From: Methylocapsa sp. S129
GTDB taxonomy: Bacteria; Pseudomonadota; Alphaproteobacteria; Rhizobiales; Beijerinckiaceae
Assembly (NCBI RefSeq): GCF_009765995.1
Contig: NZ_LMUI01000011.1
Location: forward strand, 304,285 to 368,284
DNA length: 64,000 nucleotides
Direction of reading: 5' to 3'
Numbering within the stretch: position 1 is the first letter of the stretch; every line of letters begins with the position of its first letter. A model generated the notes under the pieces. That model saw only the letters and a list, made by a program, of their open reading frames with translations. It made no database searches and was not told the origin of the DNA. A program made the position numbers and the translations under genes. Below are positions 1 to 64,000 of the stretch, piece by piece.

Positions 1-840
1 GTGTTCGAAGCGCTGCTCGGCGAGAAGGACGCGATCATCTCCGACGCGCTGAACCATGCCTCCATCATCGACGGCGTCCGGCTCTGCAAGGCGCGCCGGT
101 TGCGCTACGCCAATAATGACATGGGCGAACTCGAAGCCCGGCTGATCGAAGCCAAGGACGCCCGTTCGCGCCTGATCGTCACCGACGGGGTGTTCTCGAT
201 GGACGGGATCATCGCCAACCTGCCCGCCATTTGCGACCTCGCCGAAAAACACGATGCTTTGGTGATGGTCGACGACAGCCATGCGGTCGGCTTTATCGGC
301 GCGCGTGGCGCGGGGACGCCCGAGCGCTGCGGCGTCGAAGGACGCGTGCATCTGATCAGCGGAACTTTGGGCAAGGCTTTGGGCGGCGCCTCGGGCGGCT
401 ATATCGCGGGGCCCAAACCCTTCGTCGATCTGCTGCGCCAACGCGCGCGGCCTTATCTCTTCTCCAATGCGCTGGCGCCGTCGATCACCGCGGCGACGAT
501 CGAAGCGCTCGAACTTGTCGCGACATCCGCCGACCTGCGCGAAAATCTCGTCCGCAACGCCGCCCATTTCCGCAAGGGCCTCACCGCGGCGGGCTTCACG
601 CTGACGCCGGGCGAGCATCCGATCATCCCCGTGATGATCGGGGAGGCGGCGGCGGCGGCGCGGCTGGCCGGCGCGTTGCAACAAAGAGGCGTCTATGTCA
701 CGGCCTTTTCCTATCCGGTCGTGCCGCATGGCAAGGCGCGGATCAGGACGCAGATGAACGCCGCCCATTCGCTCGCCGATCTCGACCGCGCCATCGCGGC
801 TTTCGCATCGGCCGGCCGCGCCGTCGGCCTCATCCCCTGA
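1..840 (+). CDS. kbl: Glycine C-acetyltransferase (2-amino-3-ketobutyrate CoA ligase), 5' truncated by the window edge
   Basis: This is a PLP-dependent enzyme that cleaves 2-amino-3-oxobutyrate with CoA to glycine and acetyl-CoA, the second step of threonine breakdown. The visible 279 residues hold the core of the alpha-oxoamine synthase fold: the DDSHAVGF segment (about residues 91-98) that stacks on the cofactor, and [10 protein letters not shown], whose Lys125 should form the Schiff base. Family members are about 395-400 residues, so roughly 115 N-terminal residues lie before the window. The GTG at position 1 is an internal valine rather than a start. It sits 31 bases upstream of tdh, the enzyme that makes its substrate, and the two surely form an operon. 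Identification is firm because of the tdh partner, which separates it from the related BioF and HemA. Confidence 0.95.
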
Positions 841-871
841 AACCTCTGCTTATCGCCAGGATTATCGCGCC

Positions 872-1900
872 ATGAAATCGTTGGTCAAAGCCAAGTCGGA
901 ACGCGGCCTGTGGCGGGAGGAGACGCCGCGCCCGGAATTTGGGCCGAACGATGTGCTGATTAAAGTGAGGAAGGCGGCGATCTGCGGCACCGACCTGCAT
1001 ATCTATAATTGGGACAAATGGGCGGCGCGCACCATTCCCGTGCCGATGGTGGTCGGCCATGAATATCTCGGCGTGATCGAAGCGGTCGGCCGCGACGTGA
1101 CGGCGCTTAAGGTCGGCCAGCGCGTTTCGGGCGAAGGGCATATCGTTTGCGGCTTCTGCCGCAATTGCCGCGCGGGGCGCGGCCACCTCTGCCGCAACAC
1201 TTTGGGCGTCGGCGTCAACCGGCCGGGCGCCTTCGCCGATTATGTCGCAATCCCCGCCTCCAACGCCTATCTCATCCCCGATTCCATCCCGGACGAAATC
1301 GCCGCCATTCTCGATCCGCTGGGCAACGCCGTCCACACGGCTTTGTCCTTCGATCTCGTCGGCGAGGATGTGCTGATCACCGGCGCCGGGCCGATCGGCC
1401 TGATGGCGATCGCGATCTGCCGCCATGTCGGCGCGCGCAATATCGTCATCACCGACGTCAACGATTATCGCCTCGCCTTGGCGAGGACGATGGGCGCGAC
1501 GCGCGCGGTGCGCGCCGACCGCCAGACGCTGAAAGAAGTCATGGTCGAAATCGACATGCATGAGGGCTTCGACGTCGGCCTCGAAATGTCGGGCAACCCG
1601 AAAGCCCTGCGCGACATGATCGGCGCCATGAACAATGGCGGCAAGGTCGCCCTGCTCGGCATCCTCGCCGACGAGGCGGCGATCGACTGGAACGAAGTCA
1701 TTTTCAAAGGCCTGACGCTGAAGGGCATCTATGGCCGCGAGATGTACGAGACCTGGTACAAGATGCTGGCGATGCTGCAGAGCGGACTCGACGTCTCGCC
1801 GGTGATCACCCATCGCCTGCCGATGGCGGAGTTCGAGACGGGCTTTGCGGCGCTGAATGCGGGGCAGGCGTGTAAGGTGGTGCTGGATTTTAACGCGTGA
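872..1900 (+). CDS. tdh: L-threonine 3-dehydrogenase
   Basis: This cytosolic zinc- and NAD-dependent dehydrogenase oxidises threonine to 2-amino-3-oxobutyrate, which Kbl then splits. At 342 residues it matches the family length. Visible ligands are Cys38 in ICGTD, His63 and Glu64 in GHEYLG for the catalytic zinc, and Cys93, Cys96, Cys99 and Cys107 for the structural zinc, at the same numbering as the Escherichia coli enzyme. A Rossmann motif GAGPIGLMA lies near residue 172. The start ATG follows kbl by 31 bases, consistent with a kbl-tdh operon for threonine catabolism. Downstream there is no strong terminator, only about 140 bases to the next promoter. Confidence 0.96.
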
Positions 1901-2008
1901 GACCGCTCTTTTGAGGAAGCAGAATGGAGCGTTGACGGCGTAATTTCCGCGCGCAGCGTGGGCCGCGCATCGTCGCTCGAATTCTTAGTCTTCTCGGACT
2001 CGACGACC

Positions 2009-2036
2009 TTGATAAACCCAACAGATGGGTTATATT
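2009..2036 (+). promoter_or_regulatory. Sigma-70-type promoter with an inverted repeat filling the spacer
   Basis: A -35 box TTGATA (2009-2014) and a -10 box TATATT (2031-2036) are 16 bases apart. The spacer is almost exactly an inverted repeat, AACCCA (2015-2020), ACAGA, TGGGTT (2026-2031). A protein bound here would block RNA polymerase, so it reads as an autoregulated promoter for the DUF4160/DUF2442 pair. The predicted start point (about 2043) falls on the ATG at 2042, so the message may be leaderless. Boxes and repeat are seen; activity is inferred. Confidence 0.6.
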
Positions 2037-2041
2037 AAGGA

Positions 2042-2290
2042 ATGGTTGTCGTCCATCGCGCTCACGGCTTCCGGTTCGTCATTTACACCCTCGATCACGA
2101 ACCGGCGCATGTCCACATTACCGGAGCGGGACAGGCGAAAATCAACCTGCTTGGACCGGATGGCGCGCCTGAAGTGGTGTCCAGCATCGGCATCAAGCGG
2201 TCTGACATGCGGCCCCTCATCGCGGAGACAATCGCGCGCCGCGACGATTTTTTGCAGGAATGGGAGCGTATCCATGGTCGACGCAACTGA
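2042..2290 (+). CDS. DUF4160 domain protein, first gene of a small two-gene module
   Basis: An 82-residue protein of the DUF4160 family, recognised from its pattern of a short N-terminal strand, HEPAHVHITG (about residues 19-28), and a C-terminal helix rich in Arg and Glu. The biochemical role of the family is not established; it commonly pairs with DUF2442 proteins, and such pairs have been proposed to act as toxin-antitoxin-like modules. The purine-rich AAGGA at 2037-2041 directly abuts the ATG, too close for a normal ribosome binding site, which supports a leaderless start. The 3' end overlaps the next gene by 17 bases, so the two are translationally coupled. Confidence 0.8.
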   Translation: MVVVHRAHGFRFVIYTLDHEPAHVHITGAGQAKINLLGPDGAPEVVSSIGIKRSDMRPLIAETIARRDDFLQEWERIHGRRN

Positions 2291-2693
2291 CGCGCAGATC
2301 AGAGCGGCCGAAGCGCGTGGTCGCAAGATTCTGGAAACAGAACCCAGAGCCGCGAGTGCGCGTTATGATCGGGCCGCAGATCGTGTCGTGGTCGATCTGG
2401 TCAACGGATGCGCCTATGCGTTCCCCCCACAGCTTGTGCAGGATCTGCATGGCGCAAGCCAGGACGATCTTGCGAATGTCGAGGTGGACGGGCTTGGGTT
2501 CAACCTGCATTGGCCCGCGCTTGACGTGGACCTCTACGTACCGGCGTTGGTGTCCGGCATCTTCGGGACCCGCGCCTGGATGACTCGGGCGTTGGCCCGC
2601 GCGGCCGGGCGCACGACTTCGCCAGCGAAGGCGGCGGCGGCTCGCTCGAACGGCGCGAAGGGCGGTCGTCCTCGTAAGAGCGTGAGCCGCTGA
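2274..2693 (+). CDS. DUF2442 domain protein, partner of the DUF4160 gene
   Basis: A 139-residue protein. The start ATG lies inside the end of the DUF4160 gene. Residues about 20-85 resemble DUF2442, with the pattern VVVDLVNGCAYAFPP followed by a GLGFNLHWPALDVDLYVPAL segment. The C-terminal 40 residues are Ala, Lys and Arg rich, ending GGRPRKSVSR, an AT-hook-like basic tail that could contact nucleic acid. DUF2442 proteins are often encoded beside DUF4160; the basic tail makes this the likelier DNA-binding partner, but that is inference. Its TGA stop (2691-2693) touches the stop codon of the convergent pyrB with no spacing. Confidence 0.78.
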   Translation: MVDATDAQIRAAEARGRKILETEPRAASARYDRAADRVVVDLVNGCAYAFPPQLVQDLHGASQDDLANVEVDGLGFNLHWPALDVDLYVPALVSGIFGTRAWMTRALARAAGRTTSPAKAAAARSNGAKGGRPRKSVSR

Positions 2694-3647
2694 TCACCCA
2701 TTCGGCAAATGCTGCGCCAGCGCCTCCAGCACCGCCATGCGCACGGCGACCCCCATCTCGACCTGCTCCCGGATCAGCGATTGCGCGCCATCGGCCACCA
2801 GCGAGTCGATCTCGACGCCGCGGTTCATCGGGCCGGGATGCATCACCAAAGCATCGGGCTTGGCCCAGGCGAGCTTCTCCTCGTCGAGGCCGAAATAGCG
2901 GAAATATTCCTTGGTCGAGGGCACGAAGGCGCCGTTCATGCGCTCGCGCTGCAGGCGTAGCATCATCACGATATCGGCGCCCGCGAGGCCGGCGCGCATA
3001 TCGCGAAAGACTTCGACGCCCATATTCTCGATGCCCGGCGGCAGCAGGGTCGAGGGGCCGACGACGCGCACGCGCGCGCCCAAAGCGCCGAGCAGCAGGA
3101 TATTCGAGCGCGCGACGCGCGAATGCAGGATGTCGCCGCAGATGGCGACGACCAGTCCTTCGATGCGCCCCTTGTTGCGGCGAATGGTCAGCGCGTCGAG
3201 CAGGGCCTGGGTCGGATGCTCGTGGGCGCCGTCGCCCGCATTGATGACGGAGCAGTCGACCTTGCGGGCGAGCAGATGGACAGCGCCCGCCTGATGATGG
3301 CGCACGACGATAATGTCGGGCCGCATCGCATTGAGCGTCGCCGCCGTGTCGATCAGCGTCTCGCCTTTTTTGACGCTGGAATTGGCGGTCGACATGTTCA
3401 TCACATCGGCGCCGAGCCGCTTGCCGGCCAGTTCGAACGAGGATTGCGTCCGGGTGGAGGCTTCGAAGAATAGATTGATCTGCGTGCGCCCGCGCAAGGT
3501 CGTGCGCTTCTTCTCGACCTGCCGGGAAATCTCGACGGCGGAATCGGCCAGATCGAGCAAAGCGACGATCTCCAAAGGCGAAAGACCTTCGATGCCGAGC
3601 AGATGGCGTTGCGCGAAAATCGGCTTTTGAAGCGTTGCTTGCATCAA
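2694..3647 (-). CDS. pyrB: Aspartate carbamoyltransferase catalytic subunit
   Basis: Catalyses carbamoyl phosphate plus aspartate to N-carbamoylaspartate, the committed step of pyrimidine synthesis. At 317 residues it is full length. The carbamoyl phosphate site STRT (residues 64-67), the [10 protein letters not shown] segment and MHPGPMNRG near residue 267 are all present. In many Hyphomicrobiales pyrB is followed by pyrC, plsY, dprA and topA on one strand. Here pyrB points away from topA and none of the three intervening genes is present, which indicates a local rearrangement. No pyrI-type regulatory subunit is nearby. Confidence 0.97.
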
Positions 3648-3734
3648 GAGGAGAGCCTATATGCCCTGGACCGTGATCGGGCAAGACAGGGCGCGCCCGA
3701 GTTCCGCCCTTGATGACCGCGCTTTCCCCACCAT

Positions 3735-3829
3735 TTGACACGCGGCCCGCCCTCCACCATTTTCCGCGCCCTGTTCGGCATGGCCGAGTCAAAGCATTTT
3801 CGCGGTCGCCAGCTCTTTTAAGGCTGGCG
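3735..3829 (+). promoter_or_regulatory. Candidate topA promoter and leader hairpin
   Basis: TTGACA at 3735-3740 is a perfect -35 box; the best -10 at normal spacing is CATTTT (3758-3763), which is weak. Downstream, CGCCAGC (3807-3813) and GCTGGCG (3823-3829) form a 7-pair hairpin with a 9-base loop, ending 26 bases before the topA ATG. Such a leader stem could affect translation of topA. The hairpin is plain in the sequence; the promoter and any regulation are inferred. Confidence 0.4.
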
Positions 3830-3855
3830 TCATCCGCGCTCGAGGACAATTTCGC

Positions 3856-6759
3856 ATGAAGGTTGTGATCGTCGAATCGCCGTCTAAGGCCAAGACAATC
3901 AATAAATATCTGGGCAAGGACTATGACGTCTACGCCTCGTTCGGCCATGTCCGCGATCTGCCGCCCAAGGACGGCTCGGTCGATCCGGAGAACGATTTCG
4001 CCATGCTTTGGGAGGTCGACGGCAAGTCGTCCAAGCGCCTTTCCGAGATCGCCGCCGCGGTCAAGGACGCCGACCGCGTCATTCTGGCGACCGACCCGGA
4101 TCGCGAAGGCGAGGCCATTTCCTGGCACATCTACGAGATCCTGAAAGGCAAACGCGTTCTCAAGGACAAGCGCGTCGACCGCGTGGTCTTCAACGCGGTG
4201 ACCAAGGAAGCCGTCCTCGACGCGATGCGCCATCCCCGCGAGATCGACGCCGCTTTGGTCGACGCCTATCTCGCCCGCCGCGCGCTCGATTATCTCGTCG
4301 GCTTCAATCTGTCGCCGGTGTTGTGGCGCAAACTGCCCGGCGCCCGCTCGGCGGGCCGCGTGCAATCGGTGGCGCTGCGCATCGTCTGCGACCGCGAGCT
4401 GGAGATCGAGAAATTCGTCAAACGCGAGTATTGGTCGCTCGTCGCCCACCTGAAGACAGCGGCCGACGCGCCCTTCACCGCGCGGCTGGTCGGCGCCGAC
4501 GGCAAGAAGATCAACCGGCTCGACATCGGGTCCGGGAAAGAGGCCGAGGATTTCAAAGCGGCGCTCGACGCCGCCAAATTCTCGGTGGTCGAGGTCGAAT
4601 CAAAACCCGCCAAGCGGCACCCCTATCCGCCTTTCACTACATCGACCCTGCAGCAGGAAGCCTCGCGCAAACTCGGTCTCGCGCCGGCGCGCACGATGCA
4701 GATCGCGCAACGTCTTTATGAAGGCGTCGATCTTGGCGACGGGCCGGCCGGACTCATTACCTATATGCGCACCGACGGCGTCGACCTTGCGCCAGAGGCG
4801 ATCGCAGGCGCGCGCCAGGTGATCGGCAAGGATTTCGGCGACAAATATGTTCCGGCGGCGCCGCGCAAATACACGGTCAAAGCCAAGAATGCGCAAGAGG
4901 CGCATGAGGCCATCCGCCCGACCGACCTCACCCGCCGGCCGCGCGAAGTCGCGCGCCATCTGGAAGGCGATCAGGCTAAGCTTTACGAATTGATCTGGAC
5001 GCGAACGATCGCCAGCCAGATGGAGAGCGCCGAACTGGAGCGCACCAGTGTCGACATTCTGGCCGCCGCCGGCGCGCGGCGCCTGGATTTCCGCGCCACC
5101 GGACAGGTCGTGCGCTTCGACGGGTTCCTCGCGCTCTATCAGGAGGGGCGCGACGACGAGGAGGACGAAGATTCCAGCCGCTTGCCCCCGATGGCGGCGG
5201 GCGAGGCGCTCGCCAAGGAGCGCATCGAGGCGTCGCAGCATTTCACCGAACCGCCGCCGCGCTATACCGAGGCGACGCTCGTCAAACGCATGGAGGAACT
5301 GAGCATCGGCCGGCCTTCGACCTATGCCTCCACGCTCGCGGTGCTGCGGGATCGCGATTATGTGCGGCTTGAGAAAAAGCGCCTGTTTCCCGAAGATAAA
5401 GGGCGGCTCGTGACCGCTTTCCTGGAATCCTTCTTCACTAGATATGTCGGCTATGATTTCACCGCCGATCTGGAAGAGAAGCTCGACAAAGTCTCCAACA
5501 GCGAAATCGACTGGAAGGATCTGCTGCGCGATTTTTGGCGCGACTTCTCCATCGCGATCGGCGGCACCAAGGATCTGCGCACCACGCAGGTGCTCGACAG
5601 CCTCAACGAATTGCTCGGCCCGCATATTTTCCCCGCGCGCGAGGATGGCGGCGATCCGCGCCTTTGTCCGCTTTGCAACAAGGGGCAATTGTCGTTGAAA
5701 CTCGGCAAGTTTGGCGCTTTCATCGGCTGTTCGAATTATCCCGAATGCAAATTCACGCGCGTCCTGTCGCCGACCGGACAGGACCAGGCTAAACTCGTCG
5801 AAGGCGAGCGCCCCGGCGTGCGCGCGCTCGGCCAGGACCCCGCGACGGGCGAGGAAATCACGCTGCGCAGCGGGCGCTTTGGCGATTATGTGCAGCAGGG
5901 CGAAGGAGAAAAACCCAAGCGCTGTTCTCTGCCGAAAGGGTTGGCGCCGGCCGATGTGACTCTAGAGCAGGCGCTCGCTCTGTTGTCGCTGCCGCGTGAA
6001 GTCGCGCGTCATCCCACCAGCGGCGAACCGATCCTGGCCGGCATCGGGCGCTACGGCGCCTATGTCCAGCATGCGAAGACTTACGCCAATCTCGGCAAGG
6101 ACGAAGACGTGCTGGCGATCGGCGGCAATCGCGCGATCGACCTCATCGTCGCCAAAGAGAGCGGCGCCGGCGGGCGGCGTTTTGGCGCGGGATCGGGCCG
6201 CGCGCTGGGCGACCACCCGACCCTGGGCGGCGCCGTCAGTGTGAAGGAAGGGCGCTTTGGCGCCTATGTCAATCATGGCAAGATCAACGCGACCTTGCCC
6301 AAGGGGACCGATACAACGACGCTGACGCTCGACGACGCCGTCGCCGCACTCGCAGCGAAAGCGGCGGGAGGCGGGGTCGGCGGCGGGCGCCTGCTCGGCG
6401 AACATCCCAAAGGCGGCCCGATCTCGGTCCGGCCCGGACGGTTCGGCGCCTATGTCAATTGGGGCAAGGTCAATGCGACGATCCCGAAATCCGTCTCGCC
6501 CGACGACATTTCGCTGGGTGAAGCCATCGACCTGATCGAGGAGCGCGAGGGCCGTCCCTCCGGCGCACGCGGGAAGCCGGCCCGCAAGGCGCCGGCCAAG
6601 GCGGGCGCGACAAAGAAGGCCGCGGCCAAGAGCGATCCGCCCTTCAAGCCGGACGCCAGGGCCAAATCCACACCTTCGGCCGCCAAGCCCTCCGCCACGA
6701 CGAAACCCAAGGCGAAGCCTATCAAAAAGCCGGCGGCGAAAGCCAAGCGCAAGGCGTGA
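3856..6759 (+). CDS. topA: DNA topoisomerase I (type IA)
   Basis: Relaxes negative supercoils by transient single-strand cleavage. The 967-residue protein starts with the TOPRIM motif IVESPSKAKTI (residues 5-15), has the acidic triad DPDREGEAIS (80-89), and the nucleophilic tyrosine is Tyr303 in GLITYMRTDG. A four-cysteine zinc ribbon (CPLC...CSNYPEC) lies near residues 605-631, followed by several repeated RFGAYVNHGK-type modules, typical of alphaproteobacterial TopA C-terminal repeats. The last 90 residues are a Lys, Ala and Pro rich basic tail, probably for DNA or RNA polymerase contact. In relatives topA directly precedes rnr; here a methyltransferase and a toxin-antitoxin pair lie between them. 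Confidence 0.97.
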   Translation: MKVVIVESPSKAKTINKYLGKDYDVYASFGHVRDLPPKDGSVDPENDFAMLWEVDGKSSKRLSEIAAAVKDADRVILATDPDREGEAISWHIYEILKGKRVLKDKRVDRVVFNAVTKEAVLDAMRHPREIDAALVDAYLARRALDYLVGFNLSPVLWRKLPGARSAGRVQSVALRIVCDRELEIEKFVKREYWSLVAHLKTAADAPFTARLVGADGKKINRLDIGSGKEAEDFKAALDAAKFSVVEVESKPAKRHPYPPFTTSTLQQEASRKLGLAPARTMQIAQRLYEGVDLGDGPAGLITYMRTDGVDLAPEAIAGARQVIGKDFGDKYVPAAPRKYTVKAKNAQEAHEAIRPTDLTRRPREVARHLEGDQAKLYELIWTRTIASQMESAELERTSVDILAAAGARRLDFRATGQVVRFDGFLALYQEGRDDEEDEDSSRLPPMAAGEALAKERIEASQHFTEPPPRYTEATLVKRMEELSIGRPSTYASTLAVLRDRDYVRLEKKRLFPEDKGRLVTAFLESFFTRYVGYDFTADLEEKLDKVSNSEIDWKDLLRDFWRDFSIAIGGTKDLRTTQVLDSLNELLGPHIFPAREDGGDPRLCPLCNKGQLSLKLGKFGAFIGCSNYPECKFTRVLSPTGQDQAKLVEGERPGVRALGQDPATGEEITLRSGRFGDYVQQGEGEKPKRCSLPKGLAPADVTLEQALALLSLPREVARHPTSGEPILAGIGRYGAYVQHAKTYANLGKDEDVLAIGGNRAIDLIVAKESGAGGRRFGAGSGRALGDHPTLGGAVSVKEGRFGAYVNHGKINATLPKGTDTTTLTLDDAVAALAAKAAGGGVGGGRLLGEHPKGGPISVRPGRFGAYVNWGKVNATIPKSVSPDDISLGEAIDLIEEREGRPSGARGKPARKAPAKAGATKKAAAKSDPPFKPDARAKSTPSAAKPSATTKPKAKPIKKPAAKAKRKA

Positions 6760-6895
6760 GCAAGGCGTGGCGAGCGGGCGCGTCCGCTTCCGGGCCGCTT
6801 GAATATGACGCCGGCTTGGTGCAACTTTAGATGGGCGGACGGCGTTAAAGGTGCGTAATTCCTGAGAATTGTCCGCATGCAGGGAGTCGCGTTTC

Positions 6896-7576
6896 ATGCC
6901 GCATCCGGGAACTGCAAGGCCGGAAGTCCTGGCCAAGCGCGCATCCGAATCGGCCTATAGCCGCTGGGCGCCGATCTATGACCTGATCTTCGATCTGCCG
7001 TTTCACCCCGGCCGACTGGCGGCCGCGGCGGCGGCGGCTCAGGCGGCGCCCAACGAGGGCGAGGTTCTGGTCGTCGGAGTCGGCACCGGGCTCGAACTCG
7101 GCCTGTTGCCCAAGAATCTGCGCATCACCGGCATCGATCTCAGCGCGCCGATGTTGAAATTGGCGCGCGAGCGCGTCGCCAAAGAGGCCCTCGGGCAGGT
7201 CAAAGCGCTCCATATCATGGACGCCGGCGCGCTCGACTTTCCGGACCAGCGGTTCGATGTCGCTCTCGCGCCCTATGTGATGAGCGTCGTCCCGGCCCCC
7301 GCCCGTGTGCTCGACGAGATGTGGCGCGTTTTGCGGCCGGGCGGCCAGATGGTCCTGATGAACCATTTCTCCGCCGAGCGCGGTTTGCGGGCGAGGACCG
7401 AGGCGGCGCTTGAAAAATCCGCCGGCTGGCTGGGCTGGCATCCGCAATTCCCCTATGCGGCGGTCGGCGACTGGATCGCCGCGCGCAAGGACGCTTCCAT
7501 TCTGGAGCGCCGCGCGGTTGCGCCGTTCCGGCTGTTTACGCTGCTGCGCGTGCAAAAGGCGACGGGCGGGGCGTGA
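6896..7576 (+). CDS. pmtA: PmtA-like SAM-dependent methyltransferase (probable phosphatidylethanolamine N-methyltransferase)
   Basis: A 226-residue class I methyltransferase. The SAM motif I is VVGVGTGLELGLL (about residues 57-69), motif II is ITGIDLSAPML, and a post-motif region RVLRPGGQMVLMNHF is typical. The N-terminal SAYSRWAPIYDLIF segment, an amphipathic helix near the membrane in PmtA of Rhodobacter and Agrobacterium, points to phospholipid methylation leading to phosphatidylcholine, common in this order. Ubiquinone methyltransferase UbiE is a more distant alternative. I start at the ATG at 6896, which has AGGGAG ten bases upstream; a TTG at 6869 is less likely. Convergent with higA, 8 bases apart. 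Confidence 0.8.
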   Translation: MPHPGTARPEVLAKRASESAYSRWAPIYDLIFDLPFHPGRLAAAAAAAQAAPNEGEVLVVGVGTGLELGLLPKNLRITGIDLSAPMLKLARERVAKEALGQVKALHIMDAGALDFPDQRFDVALAPYVMSVVPAPARVLDEMWRVLRPGGQMVLMNHFSAERGLRARTEAALEKSAGWLGWHPQFPYAAVGDWIAARKDASILERRAVAPFRLFTLLRVQKATGGA

Positions 7577-7584
7577 ACGAGCGT

Positions 7585-7902
7585 TCACGCTGCGATTTCC
7601 AATGGGCGAAGCCGTTCAACGATATCGCCGACTTCGTTAAACGCCATTCCGATTTCATAGCGACTCTGCAGGTTCATCCAGAACTCGGGGGTTGTGCCGA
7701 GCACGCGAGCAAGCCTTATTGCGGTATCGCCAGTGATGCCGAGCTTCTCACTGGCGATGCGCTCGATACGGGTGCGCGGGACTCCGCAGGATTTGGCGAG
7801 CGCGCCAGCCGACAAATGAAGCGGCTTGAGGTATTCCTCACGCAACATCTCGCCGGGGTGCATGGGCGGCAGGGTCGCAACAATCTCAACGTTCTCGGGC
7901 AT
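7585..7902 (-). CDS. higA: HigA-type antitoxin, XRE helix-turn-helix
   Basis: A 105-residue DNA-binding antitoxin. The diagnostic HPGEMLREEYL sequence (about residues 14-24) is followed by the helix-turn-helix LSAGALAKSCGVPRTRIERI and the LARVLGTTPEFWMNLQ segment found in all HigA/VapI proteins. It should neutralise HigB by direct binding and repress the operon. It lies 28 bases downstream of higB, the toxin-first order typical of this family. I chose the ATG at 7902; the upstream in-frame ATG codons would run into higB. Confidence 0.92.
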   Translation of the reverse strand: MPENVEIVATLPPMHPGEMLREEYLKPLHLSAGALAKSCGVPRTRIERIASEKLGITGDTAIRLARVLGTTPEFWMNLQSRYEIGMAFNEVGDIVERLRPLEIAA

Positions 7903-7930
7903 AGGCGCCCTCCTCTCGAAGTCTAGTCGC

Positions 7931-8212
7931 TCAGTGATAGTCAACGATCTCGACATTATCCGGGCCGGCAGGGGTCCAAATGAAGCAGATGCGGTATTGA
8001 TCATTGATGCGAATGGCGTGCTGGCCATCGCGGTCCGCCCTCAATGGGTGAAGCTTATTGCCAGGAGGGCTGGCGAGATCTTCCAGTCTATTGGCTGCGT
8101 TGACCGCTTCAAGCTTTCGGCGCGCGACCTTGAACGCTTCTGTCGGAAAGCCCTTCGGACACTTCCCCTTGAAAACCAGTTCGGTCGTCATATCTTTGAA
8201 ACGTAGGATCAT
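7931..8212 (-). CDS. higB: HigB-type toxin (RelE/ParE fold mRNA interferase)
   Basis: A 93-residue basic protein of the HigB/RelE superfamily that would cleave mRNA on the ribosome. Family landmarks are AFKVARRKLEAVNAANRLEDL in the helical part, NKLHPLRADRDGQHAIRINDQYRICFIW in the central sheet, and a C-terminal VEIVDYH with the conserved final His. The start ATG at 8212 (MILRFKDM) is favoured over the ATG ten codons upstream because the family begins with an I-x-F-K strand. It is co-transcribed with higA, and two operator-like palindromes lie upstream. Confidence 0.92.
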   Translation of the reverse strand: MILRFKDMTTELVFKGKCPKGFPTEAFKVARRKLEAVNAANRLEDLASPPGNKLHPLRADRDGQHAIRINDQYRICFIWTPAGPDNVEIVDYH

Positions 8213-8233
8213 CGCCGTCTCTTCTTCATTCTT

Positions 8234-8284
8234 GTATCGCAAAGAGATACGGAGAGCAAGAGGAATGTATCAATTAGAGATACA
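8234..8284 (-). promoter_or_regulatory. higBA promoter with two operator palindromes
   Basis: Two copies of GTATC-N7-GATAC occur at 8234-8250 and 8266-8284; the second extends to perfect 6-base arms (TGTATC, GATACA). Their centres are 33 bases apart, about three helical turns, so bound dimers would lie on one face. On the minus strand a -35 box TTGATA (8273-8268) and a poor -10 GTATCT (8250-8245) separated by 17 bases are formed by arms of the two palindromes. This fits HigA autoregulation. The repeats are seen directly, the assignment to HigA is inferred from position. Confidence 0.68.
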
Positions 8285-8434
8285 AAATTCGATGATCAGA
8301 CTTGCCGCTGGGGCCACGCTGATTTTTCCGCAAAGAGCCGCAATACTTGGATCGGCCTTTGCTGGCGTGCGGCGCATCTCGTTCCGCGCCATGAAATGAT
8401 GCGGGAAAGCAGAACGCCGGCTGACCGGCGGCGC

Positions 8435-8492
8435 TTGTGCGCACGAAGCTGCGCCATGATATATATGCGGGGCCGTGCATTTGCCCGCCCCG
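8435..8492 (+). promoter_or_regulatory. Candidate rnr promoter and leader hairpins
   Basis: TTGTGC (8435-8440) and GATATA (8458-8463) at 17-base spacing, within the AT-rich run gatatatat, form the best promoter upstream of rnr. Two inverted repeats flank it: CGCCGG/CCGGCG (8415-8430, tetraloop CTGA) just before, and CGGGGC/GCCCCG (8468-8492) in the predicted leader. Promoter quality is moderate and untested. Confidence 0.42.
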
Positions 8493-8524
8493 AAACTCAC
8501 CCATAATTTCCAAAGAAAGACCCA

Positions 8525-10876
8525 TTGTCTAAAAGAATAAAAACCGCGCGCCCTGTTCGCGCGAAAACAACACGCGCGCAAAACCCGGCAGGCGCCCTGC
8601 CCTCGCGCGACCAGCTTCTCGCCTATATCGGCGGCGAAGCGGCGCCAGGCGGCGTCAAGCCGCCAGCGCGCATCACCAAGCGAGAGATCGCGCGCGCCTT
8701 CGGCGTCCAGAACAACGATAAGGCCGATCTGAAACTGCTCATCAAAGATCTCGAGGCCGATGGCGCGATCAAGCGCGGCCGCAAGACGTTGCAGCGGCAA
8801 GGCCGACTGCCCGCCCTTGTCCTCGCCGATATTGTCGAGCGCGACCGCGACGGCGAACTGATCGCCAAACCCGTCGAATGGGACGAGGACGGCGACGCGC
8901 CGCGCATCCTTGTTCACCGGGCGCGCGGCAAGCGCGAAGGCGGGTTAGCGCCAGGGCTCGGCGCACGGGTGCTGGTGCGCGTCGAATTCGACGCCGAGGC
9001 TTCGCCGCGCGATCCCGCCTATAGCGGCCGCGTCGTCAAAATTGTCGATAAAGCCAAGGCGCGCATGCTCGGCGTTTACCGCGAATTGGAGGGCGGCGGC
9101 GGTCGCGCCTTGCCCGTTGAAAAACGCGGCGCGGCGCGCGAAATCTTCGTGCCGGCCGGCATGTCCGGCGGGGCGGCCGAGGGCGACCTTGTCGCGCTGG
9201 AAACGTTGCGCGAAGGACGCTTCGGCCTGCCGACCGCGCGCGTCGTCGAGCGGCTCGGCTCGGTCAAATCAGAAAAGGCGATCAGCCTTATCGCCATTAC
9301 AACGCATGGCATTCCCAATGTCTTCTCCGCCGCGACGCTTCACGAAGCGGAGGCGGCGCGGCCGGCCGGCATGGATCATCGCGAGGACTGGCGCGCCCTG
9401 CCCCTCGTCACCATCGATCCGCCTGATGCGAAAGACCATGACGACGCGGTTTACGCAGCGCCCGATACAGAAGCCGACAATCCCGGCGGCTTCGTCCTTA
9501 CGGTCGCCATAGCCGACGTCGCCCTTTACGTGCGGCCCGGTTCATCGCTCGACAAGGAGGCGCTTGAGCGCGGCAATTCGGTCTATTTCCCCGATCGCGT
9601 CGTCCCGATGCTGCCTGAGCCCATCTCCAACGATCTCTGCTCGCTGCGTCCCGATGAAGACCGGCCGGCGCTTGCCGTACGCATGGTCATCGGCGCGGAC
9701 GGTCGCAAGCGCAAACATTCGTTTCATCGCATCATGATGCGATCGCACGCCAAACTCAGCTATGAGCAAGCGCAGCGCGCGATCGACGGCGCGCCGGACG
9801 ATACGACGGCGCCGCTGCTTGAGGCCACGCTGAAGCCTCTTTACGCAGCCTATGCCGCGATGAAGATCGAGCGCGAACAGCGCAGCCCGCTCGATCTCGA
9901 CCTGCCCGAACGTAAGCTCGTCCTCAATTCCGATGGCTCGCTCAAGGGCGTTCGCTGGCCCGAGCGGCTCGACGCGCATCGCCTGATCGAAGAATTCATG
10001 ATCCTCGCCAATGTCGCGGCGGCCGAATCCCTAGAGACGGCGAAAGCGCATTTGATCTATCGCGCGCATGATGCGCCGAGCGTCGAAAAGTTGAACGACC
10101 TCAGCGAATTTCTCGGCAGCATCGGCGTCAAATTCGCCAGGGGCGAGCGGGTGCGTCCCGCCCAGTTCAACGGCATTCTAGCCCGCGTGAAGGGCGACCC
10201 GTCAGAGCAGCTCGTCAACGAAGTCGTGCTGCGCTCGCAGGCGCAGGCCGAATACACCAATGAGAATTATGGCCATTTCGGCTTGAACTTGCGGCGCTAC
10301 GCGCATTTCACCTCGCCCATCCGACGCTACGCCGATCTCATCGTCCACCGCGCGCTGATCCGCGCCTTGAACCTGGGGCCGGGCGGCCAGCCCGACATGC
10401 GCCTCAACGATCTCGCCGACATCGCCCAACGCATTTCGGGCGCCGAGCGGCGCGCCATGGCGGCCGAGCGCGAAACCGCCGACCGTCTCATCGCCGCGCA
10501 TATGAGCGAGCAGATTGGCGCGCGCTTCGAGGCGCGGATTGCCGGCGTCACGCGCGTCGGCCTGTTCGTGCGCCTGGCGCAGACGGGGGCGGACGGCTTC
10601 ATTCCAGCCGCGACTTTGGGCGCCGATTATTTTCGCTTCGATGAAACCTCGCGCTCGCTTGTCGGTGCGCGCACCGGCGAGACGTTTCGTCTTGGCGACA
10701 AAGTCGAGGTGAAACTTGTCGAGGCCGCGCCTTTCGCCGGCGCGCTGCGCTTTGAAATGCTCTCGGAGGGCGGGGCGAGAAAAGCGGCGCATAGAAATTC
10801 CACGCGCGAGAATACCCCCCTTTCGAAGCGTGAAGCGGGCAAACGACCGCGACCGAAGAATGGAGCAAGGCGATGA
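8525..10876 (+). CDS. rnr: Ribonuclease R (3'-5' exoribonuclease)
   Basis: Degrades structured RNA in a 3' to 5' direction. The 783-residue protein has an N-terminal winged-helix (about 45-90), cold-shock domains (about 90-250), the RNB catalytic domain with the acidic cluster ITIDPPDAKDHDDAVY (about 295-312) and the LRRYAHFTSPIRRYADLIVH signature near residue 600, an S1 domain (about 660-745) and a basic C-terminal tail. The start is a TTG at 8525, preceded by AAAGAAAGA; no ATG or GTG gives a better fit to the family N terminus. It overlaps the DUF983 gene by 4 bases and heads a three-gene operon conserved in the order. Confidence 0.96.
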   Translation: MSKRIKTARPVRAKTTRAQNPAGALPSRDQLLAYIGGEAAPGGVKPPARITKREIARAFGVQNNDKADLKLLIKDLEADGAIKRGRKTLQRQGRLPALVLADIVERDRDGELIAKPVEWDEDGDAPRILVHRARGKREGGLAPGLGARVLVRVEFDAEASPRDPAYSGRVVKIVDKAKARMLGVYRELEGGGGRALPVEKRGAAREIFVPAGMSGGAAEGDLVALETLREGRFGLPTARVVERLGSVKSEKAISLIAITTHGIPNVFSAATLHEAEAARPAGMDHREDWRALPLVTIDPPDAKDHDDAVYAAPDTEADNPGGFVLTVAIADVALYVRPGSSLDKEALERGNSVYFPDRVVPMLPEPISNDLCSLRPDEDRPALAVRMVIGADGRKRKHSFHRIMMRSHAKLSYEQAQRAIDGAPDDTTAPLLEATLKPLYAAYAAMKIEREQRSPLDLDLPERKLVLNSDGSLKGVRWPERLDAHRLIEEFMILANVAAAESLETAKAHLIYRAHDAPSVEKLNDLSEFLGSIGVKFARGERVRPAQFNGILARVKGDPSEQLVNEVVLRSQAQAEYTNENYGHFGLNLRRYAHFTSPIRRYADLIVHRALIRALNLGPGGQPDMRLNDLADIAQRISGAERRAMAAERETADRLIAAHMSEQIGARFEARIAGVTRVGLFVRLAQTGADGFIPAATLGADYFRFDETSRSLVGARTGETFRLGDKVEVKLVEAAPFAGALRFEMLSEGGARKAAHRNSTRENTPLSKREAGKRPRPKNGARR

Positions 10877-11292
10877 CGCAGACGGCCTATCCGATCGCGA
10901 ACGATAGCGGCGCCAAGCGCGAACTCGGGACCGCCGTGCGGCGCGGATTCATGGAACGCTGCCCCAATTGCGGCAAGGGACGCCTGTTTCGCGCCTATCT
11001 GAAAGTTGTCGATTCCTGCCCTGTCTGCGGCGAAGATCTGCATTACCAGCGCGCCGACGATGCGCCGCCCTATATTACGATGCTCGTCGTCGGCCATATC
11101 GTCGTCGCTGGCGTGCTGGCGGCGGAGGAGGCCTGGCCGAAGTCGCCGATGTGGCTCGGCGCGATCATCTGGATCTGGCTCACTTTCGTTCTGTCGCTGC
11201 TGTTGCTGCCGCGCGTCAAAGGCGCGCTGGTCGGCTACCAATGGGCGTTGCGCATGCATGGGTTCGGCGGCCCCGAGAAGGACGCGCCGTGA
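10873..11292 (+). CDS. DUF983 zinc-ribbon membrane protein
   Basis: A 139-residue protein with two CxxC pairs near the N terminus (CPNCGKG at about residue 36 and CPVCGED at about 55), which form a zinc ribbon, followed by two membrane segments (about 68-88 and 92-115). The family (DUF983) is restricted largely to Alphaproteobacteria and its function is not established. The ATG overlaps the rnr stop (ATGA) and its own stop overlaps the NUDIX start (GTGA), so the three genes are tightly coupled. Co-transcription with rnr suggests a link to envelope or RNA physiology, but nothing in the sequence settles it. Confidence 0.88.
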   Translation: MTQTAYPIANDSGAKRELGTAVRRGFMERCPNCGKGRLFRAYLKVVDSCPVCGEDLHYQRADDAPPYITMLVVGHIVVAGVLAAEEAWPKSPMWLGAIIWIWLTFVLSLLLLPRVKGALVGYQWALRMHGFGGPEKDAP

Positions 11293-12038
11293 GCAGCCCG
11301 ATCCCGTCCGAATTGGCGCAGGCGTTACAGACCGAGGCGCGCTCGCGCAATTCGCCCAATGTGCGGCCGCGCGACGCGGCGACCTTGATCTTGATCGATC
11401 GTTCGAGCGCAGCGCCGCGCGTGCTGCTGGGGCGGCGCCATGCCGGGCACAAATTCATGCCGGGCAAATTTGTTTTCCCGGGCGGCCGCATTGAGCCCAG
11501 CGACCGGCAAATGAGCATTGCGGGGCCGCTCGACGCCATCGTCGAGGAAAAGCTGAATGCGCGCACCAAGCGCCCTTCCCCGGCCTTCGCCCGCGCGCTG
11601 GCCTTGGCCGCGATCCGTGAAACCTTCGAGGAGACCGGCCTCGCCTTGGGCGTCACCGATCATGGCGCGCCGCCCAGCGCGCCCGAAGGCGCCTGGGCGC
11701 GCTTTGCCGCCACCGGCGTCTTTCCCGCGCTCGACAGCCTTGATTTCATCGCGCGGGCGATCACGCCGCCGCGTCGGCCCAAGCGCTTCGACACCAGGTT
11801 TTTTGTCGCCGACGCCGCGCTGATCGCCCATCGCACGCCCGACATCATCAACCCTGAGGCCGAACTCGTCGAGCTTGTCTGGACGCCGCTTGAAGAAGCA
11901 GCGAAGCTCGACCTGCCGACCATCACGCGCGTCGTTCTGGCCGAGCTGGCGGCCGCGACGCAGGCGGGGATGAGCCGTTTTCGCGCCCGTCCTTTTTATC
12001 ATGAGCGCCATAAGAAATGGCTGCGCGAAGAGCTTTAG
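11289..12038 (+). CDS. NUDIX hydrolase family protein
   Basis: A 249-residue NUDIX-fold hydrolase likely acting on a nucleoside diphosphate derivative or CoA ester. The Nudix helix is recognisable as ALAAIRETFEETGLALG (about residues 100-116), preceded by KFVFPGGRIEPSD. The insertion between the GG and the REXXEE helix is longer than in minimal Nudix boxes, as in the NUDT19-like group found at this locus in Rhizobiales. The start is the GTG at 11289, overlapping the DUF983 stop by 4 bases. Substrate cannot be told from the sequence. Confidence 0.88.
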   Translation: MSSPIPSELAQALQTEARSRNSPNVRPRDAATLILIDRSSAAPRVLLGRRHAGHKFMPGKFVFPGGRIEPSDRQMSIAGPLDAIVEEKLNARTKRPSPAFARALALAAIRETFEETGLALGVTDHGAPPSAPEGAWARFAATGVFPALDSLDFIARAITPPRRPKRFDTRFFVADAALIAHRTPDIINPEAELVELVWTPLEEAAKLDLPTITRVVLAELAAATQAGMSRFRARPFYHERHKKWLREEL

Positions 12039-12039
12039 A

Positions 12040-12513
12040 TCAAGCGGCGCGCAGCGGCGGCGCAAGGCGGCCCGCCAAGGCGATCAGCGCAAGATGATAA
12101 CCCTTCGCCGTCTGCTTCGAGCGCTGGTAACGCGACATCACGATATCGAGAAGCTCGACCAGAATTTGCCCGTCGGCGTCGGCCAAATCGTCGAGATCGA
12201 GCGGGCATTCATCGAGCGCTTCGACCAAATCCCAGCGCAAGGCGTCGTATTTGGCCATGTCGCCCAAGATTAGGGCCCGCCATGTGCGCGCGTGCAGCCG
12301 GGCGAGCTTGCGTGGCGTTGGCCCTGGTCCCAAATGAGCCTGGTAGGCTTCGACAAGCCGGTCGAAAATGACCGGCTCCGACCATTCGAGAAAACCTGAA
12401 AGACCAAGAGCGGCGTCGGCATTCATCATGTGAAGCATCTCACGAGTCATCGCGAACGCTTGACGAATCACGCTACTGGTCAATTTGTAACCTTGCGCGC
12501 GAAGGTTACTCAA
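12040..12513 (-). CDS. Hypothetical protein, convergent with the NUDIX gene
   Basis: A 157-residue, mostly helical soluble protein that I do not recognise. Visible features are a Trp- and Leu-rich core (FLEWSEPVIFDRLVEAY, LHARTWRALILGD) and an acidic stretch ALDECPLDLDDLADADGQ followed by a basic C-terminal helix. The open frame begins at a TTG at 12513 whose first codons lie within a perfect inverted repeat, so the true start may be further in, for example the ATG at residue 22 (MTREML). Codon use matches neighbouring genes, so it is probably real. It ends one base from the NUDIX stop codon. Confidence 0.6.
   Translation of the reverse strand: MSNLRAQGYKLTSSVIRQAFAMTREMLHMMNADAALGLSGFLEWSEPVIFDRLVEAYQAHLGPGPTPRKLARLHARTWRALILGDMAKYDALRWDLVEALDECPLDLDDLADADGQILVELLDIVMSRYQRSKQTAKGYHLALIALAGRLAPPLRAA
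12487..12509. promoter_or_regulatory. Perfect 8-base inverted repeat at the 5' end of the hypothetical gene
   Basis: GTAACCTT (12487-12494), seven bases GCGCGCG, AAGGTTAC (12502-12509). The alternating GC spacer itself is self-complementary, so the whole 23 bases could fold as one near-continuous hairpin or bind a dimeric repressor. It overlaps the first codons of the longest frame of the minus-strand gene, which suggests an operator if translation starts downstream. The repeat is seen; function is inferred. Confidence 0.45.
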
Positions 12514-13397
12514 GTGTTAACGCGCTCTTGTCGCAAATATTTAGCGACGGCAATTCTATCGGCGACCGCATAGGCGAGCGAGGAACGCGAGCGATCCCGC
12601 GCCCGCCGCGGACGGAGCGACGAGGAAGCGACATTGTGGACATTACGTTTCTGAAAATGGGAATTCATGCTAGTGTTACCGCCTCTATTTCGAAAACACT
12701 TGCGCATGGAGAAGCCGTTTGATTGACCCGTCCCGTCCGCAAGAAAGCTTGATCGTCCGATCAAGGCGCATGGTCCGCGCAAACGCCGCCGCGTCGGCCG
12801 CAAGACGGGCGCGGCGAGGCGCGTAGACCCGCCTTGCGCCCCAAAAATGCGTTTGGGAAGCCAAAGCAGGCTCAAGTCATTGATATCGCCCGTTTCGCGG
12901 ATAGAAATGATGTTCCGGCAGAGCAAAAATCAAGGACTTAGCGAGGGTTTTGCAGGGTCTTTCGAGGGCCCGAGCTATTCCCCGGCTATTCCATCATCGG
13001 TTCCGACGCCCTCCCGCGCCGAGGACCTGCGCGCGACGGGCGTTGGCCGATTCCGCCCAAACTCATGTCCCGCGCCAGGACGCGGATTTGTCGCCCCCAC
13101 CGAGCAGCGCTTTTATTCACAGGCGCGCCCGCAACCTCGACAAATTGTGATCGATGAGAAATCGGCGCTCTCAACGAACCAACCCTCTTAAAACGGGATT
13201 ATGGCCCAATTTTCCAGGCCCAAATGGCGAAGCCTAAAATACGTCGACGCGCTGATGCTCAATTCTGAACAATCGCTGTTCAAATCAGCTTCTTCCGGGA
13301 TCAAATGCGGCGTGCGCTTAATTGAAAACCAAGCCCATTTTTCCCCTAAGATCGCTGGCGACAGCGTCGCCAGCGCAACAGAGGCTGTTGAGTCGCA
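12514..13397. other. Gene-poor stretch of about 880 bases
   Basis: No convincing gene was found. Short open frames exist on both strands, but their third-position base use is unlike the strongly GC-ending real genes, and none matches a family I know. One frame runs open from about 12723 to 13191 without an early start codon and encodes a basic, Ser- and Pro-rich sequence; a 36-codon frame from a TTG at 12720 has GGAGAAG nearby. The 13190-13400 part is noticeably more AT rich. It may hold regulatory DNA, a decayed gene or an unannotated RNA. Confidence 0.5.
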
Positions 13398-13655
13398 ATG
13401 CCGCTTTACACCTACGTCGTGACCTACAATGGCAAAACCGCAGTCCATCAGGAACGCAGAAACAATTTCAAGGAATCGATCGGCCAAATCGCCTGTTCAT
13501 TGTTCCCGCGGTTCGAACTCAGGGAATCCGATTTACTGAGCGTTCTCATGCGGTCACAGCCGCTTCCCGTCCCCAATGCAAAGCGAGTGTGGCGGCTATC
13601 GCTGTCGGGCGCGGAAGCGGACTTTGAGATGCACGTCGTCGAAACGCGAGAATAG
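13398..13655 (+). CDS. Small hypothetical protein
   Basis: An 85-residue protein beginning MPLYTYVVTYNGKTAV, with alternating hydrophobic residues that suggest beta strands, a central helix, and a C-terminal strand WRLSLSGAEADFEMHVVETRE. No membrane segment or signal peptide is visible, and I do not recognise the family. There is no clear ribosome binding site. Its base composition is lower in GC than its neighbours. It stands alone, 87 bases from the convergent regulator gene. I judge it a probable gene because the translation has balanced composition and a complete short-domain look. Confidence 0.45.
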   Translation: MPLYTYVVTYNGKTAVHQERRNNFKESIGQIACSLFPRFELRESDLLSVLMRSQPLPVPNAKRVWRLSLSGAEADFEMHVVETRE

Positions 13656-13742
13656 GTTCTAGATTCCTTAAAAACGCGCGCGATTTGCGAAAAACCGGCA
13701 TCCACTTTTTCGCCGCGCGCTCTGGGCGTCCGGCGGCTCCGC

Positions 13743-14462
13743 TCAGTTGGTGAGGTCGATCGCCAGTTCACGCCGCAAGAACGCGACGCCGCGCGGCGTG
13801 ACGTCGACGACGCGCTCGCCCGGACGCCGGCGCAGATAATTCTTATCGAACAGCGCGCGCGCGAACGCCGCGCCGAAATGGCCGCCCAGATGATGTCGCC
13901 GCTCCGTCCAGTCGAGGCAGAGACGCAACAGCGGGCGCCTGCTCCCCGCCGGGGCCGGAAGATCGAAATCGTTTCTTTTGCGCCATTCCAGCCCTGCGGG
14001 GCTGAAGGCGGGTCCGTCGGCGCCGAACACCAGCCAGCCTTGCGCAATCATGCGATCGAACAAGGCGACGCCGAGCCGTCCGGCGAGGTGGTCATAGCAG
14101 AGGCGCGCCTGGCATAGAGCGGGATCGAGACGGCGGCGCCGGGGCTGCCGGTCGGCCCAATTGGCAAGCCCTTCGATCATCTCGGCGACCTCGCCCGAGG
14201 GGATGCTGAAGAAGCGATGGCGACCCTGGCGCTCGACTTTGAGCAAGCCGCCATCGACGAGTTGCGCCAGATGGGCGCTCGCGCCTTGCGGCGAGGCGCC
14301 GGCCAGAAAGGCGAGTTCGCCCGCCGGCCGCCGGCTGCCATCCGTAAGGCAAAGCAGAATGGCCGCGCGCACGGGATCGCCGAGGAGGGCCCCCAAAGCC
14401 GCGAGCGAAGGCGGTTCGGCCTCGCCGGGCTTCTGCGCCGCTGTCGGTTGCCTATCCTGCAT
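13743..14462 (-). CDS. ArsR-family winged-helix transcriptional regulator
   Basis: A 239-residue regulator. Residues about 18-90 form an ArsR-type winged helix: LGDPVRAAILLCLTDG, then LAFLAGASPQGASAHLAQLVDGGLLKVERQGRHRFFSI. The recognition helix ASPQGASAHLAQL replaces the metal-binding ELCVC motif, so it is probably not a metal sensor. The C-terminal half (CYDHLAGRLGVALFDRMI) is shared by a group of longer ArsR-like proteins of Rhizobiales with unknown ligand. It is transcribed away from an EamA exporter gene with about 100 bases between them, which makes that exporter its likely target. Start at the ATG at 14462. Confidence 0.85.
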   Translation of the reverse strand: MQDRQPTAAQKPGEAEPPSLAALGALLGDPVRAAILLCLTDGSRRPAGELAFLAGASPQGASAHLAQLVDGGLLKVERQGRHRFFSIPSGEVAEMIEGLANWADRQPRRRRLDPALCQARLCYDHLAGRLGVALFDRMIAQGWLVFGADGPAFSPAGLEWRKRNDFDLPAPAGSRRPLLRLCLDWTERRHHLGGHFGAAFARALFDKNYLRRRPGERVVDVTPRGVAFLRRELAIDLTN

Positions 14463-14563
14463 GACCAGACAGTCGCACAAGCGATCCGCCAACGCTAAAG
14501 AATTGCGTGAAACATCCGGCGGCCTCAGCGACGACACTCGGGGGACCGAGAGAACAAGCCGCC

Positions 14564-15457
14564 ATGCCCAATACCGCCGCGTCGCCCGACACGATCCAGC
14601 GCTCACATCGGGCGGCAAAGGGTCGGCTTTTGTTGATCGTCTCGGCGATCGCCTTCAGCACCGCGGGTTTCTTCGCCCGCAAAGCGCCGGTCGATCTCTG
14701 GGCCATGACGTTCTGGCGCAATCTGTTCGGCTGCGCGGCGCTTCTGCCCGTCATCCTCGCTGCAAAGGGCGGCGCGTCGTGGCGCTCTGTCCTTCGCCTC
14801 GGGCGATGGGGATGGGCGGCCATCGCCGCGTCGTCCTTCGCCACCCTCTGCTTCCTCGCCGCCTTTGCGCATACTTCAGTCGCCAATGTCTCGATCATCT
14901 ACGCGACGGCGCCCCTCACGACCGCGCTGATCGCCTGGCTCTGGCTTGGCGAGAAGGCGACGCTCACAACCCTTTGCGCCGCCGCCCTCGCGCTGTTTGG
15001 CGTCGTCCTCACGGTCGCGGGTTCGCTGGACGGCGGCAAGCTGCTCGGCGACGGGCTCGCGCTGATGATGGCGATTTCCCTGTCGCTGATGACGGTGATC
15101 GCCCGTCGCCATGGGCGGCTGCCGGCATTGCCGACGGCATTTATCGCCTCCCTTGTCGCGGCGTTGGCGGTCTTGCCGCTCGGTTGGGCTTCGGGCGCGA
15201 GTTTTGTCATTTCGTGGCAGGCGACGGCATGGCTGGCGGGCTTCGGAGTCGTGACCATGGCGCTGGCGCTGCCCTGCTACCTCTCAGGCGCCGCCCGTGT
15301 CGCCGCCGGGCAGGCCATGCTGATCAGCGCGCTGGAAATGCCGCTGGCGCCGTTCTGGGTATGGCTCGCCTTCGCCGAGGTCCCGTCGCGCGCATCCCTG
15401 ATCGGCGGCGCCATCGTCGCGCTCGCCATTGTCTGGCAATTGGGAGGGGAATCTTGA
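14564..15457 (+). CDS. EamA/DMT-family transporter
   Basis: A 297-residue inner-membrane protein of the drug/metabolite transporter superfamily with ten predicted membrane segments in two EamA repeats (about residues 22-150 and 165-290). The repeat landmark AFSTAGFFARKAPVDLWAM and its second-half counterpart near LEMPLAPFWVWLAFAE are visible. Members export amino acids, nucleosides or small metabolites, and the substrate here is unknown. The ATG at 14564 is preferred because GAGAG lies about 13 bases upstream; a GTG at 14507 would add 19 polar residues. It is divergent from the ArsR-type gene and followed 127 bases later by an ABM-fold gene. Confidence 0.85.
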   Translation: MPNTAASPDTIQRSHRAAKGRLLLIVSAIAFSTAGFFARKAPVDLWAMTFWRNLFGCAALLPVILAAKGGASWRSVLRLGRWGWAAIAASSFATLCFLAAFAHTSVANVSIIYATAPLTTALIAWLWLGEKATLTTLCAAALALFGVVLTVAGSLDGGKLLGDGLALMMAISLSLMTVIARRHGRLPALPTAFIASLVAALAVLPLGWASGASFVISWQATAWLAGFGVVTMALALPCYLSGAARVAAGQAMLISALEMPLAPFWVWLAFAEVPSRASLIGGAIVALAIVWQLGGES

Positions 15458-15584
15458 GTTGGCCTCTTCATTCCCATGGAGCTTCAACGCTGTCGTGGTC
15501 CGATCTTGCCCCGTCAGCGCCACATGATCGGCGGAGTTCTCTTTTACTGGGAGAGGGCAAGGGGCAAACGAGAGGAGAAGCGAA

Positions 15585-15887
15585 ATGACGCAACACGCGC
15601 TTTACGTCCAGCTCGAAGCCAAGCCTGGCAAGGAGCAAGAAGTCGCCGCCTTTCTAGCCAGCGCCCGGCCAATGGTCGAACAAGAGCCTGATACGACAGC
15701 TTGGTTCGCGATCAGGATGGGGCCCAGGACTTTCGGCATTTTTGACGCTTTCACCAACGAGCGCGGCCGCGAGGCGCATCTGCAGGGCAAGGTCGCCAAG
15801 CAATTGATGGCCCGGGCGCCGCAACTCTTCGTCAACGAGCCGGAAATCCAGCGGATCGACGTCATCGCCGACAAGCTGCCACACTGA
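15585..15887 (+). CDS. ABM-domain protein (antibiotic biosynthesis monooxygenase / quinol monooxygenase-like)
   Basis: A 100-residue ferredoxin-like alpha+beta barrel protein. The pattern LYVQLEAKPGKEQEVAAFLASA, then TTAWFAIRMGPRTFGIFDAFTNERGREAHLQGKVAKQLM, matches the antibiotic biosynthesis monooxygenase family (YgiN-like), small cofactor-free or quinol-related oxygenases that work as dimers. GAGGAGAAG lies just upstream of the ATG as a strong ribosome binding site. It follows the EamA gene in the same direction and may be co-regulated with it. The exact substrate is unknown. Confidence 0.82.
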   Translation: MTQHALYVQLEAKPGKEQEVAAFLASARPMVEQEPDTTAWFAIRMGPRTFGIFDAFTNERGREAHLQGKVAKQLMARAPQLFVNEPEIQRIDVIADKLPH

Positions 15888-15920
15888 CGGGACCTCGAAT
15901 CGACGGCCCTTCGTCCACAA

Positions 15921-15985
15921 CGCGCAAATAGCGCGTTTGAGGCTCCAATCGCGGCGATGGCGCAGGCGAAATCCGCGCCATCGCC
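15921..15985 (+). terminator. Two strong stem-loops downstream of the ABM gene
   Basis: CGCGC/GCGCG (15921-15935, loop AAATA, followed by TTT) and a perfect 11-pair stem GGCGATGGCGC/GCGCCATCGCC (15953-15985, 11-base loop) stand 33 and 65 bases after the ABM stop. The larger one has no U-run on either strand, so it may end transcription with Rho, protect the 3' end, or belong to a small structured RNA before rpmG. The folding is clear, the role inferred. The rest of 15888-16070 holds nothing I recognise. Confidence 0.45.
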
Positions 15986-16070
15986 ATATGGGAGCCCCTG
16001 ATCGCCGGCCTGCAAAATTGTGGCGCGGGACGGGGAGCGGAGCGTTCATGCGCTTCAAACGTCGATTTTC

Positions 16071-16098
16071 TTGACTTCCCGCTTTCCCCGACTATGTT
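16071..16098 (+). promoter_or_regulatory. rpmG promoter
   Basis: TTGACT (16071-16076) and TATGTT (16093-16098) at 16-base spacing give a good housekeeping promoter, predicted to start transcription near 16105 and leave an 84-base leader before rpmG. Strong promoters are expected for ribosomal protein genes. It was identified by consensus match only. Confidence 0.62.
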
Positions 16099-16188
16099 GC
16101 CGCCCAATCGTCGCTGGCGGCTTGCCTCTGGCGGCTGCTTTCAATTTCCCGCGCGCCCTTGGCGCCGCGTCAAAACGGACAAGAGACC

Positions 16189-16356
16189 ATGGCCAAGGCC
16201 GCCTCCATCAAGATCAAGCTGCTGTCGAGCGCCGACACTGGCTTCTTTTACGTGACCAAGAAGAACGCCCGCACCAAGACGGAAAAGTTCACCTTCACCA
16301 AATATGACCCGATCGCGCGCAAGCACGTCGAGTTCAAGGAGACCAAGATCAAGTGA
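16189..16356 (+). CDS. rpmG: 50S ribosomal protein L33
   Basis: A 55-residue component of the large ribosomal subunit. The [20 protein letters not shown] start and the [18 protein letters not shown] end are typical. The zinc-binding CxxC pairs of the C+ type are absent, so this is the zinc-independent form. The ATG at 16189 follows a GAGACC sequence; ten extra codons upstream are not part of the family. It is a single-gene unit with its own promoter and a strong intrinsic terminator. Confidence 0.97.
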
Positions 16357-16395
16357 ACCCTGGCGCTTCGCGCCTGGTAGCCGCTTGAACGAACG

Positions 16396-16423
16396 AGGCG
16401 CTCGCTTGAGCGCCTTTTTCTTT
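16396..16423 (+). terminator. Rho-independent terminator of rpmG
   Basis: AGGCGCTC (16396-16403), loop GCTT, GAGCGCCT (16408-16415), then TTTTTCTTT. This is an 8-pair perfect stem with a U-rich tail 40 bases after the rpmG stop. The tail exists only on the plus strand, so it acts for rpmG and not for the convergent comEC. Confidence 0.92.
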
Positions 16424-16425
16424 GA

Positions 16426-18681
16426 CTATTGCGCCTCTGGAATCGGGTCGGCGGGATCGGCCCGCGTCGAGCCGCTCTTGCCGGGACGCTCGATGCGGTC
16501 GCTGCGCGGCTGCTTTGGCGCGGGCGACCACGGCCGATCTTCGAGCAAGCTGCGGTCGCTCGCGAGCATGAAGCCTGCGCCGTCCCAGACAAGCCCCAGA
16601 GCGCCTGTCTGCGCCAGACGCCGTTCGTCGAAAACCTCGGCCGCTTTGCATCCAGCGGGCGCGGTCAGCGCACTGACGATGATATCCGCGCGTCCGCAAT
16701 CCTCCTCGAAGGCCATTCGATCCTCGACAAGGGCAAGCGATCGGCCCTCGGGCAGCGCGCCGACGCAGCCGAATCGGTCGCAGGGGGATTGCTGATCGCG
16801 CGCATCCGCCGCTTCACGTCCATCGCCGTCCGCCGACAGCCATTGCTCGGCGGCGAAGGCGTTGAAGCGTTTGCCGATGATGGCGAGGCGCCCCTCCGCA
16901 TCGCGCAAAGCCGCCTGTTCGCCGCCTGGCGCGATGATGATGTCATAGCGCGGGCCGCTCACAGCGCCGATCATTCCGATCAGCGCGAAGGGAATGGCGG
17001 TGGCGCGCAAGAGCCAGCTACGCCAGATCAGCGCCGACACCACCGCAAGGCTTAGAAAGGGCAGCGCGTAAGGGGCGAAGGCGCGCACATGCAGCGTCGA
17101 GCCCGGCGCATCGGCGATATGGCGCGCGACCCATAGGATGAATTTGATGCCGGCGCCGACATAAAGCCAGACGGGCGCGTCGAGGCCGAGCGGATAGAGC
17201 GCCGTCCCGATCAGCGCGCCGGGCACCGCGAAGAATTCGATCACGGTCAAAGTGAGCGGATTGCCGATCAGCACATAGGGGCTGAGATCATGGAAATGGT
17301 AGGCCATGAACGACGCGGTCGCCGTCGTTGCACAAAGGGTCGCGACGATGAGGCCGACCGGCTTGTCGATGACATGAAGCATGAGCGGACCGCGCTTTGG
17401 CGCGCGCGGACTGGGGATGAACGGATCGCCCGCTTTCTCAAGGCGCGCCAGACGCGCTTCGAGAACCGCAACGAGCGCGCCGACGGCGGCGAAAGAGAGC
17501 TGAAAGCTCACGCCCAGGATCGCCTCGGGCTCCAACGCGACAACGCCGAGCACGGCCAAGCCCAGATTGCGCATGGTCAAGGCGCGACGGTCGACGATGA
17601 CAGCGCCAAGCACAATCAAGGTCATGATCAGCGCGCGCTCGGTCCCCACGCGCGATCCCGTGCAGACATCGTAGGCGACAGCCCCGAGAATAGCGATCGC
17701 CGCCGCCCACTTCTTGATGGGATAACGCAGCGCGAGGGTCGGCGACAACGCCAGGAGCCGCCGCGTCGTCCAGAAGAAAATGCCTGCGACCAGCGTCATC
17801 TGCACGCCCGATATCGTGATGATATGGAAAATGCCGGCTTCGCGGATGAGGTCCTTGGCGTCATTGGAGAGGAAGTCGCGCTTGCCGGTCACCATCGCGG
17901 CGGCAATCGCGCCCTCGTCGCCGCCGATGATCGCATCGACGCGCGCCGCCAGCGCGTTGCGAGCGCGATCGATCGCGGCGCCAAAACGCAAAGTCAGCGA
18001 GGCGTTGCCAGGCGGCGGGATGGCGACAACGGCCCCCAGCGTCGAGCCGACGGCGCCGATGCCGGCGAAATAAGCGTCGCGCGCAAAATCATAGCCGCCT
18101 GGCAATGAGGCATGAGAAGGCGGCAACAGGCGAGCCGTCAAAGCGACATAATCGCCCGCCGCGACATCGGGCGCCTTGCGCGTGGTGACGCGCACCCGGC
18201 GCGGCGCGGCGCCGGCGGGCATATCGCCGGAATCCTCCACTCGCAGGATGAGCCGCGCCCCGACGCGGCGCATGTCGATCTCCTCGACGAAGCCCTTCAG
18301 CTTGACGATGCGGATATGGTCGAGCACCGGCGCGGCGACGCGGGCCGTGCGCAGGCCCGTCGACAGAAAGCCGGCGCAAAGCGCGCAGGCGCCGACAAGC
18401 ATGACGAATGGCAGGCGCCGGCGGCGCGCCGCAAAAGCCAGGCCGCCGGTCAGCAACGCAAGCAACGCCGGCAGCCACAACGCGGGCTCGCGATCAGCCG
18501 CCATGTTGAGGCTAACGCCCGCCATAGCCGCGACGGGGATCCACAGAAAGAGCCGGCGCTCCTCGATCTCCCTGGCAAGCGCGGCGGAGAACAATGCGCG
18601 CCAATTCGGCGCCCAAGCGACCGCGCGCGCGACGCCGGTCGCCGCGCCCGCCAAAACGCCGGTCTGTCCCCCAATTTTCAT
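16426..18681 (-). CDS. comEC: ComEC/Rec2-family membrane channel protein
   Basis: A 751-residue inner-membrane protein of the competence channel family that moves single-stranded DNA into the cytoplasm in transformable bacteria. An N-terminal DUF4131 region (about 40-190) is followed by the Competence domain (about 230-500) with the hallmark REAGIFHIITISGVQMTLVAG, and several membrane helices. The C-terminal metallo-beta-lactamase-like part is degenerate, without the HxHxDH zinc motif, as usual in this order. It is divergent from gltX, the conserved arrangement in Hyphomicrobiales. Whether the organism is naturally transformable cannot be judged here. Confidence 0.9.
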   Translation of the reverse strand: MKIGGQTGVLAGAATGVARAVAWAPNWRALFSAALAREIEERRLFLWIPVAAMAGVSLNMAADREPALWLPALLALLTGGLAFAARRRRLPFVMLVGACALCAGFLSTGLRTARVAAPVLDHIRIVKLKGFVEEIDMRRVGARLILRVEDSGDMPAGAAPRRVRVTTRKAPDVAAGDYVALTARLLPPSHASLPGGYDFARDAYFAGIGAVGSTLGAVVAIPPPGNASLTLRFGAAIDRARNALAARVDAIIGGDEGAIAAAMVTGKRDFLSNDAKDLIREAGIFHIITISGVQMTLVAGIFFWTTRRLLALSPTLALRYPIKKWAAAIAILGAVAYDVCTGSRVGTERALIMTLIVLGAVIVDRRALTMRNLGLAVLGVVALEPEAILGVSFQLSFAAVGALVAVLEARLARLEKAGDPFIPSPRAPKRGPLMLHVIDKPVGLIVATLCATTATASFMAYHFHDLSPYVLIGNPLTLTVIEFFAVPGALIGTALYPLGLDAPVWLYVGAGIKFILWVARHIADAPGSTLHVRAFAPYALPFLSLAVVSALIWRSWLLRATAIPFALIGMIGAVSGPRYDIIIAPGGEQAALRDAEGRLAIIGKRFNAFAAEQWLSADGDGREAADARDQQSPCDRFGCVGALPEGRSLALVEDRMAFEEDCGRADIIVSALTAPAGCKAAEVFDERRLAQTGALGLVWDGAGFMLASDRSLLEDRPWSPAPKQPRSDRIERPGKSGSTRADPADPIPEAQ

Positions 18682-18819
18682 GCGCCTTAGCCCTTTGGCG
18701 CCGCGCTTCCCATATGATACAGCGGCGCGCAGAGCTGGCTAGAGGCCAGTGAGAGCGAACCGCCGCGTTCATCCCCCCCCATTCATTTCGCCCTTTCATT
18801 GAAAGAACCCCCTCCGCCC

Positions 18820-20241
18820 ATGACAAAAGTGGTGACGCGTTTTGCGCCCTCCCCCACCGGCTTCCTCCATATCGGCGGCGCCCGGACGGCCTTGTTCAAC
18901 TGGCTCTATGCGCGCCGCTTCGACGGCACATTCCTGTTGCGCATCGAGGACACCGACCGGGAGCGTTCGACCAAACCGGCGGTTGATGCGATCATCGACG
19001 GCCTCACCTGGCTCGGTCTCAAATGGGACGGCGAAGCGGTCAGCCAATTCGAGCGCGCGGCGCGCCATCGCGAAGTCGTGGATGAGATGCTGGCGTCGGG
19101 CAACGCCTATCGCTGCTATGCGACCCCGCAAGAGCTTCAGGAAATGCGCGAAAAGCAGCGCGCCGAGGGAAAGCCGATGCGCTATGACGGCCGCTGGCGT
19201 GACCGCGATCCCAGCGAAGCGCCGCCTGGCGTCGCGCCGGTCATCCGCCTGCGCGCCAGGCAGGACGGCGAGACGATCGTCGACGACAAAGTGCAGGGCA
19301 AAGTCACCTTCGCCAACAAGGAGCTCGACGACCTCGTGCTGCTGCGCTCCGACGGCGGCCCAACCTATATGCTCGCGGTGGTGGTTGACGATCACGACAT
19401 GGGCGTCACCCATATCATTCGCGGCGACGACCACCTGACCAATGCCGCGCGGCAGATGCAGATCTACCAGGCTTTGGGCTGGGACATTCCGGTCATGGCG
19501 CATATCCCGCTGATCCATGGACCGGACGGCGCGAAGCTCTCCAAGCGTCATGGCGCGCTGGGCGTCGACGCCTATCGCGCATTGGGCTATCTGCCCGCCG
19601 CTTTGCGCAATTATCTCGTACGCCTCGGCTGGAGTCAGGGCGACCGCGAATTCTTCTCGACCGAAGAGATGATCGCCGCCTTCGATCTCTCCTCGATCGG
19701 CCGTTCACCTTCGCGTTTCGATTTCGTCAAGCTTGAAAATATGAACGGCCACTTCATGCGCGCGATGCCGGATGGCGAACTCATGGTTGCGCTGATCGAC
19801 AGCCTGCCCTATCTCAACGGCGGCCCCGAGATCGCCGCCAAGCTCGATGAGTCCATGCGCGTCAAACTGGCGGCGGCGATGCCGGGCCTCAAGGAGCGCG
19901 CCAAGACCTTAGTCGAGCTTCTCGACGGCGCCGGCTTTCTCTTTGCGCAGCGTCCGCTTGGCCTCGACGAGCGTGCGCGCGAAATCATCGCCAATGGCGG
20001 GCGCGAACATCTGGCCGCGCTTTTACCGCGCCTGCGCGCCGTGGCGGACTGGACGTCGGCGGCGACCGAAGCGGTGGTGCGCGACTATGCGCTGGAGCAT
20101 GGCGCCAAGCTCGGCCAGATCGCCCAGCCCTTGCGCGCCGCGACAACCGGCCGCGCGACGTCGCCGGGCATATTCGACGTGCTGGCGGTGCTGGGACGCG
20201 AGGAGAGTCTGGGGCGGCTGGCGGATCAGGCGACCCGATAG
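18820..20241 (+). CDS. gltX: Glutamyl-tRNA synthetase
   Basis: A class I aminoacyl-tRNA synthetase that charges tRNA-Glu, and in many alphaproteobacteria also tRNA-Gln. At 473 residues it is full length. The HIGH-type motif is [19 protein letters not shown] at residues 7-25, and the KMSKS-type motif is KLSKRHG near residue 238. The ATG at 18820 is chosen over an upstream in-frame TTG because the family starts directly with the FAPSPTG strand; the ribosome binding site is weak. A run of eight C bases lies about 45 bases upstream. Confidence 0.97.
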
Positions 20242-20290
20242 GAAGGATGCGACGTTCCCGTCGGCTCAGGCCGGCGGCTTTGGCGCTGAT

Positions 20291-21037
20291 CTATTCTTGC
20301 CCAGTCATCGTCAGCGCCCGCTCCACCGCCGCCAGCGCGTGAAGCCTTGTCGTGTCGAACAGTGGCGCCGCGCTGTCGGAATCGGACACCAGCAGCATGA
20401 TTTCCGTGCATCCCAACACGATCGCCTGCGCCCCGCGCGCGACCAGCCGAGCGATGACCTCTCGATAAGCCTGTCGAGAGGCCGGCAGGACCTGGCCGGC
20501 GACAAGCTCGCGATAAATGATGTCATGAACGACGCGTCGATCCTCCGCCTCTGGAATGAGAACATCGAGCCCGTGGGTCTCCCGCAGCCTGCCTTTGTAA
20601 AAGTCTTGCTCCATAGTGAACGCCGTGCCGAGCAGGACCACGCGCTGAAAGCCGCTTCCGTGGATGGCCTCGGCGGTGGGGTCGGCGATATGGAGAAGCG
20701 GGATGGCGACGGCGCCCGCGATCTCTTCTGCCAACCGATGCATCGTATTCGTGCAGAGCACGAGGAAGTCAGCCCCGCCGCGCTCCAGCCTGCGGGCCGC
20801 GTCCTTCATTTCTTCGGCGAGACGATCCCATTCCCCTTGATGCTGGAGACGCTCGATCTCGCCGAAATCGACAGACCACATGAGGGTGCGCGCCGAATGA
20901 ACGCCACCGAGCCGCTCCCGGACTTCGCGGTTGATGATCCGGTAATATTCGGCCGAACTTTCCCAGCTCATGCCGCCGATAAGCCCAATGACCGCTTGTT
21001 GAGGCACGATGCGTCTCCTATGCGTTCGGGCGTCCAT
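20291..21037 (-). CDS. Aspartate/glutamate racemase family protein
   Basis: A 248-residue PLP-independent amino-acid racemase that interconverts L- and D-aspartate or a related acidic amino acid. The two catalytic cysteines are in VLCTNTMH (Cys95) and VLGCTEI (near residue 207). The N-terminal IGLIGGMSWESSAEYYRIIN is the signature of the aspartate racemase branch rather than MurI. A GTG ten codons in could be the true start. The gene is convergent with gltX and is followed in the other direction by the ABC importer, so it lies within a cassette separating gltX from gltA. Confidence 0.88.
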   Translation of the reverse strand: MDARTHRRRIVPQQAVIGLIGGMSWESSAEYYRIINREVRERLGGVHSARTLMWSVDFGEIERLQHQGEWDRLAEEMKDAARRLERGGADFLVLCTNTMHRLAEEIAGAVAIPLLHIADPTAEAIHGSGFQRVVLLGTAFTMEQDFYKGRLRETHGLDVLIPEAEDRRVVHDIIYRELVAGQVLPASRQAYREVIARLVARGAQAIVLGCTEIMLLVSDSDSAAPLFDTTRLHALAAVERALTMTGQE

Positions 21038-21321
21038 AGTCCGCCTGACTTGTCATAGGGGTCAACGGCAATCGACCGCGTCGATCGGCGTCGGACGCCA
21101 CGCGAAGCTCTGTCTTCGTAATGTCACAACGGTCGGCCATTGCTCGCTCGGAACAAGGAGTCCAGCTCTCGCTGAATCGTTGATCTGACGCAGAAAAGTG
21201 GCGCTGTCGTTCATTTTTCTATTGCGTTGGCTCCCGCTTCTGTGGTTCCCCAAAGTTCAGCCTGCTTCGTCATCGAAGTCGCCGCCCCAATCTTCGCCCA
21301 AGCTCCAGCCGGATCAATCTG

Positions 21322-23052
21322 ATGTCGAGACTGACGAACATCGCCTCGGTGGGACGCAGGGCTTTGCCCAACCATTGGGACGTCCTGGCGTTCCTGGCGA
21401 TTATGGCCGCGCTCGTCAGCGTCGTCCGGGGTTATCACGGCATGGTCGTGCCCTTGCCGGGGCCTGACGAACCCGTCATCGATCTCGACTATTGGAATCT
21501 CCCCTATTACGCGTTGCGCACGACGCTGCGCATGTTCGCGGCGCTGATCGCTTCGCTGGTGTTCACCTTCACCTATGCGACGCTCGCGGCCAAAAGCCGC
21601 CGCGCCGAAATGGTGCTGATTCCCGTGCTCGACATCCTGCAATCGGTGCCGATCCTGGGATTTCTTTCCTTTACGGTGACCTTTTTCCTCGGGCTTTTTC
21701 CCGGCAGCGTGCTGGGCGCGGAATGCGCCGCGGTGTTCGTGATCTTCACGAGCCAGGCCTGGAACATGGCCTTTTCGTTCTATCAGTCGCTGCGCACCGT
21801 GCCGCGCGATCTCGATGAAGTGTCGCGCGGGTTTCGCCTCACCGGCTGGCAGAAATTCTGGCAACTCGAGGCGCCTTTCGCCTTGCCCGGCCTCATCTGG
21901 AACATGATGATATCCATGTCGGGCGGCTGGTTCATGATCGTGTTTTCCGAGGCGATCACCGTCGGCGACACGACAGTCACTTTGCCTGGCGTCGGCTCCT
22001 ATATTGCGAAAGCCAATGAACAGGGGCGATGGGACGCGATATTCGCCGCCGTGGTGACGATGGCGCTCGTCATCCTCGCTTACGATCAGTTGTTTTTTCG
22101 GCCGATCGTCGCCTGGGCTGGAAAATTCCGCGTCGAACTTTCCGCCTCGCAGACGGGCGAGCGGTCCTGGGTGCTTGATGTCCTGCAGCGTACCCAATGG
22201 ATTCGGTTAGGCTTCCGGCCCGTCTTCAATATGCTTCGCTCAGCCAGCCTTTTGCAGATAGGCATGCCTCCGTCCTGGTCGAAGCGCCCGGCCGCCTCGC
22301 CGACGGCCTCCCGGCTCATCGACATCGTCTGGATTGTCGTCATCGTCGCGGTGGCGGTATGGGCTCTGTGGAGCGTCGTCACTTATATCGGCACCGAATT
22401 GTCGTTGAACGATGTCTGGGATGTCATTCTGCTGACCTTGTATACGTTGTTGCGGGTGATCGTGCTGATGGCGTTGGCGACCGTCGTCTGGGTGCCGATC
22501 AGCGTGTGGATCGGCTTAAGGCCGCGCATCGCCGAACGCGTTCAGCCGCTGGCGCAATTTCTCGCCGCCTTCCCCGTCAATCTGCTGTTTGGCGCCGCGG
22601 TGAGCCTCGTTCTCGTCTTCCATCTCAATCCCGACATCTGGCTCAGCATTCTCATCGTCTTCGGCACGCAATGGTATATCGTCTTCAACGTGATCGCAGG
22701 CGCAACCGCCTTCCCCAATGATTTGCGCGAAGCGACCGCGAATTTTCGCATCCACGGTTGGGACTGGTGGAGGCGCGTTATCCTTCCGGGCATCCTTCCC
22801 TATTATTTCACCGGCGCCATTACGGCTTCGGGCGGCTCATGGAACGCCTCGATCGTCGCAGAATATGTCAAGTGGAAGGACCAGACCGTCTCAGCGCATG
22901 GCGTCGGCGCCTATATCGCGCAGGCGACGGAAAAGGGCGATTTCCCAAAAATTGTTCTCGGCGTCGCTGTCATGTCGATCTTCGTGGCAATTTTCAACCG
23001 CCTGTTCTGGCGCCAGCTCTACGCCTACGCCGAACGCCGCCTGCGGCTCTAG
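21322..23052 (+). CDS. ABC importer permease, two fused BPD_transp_1 domains
   Basis: A 576-residue inner-membrane protein made of two permease halves in one chain, about residues 75-260 and 360-560, each with about six membrane segments. Each half has its own EAA coupling loop: GFRLTGWQKFWQLEAPFALPG in the first, NFRIHGWDWWRRVILPGILPY in the second. The style is that of nitrate/sulfonate/bicarbonate (NitT/TauT) permeases. It is followed 30 bases later by its ATPase; no substrate-binding protein is encoded beside it. Residues about 290-330 between halves are a soluble linker. Substrate is unknown; an anion is the best guess from family. Confidence 0.88.
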   Translation: MSRLTNIASVGRRALPNHWDVLAFLAIMAALVSVVRGYHGMVVPLPGPDEPVIDLDYWNLPYYALRTTLRMFAALIASLVFTFTYATLAAKSRRAEMVLIPVLDILQSVPILGFLSFTVTFFLGLFPGSVLGAECAAVFVIFTSQAWNMAFSFYQSLRTVPRDLDEVSRGFRLTGWQKFWQLEAPFALPGLIWNMMISMSGGWFMIVFSEAITVGDTTVTLPGVGSYIAKANEQGRWDAIFAAVVTMALVILAYDQLFFRPIVAWAGKFRVELSASQTGERSWVLDVLQRTQWIRLGFRPVFNMLRSASLLQIGMPPSWSKRPAASPTASRLIDIVWIVVIVAVAVWALWSVVTYIGTELSLNDVWDVILLTLYTLLRVIVLMALATVVWVPISVWIGLRPRIAERVQPLAQFLAAFPVNLLFGAAVSLVLVFHLNPDIWLSILIVFGTQWYIVFNVIAGATAFPNDLREATANFRIHGWDWWRRVILPGILPYYFTGAITASGGSWNASIVAEYVKWKDQTVSAHGVGAYIAQATEKGDFPKIVLGVAVMSIFVAIFNRLFWRQLYAYAERRLRL

Positions 23053-23082
23053 CAATTGCCAAGTTAAAGTTTGGAGGATCTG

Positions 23083-24396
23083 ATGCTCGACGTCGTTTCT
23101 ACGGTTCTGCTCGACGTAAGCCATGTCAGCCAGAGCTATCAGAAGGGTTCCGGCGAGACTGGGCCGCCAATCCTGCAAGACGTTTCGCTCACCCTCAAGG
23201 AGGGCGAGATCGTCGGACTGCTCGGGCGTTCTGGTTGCGGCAAATCCACATTGTTGCGGATCATATCGGGCCTTGCGCGGCCGACCGAAGGCGCCGTGTC
23301 CTTTTATGGACAGCCCGTCACCGGCCCCTACGACGGCACCGCTATGGTGTTCCAGAGCTTCGCCTTGTTCCCCTGGCTGAGCGTGCTCGACAATGTCGAG
23401 ATTGGCCTTCGCGCCCATGGCGCGCCAGCCGCCGAAACCCGCAAGCGGGCCATTGCCGCGATCGACGTGATCGGCCTCGACGGCTTTGAATCGGCCTATC
23501 CGAAGGAGCTTTCGGGCGGCATGCGCCAGCGCGTCGGCTTCGCGCGCGCGCTTGTCGTGCAGCCAAAAATTCTCTTAATGGACGAGCCCTTTTCCGCGCT
23601 GGACGTGCTGACGGCCGAAACCTTGCGCACCGATCTTCTCGATCTGTGGTCGGAAGGACGGATGCCGACCAAATCGATCCTGATGGTCACGCATAATATC
23701 GAGGAAGCGGTGCTGATGTGCGACCGCGTCCTCGTGCTGGCGTCGAACCCGGGCCGTATCGCCGCGGAAATCCAGGTTCCGCTCATTCATCCGCGCAATC
23801 GCCTTGACCCGGAATTCCGCCAGCTCGTCGATAAAATCTATGCGCTGATGACCCAGCGCCCCGACCCGAAGCCGGCGGGTCGCGAAGGCGGCGTCCCTGG
23901 CATGGGCCTAGGCATGGCGTTGCCGCGCGTTTCCACTAACTCGCTCGCCGGCCTTCTCGAAGAACTGGCTGCGCCGCCGTATAACGGGCGCGCCGACCTG
24001 CCGCATCTGGCCGACTCGTTGCAACTTGAGATCGACGACCTCTTTCCCCTTGGCGAAACGCTACAATTGCTGCGCTTTGCCGAATTCGAGGAGGCCGACA
24101 TCAAGCTGACGCCGGCCGGCAAGCGGTTCGTCGATATGGACGTCGATCAACGCAAGAAACTGTTTGGCGATCATCTGCTTGCCTATGTGCCGCTCGCCGC
24201 GCGCATCAAGCGCGTACTCGACGAGCGGCCGAGCCATCGCGCGCCGGCTACACGATTTCGTGAGGAGATCGAGGACTATATGTCCGAAGATTACGCGGAG
24301 CGGACCCTGCGCGCGATCATTAATCTTGGCCGTTATGGCGAATTATTCGCCTATGACGAAAACGCCCAGGCTTTCAGCCTCGAGAACCCGCAATAA
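23083..24396 (+). CDS. ABC importer ATPase with C-terminal AAA-associated domain
   Basis: A 437-residue ATPase of the NitT/TauT type. Residues about 1-265 form the nucleotide-binding domain with Walker [12 protein letters not shown], signature LSGGMRQRV, Walker [13 protein letters not shown] and the switch histidine in VTHNIEEAV. Residues about 285-435 are an added domain known as AAA-associated, winged-helix-like, which may sense the cell interior and gate transport. GGAGG at 23074-23078 fixes the start at the ATG at 23083. It forms a two-gene operon with the fused permease. A possible stem-loop with a short T-run lies at 24422-24467. Confidence 0.9.
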
Positions 24397-24421
24397 CCCG
24401 GTCGGAACCTCAGTCCGCCCG

Positions 24422-24467
24422 AACCGATTATCGACTTGTCGCGCATCCCGCGATCGGTTAGCCTTTT
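24422..24467 (+). terminator. Possible terminator after the ABC importer operon
   Basis: AACCGAT (24422-24428) and ATCGGTT (24453-24459) are complementary, with a smaller GC-rich stem between them, and AGCCTTTT follows. The long loop and the four-T tail make it a weak candidate. It would separate the ABC operon from gltA. Confidence 0.3.
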
Positions 24468-24551
24468 CGCACTGCACAATCGCGCTTTGGCGCCGCGCCC
24501 GTTCGCCGGGATCGTCGTCCGCACGGCGCCATGCATTCCCGGGGAACGTCG

Positions 24552-25841
24552 ATGACCGCAAATTCCGCGACAGTGAAAGTTGGCGACAAAAGCGTCGATT
24601 TACCGGTCAAGGCCGGATCAATCGGTCCTTCGGTCATCGATATCGGCAAGCTCTACGCGCAGACCGGGATGTTCACCTTCGATCCCGGCTTCACGTCGAC
24701 GGCGAGCACGGAATCGCAGATCACCTATATCGACGGCGATGAGGGCGTCCTTCTCTATCGCGGCTATCCGATCGAACAGCTCGCCGAACACGGCGATTTC
24801 CTTGAGACCTGTTATCTCCTGCTCTATGGCGAGTTGCCGACCGCCTCGCAAAAAGCCGATTTCGTCTATCGCGTGACGCGCCATACGATGGTCCACGAGC
24901 AGATGGCCCGCTTTTTCCAAGGCTTCCGGCGCGACGCCCATCCAATGTCGGTAATGGTCGCCTCAGTCGGCGCGTTGGCCGCTTTTTATCACGACTCGAC
25001 CGACATTTCCGACGAAAACCAGCGCATGGTCGCCTCGATGCGCATGATCGCGAAAATGCCGACCCTGGCCGCGATGGCCTTCAAATATTCGATCGGCCAG
25101 CCCTTCGTATTTCCCAAAAACGATCTCGATTACGCCGCGAATTTCCTGCACATGTGCTTCGCCGTCCCCTGCGAGGAATACAAGGTCAATCCGGTGCTGG
25201 CGCGGGCGCTCGACCGCATCTTCATTCTGCACGCCGATCACGAACAGAACGCCTCGACCTCGACCGTGCGCCTCGCCGGTTCGTCAGGTGCCAATCCCTT
25301 CGCCTGCATCGCCGCCGGCATCGCCTGCCTTTGGGGTCCCGCCCATGGCGGCGCCAATGAGGCGGCGCTCAAAATGCTCGGCGAAATCGGCACGGTCGAC
25401 AATATTCCAAAATATATCGCCAAGGCCAAAGACAAGAACGATCCGTTCCGCCTGATGGGTTTTGGCCATCGCGTGTACAAGAATTACGATCCGCGCGCCA
25501 AGATCATGCAGAAAACAACGCATGACGTGCTGAATGAGTTGGGCGTCAAGGACGACCCCTTGCTTGACGTGGCGTTGGAGCTGGAGCGCATCGCGCTGCA
25601 TGATGATTATTTCATCGAGAAGAAGCTCTATCCCAATATCGATTTCTATTCCGGCATCACTTTGAAGGCGATGGGTTTCCCGACCTCGATGTTCACCGTT
25701 CTCTTCGCGGTTGCGCGCACGGTCGGATGGATCGCGCAATGGAAGGAAATGATCGAAGATCCGAGCCAGAAGATCGGCCGTCCGCGCCAGCTCTACACGG
25801 GCGCGCCCCGCCGGGATTATTTGCCCTCGACGAATCGATAA
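24552..25841 (+). CDS. gltA: Citrate synthase
   Basis: Condenses acetyl-CoA and oxaloacetate to citrate, the entry to the TCA cycle. The 429-residue type II (hexameric, NADH-sensitive class) protein has the expected active-site pieces: [10 protein letters not shown] with its His, [12 protein letters not shown] with the second His, and [14 protein letters not shown] near residue 305. The ATG at 24552 has GGGGAAC about 6 bases upstream. In relatives gltA often follows gltX directly; here the racemase and ABC genes intervene. Confidence 0.97.
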
Positions 25842-26009
25842 AGGCGGCCGCCGACCGGACGGCACCCAAAATCCTCGTTCTCGGCGCGCCGGAAGGCGCC
25901 GCCTCTGGGCGCAGCGGGGCTTGCGTTACGGCTTTGCGCCGCCACGGCTGTCCGGCCGTCGACGACTGCCCTCGACGAGCGCGCGCACTATGGAAGATCG
26001 GAATCTATC

Positions 26010-27215
26010 ATGACGCTTTCCCCTTTCGCCAGGAACGCCATCGTCCTTGGCTTGCTGTCGGCCGTCGGGCCTTTCGCGATCGATATGTATCTGCCTGCGC
26101 TACCAACGATCGCGACCAATCTCAACGCATCGACAGCCTCGACACAGATGACGCTGATGGCCTTTTTCGCCGCCTTCGGCATCTGTCAGATCGTCTACGG
26201 GCCAGTGTCGGACATGGTGGGCCGCAAGCCGCCGCTCTATTTCGGCCTCGCGGTTTTCCTGCTGGGTTCGATTGGCTGCGCCGCCGCCCCCAACATCGGA
26301 TGGCTCATCGCCTTCCGCGCCCTGCAGGGGATCGGCGCGTCGGCGGTGATGGTGATTCCACGCGCGATCATTCGCGACCTTCACACCGGCGTCGAGGCGA
26401 CGCGGCTGATGGCGCTCGTCATGCTGGTGTTCAGCGTCTCGCCTATTCTCGCCCCGCTCTTTGGCAGCGCGCTGATCGTTCCCTTCGGCTGGCGCGCCGT
26501 TTTCATCGCAGTGACATGCGTTTCGGCGCTTACTATCTTTCTGGTCGCGACGTTCCTTCCCGAGACGCGCCCGCCCGAGGAGCGCGTTAGGGTCAGCTTT
26601 GTGGGCGTCCTCGAAAGTTTTGGCCAATTGCTGCGCCACGGACGCTTCATTGGCTTGACCCTGATCGGCGGGCTCGGCATGGCGAGCTTCTTCTCATTCC
26701 TTGCCAGTTCCTCGTTTATCTATATCGATCATTTCGGCCTGACGCCGACGCAATACAGCCTCGCCTTCTCGGTCAACGCAATCGGCTTCATCGGTTCGTC
26801 GCAATTTGCCGCGGCGCTTGGGCAGCGGTTCGGCATGGCCCGTGTGGTCATGGCCGCCGTTTCCTTTTATGCGCTGTTCGCCCTGATCCTTTTCGCAGCC
26901 ACGGTCGCAGGCTTCGACAGTCTCGCGCTGCTGATGGGACTGCTCTTCGTCACATTCGCCGGTCTTGGCCTCGTCATCCCTTCGACGATGGTTCTCGCGC
27001 TGGAAGAGCATGGCCCGATCGCCGGCATGGCGTCGGCGTTGGGCGGCGCGCTCCAGATGGTCACGGGCGGCGTCGTGATCGTCATCGTCAGCCTGTTTTT
27101 TGACGAAACCGCGCGGCCGATGGTGAGTGCGATCGCGGTCTGCGCGATCGGCGCCCTGACCGCGAGCATGCTCACATTGGGCCGGCGCGAGTTCGCGCCT
27201 CAGGCGGCGGAATAG
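26010..27215 (+). CDS. Bcr/CflA-family multidrug efflux MFS transporter
   Basis: A 401-residue inner-membrane protein with twelve predicted membrane segments, a drug:proton antiporter of the Bcr/CflA group (bicyclomycin and chloramphenicol efflux). The N-terminal AVGPFAIDMYLPALPTIA and the motif A loop GPVSDMVGRKPPLYFGL between helices 2 and 3 are diagnostic. It stands alone, convergent with the epimerase gene, and an inverted repeat overlaps the shared 3' region. Real substrates are unknown. Confidence 0.9.
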   Translation: MTLSPFARNAIVLGLLSAVGPFAIDMYLPALPTIATNLNASTASTQMTLMAFFAAFGICQIVYGPVSDMVGRKPPLYFGLAVFLLGSIGCAAAPNIGWLIAFRALQGIGASAVMVIPRAIIRDLHTGVEATRLMALVMLVFSVSPILAPLFGSALIVPFGWRAVFIAVTCVSALTIFLVATFLPETRPPEERVRVSFVGVLESFGQLLRHGRFIGLTLIGGLGMASFFSFLASSSFIYIDHFGLTPTQYSLAFSVNAIGFIGSSQFAAALGQRFGMARVVMAAVSFYALFALILFAATVAGFDSLALLMGLLFVTFAGLGLVIPSTMVLALEEHGPIAGMASALGGALQMVTGGVVIVIVSLFFDETARPMVSAIAVCAIGALTASMLTLGRREFAPQAAE

Positions 27216-27229
27216 CCGCGAGGGCGCGT

Positions 27230-27257
27230 CCGCCAAATGAGCGCCGCTATTTGGCGG
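27230..27257. terminator. Stem-loop between convergent genes
   Basis: CCGCCAAAT (27230-27238) pairs perfectly with ATTTGGCGG (27249-27257) around a 10-base loop. It sits between the MFS stop and the end of the epimerase gene, whose last codons it includes. There is no U-run, so if it works as a bidirectional terminator it would be through Rho or stem strength alone. Confidence 0.42.
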
Positions 27258-28146
27258 GAACGTATTGGCGCCAATTGTGCGCCTCTTTGAAGCCTAGCGT
27301 CTCACGCGCTTTTCTATTCGACAGCGGCGCCTCGAACTCGCCGAGCGGACGGGTGACCGGCACGCCGGGGCAATAGCGGGTGAGAAATTCGCGCGTCGGC
27401 AGATTGGCGGTGATCGTGTCGTTGACGGCGTTGAAGACCTGGAAGCCGAGTCCGTCCTTTTGCAGGCACAGATGCACGATCTCGCCAAGGTCGCGCGCGT
27501 CGATATAGCTCCAGGCGTTGCGCTTGCGCGAAGGCGGATCGGCGATGAAAGCCGGGAAGCGATCATATTCATGCGGCTCGATGACATTGCCGATACGCAA
27601 AGCGTAGATGTCGGCCGCAAAGCGCATCGCGAAGGCGCGCGCCGTCTTTTCGTTGACGACCTTGGACAGGCCATAGCTATCCATCGGATCGACGTCGTAA
27701 TCTTCCTCAAGCGGGAAGCTGTGAAAATCCTTCTCGCCTTCAGCGAAACAGACGCCATAGGTGGTCTCGCTCGACGCGATAATGACCTTGCGGACGCCCA
27801 ATTTCATCGCCGCTTCAATGACATTGTAAGTGCTGATGACGTTGAGGTCGAACGTCTTGTTGTCGGGCTCGATCAGAACCCTCGGGATCGCAGCAAAATG
27901 CACGACGGCGTCAGGCGCGCCAGCCGGCTTGCCATCGTTGAATCCGTCAAAACCGAAATGCGTCGTCAGCGCGTTGAACACCTGACCGCTGTCGGTCACA
28001 TCGGCGATCAGCGTGTTCACGCCGGGCAGATCGAGAGGCTTCAAATCGACGTTGAGAACCGAATAGCCTTTCGCCACGAGATGAGGCACGACGTGCCGGC
28101 CAGCCTTGCCCGTTCCGCCGGTGAAAACGATCCGTTTGATGGTCAT
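27247..28146 (-). CDS. NAD-dependent epimerase/dehydratase (extended SDR)
   Basis: A 299-residue extended short-chain dehydrogenase. The NAD motif is FTGGTGKAGRHV (about residues 8-19); the catalytic tyrosine and lysine are in DSYGLSKVVNE. The acceptor is probably a nucleotide sugar or sugar acid, but no family member of exact role is recognised; uronate dehydrogenase-like enzymes share the AAIPRVL and SSETTYG segments. The ribosome binding site is within a (GA)n run directly before the ATG (28148-28160 on the plus strand as tctctctctctc). Upstream lie two hairpins and the IS66 element. Confidence 0.82.
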   Translation of the reverse strand: MTIKRIVFTGGTGKAGRHVVPHLVAKGYSVLNVDLKPLDLPGVNTLIADVTDSGQVFNALTTHFGFDGFNDGKPAGAPDAVVHFAAIPRVLIEPDNKTFDLNVISTYNVIEAAMKLGVRKVIIASSETTYGVCFAEGEKDFHSFPLEEDYDVDPMDSYGLSKVVNEKTARAFAMRFAADIYALRIGNVIEPHEYDRFPAFIADPPSRKRNAWSYIDARDLGEIVHLCLQKDGLGFQVFNAVNDTITANLPTREFLTRYCPGVPVTRPLGEFEAPLSNRKARETLGFKEAHNWRQYVPAK

Positions 28147-28185
28147 TGTCTCTCTCTCTCGATGCCCATGCGATGCACATTTATA

Positions 28186-28295
28186 GCGAAGCCAACAGGC
28201 TTCGCGCCAATCTATCCCGCCTGACGGAAACTACCGATAGAACGAGACCGCGACAAAAGTGGGAAGCGTTACGTCAGTCCGCCTCAAAGAGGCGG
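28186..28295. repeat. Two perfect hairpins upstream of the epimerase gene
   Basis: GCGAAGCC/GGCTTCGC (28186-28205, loop AACA) and CCGCCTC/GAGGCGG (28279-28295, loop AAA) lie 40 and 133 bases upstream of the epimerase start on its leader side. Neither is followed by a U-run. They could shape the epimerase leader or be remnants of a 3' region of a lost gene next to the IS element. Nothing else is recognised in 28147-28382. Confidence 0.4.
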
Positions 28296-28395
28296 CGTTC
28301 CCCAGCGAACAGCGCCAAGAGAAAACCGCGCGTGAGACTCACGGGCGAGTTTGGGGAAGCCGACCCGTCTGGCGCTTTAAGCGTAAGCGATGTTC

Positions 28396-29922
28396 TCAGG
28401 CCACGGCTTTGATGGCGGGGGCGTAGGCCCAGGGCAAGAGATCGTCGATTTGGCTATTGGGATGGCCGTTGACGATTTTGGCTATAACGTCGGCGAGATA
28501 CACGAAGGGATCGACGCCATTGAGCTTGCATGTCTCGATCAGCGAGGCGACAACAGCCCAATGCTCGCCGCCACCGTCGGAGCCCGCGAACAAGGCGTTC
28601 TTGCGAGTGAGAGCGATAGGACGAATGCTGCGCTCGACAACATTTGAGTCGATCTCGACGCGGCCGTCGTCGATGAAGCGCGTAAGGCCGGCCCAACGCG
28701 AGAGCGCATAGCGGATCGCCTCGGCGAGCTTTGTCTTCTGACTGATCAGCGCGAGCTTTTCGCGCAACCAAGGCTCAAGATCGTCGAGGATCGGTTGGCT
28801 CTTCTCTTGGCGGACAGCGCGCCGCTCCTCAGCGCTGCGGCCGCGGACGTCCTTTTCGATGGCGTAGAGCCGGCCGATACGGTCCATCGCCTCGCTGGCG
28901 ATCGGCGCGGGGCCGGCGGCGGCGAGTTCGTAAAACCGTCGCCGCACATGGCTCCAGCAGAAAGCAAGCTCCACATCGCCGCGCTCGGCCAGGACGCGAT
29001 ATCCGGCATAGCCGTCGACCTGAAGTACACCCTTGAAGCCGGCAAGATGGGCGATTGGCCGCTCGGCCTTACGGTCGGGCGCGTAAAGATAGACCACCCC
29101 CGGCGGATCGCCGCCACCCCATGGTCGGTCGTCCCTCGCATAGGCCCAAAGCTGCCCGGTCTTCGTTCGACCGCGCCCAGGATCGAGCACCGGCGCCGTC
29201 GTCTCGTCGGCGAACAGCTTTGTCGAACTCTTGAGCATGCCCAAAAGCCGTTCATGAACGGGCCGCAGCAAGAAGGCCGCCCGGCCGACCCAATCGGCCA
29301 GCGTCGAACGATCGAGATTGATCCCCTGACGGGCGTAAATCTGCGCCTGGCGATAGAGGGGCAAATGATCGGCATATTTGGAGACCAGGACTTGGGCCAC
29401 GGTCGCCTCTGTTGGGATGCCGCCCTCGATCAATCGCGCCGGCGCGGGCGCCTGCACGACCGCTTCCTCGCAGGCTCGGCAGGCGTATTTGGGCCGGCGG
29501 ACAACAAGAACCCGGAACTGCGCCGGAATGACGTCAAGCCGCTCGCTCACATCCTCGCCGATCCGATGCAACTCGTTCTTGCAGCAGGGACAGGCCTTGT
29601 CTTGGACATCGATCACCGTCTCGATCCGCGGCAAATGCGCCGGCAGCGATCCTCGGTTCGTTCGACGCTTGGCGGTGCGCTCGCCGCGCGCTTGAGACGC
29701 AGAGTTTTCTTCTTCGGCTTGACCCGCGGCCTCGATCTGCTCGGCCTCTTCCAGCCCAAGCAGCAGTTGATCCTCCGGCAGCGTCTCGGCTCTTCGGCCA
29801 AAGCGATGGCGTTGGAGTTCTCTAATGATTTGAAGAAGCCGTTCGTTCTGCACGCGCTCAGCGAGCAGCATCGCCTTCAGCGTGTTCGGATCGTCGGGAA
29901 GCGCTTCGGCCATCGGCGGCAT
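28396..29922 (-). CDS. tnpC: IS66 transposase TnpC
   Basis: The DDE transposase of the element, about 508 residues from the chosen ATG (MPPMAEAL). An N-terminal leucine-rich helix (LLQIIRELQRHRFGRRAE) and a zinc-finger-like CPCCKNEL...CRAC lie before the catalytic core. Catalytic acids are in FADETTAPVLDP, VDGYAGY and the E of VERSIRPIALTRKN, followed by the GSDGGGEHWAV box. The C-terminal IS66 tail (INGVDPFVYLADVI-like) ends three bases inside the terminal repeat. An in-frame start as far up as 30060 is open but would overlap tnpB. No frameshift is seen. Confidence 0.94.
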   Translation of the reverse strand: MPPMAEALPDDPNTLKAMLLAERVQNERLLQIIRELQRHRFGRRAETLPEDQLLLGLEEAEQIEAAGQAEEENSASQARGERTAKRRTNRGSLPAHLPRIETVIDVQDKACPCCKNELHRIGEDVSERLDVIPAQFRVLVVRRPKYACRACEEAVVQAPAPARLIEGGIPTEATVAQVLVSKYADHLPLYRQAQIYARQGINLDRSTLADWVGRAAFLLRPVHERLLGMLKSSTKLFADETTAPVLDPGRGRTKTGQLWAYARDDRPWGGGDPPGVVYLYAPDRKAERPIAHLAGFKGVLQVDGYAGYRVLAERGDVELAFCWSHVRRRFYELAAAGPAPIASEAMDRIGRLYAIEKDVRGRSAEERRAVRQEKSQPILDDLEPWLREKLALISQKTKLAEAIRYALSRWAGLTRFIDDGRVEIDSNVVERSIRPIALTRKNALFAGSDGGGEHWAVVASLIETCKLNGVDPFVYLADVIAKIVNGHPNSQIDDLLPWAYAPAIKAVA

Positions 29923-29992
29923 GTTTGAGATCAGATCACATTCGCCGCAGCGGCGCGACGCGATAATCGCCACTGATTCACTCTGTCGCAGA

Positions 29993-30349
29993 TCAACTCG
30001 CGGCGATTGGCGCGGGGATTTCCTTCGCCCCATGCACGCGTCGCCAATCGAGACCTTCAATCAGCGCCGAGAACTGCGCCGCCGTAAGCCGGATTACCCC
30101 GTCCTCGATCTTGGGCCAGCGAAACTCGCCGTCTTCGAGGCGTTTCGAGAACAGGCAGACACCCGTCCCATCCCAAAAGATCAACTTCACCCGGTCCGCT
30201 CTCTTGGCTCGGAACACATAAACGGCGCCCGAGAACGGATCGGCTTTCATCTCTTCGCGCACCAGCGCCGCCAGTCCCTCCGCTCCCTTGCGGAAGTCGA
30301 CAGGCTTCGTCGCCACCATGACGCGGACCGCACCCGTCGGGCCGATCAT
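29993..30349 (-). CDS. tnpB: IS66 accessory protein TnpB (IS66 Orf2)
   Basis: A 118-residue protein with the Orf2 signature VMVATKPVDFRKGAEGLAALV, then PFSGAVYVFRAKRADRVKLIFWDGTGVCLFSKRLEDGEFRWP. It is needed for IS66 transposition, though its exact role is unknown. Its ATG overlaps the tnpA stop by 4 bases (ATGA), and about 70 bases separate it from the tnpC start. Confidence 0.94.
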   Translation of the reverse strand: MIGPTGAVRVMVATKPVDFRKGAEGLAALVREEMKADPFSGAVYVFRAKRADRVKLIFWDGTGVCLFSKRLEDGEFRWPKIEDGVIRLTAAQFSALIEGLDWRRVHGAKEIPAPIAAS

Positions 30350-30807
30350 GCGCCCGCCTTCAACGCGCGAATGACCGCCGTGATCGTCTCCGCCGCAGCA
30401 TCGTGGCTGATTCGCACAGTCACGCCGCCAACCTCAAGCTCAATCGCGGGAGATCGCCGGGCAGACCCCTGCTTGGCGCGCTCTCGAACAGGCGACGATC
30501 TTGGCGCCGACGCTTCAATTGCTGGCGCAGTTTTCGGCGCCTCGACAATCGCCGGGACAAACAACCTGGCGCTGCTTGCCTCAGCATCCGCCCCCGCACT
30601 TTCTCGCGCCTGCCGACGCCACCCGAACAATTGCTGCGGAGAAAGACCGTGGCGTCGCGCGACAGAGCAGACAGACGCCTCGCTCGCCGTACTCTCGGCT
30701 ACGATCCGCGCCTTCTCCTCCGCGCTCCAGCTCCGTCGGCGGCCAGTGCCCGTGAACACCTCAATCCGCCGAACCGGCTCCGTGATAGCGCTATGCTCAG
30801 TGATCAT
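30346..30807 (-). CDS. tnpA: IS66 accessory protein TnpA (IS66 Orf1)
   Basis: A 153-residue protein with an N-terminal helix-turn-helix RRRSWSAEEKARIVAES, then EASVCSVARRHGLSPQQLFGWRRQARE, as in IS3/IS66 Orf1 proteins. The C-terminal part ends in the VRISHDAAAETITAVIRALK segment shared by this IS66 subgroup. The ATG at 30807 is used; six further codons upstream are open. First gene of the element, so its promoter lies within the 65 bases to the terminal repeat. Confidence 0.9.
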   Translation of the reverse strand: MITEHSAITEPVRRIEVFTGTGRRRSWSAEEKARIVAESTASEASVCSVARRHGLSPQQLFGWRRQARESAGADAEASSARLFVPAIVEAPKTAPAIEASAPRSSPVRERAKQGSARRSPAIELEVGGVTVRISHDAAAETITAVIRALKAGA

Positions 30808-30885
30808 TCTAAGTCCAACGGCCAACCCGCCGAAGACTCTCAGATCATCCCCTCACGCGAAAGGTGGGATCAAAACATCGCTTAC

Positions 30886-31055
30886 ATATTGTTCACGGGC
30901 ACAACCGATTCGACGACGGACCATTGTTGCTTCCGAACCGCACCGACCTGGACACTGGAGCCTGTGATACCGGACGTCTGGTTGTCGGCGTCTTTGATGA
31001 TGCGTTACCCGGCGGCCCCATCGATCTCATCGAGAACATGTTGAGCGACGAGTGA
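30886..31055 (+). pseudogene. 3' remnant of a metallophosphoesterase (Ser/Thr protein phosphatase-like) gene cut by IS66
   Basis: The frame running from the IS edge to the TGA at 31053-31055 encodes about 56 residues that match the C-terminal end of calcineurin-like phosphatases: the metal-ligand motif IVHGHNR, then PNRTDLDTGACDTGRLVVGVFDD. In intact proteins these read like GHTP, NIDTGA and TGRLT. All upstream domains (the GDIHG and GNHE motifs) are missing, and no 5' part is found on the other side of the IS. The open frame seems to begin at an ATG inside the IS end, which is accidental. Confidence 0.75.
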
Positions 31056-31138
31056 GGTCAGCCTGCAAAGGCCTCCCGATGTTTTTCGACAGATCTTGCA
31101 TGAGGCCGGAGACGATTATTATATCGCTTCAAAGTCGC

Positions 31139-31214
31139 TGGTGGGCCGGGCAGGACTCGAACCTGCAACCAGACCGTTATGAGCGGCCGGCTCTAACCAT
31201 TGAGCTACCGGCCC
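31139..31214 (-). tRNA. ileX: tRNA-Ile with CAU anticodon (lysidine-modified type)
   Basis: A 76-base cloverleaf including an encoded CCA: acceptor GGGCCGG/CCGGCCC, D-stem GCTC/GAGC, anticodon stem GGCCG/CGGTC with loop CTCATAA, and T-arm GCAGG-TTCGAGT-CCTGC. The anticodon is CAU. Pairs C4-G69 and C5-G68 are the recognition features of TilS for tRNA-Ile2, and differ from elongator tRNA-Met, so it most likely reads AUA after lysidine modification. It lies downstream of rpoD on the same strand with about 90 bases between. Confidence 0.93.
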
Positions 31215-31303
31215 GGAGCCGATGCAACCGGGAGCCGCATTAAACGCAAAAGCGTTCGCGGCGCAATGCCCCGCGTCGCCAGAACCTCTCTGTTTTTCGG
31301 CAC

Positions 31304-33349
31304 TTAATTGTCCAGGAAGCTACGCAGTTTGCGCGACCGGCTCGGGTGCTTCAGTTTGCGCAAGGCCTTCGCCTCGATCTGGCGAATGCGCTCTCTGGTC
31401 ACCGAGAATTGCTGGCCGACTTCCTCCAGCGTGTGATCGGTGTTCATGCCAATGCCAAAGCGCATGCGCAGTACGCGCTCCTCACGCGGCGTCAGCGACG
31501 CCAGAACGCGCGTCGTCGTCTCGCGCAGGTTCGACTGGATCGCCGCGTCGATCGGCAGAATCGCGTTCTTGTCTTCGATGAAATCGCCGAGGTGGCTGTC
31601 CTCTTCGTCGCCGATCGGCGTTTCCAGCGAAATCGGCTCCTTCGCGATTTTGAGAACCTTGCGCACTTTCTCGAGCGGCATGGCGAGTTTTTCGGCCAAT
31701 TCTTCGGGCGTCGGCTCGCGGCCGATTTCGTGCAGCATCTGGCGCGAGGTGCGCACGATTTTGTTGATCGTCTCGATCATATGCACGGGAATGCGAATCG
31801 TGCGCGCCTGATCGGCGATCGAACGTGTGATCGCTTGGCGAATCCACCAGGTGGCGTAGGTCGAGAATTTGTAGCCGCGTCGGTATTCGAATTTATCGAC
31901 CGCCTTCATCAGGCCGATATTGCCCTCCTGAATGAGATCGAGGAATTGCAGGCCGCGATTGGTGTATTTTTTGGCGATGGAGATCACCAGACGCAAATTG
32001 GCCTCGACCATTTCCTTCTTGGCCTGGCGCGCCTCGCGCTCGCCCTTCTGCACCATTTGAACGAGCTTGCGGAATTCCTGAATCTCAAGGCCGGTCTCGG
32101 TCGCCAGAGCCTGGATGTCGGAACGCAGATCCTTGATCTGGTTCTTGTCCTTGGCGATGAAATCCTTCCAGCCGCGCGTGCCCAGCTTGGAGACGCGGAG
32201 CAGCCATTTGGGATCGAGTTCCGAATTCTGGTAGTTTTTCAGAAAATCCTCGCGCGAAACGCGATGGCGTTCGGCAAGCCGCATCAATTTGACGTCGAGG
32301 CCGATCAGCCGCTTGTTGATGTCGTAAAGCTGCTCGACCAGCGCATCGATGCGGTTCTGGTTGAGAGACAGCGATTTGACGTCGGCGACGATATCCTTCT
32401 TCAGCGATTTGTACTTGCGCTCCTGCGCCGGCGACAAAGTCTCATTCTTGAGCTTGTTCTCGACATTCTGGTCCTGCAGGCGGCGCAATTTCTTGTAGGC
32501 GTCGGCGACGCGGTCGAAGGTCTCGAGCACTTTGGGCTTGAGTTCGGCTTCCATCGCCGAAAGCGATACGGAATTTTCCATATCGTCTTCGTCGTCGAAA
32601 TTCTCGGACGCTGGCGACGCTTCGCCATCGAAACCGGCGGGCGGCGTTTGCGGCGCGGTCGCAGGGGCGCGCTCCCGCTGCTGGGCGGCGAGCGCTTCGG
32701 CGGCGCCCGGCGCAGTCATATCGATCTTAGGCGCCTTCTTGCCGTCCGGGCCGGCATAAGTGGCCTCAAGGTCTATGATGTCGCGCAGCAGAATCTTGGC
32801 GTCGTTGAGTTCGTCGCGCCAGATGATGATGGCCTGGAAGGTGAGCGGGCTTTCGCACAATCCAGCGATCATCGCCTCGCGGCCCGCCTCGATGCGCTTG
32901 GCGATGGCGATTTCACCCTCGCGGGAGAGAAGCTCGACCGAGCCCATTTCGCGCAGATACATGCGCACGGGATCGTCGGTGCGCTCGGCGGGTTCCGAGC
33001 TTCGGGTCGCAACGGCCGTCGGGCGCGCGGTCTCGGCGACCTCGCCGCCTTCGGACTCCTCCTCTTCGGAGCCCTCCGTGCTCTCCTTTTCGGCCTCTTC
33101 GGCGTCTTCATTGTCGACGACGTTGATGCCCATTTCATTCAGCATCGAGTTCATATCCTCGATCTGATCCGAAGATATTTCTTCGGAGGGCAGCACCGCG
33201 TTCAATTCCTCATGGGTCACCCAGCCGCGCTTCTTGGCGATCTTGATCATGCGCTTGACGGCGGCATCGGTAAGATCGAGCAACGGGCTGTCCACGGTCT
33301 CCACGACAGCGGCCTCGCCTTCGACTTTCTGCTCGTCTTTTTTCGCCAT
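31304..33349 (-). CDS. rpoD: RNA polymerase primary sigma factor (sigma-70)
   Basis: The housekeeping sigma factor, 681 residues. Region 1.1 is at residues about 20-90 ([20 protein letters not shown]), region 1.2 near [16 protein letters not shown], and a long non-conserved acidic insert follows. Region 2.4 is in [22 protein letters not shown], regions 3 and 4.2 end in [20 protein letters not shown]. The start is the ATG at 33349 (MAKKDEQ); an upstream ATG adds 18 residues not found in the family. The gene is preceded by dnaG on the same strand, the classical dnaG-rpoD order, with about 260 bases between containing cell-cycle-type motifs. Confidence 0.98.
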
Positions 33350-33502
33350 ATGCTCTACTCCGTCGGTTCCACGCCGAAACGCGAATTTGTCAATAAGGGT
33401 CAATCGGCGGCCGATCCGCTGTCAACGCATCGCGGGCTCGATGGTTCACCGCGCAAGGAGAGCGGCGGGCGCATCGTTCTGTCTCATTTCCAGGGAAAAG
33501 TG

Positions 33503-33585
33503 GACTCACATTTTCCAGAAATGCGCGATTGATTCGTCAACCCCAAAATCGGCCATAGCCCCTAACCCTTCGTTAACCGTGAGTC
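33503..33585. promoter_or_regulatory. GANTC cluster and CtrA-like box upstream of rpoD
   Basis: Three CcrM methylation sites, GACTC (33503-33507), GATTC (33531-33535) and GAGTC (33581-33585), lie within 83 bases. Between them CTAA-N7-TTAAC (33562-33577) matches the CtrA consensus TTAA-N7-TTAAC with one change. The region is the dnaG-rpoD gap and may carry the rpoD promoter. Motifs are seen; cell-cycle control is inferred. Confidence 0.4.
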
Positions 33586-33606
33586 CATGGGCTGGCAGGG
33601 CGACGA

Positions 33607-35523
33607 TCAAACAGGGGGCGCTTTCCGGCCGGAAAGCGCGCCAAATCCTTCAATAGCCGCTTCCGCATTGGCCAAATCGGCCAGATTTTCCTTGATATCG
33701 CGTAATCTGCCGAAGCTCTGCTCGTTGATTTCAGGGTTGGCGTCGGTCGCCAGCGCTTTCTCCGCTAATTTCAATTCCTTATTTAGCGCCCGCGCCTTGC
33801 GATGCAAGGCCAGCGTCTGACGTAAAACCTGATCCGCGTCCGAAGAATCCGCCTCCGGGCGTAAACACCACCAAACGGGCATTTGCGAGGCCAGCCGAAG
33901 GATGCGATCGCGCTCCTCCATAAGCGCCGCCTCCAGCGCCTCAACGCGCGCGGGCGATTCCAGCGCCAGGGCCAGAAACTGGTCGCGAAAAGCGGCCAGG
34001 GTTCGATTGGACAGGTCGAGCGCGGCGATTTCTTCGATATGGCGCTCCATCAGGTCGGGGTGATTGATGACGATCGCCAGGATGACAATGTCCCTGGGTG
34101 CGTCCTTTGGCCTGCCCATGAGCCCCTGCCTTTTTGGCAACGGTTGGCCGGCCAGGCCAAGCCGCGGGCCCTGATTGGCGAAATTGGGCCGCCATCCGCT
34201 CCTGCCGCCGCCCCCTCGGGGCTCCCACTTTCGTGGGGCTGCGGCGGGTTTGCCCGAGCCTAAGAAGGTCGACAGGCGCGCCTCCATATCCTCCTGATAA
34301 TGGCGACGAAGCGTCTCGTCGGCGATCGTCCTGGTCAATTCCCGCAACCGCCGCTCCAGCGCCGCGCGCCGCTCAGGCGTATCGAAACGCTGCCCCTCCG
34401 TCTCGCGCAGGAACAGCATTTCGGCCAGCGGCTTTGCCGCCGCAATGACCTGCGCGATCGCCGCTTCGCCCTCGGATCGGGCGAGATCGTCCGGGTCCTG
34501 CCCTTCGGGCAGCCGTGCAAAGCGCAAGGTCTTGCCCGGGCCAATCAACGGGAGCGCCATGTCAATAGCGCGGAACGCCGCTTTCTGGCCTGCTTTGTCT
34601 CCGTCAAAACACAGGATCGGTTCGGCGGCCATGCGCCACAACAATTCGCACTGCTCGCTGGTGAGCGCCGTGCCAAGCGGGGCGACGGTGTTGGGATAGC
34701 CGACCTGCGACATAGCGATGACGTCGACATAGCCTTCGACGACGATCGCCTCGCCCGTGTCATGCGCGGCCTTACGGGCGCGATGATGGTTGAAGAGGAC
34801 GGAGCTCTTATGAAAAAGCCCGGTTTCGGGGGAATTGAGATATTTCGGCTTGACGCTCGAGTCCATCGCGCGCCCACCAAACGCGATGACGCGGCCGGAA
34901 CGATCATGGATCGGAAACATCACGCGATCGCGGAAGCGATCATAGGGGACCGCGATATCCTCGCCATGCACCAGCAGTCCGCAGGCGATCATATCCTCCG
35001 CGCTGACGCCTTTGGCCGCCAAAGCGTCGCGCAACGTAAAGCGATCGGGCGGCGCATAGCCTAGCGAAAACTCCCGCTGGACATTGGCGTCGAGCCGCCG
35101 GTCGGCAAGATAGCCCCGCGCCTTGGCGCCAGCCTTCTCTTGAAGCGTGCGTTCGAAAAACTGGGCCGCGAGAACCATGACCTCGTGCAGCGAGGAGCGC
35201 TTTTTCTCCTGCTCCTGGCTTTCCTGCGAGTGGACAGGCATGGGCAGGCCAGCCATCCCGGCTAGGCGTTCGACCGCCTCGGGAAAACTCAGGCCTTCTG
35301 TCTCCATCAGGAAGTCGAAGGCGTCGCCATGCTTGCTCGACGAGAAATCGTGATAGAAGCCCTTCTGATCGTTGACAAAAAAAGAAGGCGTCTTCTCGGC
35401 GTTGAACGGCGACAGGCCCGCCCATTCGCGCCCTTGCTTCTTCAATTTGACGCGCTGCCCCACCACCTCCGAGACCGGCAGGCGCGCGCGTATTTCATCG
35501 AGGAAGGCGGGCGGGAACTTCAT
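33607..35523 (-). CDS. dnaG: DNA primase lacking the canonical zinc ligands
   Basis: Makes RNA primers at the replication fork. The 638-residue protein has the N-terminal primase zinc-finger fold, the RNA polymerase domain with TOPRIM motifs VVEGYVDVIAM and CFDGDKAGQKAA, and a C-terminal helicase-binding domain. The CHC2 ligands are all replaced: where Escherichia coli has Cys40, His43, Cys61 and Cys64, this protein has Ser38, Asn41, Asp59 and Ser62 with identical spacing. Flanking residues (EKTPSF, KGFYH) are kept, so the domain persists without zinc. This variant occurs in some Hyphomicrobiales. It is upstream of rpoD on the same strand. Confidence 0.97.
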   Translation of the reverse strand: MKFPPAFLDEIRARLPVSEVVGQRVKLKKQGREWAGLSPFNAEKTPSFFVNDQKGFYHDFSSSKHGDAFDFLMETEGLSFPEAVERLAGMAGLPMPVHSQESQEQEKKRSSLHEVMVLAAQFFERTLQEKAGAKARGYLADRRLDANVQREFSLGYAPPDRFTLRDALAAKGVSAEDMIACGLLVHGEDIAVPYDRFRDRVMFPIHDRSGRVIAFGGRAMDSSVKPKYLNSPETGLFHKSSVLFNHHRARKAAHDTGEAIVVEGYVDVIAMSQVGYPNTVAPLGTALTSEQCELLWRMAAEPILCFDGDKAGQKAAFRAIDMALPLIGPGKTLRFARLPEGQDPDDLARSEGEAAIAQVIAAAKPLAEMLFLRETEGQRFDTPERRAALERRLRELTRTIADETLRRHYQEDMEARLSTFLGSGKPAAAPRKWEPRGGGGRSGWRPNFANQGPRLGLAGQPLPKRQGLMGRPKDAPRDIVILAIVINHPDLMERHIEEIAALDLSNRTLAAFRDQFLALALESPARVEALEAALMEERDRILRLASQMPVWWCLRPEADSSDADQVLRQTLALHRKARALNKELKLAEKALATDANPEINEQSFGRLRDIKENLADLANAEAAIEGFGALSGRKAPPV

Positions 35524-35613
35524 TGAAGCCTCTGGTCATAGATCGGCGCTGATCGGCGCCGAGGCAAGGGGAAAGGCCTGCTTCTCCCCGCCTTCCACAA
35601 GAGCGCCGTCGAT

Positions 35614-38481
35614 TCAACCCGCCTCGGCGCCCATGAGCTTGCGCGCATCCGCGGCGCTGAGCGGCTGGCCAAAAGCAAAGCCTTGGGCAAACTCACAGCC
35701 AAGCTGCGATAATTCGACGGCGTCCGATTCCGTCTCCGCGCCCTCCGCGACAACGTCCATTCCCAGATCATGAGCCATCGCGATGACGGATCGCAAAATG
35801 ACCGGACGGGCGCCGACGGCGTTCTGGCGAACCAGCGATTGGTCGATCTTGAGCGTGTCGAAATGATAGCGCTGGAGATGGCCGAGCGAGGAATAGCCGG
35901 TTCCAAAATCGTCGAGCGAGAGCCCGGCGCCGATCTCGCGGATTCGCTGGAGCATCTGCGCCGCGAATTCCGGGTTCTCCATGACGAGGCTTTCGGTCAG
36001 CTCCAGTTTCAATGTGCCGCGTAGAACAAAGCTTCGATTGAGCGTCGCCTGCACATCCTTCAACAGATCGTGCCGCAGCAATTGGCGCGACGAGACGTTG
36101 ATGCTCGCAAAGATTGGCGGTTCGACCTCCAGCGCCTTCTGCCAGGCGGAGAGTTCGCGCGCGGTTTGTTGCATCGCAAAAATACCGAGGTCGACGACAA
36201 GGCCGGTCTCCTCGGCCACGGGCATGAAATCGGCCGCGCTCAAGAGTCCGAGCCTAGGATGCTGCCAGCGCAACACCGCTTCAAACCCCGCGACGGTGCG
36301 ATCCTCCAACCGCACGATCGGTTGGAAAAAAACCTTGATTTCCCCCCGATCCAGAGCGCGGCGCAGGTCGCCCTCAAGGGAGGGGCGATCGGAACGTTGA
36401 GCGCGCATCGCCGGCTCGAAATAGGCGGCGTGATTGCCGCCGTTTTTCTTGGCGTTGACCATGGCGATCTCCGCGTCCTTGAGAAGCTCGCTGCCTTTGC
36501 TGGGAAGCTGAGGATCGAACAGAGCGGCGCCGATTGACACGGTAAGCGCCACTTCCCTTTCGCCAAAGCTGATCGGGGTGGCCAGATTATTGCGGATGGT
36601 TTCGGCGATTTCGTCGATTTGGCCGGCGCTGTCGTCCATCATGACGATGGCGCCAAATTGATCGCCGGCGAGGCGCGCCAGCGTGTCGCCCGGCGCCAGA
36701 TTGCGGGCGAGGCGCCGCGCGACCGTCAGAAGAACCGAATCGCCGAATGAAAGGCCGATGGCTTCATTGATTTGCTTGAAGCGGTCGATATCGATCACCA
36801 GCACCGCGGGGCGCGAAGCGCCCGGCTTTCGCGCGGCGACCAGCGCTGTATCCAATCTGTCGAAGAACAATTCCCTGTTGGGCAGGCCGGTCAGATTGTC
36901 ATGCACCGCGTCATGCAGCATGCGCTCTTCGGCGGTCTTGATCTCGGTGACGTCGGACAAAGCGCCGATCACGCGAACGACCTCGCCTTCCGCATTGACC
37001 ACCGGACGCGCTTTCATGACGAACCAGAAATAGTGGCCATCGGCGGCGCGCAGTCGAATATCGTGGTTGATGCGGCCGCAGCGCTGCTGCAAGAGGCCGT
37101 CGAGGGCCGCCTTGTACCGGTCGCGATCCATCGGGTGAAGGACATCAAGCCAGGACGCGGCGGGGCCCTCCAGCGCGCCGCGCTTAAGGCCAAGCTGGCC
37201 TTCAATCTCCGAGCCGACGTGGATCTGGTCGAGATCGACATCCCAATCGAATATCGCGTCGCCGCAACCGGTCATCGCCAATGCGCGTCGCTCGGCGTCG
37301 GCGCCGCGGACATTCGACACGTTCGATCCCGAAAAGGCGTTTTGCATCACCGTGAAGCCGATCAGCATGACGATCAGCACCAGACCGCCAATCAACCCGG
37401 GCGCGGCGAGGTCATTGGTGAATGTCCCCATAACCGTGAAGCTGGCGCCGGCGACCCAAACGAGCAGCAGGAACCACGTTGGAATCAACATGACGGCGCG
37501 ATCGGATCCGCGCGCCGCCATGTTGAGAATGAGAATAAATCCGACGCCGGCGACGGTTGCGATAGAAATGCGGGCGACGCCGGCGGCGATCGGCGCATTG
37601 TAGATCGACAGCGCGACGACCGCCGCCATCAGCAAAAGCCATACGGCGGCGATATGCGAATAGCGCACATGCCAGCGCCGCAGATTGAGATAGGCGAACA
37701 GAAAAATGATCAGTGTGGCGCCGAGCGTCGCCTCCACCCCGGCGCGCCATATGCGTTCAGCCTCGTCCTCGAAGCCGAATATTTTGCGCCAGAAGCCGAA
37801 ATCGATGCAGACATAGGCCAGCACCGTCCAAGCCAGCGCGGCGGCGGCCGGAAAGATCAATGCGCCTCTGACGACAAAAACAATCGTCAGAAACAGAGCC
37901 AGCAGGCCGGCTATGCCAATGACGATTCCCTGATACAGGGTCAGGCTGGTCGCCTTTTCCTTGAAAGCGTCTGGCTCCCAGAGATAGATTTGCGGCAGGT
38001 TCGGCGTCCGCAACTCCGCGACGTACGTGACCGTCGTGCCAGGGTCCAGCGTCAACCGGAAAACGTCGGAATCCACCCTGTCGTCCCGCTCGGGGGGATT
38101 GCCCTCGCTCGCGGTAATGGTCGTGATGCGCGTTGAGCCGAGATCGGGCCATATCACGCCGGAACCGACAAGTCGGTAGTGGGGCGCAACGATCAGGCGC
38201 ACCAATTGCTCGTCCGAATCGTTGGTCAGGGCGAAAACAATCCAGGACGGCTGGCCGCCCGCCTCCAGCGCGCTGACCTCGATGCGGCGCACGATGCCGT
38301 CGGCGCCAGGCGCGGTCGAAACCTGAATGCGGTCCCCCTGCGCGCTGTAATGTTCAACCGCGCCGGTGAGATCGATTGCGTCGGCATCGACCGGGACGCG
38401 TACCGATTGCACCGCGAAGGCGGATTGGCAGCCGATGCCGATGCAGAAAAGCAGCGCGGCAAGGCGAAGCAAGCGATGCAA
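35614..38481 (-). CDS. Membrane-bound c-di-GMP phosphodiesterase with 7TM, PAS, degenerate GGDEF and EAL domains
   Basis: A 955-residue sensor enzyme. A signal peptide (about 1-25) precedes a periplasmic domain (about 26-190), seven membrane segments in the DISM style (about 195-400), a PAS domain (about 425-545), a GGDEF domain and an EAL domain (about 710-950). The GGDEF signature is AGDQF, so cyclase activity is unlikely. The EAL motif reads EAV, but the other catalytic residues are present: INVSSRQ, ELTES, DDFGTGYSS, LKID, AEGAE and the Gln of AQGFAFG. It probably hydrolyses c-di-GMP under control of a periplasmic signal. Start is taken as the TTG at 38481 with GAAGG just upstream, because it gives a proper signal peptide. 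Confidence 0.85.
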   Translation of the reverse strand: MHRLLRLAALLFCIGIGCQSAFAVQSVRVPVDADAIDLTGAVEHYSAQGDRIQVSTAPGADGIVRRIEVSALEAGGQPSWIVFALTNDSDEQLVRLIVAPHYRLVGSGVIWPDLGSTRITTITASEGNPPERDDRVDSDVFRLTLDPGTTVTYVAELRTPNLPQIYLWEPDAFKEKATSLTLYQGIVIGIAGLLALFLTIVFVVRGALIFPAAAALAWTVLAYVCIDFGFWRKIFGFEDEAERIWRAGVEATLGATLIIFLFAYLNLRRWHVRYSHIAAVWLLLMAAVVALSIYNAPIAAGVARISIATVAGVGFILILNMAARGSDRAVMLIPTWFLLLVWVAGASFTVMGTFTNDLAAPGLIGGLVLIVMLIGFTVMQNAFSGSNVSNVRGADAERRALAMTGCGDAIFDWDVDLDQIHVGSEIEGQLGLKRGALEGPAASWLDVLHPMDRDRYKAALDGLLQQRCGRINHDIRLRAADGHYFWFVMKARPVVNAEGEVVRVIGALSDVTEIKTAEERMLHDAVHDNLTGLPNRELFFDRLDTALVAARKPGASRPAVLVIDIDRFKQINEAIGLSFGDSVLLTVARRLARNLAPGDTLARLAGDQFGAIVMMDDSAGQIDEIAETIRNNLATPISFGEREVALTVSIGAALFDPQLPSKGSELLKDAEIAMVNAKKNGGNHAAYFEPAMRAQRSDRPSLEGDLRRALDRGEIKVFFQPIVRLEDRTVAGFEAVLRWQHPRLGLLSAADFMPVAEETGLVVDLGIFAMQQTARELSAWQKALEVEPPIFASINVSSRQLLRHDLLKDVQATLNRSFVLRGTLKLELTESLVMENPEFAAQMLQRIREIGAGLSLDDFGTGYSSLGHLQRYHFDTLKIDQSLVRQNAVGARPVILRSVIAMAHDLGMDVVAEGAETESDAVELSQLGCEFAQGFAFGQPLSAADARKLMGAEAG

Positions 38482-38614
38482 TGGTTTACCTTCGTCCTTT
38501 GCGCGGCGCGTCGTCTTGCTTGGCGGCGTCCTCAATGAAGAACGCTCCGCCCCTCCCTGCTGAACAGGCGCCCGGGGACTGGTAGCGTCTTGGCGCCTGA
38601 GGGGCAAGCCGCGA

Positions 38615-39232
38615 TCAGCCAACGTTTGGCCCCCGCAGCGCCTGACCGCGCGCGGCGTCGCCTTCCAAAAGGCCGAACAGATAATGATCCCGCCACACGC
38701 CGTCGATGCACAAATAGGCGCGGGCGAAACCTTCGCGTTGAAAGCCGTTGCGCTCCAGCAAAGTCGCCGAGGCGATATTGCTGGGGATGCAGGCCGCCTC
38801 CAGACGATGGAGACGCAAGGTCGAAAATCCAAAGGCGACGGCGACGGCGACCGCCCGCGTCATATGGCCCTTGCCGGCATGGGGGGCGCCCATCCAATAG
38901 CCAAGCGAGGCCGCCTGCGCGACGCCGCGCCTGATCCCCCCGATCGTGATGCCGCCCAACAAGATATTTGAGCGGTCCTCGAAAATGAGGAAGGCGAAAG
39001 ATTCGTCGCGCGCGATCTCCTCGGCCTGGCGCCGCAGGCGGCGACGGAAAGCACCGCGCGTGAGGTCGTCGGACGGCCAAGTCGGCTCCCAGGGCGTCAG
39101 AAATTCGCGGCTGTTCTCGCGTAGATTTGACCAGGCCGGATAGTCGTCGCTTTGGGCTGGGCGCAGATAGAGCCCTTCGCCGCGCAGGAGCGGGGCGGGA
39201 TCGACGGCTCTGGTGATGCGGAATAGAGCCAT
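38615..39232 (-). CDS. GNAT acetyltransferase, RimJ/RimL type
   Basis: A 205-residue N-acetyltransferase. The layout is that of RimJ: GLYLRPAQSDDYPAWSNLRENSREFLTPWEPTW near the N terminus, then GITIGGIRRGVAQAASLGYWMGAPHAGKGHMTRAV, which holds the acetyl-CoA pyrophosphate loop, and NIASATLLERNGFQREG. It probably acetylates the N-terminal residue of a ribosomal or other protein. The ATG at 39232 lies 7 bases after the stop of the M16 peptidase gene, so the two, with thrC, form one operon. The target is not identifiable. Confidence 0.88.
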   Translation of the reverse strand: MALFRITRAVDPAPLLRGEGLYLRPAQSDDYPAWSNLRENSREFLTPWEPTWPSDDLTRGAFRRRLRRQAEEIARDESFAFLIFEDRSNILLGGITIGGIRRGVAQAASLGYWMGAPHAGKGHMTRAVAVAVAFGFSTLRLHRLEAACIPSNIASATLLERNGFQREGFARAYLCIDGVWRDHYLFGLLEGDAARGQALRGPNVG

Positions 39233-39239
39233 GCCGCCC

Positions 39240-40502
39240 TCAAATTCCGGCCAGGCGACGGGCGACGCGCGCCTGGTCCAAGACTTTGCCGGTACGGCCG
39301 ATCGCCGCGACGGTGGGGGTCGACCCGAGCATCGCCGCGCCCGCCGCGCGAACATCCGCGACATTCAGCCTTTCGATGCGCGCGATCATTTCTTGTGTGC
39401 TGAGAGGCCGTCCGTAGACGAGAATCTGGCGCGCGACCTGCTGCGCGCGGGCGCCCGACGATTCAAGCGCGGTCAGCAAGGACACTTTCATCTGCGCTTT
39501 GGCGCGCTGAATCTCTTCTTCGCTCAGCGTCGCTGCGGCCTCGGCGAGGCAGTCGAGCGCCGCGGCCATCAACTCGCCGGCGTCCTTGGGCGAGGTTCCC
39601 GCATAAAATCCCATGAGCCCGACATCCGAATAGGCCCAATGAAACGAATAGATCGAATAGGCGAGGCCGCGCTTTTCGCGCACTTCCTGAAACAGTCGCG
39701 ACGACATGCCGCCGCCGGCCGCCGCGGCGAAAACATGCGCCGCGTCATGGTCGTCGGCATGAACCGCGCGCCCTTCGAATCCGACGACGATATGGGTTTG
39801 CCCAAGAGGCTTCTTCAGTAGAATCTCGCCCCCGCGGTAGGATGCGGGCGATGCGGCTGGCGATTCCTTGCGGCCAAGGGACTCAAAGCGCCTGGCGCTG
39901 ATCTCGACGATTTCAGCATGCGCGACGGCGCCGGCGCCCGCCACAATCGTGGCGCCAGCCTGATAATGGTGGCGCAGATAGCCATCGATCGCGTTGCGGT
40001 CGAAGGCGCTGACGCGTTCGCGCGTGCCTAGAATCGGGCGCCCGATTGGCTGTTCGGGCCATGCCGCCGAAGTGAACAGATCGAAAATGAGATCGTCGGG
40101 CGCATCTTCGACGGCGCCGATCTCTTGCAGGATCACGCCCTTCTCGCGCTCCAGCTCGCCGGCGTCGAATTGGCTCTCGGTGAGAATGTCGGCGAGAATA
40201 TCGAGCGCGAGCCCGGCGTCCTCGCCGAGCACACGCGCGAGATAGGCCGTCTGCTCGACGCTGGTCTCGGCATTGAGGTCGCCGCCGGCGTTCTCGATCT
40301 CCTCGGCGATGTCGCGTGCGCTGCGCCGGCGCGTGCCTTTGAAAGCCATATGCTCGAGCAAATGCGACAATCCATGCTCGTGCGTGCGCTCATGCCGCGA
40401 TCCGGCGCCGACAAAAACGCCGAACGAAGCTGTCTTGAGATGGGGCATCGCGTCGGTGACGACGCGAAGACCGGACGCAAGCGTGGTGATTTCGACGCTC
40501 AT
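39240..40502 (-). CDS. M16-family zinc metallopeptidase (processing-peptidase-like)
   Basis: A 420-residue peptidase of the insulinase/mitochondrial processing peptidase clan. The inverted zinc motif HLLEH is at residues 47-51 in GLSHLLEHMAFKGT, with the third ligand Glu some 75 residues on (EREKGVILQEI). The C-terminal half has the non-catalytic M16 repeat. Its start overlaps the end of thrC by 4 bases, and the thrC-M16-GNAT order is the one found throughout Rhizobiales. No signal peptide is visible, so it is probably cytosolic. Confidence 0.93.
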   Translation of the reverse strand: MSVEITTLASGLRVVTDAMPHLKTASFGVFVGAGSRHERTHEHGLSHLLEHMAFKGTRRRSARDIAEEIENAGGDLNAETSVEQTAYLARVLGEDAGLALDILADILTESQFDAGELEREKGVILQEIGAVEDAPDDLIFDLFTSAAWPEQPIGRPILGTRERVSAFDRNAIDGYLRHHYQAGATIVAGAGAVAHAEIVEISARRFESLGRKESPAASPASYRGGEILLKKPLGQTHIVVGFEGRAVHADDHDAAHVFAAAAGGGMSSRLFQEVREKRGLAYSIYSFHWAYSDVGLMGFYAGTSPKDAGELMAAALDCLAEAAATLSEEEIQRAKAQMKVSLLTALESSGARAQQVARQILVYGRPLSTQEMIARIERLNVADVRAAGAAMLGSTPTVAAIGRTGKVLDQARVARRLAGI

Positions 40503-41896
40503 GCCTGAGCCCGCTCACGGATGAAACGCTCGACGGCGCCCCGATCGTTGGGCAGAACGGTGAAGCGCTCCTGGCGGCTCATCAGATCGGCCAGATGAGG
40601 CGGCAGAGGTGGACGGACCTTGATCGCCCGTTCGACCGCGTCGGGGAATTTGGCGGGATGGGCTGTGCTCAGAACGATCATCGGAACCCGTCGATCACGC
40701 GCCAGCGCGCGGCGCGCGGCGTGAACCGCGACAGCCGTGTGGGGATCGAGGACATAGCCGCTTTCGCGATAAACGCGCGCCATTTCCTGCACACAACTCG
40801 CTTCGTCGGTCGTAAAGGCGTCGAACTCGTCGCGTATGGCTTTCAAGGGGCCGGGCGCAATCGAAAACCTCCCCGATTGCGCGAACCCCGCCATCAGCGC
40901 GCGCAGCGCCGAGGCGTCGCGGCCATAAGCCTCGAACAGCAGACGCTCGAAATTGGAGGAGATCTGAATGTCCATCGAAGGCGATTGCGTCGCAACGACG
41001 CCGCGCGTCTCATAGACGCCGCTGGCCAGCATTCTTGCGAGGATATCGTTCTCGTTGGTCGCAATCACCAACCGCTCGATGGGCAAACCCATCTTCTTGG
41101 CGCAAAACCCGGCGAATATGTCGCCGAAATTACCGGTCGGAACCGTGAAGGACACGCGCCGTGCAGGCGCGCCGAGGCTCACAGCGCTCGTGAAATAATA
41201 GACGATCTGGGCGACGATGCGCGCCCAGTTGATCGAATTGACGCCCGATAGCGCAACCGCGTCGCGGAAGGCCAGGTCGTTGAACAGGCCTTTAAGAATG
41301 GTCTGACAATCGTCAAAATTGCCCTCAAGAGCGATCGCATGCACGTTGGGCCTGTCGACCGTCGTCATTTGCCGACGCTGCACATCCGACACCCGTCCGT
41401 GCGGATAGAGGATGAATATGTCCGACTGCGATTGACCGCCAAAAGCCTCGATCGCCGCCGCCCCGGTATCGCCCGAAGTGGCGCCGACGATCGTGGCTCG
41501 CGCGCCGCGCTTTTGCAGCACATGGTTCATGAGCCGGCCGAGCCATTGCATGGCGAAATCCTTGAACGCCAGCGTCGGGCCATGAAACAATTCAAGCACA
41601 TAGAGATTGTCGTCGATCTGAACCAATGGCGCCTTCGCCGGGTGGCGAAAGCCCGCATAGGTCTCCTGCGCCATGGCGGCGAGTTCACCCTCGCTCAGGG
41701 CGCCGTCCGTGAAGGGCAGCACCACTCTTGTGGCGGCTTCCGCATAGGGGAGACCCGCGAGAGCGCCAATCGCCGCTGGCTCCATCGTCGGCATGACTTG
41801 GGGAACATACAGGCCGCCATCCCTGGCGAGGCCGGCTAAAAGCGCGTCGGAAAAGCCGAGTTTCGGCGCCTCTCCGCGCGTCGAGAGATAGGGCAC
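40499..41896 (-). CDS. thrC: Threonine synthase
   Basis: PLP enzyme that converts O-phosphohomoserine to threonine. The 465-residue protein is of the long form. The N-terminal MPYLSTRGEAPKLGFSDALLAGLARDGGLYVP is a family hallmark, and the cofactor lysine is in LAFKDFAMQWLG (about residue 114). A nucleotide-like phosphate loop GATSGDTGAAAIEAF follows. First gene of a unit with the M16 peptidase and the GNAT enzyme. The window thus carries both threonine synthesis and, at its left end, threonine breakdown. Confidence 0.97.
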   Translation of the reverse strand: MPYLSTRGEAPKLGFSDALLAGLARDGGLYVPQVMPTMEPAAIGALAGLPYAEAATRVVLPFTDGALSEGELAAMAQETYAGFRHPAKAPLVQIDDNLYVLELFHGPTLAFKDFAMQWLGRLMNHVLQKRGARATIVGATSGDTGAAAIEAFGGQSQSDIFILYPHGRVSDVQRRQMTTVDRPNVHAIALEGNFDDCQTILKGLFNDLAFRDAVALSGVNSINWARIVAQIVYYFTSAVSLGAPARRVSFTVPTGNFGDIFAGFCAKKMGLPIERLVIATNENDILARMLASGVYETRGVVATQSPSMDIQISSNFERLLFEAYGRDASALRALMAGFAQSGRFSIAPGPLKAIRDEFDAFTTDEASCVQEMARVYRESGYVLDPHTAVAVHAARRALARDRRVPMIVLSTAHPAKFPDAVERAIKVRPPLPPHLADLMSRQERFTVLPNDRGAVERFIRERAQA

Positions 41897-42020
41897 GTCT
41901 GATATTTCCTTAAAAAATGCGCGCGTGGTCTAACGCATTTCTCGTCAAAGTGAAACCGCCGCGCCAAAAGGATAAAAAATACGGCCAAACAAAGACCTAC
42001 GCTCGCCGTCTGCGGTTCCG

Positions 42021-42890
42021 CTATCGCTGACAGGCCGGGCAATAGAAGGTCGAACGACCCGATTGCACGACCCGGACAATCGTCCCCGCGCAAGGCGCGC
42101 GGCGGCAGGCGGCGCCCTCCTTGCCGTAAACGAGGAAGGAATGCTGGAAATAGCCAAGCGCACCGTCCGTCTGGCGATGATCGCGCAATGTCGAGCCGCC
42201 GGCCGCGACGGCCTCTTCCAGAACCGCGCGTATCGCCGCGGCGAGCCGCTTGGCTTTGGCTGTCGGCCTGCCCCCGGGACCTGCGATCGCCGCGGCTTCA
42301 TGCAGCGGCGACAAACCCGCCCGGTGCAAGGCTTCGCAGACATAGATATTGCCGAGACCTGCGACGAGGCTTTGATCCAGCAGCGCGCTCTTCAGAGGCG
42401 ATTTTCGGCCGACGAACAGCCGCGCCAGGACCGAAGAATCAAAATCGGACCCGAGCGGCTCGACGCCAAGCCGGGAAAACAACGGATGCGCCGCCAACTT
42501 GTCCGTCCGCGCGAGCTGCATGAAACCGAAGCGGCGGGGATCATTGTAGGTGATGCGCGCCCCGCTCGCGAGGTGGAAGACGACATGATCATGAGCAGCG
42601 ATCTTCGAGCGCTCGAAATGGAAGGCCCCCGGCGTTTCCTCATCTTCGCGCTCGATGCGAAAAGAGCCGGACATGCCAAGGTGCATGATGAGCGTCTCTC
42701 CACTGTCGAGGGCGCCGAGAATATATTTTGCGCGTCGTGACAGGCTCTCGACCCGCCGGCCGACAAGACGCTCGACGAAGCGCTCGGGGAAGGGAAAGCG
42801 CAGGTTTGCCCGGCGCTGCTCGATCGCGTCGATCTTCTCATTGACCAGGACCGGCGCCAGACCCAGGCGCACCGTCTCGACCTCAGGCAT
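42021..42890 (-). CDS. mutM: Formamidopyrimidine-DNA glycosylase
   Basis: Removes 8-oxoguanine and formamidopyrimidines and cuts the abasic site. The mature protein starts with Pro-Glu (MPEVET), the catalytic pair. Further marks are the beta-clamp Lys in the HLGMSGSF region, NDPRRFGF and the helix-two-turn-helix [22 protein letters not shown]. The C-terminal zinc finger ends [10 protein letters not shown]; its first cysteine pair is spaced Cx4C (CRRAPC) instead of the usual Cx2C. 289 residues. The start immediately follows the recQ stop codon, so it is translated in the recQ operon. An upstream ATG codon in frame is inside recQ and not used. Confidence 0.96.
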
Positions 42891-42891
42891 T

Positions 42892-44703
42892 TCAGGCATC
42901 GGCATGACTCTGGATGACCGCGAGGAACGCCGCGCCGTATTTCTGCAGCTTGGCGATTCCGACGCCATGGATGGCGGCGAGCTCTTCAAGATTTCGCGGC
43001 CGGCGCGCCGCCATTTCGATCAGCGTGCGGTCGGGAAAGATGACATAGGCGGGCTGATGCTGGCGATGCGCCAGATCGGTCCGCAGCGCCTTCAGCGCGT
43101 TGAGAATGTCGGCGTCGGCATCGCCTGGCGACGCGAAAGCCTCGCCGCGGCGGCGCGGTTTTTTCGAAACGACGTCTTCGCGCAGCGAAAACGTCTCCTG
43201 TCCGCGCAGGACTTTTTGCCCCTCCTCCGTCACAACGAGGCGATCTCGGTCCGAAGGATCGTGCGCGATCAGTTTCGCTGAAAGCAATTGGCGCAGAACG
43301 CCGCGCCAGTCGGCGGGCGTACGCTCGCGCCCCACCCCGAAAGTCTTCAGGCTGTCATGGCCGTATTGGCGCACCGCATCGGTCGCCTTGCCCGCGAGGA
43401 TATTGCCCAGATGCCCGAAGAAGAAGCGTCCCGATGTGCGCAGGACGGCCGACATCGCCTTTTGCGCATCGAGCCGCCCATCGATGAGGCGCACGCCGCC
43501 CTCGCAGACGTCGCAATGGCCGCAAGGTTCGGCCTCCTCGCCAAACAGCCCGAGCAGGACCTGGCGGCGGCAACGCGCGGATTCGCATAACGAGACGAGA
43601 TCGTCGAGCTTCTTCTCTTCGACGCGTTTGCGCGCGTCCGGCGCGTCGCCTTCGGCGATCTGCCGGCGGCGCAGCGCGATGTCGCCCGCGCCATAAAGCG
43701 TGAATGTGTCAGCGGGCAGGCCGTCGCGCCCCGCGCGTCCGATCTCCTGGTAATAGGCTTCGACCGAGGAGGGCATATCGGCGTGAAAGACAAAGCGCAC
43801 GTCCGGTTTGTCGATGCCCATGCCGAAAGCAATCGTGGCGCAGACGATCACGCCGTCATTCTGGAGAAATTCGTCCTGGTTTCGCGCCCTCGCCTGATGG
43901 TCGAGGCCGGCGTGATAGGGCAGCGCACGTCGCCCCTGGCGCGAGAACTCTTCCGCCAGTTCTTCGGTGCGCCGTCGCGACGCGCAATAGATAATGCCGC
44001 TTTCACCCTTGTGCGCCTCCAGCCGATCAGCGAGTTGACGCGTCGCATTGGCTTTGGGCCGCATGGCGAGAAACAGGTTCGGCCGATCGAAGGAGCGCAC
44101 GAAGATGCGCGGACGGCGGGTGAACAAACGCGCGACAATGTCGGCGCGCGTCGGTCCATCGGCAGTCGCCGTAACCGCGATCGTCTGGACGCCGCCGAGC
44201 GCTTCGGCGACGTCGCGCAGGCGCATATATTCGGGTCTGAAATCATGCCCCCATTGCGAGACGCAATGGGCTTCGTCGATCGCGAAAAGGTCGATTTTGG
44301 CGTTTCTGAGCAGCGCGATCATATCGTCGCGCACCAGCCGCTCGGGGGCGACATACAGCAAACGCAGCGAGCGATCGCGCAAGGCTTCGGCGACGCGCCG
44401 GCGTTCGTTGACGTCGGAAGCCGAATTCAGCGCCGCCGCCGATATGCCAAGTTCGCGCAATTGGGCGACCTGATCGCGCATCAGCGCGATCAGCGGAGAG
44501 ACCACCAGCGCAAGCCCTTCGCGCGCCATCGCCGGCAGTTGATAGCATAAGGACTTGCCGCTGCCGGTCGGCATGACGGCCAGCACGTCTTCGCCGCGCA
44601 GCGTCGCCCCGATGATTTCCTCCTGGCCGGGACGAAAGCCGGGAAAGCCGAACACGCGGCCTAGTTCGGCGCGGGCTTTATCGAGAAGCGGGGCGCCCGT
44701 CAT
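42892..44703 (-). CDS. recQ: ATP-dependent DNA helicase RecQ
   Basis: A 603-residue superfamily 2 helicase that unwinds 3' to 5' in recombinational repair. Walker A is [15 protein letters not shown], motif [22 protein letters not shown], and motif [12 protein letters not shown] is present. The zinc-binding cysteines are in [14 protein letters not shown]...CGHCDVC, then a winged-helix RQC domain and an HRDC domain at the C terminus (about 520-600). The ATG at 44703 overlaps the stop of epmA by 4 bases, suggesting coupling. mutM follows directly. Confidence 0.97.
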
Positions 44704-45776
44704 GCTTTGACTCCCCATGAGGGATCAAAAACCGGCGTCCATTGAACATCTTCGATCCGCTCGGCGCCGCAGGTCAGCATGACGAGACGGTCAAGCCCGA
44801 GCGCGGCGCCGCTCGCGGCGGGCATATGATCGAGCGCGGCGAGAAAATCCTCATCGATCGGATAAGTCTCGCCGTAAACGCGTTGTTTTTCAGACATTTC
44901 CTCCTCGAACCGCCGCCGCTGTTCGGCGGAATCGGTCAATTCGCCAAAGGCGTTGGCGAGTTCGACGCCGCAGGCGTAAAGTTCGAAGCGATCCGCCAGG
45001 CGACAATCGCGAGCGTTGACGCGCGCCAAAGCCGCCTCGCGGGCGGGATATTCGCAAAGCACGGTCGCACGCCCAAGCCCCAGCGCCGGCTCGATTTTTT
45101 CGCTCAATATCCGGCTGAAAATATCGGACCAATTGTCGTCCGGGGCGACCCGCAGGCCCGCAGCCACGGCTTGCGCCGCGATCCTGGCCCGATCAGCCGT
45201 CCCACCATCCATCGTCAGGCTCTCAAAGAGATCGATGCCGGCATGGCGCAAGAAGGCGTCCCTGACGCTGAGCCGCTCGGGTTGGACGAAAGGATCGGCG
45301 TCGCGCCCGCGAAAACGTAGATTTCGCGCCCCCGCCTCGCCGGCCGCGATGGCGATGATTTCCGCGCAATCGTCCATCAAAGCTTCGTAGTCGGCGCCGG
45401 CGCGATACCATTCGAGCATGGTGAATTCGGGCGCATGCAAAGCGCCACGTTCGCGGTTCCGGAAGACTCTCGAAAACGCGAAGATGCGTTCCTCGCCCGC
45501 CGCCAGCAACTTTTTCATCGCAAATTCCGGCGACGTGTGCAGAAAAGCCTTTCCGGCCGCGCCGTCCGAACCGATGATTTCCGTCGCAAATCCGTGCAGA
45601 TGCGCCTCATTGCCCGGCGAGGCCTGCAATATGGCCGGTTCGACCTCGACAAAGCCCTGGCGCTCGAAATAATGCCGCAACGCGCCGATGATGCGCGCGC
45701 GCGCCAGCAGTCGCGGACGGCGATCGGCGTGGCGATCTTTCGACCAGTATGGGGAAGGCGGTTTCAAAGCGGGCAA
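44700..45776 (-). CDS. epmA: Elongation factor P lysyl-modifying ligase (class II LysRS paralog, GenX/PoxA)
   Basis: A 358-residue paralog of the catalytic domain of class II lysyl-tRNA synthetase that attaches (R)-beta-lysine to Lys34 of EF-P. Class II motif 2 is [26 protein letters not shown], and motif 3 is [13 protein letters not shown] near the C terminus. No anticodon-binding domain is present, which separates it from LysS. It is divergent from efp, its substrate. The start is uncertain: I take the TTG at 45776 with GGA upstream, which gives the family length; the frame is open to an ATG at 45857. It overlaps recQ by 4 bases. Confidence 0.92.
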
Positions 45777-45924
45777 TCTATCCAGGCGACGCCTTTTGAC
45801 CGCGCGGAACAATCCGTCTGGCCTTTGGCGGCAAAATCGGTATGTTGCCCGCCGCAATAGCGCAAGCGCGCGATCGGCGCGTTTTTCAGGCGGTCGCCGC
45901 AGACTCTATCTAAGGACCCAAGAC

Positions 45925-46494
45925 GTGAAAGTCATCGCAAGCTCGATCCGAAAAGGCAATATCATCGAGCGGGAGGGCGGTCAGCTCTGCGTCGTTCTAT
46001 CGGCCGAAAGCTTTCATCCCGGCAAGGGCACGCCCACGACGCAGATCGACATGCGGCGCATTTCCGACGGCGTGAAGGTGACGGATCGATTCAAGACGAC
46101 TGAACAGGTCGAGCGCGCCTTCGTCGAGGACCGCAATTTCAGTTATCTCTATTCCGACGCCGATGGTCATCATTTCATGAATGATGAGAGCTTCGACCAG
46201 ATGCAGGTGGCGACCGACGTTATCGGCGACCAGGGGCAATGGTTGCAGGAGGGCATGAAGGTTATCCTGTCGATTTTCAACGACACGGCCGTGGCGATTC
46301 AATTGCCGCCCCGCGTGACGCTGGAAGTCATGGAGACAGAACCGGCGATGAAGGGCCAGACCGCCTCTTCTTCCTATAAGCCGGCCAAACTTTCCAATGG
46401 CGCGCGGGCGATGGTGCCCCCGCATGTTTCCGCCGGCACGCGCGTCGTCATCCAGACCGAGGACGGCTCTTACGTCGAGCGCGCGAAAGACTGA
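45925..46494 (+). CDS. efp: Elongation factor P
   Basis: Relieves ribosome stalling at proline runs. 189 residues, three beta-barrel domains. The modified lysine is Lys34 in HPGKGT, exactly the Escherichia coli position, consistent with an epmA gene across the divergent promoter region. The start is a GTG at 45925 with TAAGGA about 9 bases upstream; translation begins [15 protein letters not shown], as in the family. The EpmB aminomutase that makes beta-lysine and the EpmC hydroxylase are not in the window. Confidence 0.97.
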
Positions 46495-46553
46495 GATTTT
46501 CGGACCGCGAAGGCCCGCTGCGTCGCATATTGGCAATCCAAGGGAGACGAATA

Positions 46554-47540
46554 ATGCAACTGGGCATGATCGGGCTGGGGCGGATGGGCGCCAATATCGT
46601 GCGTCGGCTCATGCGCAACAATCATTCCTGCAGCGTTTATGATCGCGATCCGGCGCCGGGCAAGGCGCTGGCCGCAGAGGGCGCTCATTTCGCTGGCTCC
46701 CTCCAGGATCTTGTGGCCTCCCTCGAAACGCCGCGCGCCGTGTGGGTCATGCTGCCCGCCGGCGCGCCGACCGAACAGACGATCACAGCCCTGACGCCTC
46801 TGCTTGCCGCCGGCGACGTCATCATCGATGGCGGCAATACGTTCTGGCAGGATGACGTTCGGCGCGGCGCGACGCTCGCCGAAAAAGGCCTTCATTATAT
46901 CGATGTCGGCACCAGCGGCGGCGTCTGGGGGCTGGAGCGCGGCTATTGCATGATGATCGGCGGCGACGAAAAAGTCGTGCGGCGGCTCGATCCCTTGTTC
47001 AAGGCCTTGGCGCCCGGCCGTGGCGACGTTTCGCAAACGCCGAACCGCGAGGGGCGCGATCCGCGCGTCGAAGAAGGCTATCTGCATGCCGGGCCTTGCG
47101 GCGCCGGCCATTTCGTCAAAATGGTCCATAATGGCGTCGAATACGGCATGATGCAGTCCTACGCCGAAGGCTTCGATATCCTGCGCCATGCCGACAGCGA
47201 GGCGCTCAAACCCGAGCATCGCTTCTCTCTGGATCTGGCCGATATTTCGGAAGTCTGGCGGCGCGGCAGCGTGATTACGTCATGGCTGCTCGATTTGACC
47301 GCCTCGGCGCTGGCGCATGAGGGCGGCCTCGATTCGTATTCCGGCTTTGTCGAAGATTCGGGCGAGGGTCGCTGGACGATCATGGCGGCGATTGAGGAGG
47401 CGGTGCCAGCCGAGGTTTTATCGGCGGCGCTCTATACGCGTTTCCGTTCGCGCCAAAGCCACACTTTCGCGGAGAAAATCATCTCCGCCATGCGCAAGGG
47501 TTTCGGCGGTCATATCGAGCCGACAGCCAACAAGGGATAG
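46554..47540 (+). CDS. gnd: 6-phosphogluconate dehydrogenase, decarboxylating (short, YqeC/GndA type)
   Basis: Oxidative decarboxylation of 6-phosphogluconate to ribulose 5-phosphate. The 328-residue protein is the short form common outside enterics. The dinucleotide motif is [15 protein letters not shown] (residues 5-19) and the substrate loop is [20 protein letters not shown], with [24 protein letters not shown] carrying the catalytic Lys and the conserved HN. AAGGGAG lies before the ATG at 46554. Convergent with the binding-protein gene, 4 bases apart. Confidence 0.95.
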
Positions 47541-47544
47541 GCGC

Positions 47545-48393
47545 CTAATAAAAGCCGACCGGAAAATATTTGAGGTAGAGTTCGGCGTAGATTCCGCGCG
47601 CCGCCAAGCGGGCGAGTGCCCAATCCAATGCGCGGCGCAGCGTCGTGTCCTCCTTGCGCAGCGCGATGCCGACGCCTTCGCCAAAAAACCGGCTCTCGGT
47701 ATAAGCGCCGCCCTTGAACGCACAGCAATCGTCCGACGCGGCGCCGTTGAGCCATATCGCCAACGACAGGCCGTCGCCGAACAGAGCGTCGATCGAACCC
47801 TTACGCAATGCTTCATACAGGGCTGCGGCGTCGGGATAGGTCTTCTGAATTATCCCGGGAAAGAACCCATCGAGAAAGGCCCTATGGGCCGAGCCCGCGA
47901 TAACGCCGATCGTCTTGCCGGCCAAGGTCGCAGGCGTTGCGTCGCGAAGGGGCGAGTCCTTACGCACGACGAAACGGGCAGGCGTTCGATAATAAGGTTG
48001 GGTGAAGTCGATTTTGCCGCGCGTCGCCGGCGTCGCGGCGATCGACGCGATAATGGCGTCTCCTTTACCTTCGAGCAGCGAATCGACGATCGTGTCCCAA
48101 CGGCGCGCCTGAATGGTGCAGCCCACCTGCAATTCCTCACAGACGGCCCGGGCGATTTCGACGTTGAAACCCGCGAGCGAACCGTCCGCCAAAGCGAAAT
48201 TGAGCGGTGGATAGTCGTCGTCGGTGAGGAAACGGATGGCGCGAAGTCCCGATAGATCGGGCCGCTCGCGTTGAAGGCCCGGATCCCAGAAGCTTGGCGT
48301 CGCGACACGTGCGTCCTGCGCGTTTGCCGCCGCGACCAAAAAGAAGATCGCCATCAGCGCGAACAAAAAATTGGAAAAATGCGGTCGACGCAT
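47545..48393 (-). CDS. Periplasmic amino-acid-type substrate-binding protein (SBP family 3)
   Basis: A 282-residue periplasmic protein with a signal peptide (about 1-25, LFALMAIFFLVAAANAQDA). The family 3 pattern TDDDYPPLNFALADGSLAGFNVEIARAVCEEL and the second lobe KTIGVIAGSAHRAFL are clear. Family members feed polar amino-acid ABC importers or act as sensor inputs. No permease or ATPase gene is beside it, so it is an orphan here. Two adjacent Cys (ASDDCCAF) near residue 226 may form a disulfide. Confidence 0.88.
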   Translation of the reverse strand: MRRPHFSNFLFALMAIFFLVAAANAQDARVATPSFWDPGLQRERPDLSGLRAIRFLTDDDYPPLNFALADGSLAGFNVEIARAVCEELQVGCTIQARRWDTIVDSLLEGKGDAIIASIAATPATRGKIDFTQPYYRTPARFVVRKDSPLRDATPATLAGKTIGVIAGSAHRAFLDGFFPGIIQKTYPDAAALYEALRKGSIDALFGDGLSLAIWLNGAASDDCCAFKGGAYTESRFFGEGVGIALRKEDTTLRRALDWALARLAARGIYAELYLKYFPVGFY

Positions 48394-48527
48394 GATGAAG
48401 AGATTGCCTTGTTGATGCGGGGCGCAGCCAGTCGATTTGGCACTCTAACCCCGGTCGCATTTTTCGATCAATTTTACTTTCTGCACTTTACGGTTGTGGG
48501 ATATTTCAGTAATCCTTCGATTATCGT

Positions 48528-50495
48528 TTGTTGCCTGTAGAAATTTTGTCGGCGTCCCGCGTGACAGCTTTCGACCCGCAAGCCCCGTTTGCAACGCCTG
48601 ACTGGGCTCCGGCGAAGTGGTCGCGTACGCCAATAGGGCGCAGCGACCGCCGTTCGCCAGGCGAGAATCGAGACATCGTCCCGATCGAAATCGCATTTTT
48701 GGCCGATTATGGCGTGCCGCGCGCCTCATTGCTCGCCGCGACGCAGGCGGCTGTCCGCTGCGGCGTTTCGGCCGATCAAGCCTTGCTCGGCGAAGGTTAC
48801 CTGCGCGAAGATGATTTCTACCGGTTGCTCGCTCAGCGCGTGGGGCTCGCGTACTATCGCGGCGAGATCGCAATCGCCGAATGCCTCAATCCCGCCGAGG
48901 CCGCGACGCGCGGAAGCGTGCGATTGGCGCCAAACCCCGAGGGATTGAGCGCCGTCGTGGCGCCGCGCGGCAGGGCTGTGGCGGCCCTGCTCGCGGCTTC
49001 CGCCGCCGGGCGTTCGCCGACCTATTACGCCATCGCCGCGCCGCAACGATTGGGCGCCATCGTTCGGCGTCAAATGGCTCGCCAATTGGCCGAGAACGCC
49101 GCCGGCGCCCTCGCTGGGGTGGATCCAACGCTCTCCGCCCACTCGATCTTTTCCAACGGCCGATTGGCATGCGCCACTCTCCTGGCGCTTTGCGTGATTT
49201 TCGTCGGAGCGCTTTGGTCCGCGGAATTCCGTGTGTTTTGCGCGATCGCCCTCTGGCTCGCTTTCGGCGCGGCCGCCGCGTTGCGCCTTGTCGCCGCGGC
49301 AAAGCCAGCGCCGACCGAGGCGCCGCCGCCGCTGAACGACTTCGATCTGCCTCTCTACTCGATCATCGCCCCCCTCTATCGCGAGGCGAAGATTGTCACG
49401 CAGCTCATCGGCGCCATCGACGCAATCGACTATCCAAAATCCAAGCTCGACATCAAAATCGTCGTAGAACGCGACGATCTGGAAACGCTGACCGCGCTTG
49501 CGAAAATGAGGCTTCCCTCGCGTTATGACGTCATTGTCGCGCCGCCTGGGGCCCCCGCCACCAAGCCGCGCGCGCTAAACGTCGCACTCCCGTTCGCTCG
49601 CGGCGATCTGATCGTCATCTATGACGCCGAGGACGCGCCCGCCCCCAACCAATTGCGCCGGGCCGCCGCCCGCTTTGCGCGAGACAAAAGCATCGATTGC
49701 TTGCAGGCTCGTCTCGCGATCTTCAATGTCGACGACTTCTGGATGGCCAAGCTTTTCGCAATCGAATACGCGGCGCTGTTCGACGTCGTCAATCCCGGCC
49801 TCGCCGTGCTCGGCGCTCCCATCGCCCTTGGAGGGACGTCCAATCACTTCCGCTGGCAAACGCTGCGCCACACGGGAAGCTGGGACGCGTGGAACGTGAC
49901 CGAGGACGCCGATCTCGGTCTGCGCCTCGCCCGCTTCGCGCGCCGCGTGGCCACGATCGACTCGGACACCTATGAGGAGGCGCCGTCCAATCTCAAAAAT
50001 TGGTTCGGGCAGCGCCGTCGCTGGCTCAAAGGCTGGCTACAGACCCTTGCGGTTCATTTGCGCAATCCGCGCCGCCTACTTGGCCAGTTGGGCTGGATGC
50101 GCACTTTGGCGGCGTTGGCGTTGATGCTCGGCCCGGTGCTCGGCGGCCTGTTGGGTCCCGCGCTTCTTGGCTATTCGCTGTGGCGCTGCCTGAACGGCGA
50201 ACTGTTCATGATGCGGTCGATCCTCCAGGTCATTGGCGCCGCGCTGACGCTGTTGTTGCTGGTCGCGGGACTTGGCGCGATCCTCGTTCCGATCATGCTG
50301 GCCCTGCGCCGCAGACGCCTCTTGCGGCTCTGCCTATGTCTCCCGTTGCTCCCCCTCTACTATTGCCTGGTCTCTGTCGCCGCCTGGGCGGCGCTGGTAG
50401 ATCTTGCGTGGCGGCCCTTTCACTGGTGGAAGACGGAGCACGGACTGGCGCGCACGTCCATTCGGGAATCCGGTGATGGGAAGGTGCTTCATTAG
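48528..50495 (+). CDS. Membrane glycosyltransferase, GT2 cellulose-synthase-like, fused to an N-terminal GspE_N-type domain
   Basis: A 655-residue protein. Residues about 55-200 resemble the N-terminal domain of type II secretion ATPase GspE (ADQALLGEGYLREDDFYRLLAQRVGLAYY), with membrane helices following near 215-260. The GT2 core has DLPLYSIIAPLYREAKIV, a DxD-like VIYDAEDAP, the acceptor motif TEDADLGLRL and the processive QRRRWLKGW (Q-x-x-R-W). Four or more membrane helices end the protein. It should make or export a beta-linked polysaccharide; product unknown. The start is uncertain: TTG at 48528, no good ribosome binding site; a GTG at 48561 is the next choice. Confidence 0.85.
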   Translation: MLPVEILSASRVTAFDPQAPFATPDWAPAKWSRTPIGRSDRRSPGENRDIVPIEIAFLADYGVPRASLLAATQAAVRCGVSADQALLGEGYLREDDFYRLLAQRVGLAYYRGEIAIAECLNPAEAATRGSVRLAPNPEGLSAVVAPRGRAVAALLAASAAGRSPTYYAIAAPQRLGAIVRRQMARQLAENAAGALAGVDPTLSAHSIFSNGRLACATLLALCVIFVGALWSAEFRVFCAIALWLAFGAAAALRLVAAAKPAPTEAPPPLNDFDLPLYSIIAPLYREAKIVTQLIGAIDAIDYPKSKLDIKIVVERDDLETLTALAKMRLPSRYDVIVAPPGAPATKPRALNVALPFARGDLIVIYDAEDAPAPNQLRRAAARFARDKSIDCLQARLAIFNVDDFWMAKLFAIEYAALFDVVNPGLAVLGAPIALGGTSNHFRWQTLRHTGSWDAWNVTEDADLGLRLARFARRVATIDSDTYEEAPSNLKNWFGQRRRWLKGWLQTLAVHLRNPRRLLGQLGWMRTLAALALMLGPVLGGLLGPALLGYSLWRCLNGELFMMRSILQVIGAALTLLLLVAGLGAILVPIMLALRRRRLLRLCLCLPLLPLYYCLVSVAAWAALVDLAWRPFHWWKTEHGLARTSIRESGDGKVLH

Positions 50496-50606
50496 AGGCA
50501 AAAATCGCGAACGACAGTCTCGACGATTGACTTGACGAAGCGTCTTTCTACTGTGCGCGGCGACCGGCCTTCGCCGGAAGCCGGATTCAGGAGCAAGTTC
50601 AAGAGA

Positions 50607-52283
50607 ATGCCGTTATCTTTCGCCAACGTCCCGCTCGAGGCCGCACAGACTTCGAAGGCATGGCCATTCGAGGAGGCGCGGAAGCTGGTCGCGCGCGTTC
50701 AGCGAACCGGCCAAAGCGAAGTCCTGTTCGAAACCGGCTATGGCCCATCGGGTCTGCCGCATATGGGCACGTTCGGGGAAGTCGCGCGGACCACCATGGT
50801 GCGGCACGCCTTCCGCGTCCTGACGGAAGATACGATCAAAACGCGATTGATCGCCTTTTCCGACGATATGGACGGGTTACGCAAGGCGCCTGACAACATC
50901 CCTAACCGCGACTTGATCGCAGCCCATCTCGGCAAGCCGCTCACGCAGGTGCCGGACCCGTTTGGCGAATACGATAGTTTCGCCGCCCAAAACAACGCGC
51001 GGCTGCAGAGGTTCCTCGACGCGTTCGGCTTCGATTATCAATTCGCCTCCTCGACCGTTTATTACAAGGCTGGGCGTTTCGATGCGGCGCTGCTGCATGT
51101 GCTGGCGCGGTTCGACGCGGTTCAGAAAATCATGCTGCCCTCGCTGCGCGAGGAACGCGCCGCCACCTATTCGCCGTTCCTGCCCATTCATCCGCGCACC
51201 GGCATCGTCATGCAGGTCCCGCTCCTCGCACATGATTCCAAGGCCGGAACGATCAGTTGGCGCGATCCCGATACGGGCGAGGCGTTCGAAACGCCCGTTA
51301 CGGGCGGCCAATGCAAGCTGCAATGGAAGCCCGACTGGGCGATGCGCTGGGTCGCGCTTGGCGTCGATTATGAAATGGCGGGCAAGGACCTCATCGATTC
51401 CGTCAAGCTGTCGTCGGCGATCGCGCGCGCGATCGGCGGCCAGCCGCCGGAGGGCTTCAATTACGAACTCTTCCTCGACGACAAGGGCCAGAAGATTTCC
51501 AAATCAAAGGGCAACGGCCTTTCGATCGACGAATGGCTGACCTATGCGAGTCCGGAGAGTCTGTCGCTGTTCATGTTCCAGAAGCCGATGGCCGCCAAGC
51601 GGCTCTATTTCGATGTCATTCCGCGTACGGTCGATGAATATCTGGGCTTTCTCGACGCCTATCCACGTCAGGAGTGGAAGGAGCGCCTGGGCAATCCGGT
51701 CTGGCACATCCACGCCGGGGCGCCGCCCGCGCCCGAACGCCTCGTCCACGGCGAAAACGCGGAAACGCCGATCTCCTTCAGCATGCTGCTCAATCTAACG
51801 GCGGTCGCCAACAGCGAGAATCCCGTTGTCCTCTGGGGCTTCCTGCGCCGCTATGCGCCCTCCGTTTCGCCTGAGACCCATCCGAGACTGGACCGGCTCG
51901 TGCATTACGCGGTCGCCTATTTCCGCGATTTCGTGGCGCCGAAGAAGCGCTATCGGCTCGCCGACGATGTCGAGACCGCCGCGCTTGAGGCACTGTCGGC
52001 GAATCTGGCGGCGCTTCCCGGCGATGCGAACGCGGAGACGATCCAGCATGCGCTCTACGATCTCGCCCGACCGATCCCGCGCTATCAGGATTTGAACGCC
52101 AAGGGCGCCACGCCGGAACGGCCGGGCGTATCGAACGACTGGTTCAACATGATCTATCAGGTGCTGCTGGGCGAGGAGCGCGGGCCGCGGTTGGGTTCAT
52201 TCATCGCACTGTATGGGATTGAGGAAACGCGGGCGTTGATTGCGAAGGCGCTCGCGGGTGGGCTTGTTGGAAAGGTGGCGTAA
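50607..52283 (+). CDS. lysS: Lysyl-tRNA synthetase, class I
   Basis: Charges tRNA-Lys using the class I (archaeal-type) enzyme found in many Alphaproteobacteria. 558 residues. The HIGH-like motif is [13 protein letters not shown] (about residues 48-60) and the KMSKS-like motif is KISKSKGNG near residue 298. The C-terminal half is the helical domain of class I LysRS. I start at the ATG at 50607 ([10 protein letters not shown]), which AAGAGA precedes; 25 further codons upstream are open. The window therefore carries a class I LysRS for tRNA and a class II LysRS paralog (epmA) for EF-P. Confidence 0.96.
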
Positions 52284-52369
52284 GACGCCGAGCGTGGCCC
52301 ACCTTCGCGTCGCTTTGGCGATTTCGGCCACCGTCGCAACTCAGAAGGAAAATTTGACGTAGCTATTTA

Positions 52370-52384
52370 TACCAGTTTTTGGTA
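52370..52384. promoter_or_regulatory. Operator-like inverted repeat upstream of parD
   Basis: TACCA (52370-52374), GTTTT, TGGTA (52380-52384) is a perfect 5-base inverted repeat 23 bases before the parD ATG. A TTGACG element lies 10 bases upstream of it (52354-52359). ParD antitoxins are ribbon-helix-helix repressors of their own operon, so this is the natural candidate site. The repeat is short. Confidence 0.45.
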
Positions 52385-52407
52385 CATTATGAATGGAGGC
52401 CGTCGCA

Positions 52408-52659
52408 ATGGGCAAAAATACCTCTTTCAGCCTCGGAGATCATTTTAGCGATTTCATTGAGGGACAGGTTACGCAGGGACGCTATGGCAACGCCAGCGAT
52501 GTGGTTCGCGCGGGACTGAGGCTGCTCGAAGAACAGGAAACTAAGCTCGCCGCCTTGCGCGCCGCGCTCGTCGAAGGCGAGAACAGCGGCCCGTCGACGC
52601 CATTTGATTTCGAAGCCTTCATTGCCCGCAAACGCGAGACCGGAACGTCCGCGCCGTGA
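52408..52659 (+). CDS. parD: ParD-type antitoxin
   Basis: An 83-residue ribbon-helix-helix protein. The pattern [41 protein letters not shown] is the ParD/CC2985 signature: a beta strand followed by two helices that form the DNA-binding dimer. The C-terminal part ([12 protein letters not shown]) should wrap the toxin. GGAGG nine bases upstream supports the ATG at 52408. It overlaps parE by 4 bases. Confidence 0.93.
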
Positions 52660-52946
52660 GCGGTTTTGTCTTTTCACCGCGCGCGCAGGCCGACATCGAA
52701 GAAATCTGGGATTACACGGCCGCTCGTTGGAACACCAGGCAGGCCGAAGCCTATATCCGACAAATTCAGGCGGCGATCGAAACCGTCGCAGCCGCGCCGA
52801 AGCTGGCGCGCTCCTGCGAGGAGATCAAGGCGGGATATTGGAAATACCCAGCCGGATCGCACGTCATCTTTTTCCGCCTGATCCACGACGGAATCGACAT
52901 CGTGCGCGTCCTGCACGGCCGGATGGACTTCGAGCGGCATCTTTGA
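52656..52946 (+). CDS. parE: ParE-type toxin
   Basis: A 96-residue RelE/ParE-superfamily protein. Landmarks are [20 protein letters not shown], then [36 protein letters not shown] and a terminal [16 protein letters not shown]. ParE toxins poison DNA gyrase, while close relatives may act otherwise. The GTG start at 52656 overlaps the parD stop (GTGA). Short spacing indicates strict translational coupling. Confidence 0.94.
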
Positions 52947-52988
52947 TCAGCGGGCGTTCTCGACACGACTGATTGCAAACGCCTATGC

Positions 52989-54293
52989 TCACCGTAACAG
53001 CGTCCCGTTCGCCTCTAGCACCAGTCCCGCCAGATATAGCGATCCCGCGATCAAAACCCGCGGCGGTACGGGCCAGTCTCTCGCGGCCAGGAAGCGCAGC
53101 GCGGCTTCCACGCTCTGGCAGGCGGCGGCGTTCAGCCCCACGCTCTGGGCGAAGGCGGCGACTTCCTCGGCCGGTCGCCCCGCATGTTCGCCCGATATCG
53201 GCACGGCGAGCGTTTCCTGCGCGAGCCCTTTGAAGTGGCGCAAGAAGCCGGCCGTGTCCTTGGTGCTCAGCGTTCCGCAGATCAGCACGAGCGGGCGCGA
53301 AGCCTGATCCTCGAAATCAGCCATGGCCTCGGCGAGCACGCGCCCGCCCTCTTCATTATGCCCGCCATCAAGCCAGAGTTCGGCCCGCGGCGGCGCAAGA
53401 TCGACGAGACGTCCGCTGCGCAGACGCTGCAGCCGCGCGGGCCAATCGGCTTCCGCGAGGCCCTGCTCCAACACCCGCGCGCCTAAATCGGGCTCGATCG
53501 CGCGCAAAGCCGCCAGCGCATTGGCGGCGTTGATGTGCTGATGGCGGCCGACCAGGCGCGGCAGCGGCATGTCGAGAAGGCCGACGCTGTCCTGAAACAC
53601 CAGCCGGCCGTTTTCCTCATGCATGGTGAAGTCGCGCCCGCCGACGATAGGCCGCGCGCCGACACGGAACGCTTCGCGCTCGATCACGTCCAGCGCGCGC
53701 GAATCCTGCTCGGCGATGATGGCGGGCGCGCCCTTTTTCAGAATGCCCGCCTTCTCATAGGCGATCTTCTCGACCGTCTCGCCGAGGAATTCCGGATGGT
53801 CCATCGAGACGGGCGTGATGACGGTCGCGACGGGCCGCTCGATGACATTGGTCGCGTCATAGCGCCCGCCAAGACCGACTTCGAGCAACAGATAATCGGC
53901 GGGAATTTCGCTGAACAGCAAAATAGCCGCGGCGGTCGTGATTTCGAAGACCGAAATCGACTGGCCGGCATTGACCGCTTCGCATCGATCGAAAGCGGCG
54001 AACATCCGCTCGTCGTCGACGAGATCGCCCGCGACCCGGATGCGCTCGTTGAATCGGATGAGATGGGGCGATGTATAGACATGGACGCGCTTGCCCGCCG
54101 CCTCGAGCGCGGCGCGCATGAAAGCGATCGTCGATCCCTTGCCGTTGGTGCCGGCGACATGGACGACGGGCGGCAGGCACTTCTGCGGCGCGCCCAGATC
54201 GGCGAGCAGACGCTCAATGCGGCCAAGCGACAGATCGATCCGCTTGGGATGAAGCGGGGCGAAACGCGTGAGGATCGCATCCTGCTGGTTCAT
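52989..54293 (-). CDS. folC: Bifunctional folylpolyglutamate synthase / dihydrofolate synthase
   Basis: Adds glutamate to dihydropteroate and to folates. The 434-residue Mur-ligase-like enzyme has the P-loop VAGTNGKGSTIAFMRAAL (about residues 44-61), the DATNVIERPVATVITPVSMDHPEFLG region and the ATP/Glu-binding LDGGHNEEGG segment near residue 325. The ATG at 54293 (MNQQDAIL) is chosen; it lies 35 bases after accD on the same strand. The trpA-accD-folC run is conserved in Alphaproteobacteria. Confidence 0.96.
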   Translation of the reverse strand: MNQQDAILTRFAPLHPKRIDLSLGRIERLLADLGAPQKCLPPVVHVAGTNGKGSTIAFMRAALEAAGKRVHVYTSPHLIRFNERIRVAGDLVDDERMFAAFDRCEAVNAGQSISVFEITTAAAILLFSEIPADYLLLEVGLGGRYDATNVIERPVATVITPVSMDHPEFLGETVEKIAYEKAGILKKGAPAIIAEQDSRALDVIEREAFRVGARPIVGGRDFTMHEENGRLVFQDSVGLLDMPLPRLVGRHQHINAANALAALRAIEPDLGARVLEQGLAEADWPARLQRLRSGRLVDLAPPRAELWLDGGHNEEGGRVLAEAMADFEDQASRPLVLICGTLSTKDTAGFLRHFKGLAQETLAVPISGEHAGRPAEEVAAFAQSVGLNAAACQSVEAALRFLAARDWPVPPRVLIAGSLYLAGLVLEANGTLLR

Positions 54294-54328
54294 GCCTTCT
54301 CCTGCCTGAACTGAAAAGCGGGGCTGAT

Positions 54329-55207
54329 TCAAGCGGCGGCCGGTTCCGGCAAGTCCGTTTGAGGCGCATGGGTGAGGAGCTTGCACAAGCGGGCTAGAAG
54401 CGGGCGCAATTCGGCGCGCGGCGCAACCATATCGACCATGCCGTGGCTCTTGAGATATTCGGCGCGCTGGAAACCTTCGGGCAGCCTCTCGCGGATCGTC
54501 TGCTCGATCACGCGCGCGCCGGCAAAGCCGATAACCGCACCCGGCTCGGCGATGTGAATGTCGCCCAGCATCGCATAAGAAGCCGTGACGCCGCCGGTCG
54601 TCGGATTGGTCAGCACGACAATATAGGGAAGTCCGGCAGCGCGGAGCCGCCGGACGGCGACGGTCGTGCGCGGCATTTGCATCAGTGCGAACATGCCCTC
54701 CTGCATGCGGGCGCCGCCCGAAGCCGTGAAGATGATGAAGGGTGTGCGCCGCTCCAGGGCCGCGGTCATGCCGGCGATGATCGCCTCGCCGGCCGCCATG
54801 CCCAGCGTGCCGCCCTGAAACGCAAAATCCTGCACGGCGACGGTGACGGACAGCCCCTCAAGTTTGCCGGCAGCGAGCGTTATGGCGTCGGACGCGCCGG
54901 TCTTGGTCCGATATTCCTTGAGGCGGTCGGAATAGCGCTTGATGTCGCGAAACTTCAGCGGATCGGAGGGGACTTCGGGCGTCGGCAATTCGTCGTAGCG
55001 CCCATTGTCGAACAGATTGGCGAGCCTCGCTTTCGCGCCGATCGCCATGTGATAGCCAGAGCCCGGCACGACGAACAAATTGGCCTCGAGATCCTTGTGG
55101 AACACAAGCTGGCCGCTCTCGGGACATTTGACCCACAGATTCTCCGGCGTCTCGCGCCTCAGGAAGGAGCGAATCTTCGGCGGTACGACATTGGAAATCC
55201 AGTTCAT
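54329..55207 (-). CDS. accD: Acetyl-CoA carboxylase carboxyltransferase beta subunit, zinc finger degenerate
   Basis: Together with AccA it transfers carboxyl from biotin to acetyl-CoA for malonyl-CoA. 292 residues; the crotonase-like core is intact with [37 protein letters not shown] and the oxyanion-hole [15 protein letters not shown]. Of the four zinc-finger cysteines only Cys28 remains; the other three positions read Ser31, Val47 and Ser50. Rhizobial AccD proteins share this loss, so it is likely functional. It follows trpA by 43 bases and precedes folC. Confidence 0.96.
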
Positions 55208-55250
55208 CGCAACCCTTTCATCCGCCCCGCGCCAGAGGACTTGCCGCCAA

Positions 55251-56087
55251 TCATGTTGCGAGGGCGTGCGCGGCGCCCCGCACGCCCCTTGCGAGATCGG
55301 CGACCATATTCGTCACGGCCGGTATTGTTTTGGCGCTCGCTTCGCCTTCGACGAGCGAACCGCGCACGGCCTCAACAATCGCCGAACCCACCACGACGCC
55401 ATCGGCGATGGCGGCGATGGCGGCAGCGCTCGCGGCGTCCCGGACGCCAAAACCGACCGCTACGGGTAAATGGGTATGCGCCTTGATCCGCGCAACGGCG
55501 GCGCCGACCCTGCCTGAATCGGGGGTCGCGGCGCCGGTAATGCCCGTGATCGACACGTAATAGACAAAGCCCGATGTATTGGCGAGCACGGCGGGAAGAC
55601 GTTTATCGTCGGTCGTCGGCGTGGCGAGGCGGATGAAGTTGAGCCCTGCCTTGAGCGCGGGCAAACAAAGCTCCCCATCTTCTTCGGGCGGCAGGTCGAC
55701 GACGATGAGCCCGTCCACGCCCGCGGCCTTGGCGTCACGCAAGAAGGCGTCGACGCCGTAAATATAGATCGGATTGTAATAACCCATCAGGATTAACGGC
55801 GTCGTAGAATCGCCTTTGCGAAAATCGGCGACCAGTCCGAGCGTGCGGCGCATGGTCTGGCCGCCTTTGAGGGCGCGCAGGCCTGAGGCCTGGATCGCCG
55901 GGCCGTCCGCCATCGGATCGGTAAACGGCATGCCGATCTCTATGACGTCGGCGCCGGCCGCCGGCAACGCCTTGAGAATGTCGAGCGAAGTCGCAAGATC
56001 GGGATCGCCCGCGGTGACGAAAGTCACCAAAGCGGCGCGGCCCTCCTGGCGCAGAGCGGCGAAGCGAGTGTCGATGCGAGTGGTCAT
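55251..56087 (-). CDS. trpA: Tryptophan synthase alpha subunit
   Basis: Cleaves indole-3-glycerol phosphate to indole, which passes to TrpB. 278 residues, TIM barrel. The catalytic Glu and Asp are in [16 protein letters not shown], and the phosphate loop [14 protein letters not shown] appears near residue 215. First gene of trpA-accD-folC. trpF and trpB, which usually precede trpA in this order, are absent; kpsF lies upstream instead, 109 bases away and on the same strand, so the trp genes are split. Confidence 0.96.
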
Positions 56088-56196
56088 GGCGGGTGGTTAG
56101 CATGACGGGCGGCGGAGGGAAACCGCCCGCTATGCGAGATACCGGAAGGAATTATGGGACGCCTCGCCGTCGCGGTGGCGACGGCAAGTGGCTCGC

Positions 56197-57186
56197 TCAG
56201 GCTGCGCCAAGACGCAGCAAGTCGTGGAGATGAACGATTCCGACAACGGTTTTGTCGTCGTCGACGACGAGAAGAACGGAAATCTTGCCGCTGAGGACCT
56301 CCAACGCCTCGGCCACCAGCGCGTCGGACGCGATGGTGATCGGCGCGCGAGTCATGATCTGCGTCACCGGCAAATCCATCAGGTCGGACCTCATATGCCG
56401 ACGCAGATCGCCGTCGGTAATGATCCCCGCCAGGCGCCCCTCGCCATCGAAGACGCCGACGCAGCCAAATCTTTTGCTGGAAATCTCGACGACCGCCGCC
56501 GACATCCGGGCGTCGACGGTCACCCTAGGAATCTCCTCTCCTTTGTGCATGACGTCGCGCACCAGCATCAGTTTGGCGCCGAGCTTGCCGCCGGGATGGA
56601 AGACGCTGAAATCGAGCGCGGTGAAGCCCTTGCTCTCCATCAAAGCCATCGCGAGCGCATCGCCGAGCACGAGTTGCATCGTCGTCGAGGTCGTCGGCGC
56701 AAGGCCATGCGGGCAGGCCTCCTTCACGAGCGGCAAGGTCAGGCAAATGTCGGCCTTGCGCCCCAGCGTGCTTCCGGCGTCGGCCGTCACCGCAATCAAG
56801 GGAATGCTGTAACGACTGACGTAAGTGACAATAGCGGCGAGTTCGGCGGTCTCGCCCGACCATGAAATGGCCAGGACGACATCGCCGTTCTGCACCATGC
56901 CCAGATCGCCATGGCTGGCTTCGGCCGAGTGGAGGAAAGTCGCAGGCCGGCCGGTCGAGGCAAGGGTGGCGGCGATCTTGCGCGCCACAAGGCCCGATTT
57001 TCCCATGCCCGTGACAATGACCCGACCCGGCGCCTCGGCCATCGCCCTTACCGCTTCTTCGAAAGCTCTTCCAAGGCTCTGTGGTTCACCCGAAACCAAA
57101 GCAGCCTCGATCGACGATAGGCCTTCCCGGGCGACCCCTAGGGTTCTCAGCGCGGAGACGACCGATGATGGCGATGGAGCGTTCAT
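56197..57186 (-). CDS. kpsF: Arabinose-5-phosphate isomerase (KpsF/GutQ family)
   Basis: Converts ribulose 5-phosphate to arabinose 5-phosphate for Kdo, the inner-core sugar of lipopolysaccharide. 329 residues. The SIS domain (about 45-180) has VTGMGKSGLVARKIAATLAST and SHGDLGMVQNGDVVLAISWSGET, and two CBS domains follow (about 205-325). The ATG at 57186 is preferred over an upstream one by family length. It is divergent from an outer-membrane protein gene, with a CtrA-type palindrome in between. Confidence 0.95.
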   Translation of the reverse strand: MNAPSPSSVVSALRTLGVAREGLSSIEAALVSGEPQSLGRAFEEAVRAMAEAPGRVIVTGMGKSGLVARKIAATLASTGRPATFLHSAEASHGDLGMVQNGDVVLAISWSGETAELAAIVTYVSRYSIPLIAVTADAGSTLGRKADICLTLPLVKEACPHGLAPTTSTTMQLVLGDALAMALMESKGFTALDFSVFHPGGKLGAKLMLVRDVMHKGEEIPRVTVDARMSAAVVEISSKRFGCVGVFDGEGRLAGIITDGDLRRHMRSDLMDLPVTQIMTRAPITIASDALVAEALEVLSGKISVLLVVDDDKTVVGIVHLHDLLRLGAA

Positions 57187-57244
57187 GCCCGCTCTTATCA
57201 CCGGGCTCGCGCTATTGCACCTCCGATCGCCAACACGCAACTCT

Positions 57245-57263
57245 GGTTAAGCGGACATTAACC
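57245..57263. promoter_or_regulatory. Perfect CtrA-type palindrome
   Basis: GGTTAA (57245-57250), GCGGACA, TTAACC (57258-57263) is a complete TTAA-N7-TTAAC site with extended symmetry. It lies between the divergent kpsF (start 57186) and the outer-membrane protein gene (start 57329), 59 and 66 bases away. CtrA is the cell-cycle response regulator of Alphaproteobacteria. The match is exact; regulation of either gene is inferred. Confidence 0.65.
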
Positions 57264-57328
57264 ATACCGGCATAACGCTCGGACGGTATCGCGCGCGGCT
57301 AGGAAACACCGGCGCGCCGAGAGGGCCA

Positions 57329-58891
57329 TTGTCGCTGCGTTCCCCATTGCCCCGCCGCGCCTGGCAGCCCGCAGTGGCGGCCCTCGCTATCGCTATGGGT
57401 TTTTCCGCCGCGCCGGCGCGCGCGCAGGATGCGTCGCCGGCTCCGCTAGGGCTCAAGGACAGCGATGGCGGCCTGTCGCCCGCATCGCCGCCCCCGCCGG
57501 GCTCCGCATCGGACAATCCGCAACCGGACGCGCAAGAGACGACGAACGCACAAAACGACGCGCAGCCGAAAAAACCGATCCGGCGCAAACCGCCGCCGTT
57601 GGCTGCCCTGCTACCCTATAAAAAAGCGCAGCGCGCCGGACTGCCTGGCGGGCCGCCAGCGTTCGATCCGGCGAAGACACCGCCGCCTACGGTCGCGGCC
57701 TTGCCGCCGATCCCGGTCAAGCATCGGCCGCCGGTGGACGACAAGCCGTTCGATCCGGTCGGAATCATGGCGGGCGATTTCAAGCTCCTCCCGACGATCG
57801 AGGAGGATGTGGGCTATGCCAGCAATCCGTCCTTTCTGTCGGGTCCGACCAAGGGCTCGACTTACGAAAGCACGCAGGCAGGCCTGGGCTTCCAGTCGGA
57901 CTGGGCGCGCGACGAGCTGAAGGGCAGCTTCATCGGGGGCTATACGGACTATTTCAACGCACATCAGGCGGACAGTCCCAATGGCAGCGGCACGATCGAC
58001 GGGCGGCTGGACGTATCGCGCGATTTTTCGGTCGATGGCGAAGGGCGTTTCTCGATCGCGACGCAGACGCCCGGCTCCGTCACGCTGCCCACCGGCGTCG
58101 TGCTTTCGGGAAACGAGCGTCCTCTGGTCGAGACCTATGGCGCGACGCTCGGCGGCGTACAGAAATTCGGCGATCTCGCGATCTCGCTACATGGAACGCT
58201 GGACCGAACCGACTATGAGAACGCGACGCTCGCCGACGGATCGTCTGAAAATCTCGCCAGCGACGATTTCACCGCCTGGGGGTTGCGCGCGCGGGCGGCC
58301 TATCAGATCAGCCCGATCATTTCGCCCTTCATCGAGACGGTGATCGATATGAGGCGCTATGACGAGGCTGTCGATTTCACCGGCTATGAACGCAACTCAA
58401 ATGGCGCGCTGGGGCGGGCGGGCGTCACCCTGGCGCTAACCGGCCAACTCACGGGCGAGGCGAGTCTGGGCTATGGCGAACGTCAATATCAGGACGCCCG
58501 GCTGCCCGATCTGCACGCGCCGCTGGTGGACGCCTCGCTCATCTGGTCGGCGACCCCCTTGACGACGGTTACCCTGAAAACCAGCACCACTTTGGCCGAC
58601 ACCACGAACGCCGGAGATTCCGGAGCGGTCTCGCGCGGCTATACGATCGACGTGTCGCATGCGCTGCTGCGCAACTTCACGATTGGCGCCAGCGCCGGCT
58701 ATGCGACCGACGTCTATGCCGGCGCGCCGCTGCATGATGCGACGACAAGCTTCGGCCTACACGCCGATTATAATGTGACCCGCGACATCGTCCTGCGCGC
58801 CAGCGCCAACCACACCCAGTTCACCTCCAGTGCGCCCGGCAATAATTATATCGCCAATGTCTTCATGCTCGGGCTGCGCTTTCAGCGCTAG
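57329..58891 (+). CDS. Outer-membrane beta-barrel protein with proline-rich linker
   Basis: A 520-residue secreted protein. A signal peptide (about 1-32, ALAIAMGFSAAPARAQ) is followed by a Pro- and Lys-rich linker (about 33-140; PKKPIRRKPPP, PPTVAALPPIPVKHRPP) and a C-terminal barrel (about 145-520) of alternating-residue strands with repeated Gly and Tyr, ending NVFMLGLRFQR. It resembles outer-membrane beta-barrel proteins associated with polysaccharide loci; no precise function can be assigned. The start is a TTG at 57329 with GAGAGGG upstream. It is convergent with galU. Confidence 0.78.
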   Translation: MSLRSPLPRRAWQPAVAALAIAMGFSAAPARAQDASPAPLGLKDSDGGLSPASPPPPGSASDNPQPDAQETTNAQNDAQPKKPIRRKPPPLAALLPYKKAQRAGLPGGPPAFDPAKTPPPTVAALPPIPVKHRPPVDDKPFDPVGIMAGDFKLLPTIEEDVGYASNPSFLSGPTKGSTYESTQAGLGFQSDWARDELKGSFIGGYTDYFNAHQADSPNGSGTIDGRLDVSRDFSVDGEGRFSIATQTPGSVTLPTGVVLSGNERPLVETYGATLGGVQKFGDLAISLHGTLDRTDYENATLADGSSENLASDDFTAWGLRARAAYQISPIISPFIETVIDMRRYDEAVDFTGYERNSNGALGRAGVTLALTGQLTGEASLGYGERQYQDARLPDLHAPLVDASLIWSATPLTTVTLKTSTTLADTTNAGDSGAVSRGYTIDVSHALLRNFTIGASAGYATDVYAGAPLHDATTSFGLHADYNVTRDIVLRASANHTQFTSSAPGNNYIANVFMLGLRFQR

Positions 58892-58900
58892 GCGAAGCGG

Positions 58901-59782
58901 CTAGCCGACGAGCTTTTCGATTTCCGCGCGCAAAGCCGGCGCAAGATCGGGACGATCGAGCGCGAAAGCGATATTGGCGGTCAGAAAACCCAGTTTTGAG
59001 CCGCAATCATAGGTGCGCCCATCGAAGCGGACGCCATGGAAAGCCTGGCTTTTGGAGAGCTGGACCATCCCGTCGGTGAGCTGGATCTCGCCACCCGCTC
59101 CCTTTTCGACGCGCTCCAGAATCCCGAAGATTTCCGGTTGCAGAATGTATCGGCCCGAAATGATGAGATTGGACGGGGCGGTCCCCTGTTTCGGCTTTTC
59201 GACCATGCCCGTGATCTCAAAGGAAGAGCCGTGATCGGCGCCGACCGCGACAATGCCATATTGGTGGGTTTCCTCCGGCAGAACTTCCTCGACGGCGATA
59301 ATATTGCCGCCGTGCCGGTCATAGGCTTCCAGGCACTGGGCGAGGCAGCGATTGTTAGAGCGGCCCGCCATCGTGATCATATCGGGCAGCAGCACCGCGA
59401 AGGGCTCGTCGCCGATGATTTCGCGGGCGCACCATACCGCGTGGCCAAGGCCCAGCGGCGCCTGCTGGCGCGTGAAGCTCATCGCGCCGGCGGCGGGCAG
59501 GTCGGCCATCAGCGCCTCATATTCCTTTCGCTTGCCGCGCCGCGTCAGCGTGTCCTCGAGTTCGTAACTCATGTCGAAATGATCTTCGATGACCGCCTTG
59601 TTGCGGCCGGTGACGAAGACGAAATGCTCGATGCCGGCTTCGCGCGCCTCGTCTACGACATGCTGGAGCACCGGACGGTCGACGATCGTCAGCATTTCCT
59701 TGGGAACGGCCTTGGTGGCGGGCAGAAATCGCGTGCCGAGACCCGCGACGGGCAGGACGGCCTTCCGGATAGGCTTGTTCAT
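58901..59782 (-). CDS. galU: UTP-glucose-1-phosphate uridylyltransferase
   Basis: Makes UDP-glucose for polysaccharides and LPS. 293 residues, nucleotidyltransferase fold. The N-terminal [31 protein letters not shown] is the family signature, with the UTP-binding loop [22 protein letters not shown] and the [10 protein letters not shown] segment (Asp for the metal) follow. The ATG at 59782 is chosen because the frame further upstream has no family match. It is divergent from galE, which uses the same UDP-glucose. Confidence 0.96.
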
Positions 59783-59976
59783 CTCTTTTCCTCGGCTTCT
59801 TCGTAATTCTGCTTCCATTATCATGTGCGCGATCGATATTGCGATGTCGAGGCCCTCAAACGCGCGATTGCCGCCGAGGTGACGCTCCCTTAGCAATTTT
59901 TGCGCTATTCAAATCGCTGTCGACGATCGAGGCGAATGATCGCGCCGTGAGACAAGGCCACGCGCAGGGGAAACGA

Positions 59977-60963
59977 ATGTCAGTTTTGGTCACCGGCGGC
60001 GCCGGCTACATTGGCGGCCATATGGCGTTGGGGCTGACGGACGCCGGAGAAAAGATCGTCGTCGTCGACAATCTGTCGACCGGATTCGCCTGGGCGGTTC
60101 CCGCGACGGCGACGCTCGCCATCGGCGATTTCGGCGATAGCGAGCTGGTAGCGCGGCTGATTGACGAGCATGAAGTCGATTCCATCGCCCATTTCGCGGC
60201 GAAAATCGTTGTGCCGGAATCGGTCGCCGATCCTCTCGGTTATTACCTCAACAACACCTCCAAGGCGCGCAACCTGATCGAATGCGCGGTGAAAAAGGGA
60301 GTCCGCAACTTCATCTTTTCATCGACCGCGGCGGTCTATGGCGAGACGACGTCCGAGCCTGTCGCCGAAACCGCCGCGCTCAATCCGGTGTCGCCGTACG
60401 GCCGCTCGAAGCTAATGGTCGAATGGATGCTGGCCGACGCCGGACGCGCGCACGACCTACGCCATGTCGTGCTGCGCTATTTCAACGTCGCGGGCGCCGA
60501 TCCCCAGGGACGGCTTGGCCAATCCACGCCAAACGCCACCCATTTGATCAAACGCGCCGTGCAAACCGCGCTGGGACGCCATGCGGACCTCAACGTATTC
60601 GGACAAGACTATCCCACACGCGACGGAACCTGCCTGCGCGATTATATCCAAGTCAGCGACCTGATCGACGCGCATATGGCGGCGCTCGCCTATCTCCGGG
60701 GCGGCGGCGCGAGCCTGATATGCAATTGCGGCTATGGCCGGGGCTATTCCGTCAAAGAGGTCGTCGAGGTCGTCAAACGCGTTTCCGGCGTGGATTTCAA
60801 GGTCAATATCGCAGGCCGGCGCGATGGCGATCCCGCCGCGATCGTGGCGCAGGCCGACCTCATCCGTCGCGAACTGGGCTGGCGTCCGCAGCGCGACAAC
60901 CTCGATGAGATCGTCAGACAGGCGCTCGACTGGGAGCGGCGCCTCCATAATAGGCAAAACTGA
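59977..60963 (+). CDS. galE: UDP-glucose 4-epimerase
   Basis: Interconverts UDP-glucose and UDP-galactose. 328 residues, extended SDR fold. NAD motif VTGGAGYIGGHMALGL at the start, catalytic Ser/Tyr/Lys in FSSTAAVYGE and SPYGRSKLMVEWML, and RYFNVAGADPQGRLGQ in the substrate region. The ATG at 59977 follows a GGGGAAAC stretch. It is divergent from galU, and the pair supplies exopolysaccharide precursors. About 145 bases separate it from the Liv operon. Confidence 0.95.
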   Translation: MSVLVTGGAGYIGGHMALGLTDAGEKIVVVDNLSTGFAWAVPATATLAIGDFGDSELVARLIDEHEVDSIAHFAAKIVVPESVADPLGYYLNNTSKARNLIECAVKKGVRNFIFSSTAAVYGETTSEPVAETAALNPVSPYGRSKLMVEWMLADAGRAHDLRHVVLRYFNVAGADPQGRLGQSTPNATHLIKRAVQTALGRHADLNVFGQDYPTRDGTCLRDYIQVSDLIDAHMAALAYLRGGGASLICNCGYGRGYSVKEVVEVVKRVSGVDFKVNIAGRRDGDPAAIVAQADLIRRELGWRPQRDNLDEIVRQALDWERRLHNRQN

Positions 60964-61108
60964 CTCCGCCCCGCCGACTACGCCAAAAGTCGCGGCCAGC
61001 CGAGACAGATTCGTGATGCAGTCCGCGCAGACCTCGGCTAGAACTCTCCCCAACCGGGTTGCGTCCAGACGGACAATTCGATCCGACTGGAAGGGGAGAG
61101 CGAACGCG

Positions 61109-61888
61109 ATGCTTGCGACCGGGCAGGGCGCAACGGCGGGGGACTATATCCTCGTCACCGAAGGCCTGACCAAGGCGTTCGGGGGCTTTTGCGCCGTTTC
61201 CGAGGTCAATCTGAAGGTGCGGCGGGGCTCGATACACGCCTTGATCGGACCGAATGGCGCGGGCAAGACGACCTGCTTCAATATGCTCACTAAGTTCCTC
61301 AATCCGAGCCGCGGGCGCATCGTCTATAATGGCCGCGACATTACCGCCGCCAAACCCGCCGATGTGGCGCGCCTCGGCCTGGTGCGCTCGTTCCAGATAT
61401 CGGCCGTCTTCCCCCATCTGACGGCGCTCGAAAATGTGCGGATCGCGCTCCAGCGCAAGCGCGGCGATTCCTTCGACTTCTGGCGTTCGAAACGCGTTCT
61501 GGACCAACTCAACGACCGCGCGAGCGAATTGCTCGCCGATGTCGGCCTCCATGAATTCGCCAATGTCGCGGCGGGCGAAATGTCCTATGGGCGCAAACGC
61601 GCGCTCGAAATTGCGACCACGCTTGCGCTCGACCCGCAGATGCTGCTGCTCGACGAACCGATGGCCGGCATGGGCCACGAAGACGTCGAGCGCGCCGCCG
61701 CTCTGATCAAGCGCGTTTCAGCCAATCGGACCATTCTGATGGTCGAGCATAATTTGCAGGTGGTCGCCAATCTCTCGGACACGATAACCGTCCTGACGCG
61801 CGGCAAGGTGCTGGCCGAAGGCGATTATTCCAGCGTGTCGAAAAATCCGGAAGTGCGGCAGGCCTATCTCGGAGTGGGGCATGACTGA
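61109..61888 (+). CDS. Branched-chain amino acid-type ABC importer ATPase (LivG-like)
   Basis: A 259-residue ATPase of the HAAT family. Walker A GPNGAGKTTCFNMLT, a signature loop AAGEMSYGRKRALEIATTLA, Walker B MLLLDEPMAGMG and switch His in VEHNLQ are present. The signature MSYGRKR replaces the usual LSYGQQR. AAGGGGAG lies 11 bases before the ATG at 61109. First gene of an operon with the LivF-like, binding-protein and LivH-like genes. The substrate may be a branched-chain amino acid, urea or short amide. Confidence 0.9.
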   Translation: MLATGQGATAGDYILVTEGLTKAFGGFCAVSEVNLKVRRGSIHALIGPNGAGKTTCFNMLTKFLNPSRGRIVYNGRDITAAKPADVARLGLVRSFQISAVFPHLTALENVRIALQRKRGDSFDFWRSKRVLDQLNDRASELLADVGLHEFANVAAGEMSYGRKRALEIATTLALDPQMLLLDEPMAGMGHEDVERAAALIKRVSANRTILMVEHNLQVVANLSDTITVLTRGKVLAEGDYSSVSKNPEVRQAYLGVGHD

Positions 61889-62627
61889 CGCGATGCTCGC
61901 TCCGGCGAAAACGGCGAGCGCGGCGGCGCCTCTGCTCAAAATCTCGGGCCTCGAGGCATGGTATGGCGAATCCCATATCTTGCACGGCGTCGATTTCGAC
62001 GTGCGGCCGGGCGAGGTCGTCACCTTGCTGGGGCGCAATGGCGCGGGCAAGACGACGACGCTGAAATCCATCATGGGAATCGTCGGCAAACGCAAGGGAT
62101 CGGCGCGTTTCGAGGGGAAGGAGATCATCGGCCTCGCCTCCGATCGCATCGCCCGGCTCGGCATCGCGCTGTGCCCGGAGGAGCGCGGCATATTCGCCAG
62201 CCTGAGCGTCCAGGAAAACCTGATGCTGCCGCCGCGGATCGCCGCGTCGGGCGGCCTGACTTTGGACCGCATCTTTACGCTGTTTCCCAATTTGAAGGAG
62301 CGCCTGGCCAGCGGCGGAAGCAAATTGTCGGGCGGCGAACAGCAGATGCTGGCAATCGCGCGCATCCTGCGCACCGGCGCAAAGCTCCTCATGCTCGACG
62401 AGCCGACCGAGGGCCTTGCGCCCGTCATCATCCAGCAGATCGGTCGCACCATCGCCGAACTCAAGCAGGAGGGGTTCACCATTTTGCTCGTCGAGCAGAA
62501 TTTCCGTTTTGCCTCGACCGTGGCCGACCGCTATTTCGTGATGGAGCATGGCCGCGTCATCGATGCCTTCGCCAATTCCGAACTCGAAGCCAATATGGGC
62601 AAATTGCATGACTATCTCGGCGTTTGA
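61881..62627 (+). CDS. Branched-chain amino acid-type ABC importer ATPase (LivF-like)
   Basis: A 248-residue partner ATPase. Walker A GRNGAGKTTTLKSIMG, signature LSGGEQQMLAIARIL, Walker B LLMLDEPTEGLAP and the terminal switch VEQNFRF are intact. It starts 8 bases inside the end of the LivG-like gene, so translation is coupled. The C-terminal DANSELEAN-like tail is typical of LivF. Confidence 0.92.
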   Translation: MTDAMLAPAKTASAAAPLLKISGLEAWYGESHILHGVDFDVRPGEVVTLLGRNGAGKTTTLKSIMGIVGKRKGSARFEGKEIIGLASDRIARLGIALCPEERGIFASLSVQENLMLPPRIAASGGLTLDRIFTLFPNLKERLASGGSKLSGGEQQMLAIARILRTGAKLLMLDEPTEGLAPVIIQQIGRTIAELKQEGFTILLVEQNFRFASTVADRYFVMEHGRVIDAFANSELEANMGKLHDYLGV

Positions 62628-62681
62628 GCCCGCCGCCGCCAAGCCAATTTCCGAAAAACCAATCACCAGGGAGACCGCCCC

Positions 62682-63893
62682 ATGAAATCGACTTGCCTCA
62701 GTGCGCTTATGGCGAGCCTGCTGCTCACCACCGCCGCCTTCGCCGACGACAAGATCGTCAAGCTCGGCGAATTGGACGATCAATCCGGGCTCTACGCCGA
62801 TAGCGGCGGCCCTGGTTCCGTACTGTCGGTCAATATGGCTGTCGAAGACAGCGGTTTGCGCGCCAAGGGTTGGACGATAGACGTGATCTCGGCCGATCAT
62901 CAGAACAAACCTGATCTCGCCGCCAATATCGCTCGTCAATGGTTCGACGTCGACAAAGTAGACGCCATCATCGGCGTGCAGAATTCCGGCACCGCCTTAG
63001 CGGTGACGAGCGTCGCGAAGGAGAAAAACGGCGTATTCTTGGATTCGGGCGCGGCGAGTTCCGACCTGACGGGCAAGGCCTGCAACGCCAATATGATTCA
63101 CTGGGCCTACGACACCTATGCGCTCGCCAACGGAACTGGCAAAGCGCTTGTCAAGGAGGGGGGCGACTCGTGGTTCTTTATCACCGCCGACTACGCCTTC
63201 GGGCACGCCCTGCAACGCGACACTTCCGCGGTCGTGGAGGCTAACGGCGGCAAGGTCGTCGGCAGCGCCAACGTACCCCTCAACACCCCAGACTTCTCGT
63301 CTTTCCTGCTGCAGGCGCAGTCTTCCAAAGCGAAGGTCATCGGCCTCGCCAACGCCGGCGGCGACACGACGAATTCCATCAAGCAGGCCCATGAATTCGG
63401 CATTGTGGAGGGCGGCCAGAAGCTCGCCGCTTTGCTGACCTTCATCTCCAACGTCCACGCGCTCGGACTCGATGTCGCGCAGGGCCTGACGCTCACTTCG
63501 ACCTTTTATTGGGACATGAACGACGGCACCCGCGCCTTCTCGAAACGATGGTCCGAGCGGATGAAGAGCCATGCGGAGCCGACGATGGTCCAGGCCGGCG
63601 ACTATGCCTCGACGCTTCACTATCTCAAGGCGCTGGAAGCGCTCGGCGGCAATCCTCATGACGGCGCGAAAGTCGTCGCCAAAATGAAGGAATTGCCGAC
63701 CGACGATCCTTTGTTTGGCAAGGGGACGATCCGCATCGACGGGCGCAAGATCCATCCCGCCTATCTCTTCGAAGTGAAGAAGCCTTCGGAATCGAAATAT
63801 CCCTGGGATTATTACAAGCTTCTCGCCACCATCCCCGCCGATGAAGCTTTCCGACCGCTCGCCCAAAGCGAGTGCCCGCTCGTCAAGAAGTAA
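62682..63893 (+). CDS. Periplasmic binding protein of the Liv-type importer
   Basis: A 403-residue periplasmic protein with a signal peptide (about 1-21, LMASLLLTTAAFAD). The Peripla_BP_6 fold is shown by KLGELDDQSGLYADSGGPGS at the start, VDAIIGVQNSGTALAVTSVAKEKNGVFLDSGAAS and FFITADYAFGHALQRD. It resembles binding proteins annotated for branched-chain amino acids or urea, but the ligand pocket cannot be read from sequence. An 11-pair stem-loop follows the gene, before the permease, as is usual for raising binding-protein output. Confidence 0.9.
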   Translation: MKSTCLSALMASLLLTTAAFADDKIVKLGELDDQSGLYADSGGPGSVLSVNMAVEDSGLRAKGWTIDVISADHQNKPDLAANIARQWFDVDKVDAIIGVQNSGTALAVTSVAKEKNGVFLDSGAASSDLTGKACNANMIHWAYDTYALANGTGKALVKEGGDSWFFITADYAFGHALQRDTSAVVEANGGKVVGSANVPLNTPDFSSFLLQAQSSKAKVIGLANAGGDTTNSIKQAHEFGIVEGGQKLAALLTFISNVHALGLDVAQGLTLTSTFYWDMNDGTRAFSKRWSERMKSHAEPTMVQAGDYASTLHYLKALEALGGNPHDGAKVVAKMKELPTDDPLFGKGTIRIDGRKIHPAYLFEVKKPSESKYPWDYYKLLATIPADEAFRPLAQSECPLVKK

Positions 63894-63901
63894 ATCCCAG
63901 C

Positions 63902-63931
63902 CGGCTGTTCCCTCATCCGGGGGAACGGCCG
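63902..63931 (+). promoter_or_regulatory. Intercistronic stem-loop between binding protein and permease
   Basis: Eleven pairs (63902-63912 with 63921-63931), one of them G-U, around an eight-base loop. There is no U-run. It sits 8 bases after the binding-protein stop and 25 bases before the permease start, where such stems protect upstream messages from 3' exonucleases or terminate partly. Confidence 0.6.
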
Positions 63932-63956
63932 ACGATCGACGGACGGGGCACCATCG

Positions 63957-64000
63957 ATGTTCGCTCTTCTGGGCATTTCGCCACAGCAATTATTCCAGCA
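63957..64000 (+). CDS. Start of a LivH-like permease gene, cut by the window edge
   Basis: The ATG at 63957 begins MFALLGISPQQLFQ, the usual start of LivH-type inner-membrane permeases, and the frame is open to the edge. GGGGCA lies nearby as a weak ribosome binding site. It completes the expected order ATPase-ATPase-binding protein-permease; a LivM partner would lie beyond. Only 14 codons are visible, so the call rests mainly on position. Confidence 0.65.
   Translation, partial: MFALLGISPQQLFQ

Follow-up and report, generated by a model that had tools for sequence, protein, structure and literature searches.

Toxin-first operons need an excess of antitoxin though the antitoxin is encoded second, and the question raised by the present locus is how such an excess might be secured in a gene pair whose promoter encloses an inverted repeat and stands almost against the start codon of the first gene. 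The pair, a DUF4160 gene followed by a DUF2442 gene, lies in a stretch of 64,000 nt that is hereafter called the window. It is probably best explained as an autoregulated chromosomal toxin-antitoxin module of the DhiTA-like kind, with the toxin first and the toxin mRNA leaderless; a leaderless toxin, an antitoxin with a strong Shine-Dalgarno sequence inside the toxin gene and a single operator overlapping the promoter would together offer a possible answer. RNA polymerase would use the promoter TTGATA-N16-TATATT and start at the A of the toxin ATG or no more than about 1 nt away from it, the toxin would be translated from the leaderless mRNA end without a Shine-Dalgarno sequence, and the antitoxin would be translated through its own strong one in the last toxin codons, either by independent initiation or by coupling. 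The antitoxin, better when complexed with the toxin, would then bind the repeat between -35 and -10 and exclude polymerase.

The preliminary description had reported a perfect AACCCA-N5-TGGGTT enclosed by this promoter and followed by an ATG at 2042, which direct reading bears out to the base (Table 1). With a spacer of 16 nt and a repeat of 17 nt, the final T of the repeat doubles in the window as the opening T of the -10 box. A consensus scan found this to be the sole sigma-70-like promoter in 1000-4000, with a score of 10/12; as 0.9 such matches are expected in shuffled sequence, the promoter match is by itself weak evidence. The window's 64 kb contain a single exact copy of the repeat and none was present in 100 dinucleotide shuffles, while a search allowing two mismatches found 1 against 0.85 expected across the window, so that the loose version alone is meaningless. 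What raises the observation above chance is, as judged from sequence comparison, conservation in relatives. The purine-rich stretch that had been described as touching the ATG does abut it, but is peculiar to the window locus and absent from relatives; it was rejected as a ribosome-binding site because of its zero spacing and its lack of conservation, and probably is not one.

Table 1. Features of the DUF4160/DUF2442 pair and of its control region, in window coordinates
Feature	Position	Strand	Basis
-35 box TTGATA	2009..2014	+	consensus scan; -35-like hexamer kept in relatives
Putative operator, inverted repeat AACCCA-ACAGA-TGGGTT	2015..2031	+	direct reading; repeat kept in relatives
Operator half-sites AACCCA and TGGGTT, gap ACAGA (5 nt)	2015-2020 and 2026-2031		
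-10 box TATATT	2031..2036	+	consensus scan; ends 5 nt before ATG
AAGGA abutting ATG	2037..2041	+	direct reading; -5 to -2 unconserved
Predicted transcription start, A of toxin ATG (leaderless)	2042	+	-10 distance, conservation, control genes; prediction only
Toxin gene, DUF4160, DhiT-like, 82 aa	2042..2290	+	ORF, Pfam, homologue alignment
Antitoxin Shine-Dalgarno GGGAG, within toxin gene	2262..2266	+	duplex energy comparison
Antitoxin gene, DUF2442, DhiA-like, 139 aa	2274..2693	+	ORF, Pfam, homologues; overlaps toxin gene by 17 nt
Codons of conserved basic tail SPAKAAAARSNGAKGGRPRK, residues 116-135	2619..2678	+	alignment of 50 sequences

Of the order, 297 genomes were searched for toxin homologues and 12 had one, the window's own included. 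The named loci are the best 80 of 172 confirmed among 263 stretches, mainly from Alphaproteobacteria, and a further 14 loci come from plasmids, of which 79 records gave a match. Upstream comparison covered 92 loci (the window, the 80 named and 11 from the same order), of which 90 offer 50 nt or more of upstream sequence (78 of the 80 named; L026 and L088, with too little upstream sequence, were left out). Several loci from the order coincide with Hyphomicrobiales loci of the named set, as upstream sequence shows for L008 and L030 and for L011 and L090, which makes Hyphomicrobiales very probably the order of the window. The repeat is kept at 10 or more of its 12 bases in 84 of the 90 loci and at 11 or more in 78, window included, counts that are not independent because homologous loci share descent, so that Fisher values overstate. 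Among the 86 loci with a score of at least 9 the gap measures 6 nt in 63, 5 nt in 22 and 7 nt in a single one; the invariant core of the repeat is AACCnA / TnGGTTA, and a -35-like hexamer (at least 4/6) lies 15-19 bp upstream of the -10 box in 79 of the 84 repeat-bearing loci. The footprint of 34 loci that agree in layout reads CTTGAAA, AACCCATC, GATnGGTT, TAT and then the start codon, with no conservation upstream of -36, a sharp onset at -35 and none at -5 to -2. No such repeat was seen upstream of L043 and L071. The site accompanies the gene pair across many alphaproteobacterial families and plasmids, and the conservation of the repeat and of its position before homologous pairs, on which the preliminary description had staked its reading, is thus what the comparison returned.

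The position of the toxin start codon was examined in 73 non-redundant loci, obtained from the 84 repeat-bearing ones at less than 85% upstream identity. In this set, which was selected for the repeat so that one base of the -10 box, its first T, is fixed, the end of the -10 box lies exactly 5 nt from the toxin start codon in 50 loci and 4-6 nt from it in 58. A promoter score of at least 8/12 at 4-6 nt is found for 46/73 toxins against 2/83 control genes, the latter being annotated genes of two alphaproteobacterial plasmids; the corresponding numbers are 8/73 and 3/83 at 0-2 nt, and at 8-10, 14-16 and 24-26 nt no toxin (0/73) and 0, 4 and 4 of the 83 controls reach the score. Between -18 and -4, 5/73 toxins against 42/83 controls reach a Shine-Dalgarno energy of at least -5.5 in strength, and the window toxin, at -3.1 kcal/mol in the same interval, belongs with those lacking a Shine-Dalgarno sequence. 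The toxin start codon is ATG in 61 of the 73. On these comparisons transcription likely starts at the toxin ATG, with the proviso that the loci are related and the counts not independent. An excess of C or T at -1 (41/50 toxins against 47/83 controls, uncorrected Fisher 0.003) is only suggestive as a start-point signal, and was set aside in that role as leadered DUF4160 genes of other clades are, by eye, also pyrimidine-rich there.

The same promoter and operator could also serve a start 1-5 nt to either side, giving either a leader of a few nucleotides or a transcript that begins within the ATG, in which case the toxin would depend on short-leader 70S initiation or would hardly be made in this lineage. 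Transcription usually starts 6-9 nt after the -10 box, a range that covers the A, the T and the G of the ATG, and the spacing from -10 box to start codon spans -2 to 7 nt among the non-redundant loci. This displaced start is nonetheless judged unlikely, as a distance of exactly 5 nt is the rule even though the five bases concerned are unconserved, and +1 at 2042 would be an A, a preferred start base. There are 15 exceptions among the 73, of which 14 lie at less than 4 nt and 1 at 7 nt, and in these the usual start codon would be off the predicted 5' end. Repeat and promoter are kept in L019, L012-L014, L024, L025, L044, L046, L089 and L092 with a start codon -2 to 2 nt from the -10 box, a spacing that the leaderless model does not explain; L012 and L014 have a GTG 4-5 nt after the ATG, and in L039 the toxin start codon was not placed. 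Some loci have TTG, GTG, ACG or ACT at the start position, all of which are poor leaderless starts in E. coli. In L021, L031, L032 and L085 an ACG or ACT takes the place of the toxin ATG at a distance of 5-6 nt from the -10 box; these loci represent either lost starts or unusual initiation.

A sister clade of toxins, marked by MPTVLR..VVIYPNDHRPAHVH, stands on a separate branch with full support (100/100), and its upstream repeat is mostly CCTAAGCGCTTGGG-like; 13 of the 14 sister-group loci (L016-L018, L130-L140) fall in this clade of mostly different operators. Many of these loci have a TAnnnT-like box near the ATG. In 8 of the 14 the end of a -10-like box lies 5-7 nt upstream of the ATG, namely in L017, L130, L131, L133, L135, L136 and L139, and in L016, where TTATAT was read by eye at 5 nt; in the others the box stands 0-2 nt from the ATG or is absent under the same rule. 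L016 has a type-1-like repeat, AACCCA..TGGGTT, which the strict text pattern labelled type 2, such patterns matching neither type in 12 of 94 rows. Operator sequence thus appears to have changed more than promoter placement between the clades. The idea that every DUF4160 gene starts without a leader was rejected, since distant members of the MPVISMFYG type often have AGGAG-type leaders and lack such a repeat (7 of 33 loci, without a profile match, were left out of this reading).

Related genes of other kinds were met along the way. The window's own genome has a second DUF4160/DUF2442 pair of another clade on contig C49 (L001), with an ordinary purine-rich leader and an internal stop in the DUF4160 gene. 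On contig C14 (L002, about 1467-2140) a DUF4160 gene is followed by a protein with a helix-turn-helix-like end, as read by eye, for which Pfam made no DUF2442 call. Contig C15 (L005, 1423-1830) carries a solitary DUF2442 antitoxin with a GGRPRK tail and no adjoining DUF4160 gene, preceded by what we take to be a gene of the gamma-glutamylcyclotransferase type. An IMG/VR contig (L099, about 2920-3260) holds a DUF4160-like gene with TTGACG-N18-TATATT-N6-ATG and an imperfect repeat in the spacer, its partner being a 72-aa protein unlike DUF2442.

The second gene of the pair is provided for differently. Starting from 106 loci and omitting 8 (L026, L036, L038, L040, L064, L078, L088 and L012), 98 remained, representing 89 distinct toxins. 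Among these 89 pairs the two genes overlap by 8 nt in 55, by 17 nt in 19 and by 14 nt in 9. The mean anti-Shine-Dalgarno duplex energy is -7.6 for the antitoxin against -3.5 for the toxin, and an energy of -5.5 or better at -20 to -1 is reached by 82/89 antitoxins against 10/89 toxins. The GGAG or GGGAG of the antitoxin is embedded in the codons for W-x-x-IHG, the conserved end of the toxin. As the antitoxin has a Shine-Dalgarno sequence and the toxin mostly has none, the two genes seem to be arranged for different initiation routes.

The toxin of the window matches Pfam DUF4160 at 8.6e-11 and 42.3 bits (cut-off 23). An in-frame TAA at 2036-2038 allows no start further upstream in its frame, and in the alignment the conserved N-terminus of its homologues begins at the ATG at 2042. 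The NCBIfam DhiT equivalog NF048015 scores the protein at 16.1 bits (E 0.013) against a curated cut-off of 100 bits, and it is therefore named DhiT-like rather than DhiT; it is a remote, alphaproteobacterial relative of DhiT. Residues D18, H19, P21, H23, H25 and W74 are conserved among homologues. The AlphaFold2 model has a pLDDT of 94, and comparison of this model with known structures neither assigned nor excluded any fold (best Foldseek E 0.44, best VIA-align Z 4.1); a sequence search of the PDB gave a best E of 0.02, other hits being worse. No family of the PADLOC-DB antiphage models matched toxin or antitoxin at E up to 1. The pair is flanked by a gene with zinc-type alcohol dehydrogenase domains, presumably threonine-dehydrogenase-like, and by a convergent aspartate-carbamoyltransferase-like gene.

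The antitoxin matches Pfam DUF2442 at 7.2e-13 and 49 bits (cut-off 23.9), so the window holds a DUF4160-then-DUF2442 pair in that order, with both Pfam cut-offs passed and a 17 nt overlap. It has a homologue in the PDB, the orphan structural-genomics entry 3K8R from Rhodospirillum rubrum, with unassigned function, which was matched at a sequence E of 5.7e-52 and has the same fold (Foldseek TM 0.95 on target). Its basic tail has the form R-x-NG-x-x-GGRP, with K119, A122, R124, N126, G127, G130, G131, R132 and P133 invariant in 50 sequences. The tail may be the DNA-binding part, perhaps as an AT-hook-like contact. To the preliminary description it had suggested the DUF2442 protein as the repressor partner; promoter repression by the second-gene product is published for relatives, and the tail is conserved but unchanged across differing operators. 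As a determinant of operator specificity it was rejected, for it is present in all 14 sister-group loci, and in a clade with mostly different operators the same tail means that specificity must reside elsewhere.

A scan starting from the DNA searched 397 genomes of the order with the pattern TTGNNNAACCNA-N5-6-TNGGTTA and returned 14 promoter-operator sites in 14 genomes, against 9 sites for the reversed-pattern control. Ten of the 14 stand directly before the gene pair or its remnant: 8 immediately upstream of a toxin frame that matches that of the window, 1 (L155) upstream of a toxin interrupted by an internal stop, and 1 (L152) upstream of a toxin whose middle is lost, its first and last residues being kept and the antitoxin being intact. 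In L152 (around 1500-2025) operator and promoter are kept and the antitoxin Shine-Dalgarno is held in the retained toxin residues, so that the locus looks to be an antitoxin-only derivative.

Such loci lend some colour to the idea that the window module, too, is decayed or a harmless remnant, its architecture inherited and its toxin inactive. L157 is likewise damaged across the gene junction, and the internal stop in the paralogue on contig C49 points the same way. The two frames of the window run to full length, with the residues invariant in each family in place, which makes decay quite unlikely here, and the window copy is presumed active.

The remaining 4 of the 14 sites lie elsewhere and are poor palindromes. 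An operator regulon was rejected on this basis, as so small a number is chance-like beside the control, and in the 397-genome sample the operator appears private to the DUF4160/DUF2442 module. The same distribution bears on a host regulator, rather than the antitoxin or its complex, as the protein that binds the repeat, with the pair wired into a host response. The identical tail in the clade of different operators gives this reading an opening, since the tail alone leaves specificity unexplained; it is very unlikely given that the full sites stand mostly at the gene pair, that the site travels with the pair across families and plasmids, and that DhiA acts in E. coli as a repressor of its own promoter, according to the available part of the report (PMC8198452). 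Binding by the antitoxin or its complex with the toxin thus stays the preferred reading, and the form of the repeat indicates a site on DNA. At pair 5 of the repeat, 29 of the 84 loci have C-G, 5 have T-A, 6 have T-G and 44 have C-A or another mismatch (C-A in 38), and the remaining five pairs are almost always kept; as pair 5 is not kept paired, a protein site on DNA is indicated rather than a hairpin. Transcription of the repeat from a farther upstream promoter, with an RNA hairpin in a 5' leader hiding or presenting the start codon, would suit the perfect repeat of the window, which could fold, and the near constancy of five of its six pairs, but it is highly improbable and was rejected as main explanation, the mismatches at pair 5 being uncompensated, the promoter boxes hugging the repeat and conservation ceasing upstream of -36.

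If the autoregulated module with a leaderless toxin is taken as the working explanation, a further idea, speculative and in our estimate rather improbable, is that it acts as a sensor of canonical translation initiation. One mRNA would then feed two routes, a leaderless 70S route for the toxin and a Shine-Dalgarno 30S route for the antitoxin, and conditions favouring leaderless initiation would raise the ratio of toxin to antitoxin from existing mRNA and set the toxin free without antitoxin proteolysis. In normal growth the weak leaderless start would keep the first-placed toxin below the antitoxin. Apart from this idea, the locus provides a defined candidate operator for a poorly studied antitoxin fold, suggests by homology to the antitoxin a role for the crystal structure 3K8R, and would extend leaderless toxin-antitoxin expression, which is wide in Mycobacterium tuberculosis, to a conserved proteobacterial family.

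The preliminary description had regarded the function of DUF4160/DUF2442 pairs as not established, which is out of date, as they are published toxin-antitoxin modules; its picture of a small autoregulated module resembling a toxin-antitoxin system agrees with the available text of that work, including repression by the second-gene product (PMC8198452). In Dickeya dadantii 3937, dhiTA is a co-transcribed toxin-antitoxin module with the same gene order, and in E. coli DhiA cuts its own promoter by about 50% and the DhiTA complex by more, as given in the part of the paper at hand (PMC8198452). It shares with the window a DUF4160 toxin in first place, a DUF2442 gene in second and a small overlap, and its promoter is repressed by antitoxin and complex, as is proposed for the window; protein similarity is weak, as the NCBIfam score shows, and the accessible portion of the paper mentions neither a palindrome nor a leaderless start (PMC8198452). 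The persistence-enhancing module of a Thermus thermophilus plasmid is likewise a tandem of DUF4160 (87 aa) and DUF2442 (92 aa) in which the second ORF neutralises the first, and no transformants were obtained with the plasmid lacking ORF2; its antitoxin is much shorter than the window's, and promoter and start point are not described in the sections available (PMC12724237). Toxicity and neutralisation are thus published for the Dickeya and Thermus relatives, as far as the available parts of the two papers go (PMC8198452, PMC12724237).

Other systems resemble the window in translation or in control. In M. tuberculosis, 37 toxin-antitoxin gene pairs have a primary start site and 32 of them are leaderless according to the accessible text, although these modules are of other families and the host is an actinobacterium with about a quarter of its genes leaderless (PMC3898074). 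In Methylosinus sporium, of the same order as the window, 88 leaderless transcripts are given in the available excerpt, mostly of stress regulators and toxin-antitoxin genes (PMC12403871). For paaR2 of E. coli O157:H7, the leaderless first gene of a toxin-antitoxin locus, and for lambda cI, the start was mapped to the initiator codon, and both resemble the proposed module in being autoregulated through an operator within the promoter region, but there the leaderless gene is the regulator and not the toxin, in the part of the source that could be drawn on (PMC8630535). The PvuII restriction-modification genes pvuIIC-pvuIIR have a leaderless first gene overlapping an independently initiated second gene, yet the first encodes an activator and the second the harmful protein, again by the available text (PMC2997769). 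The open papers searched on DUF4160, DUF2442, DhiT, DhiA or leaderless antitoxins yielded no description of the present arrangement. A leaderless toxin fits the known trend in view of the leaderless toxin-antitoxin genes of M. tuberculosis and Methylosinus sporium; what seems new is the combination, within one family, of an operator in the promoter spacer with a toxin that is leaderless and an antitoxin that has a Shine-Dalgarno sequence.
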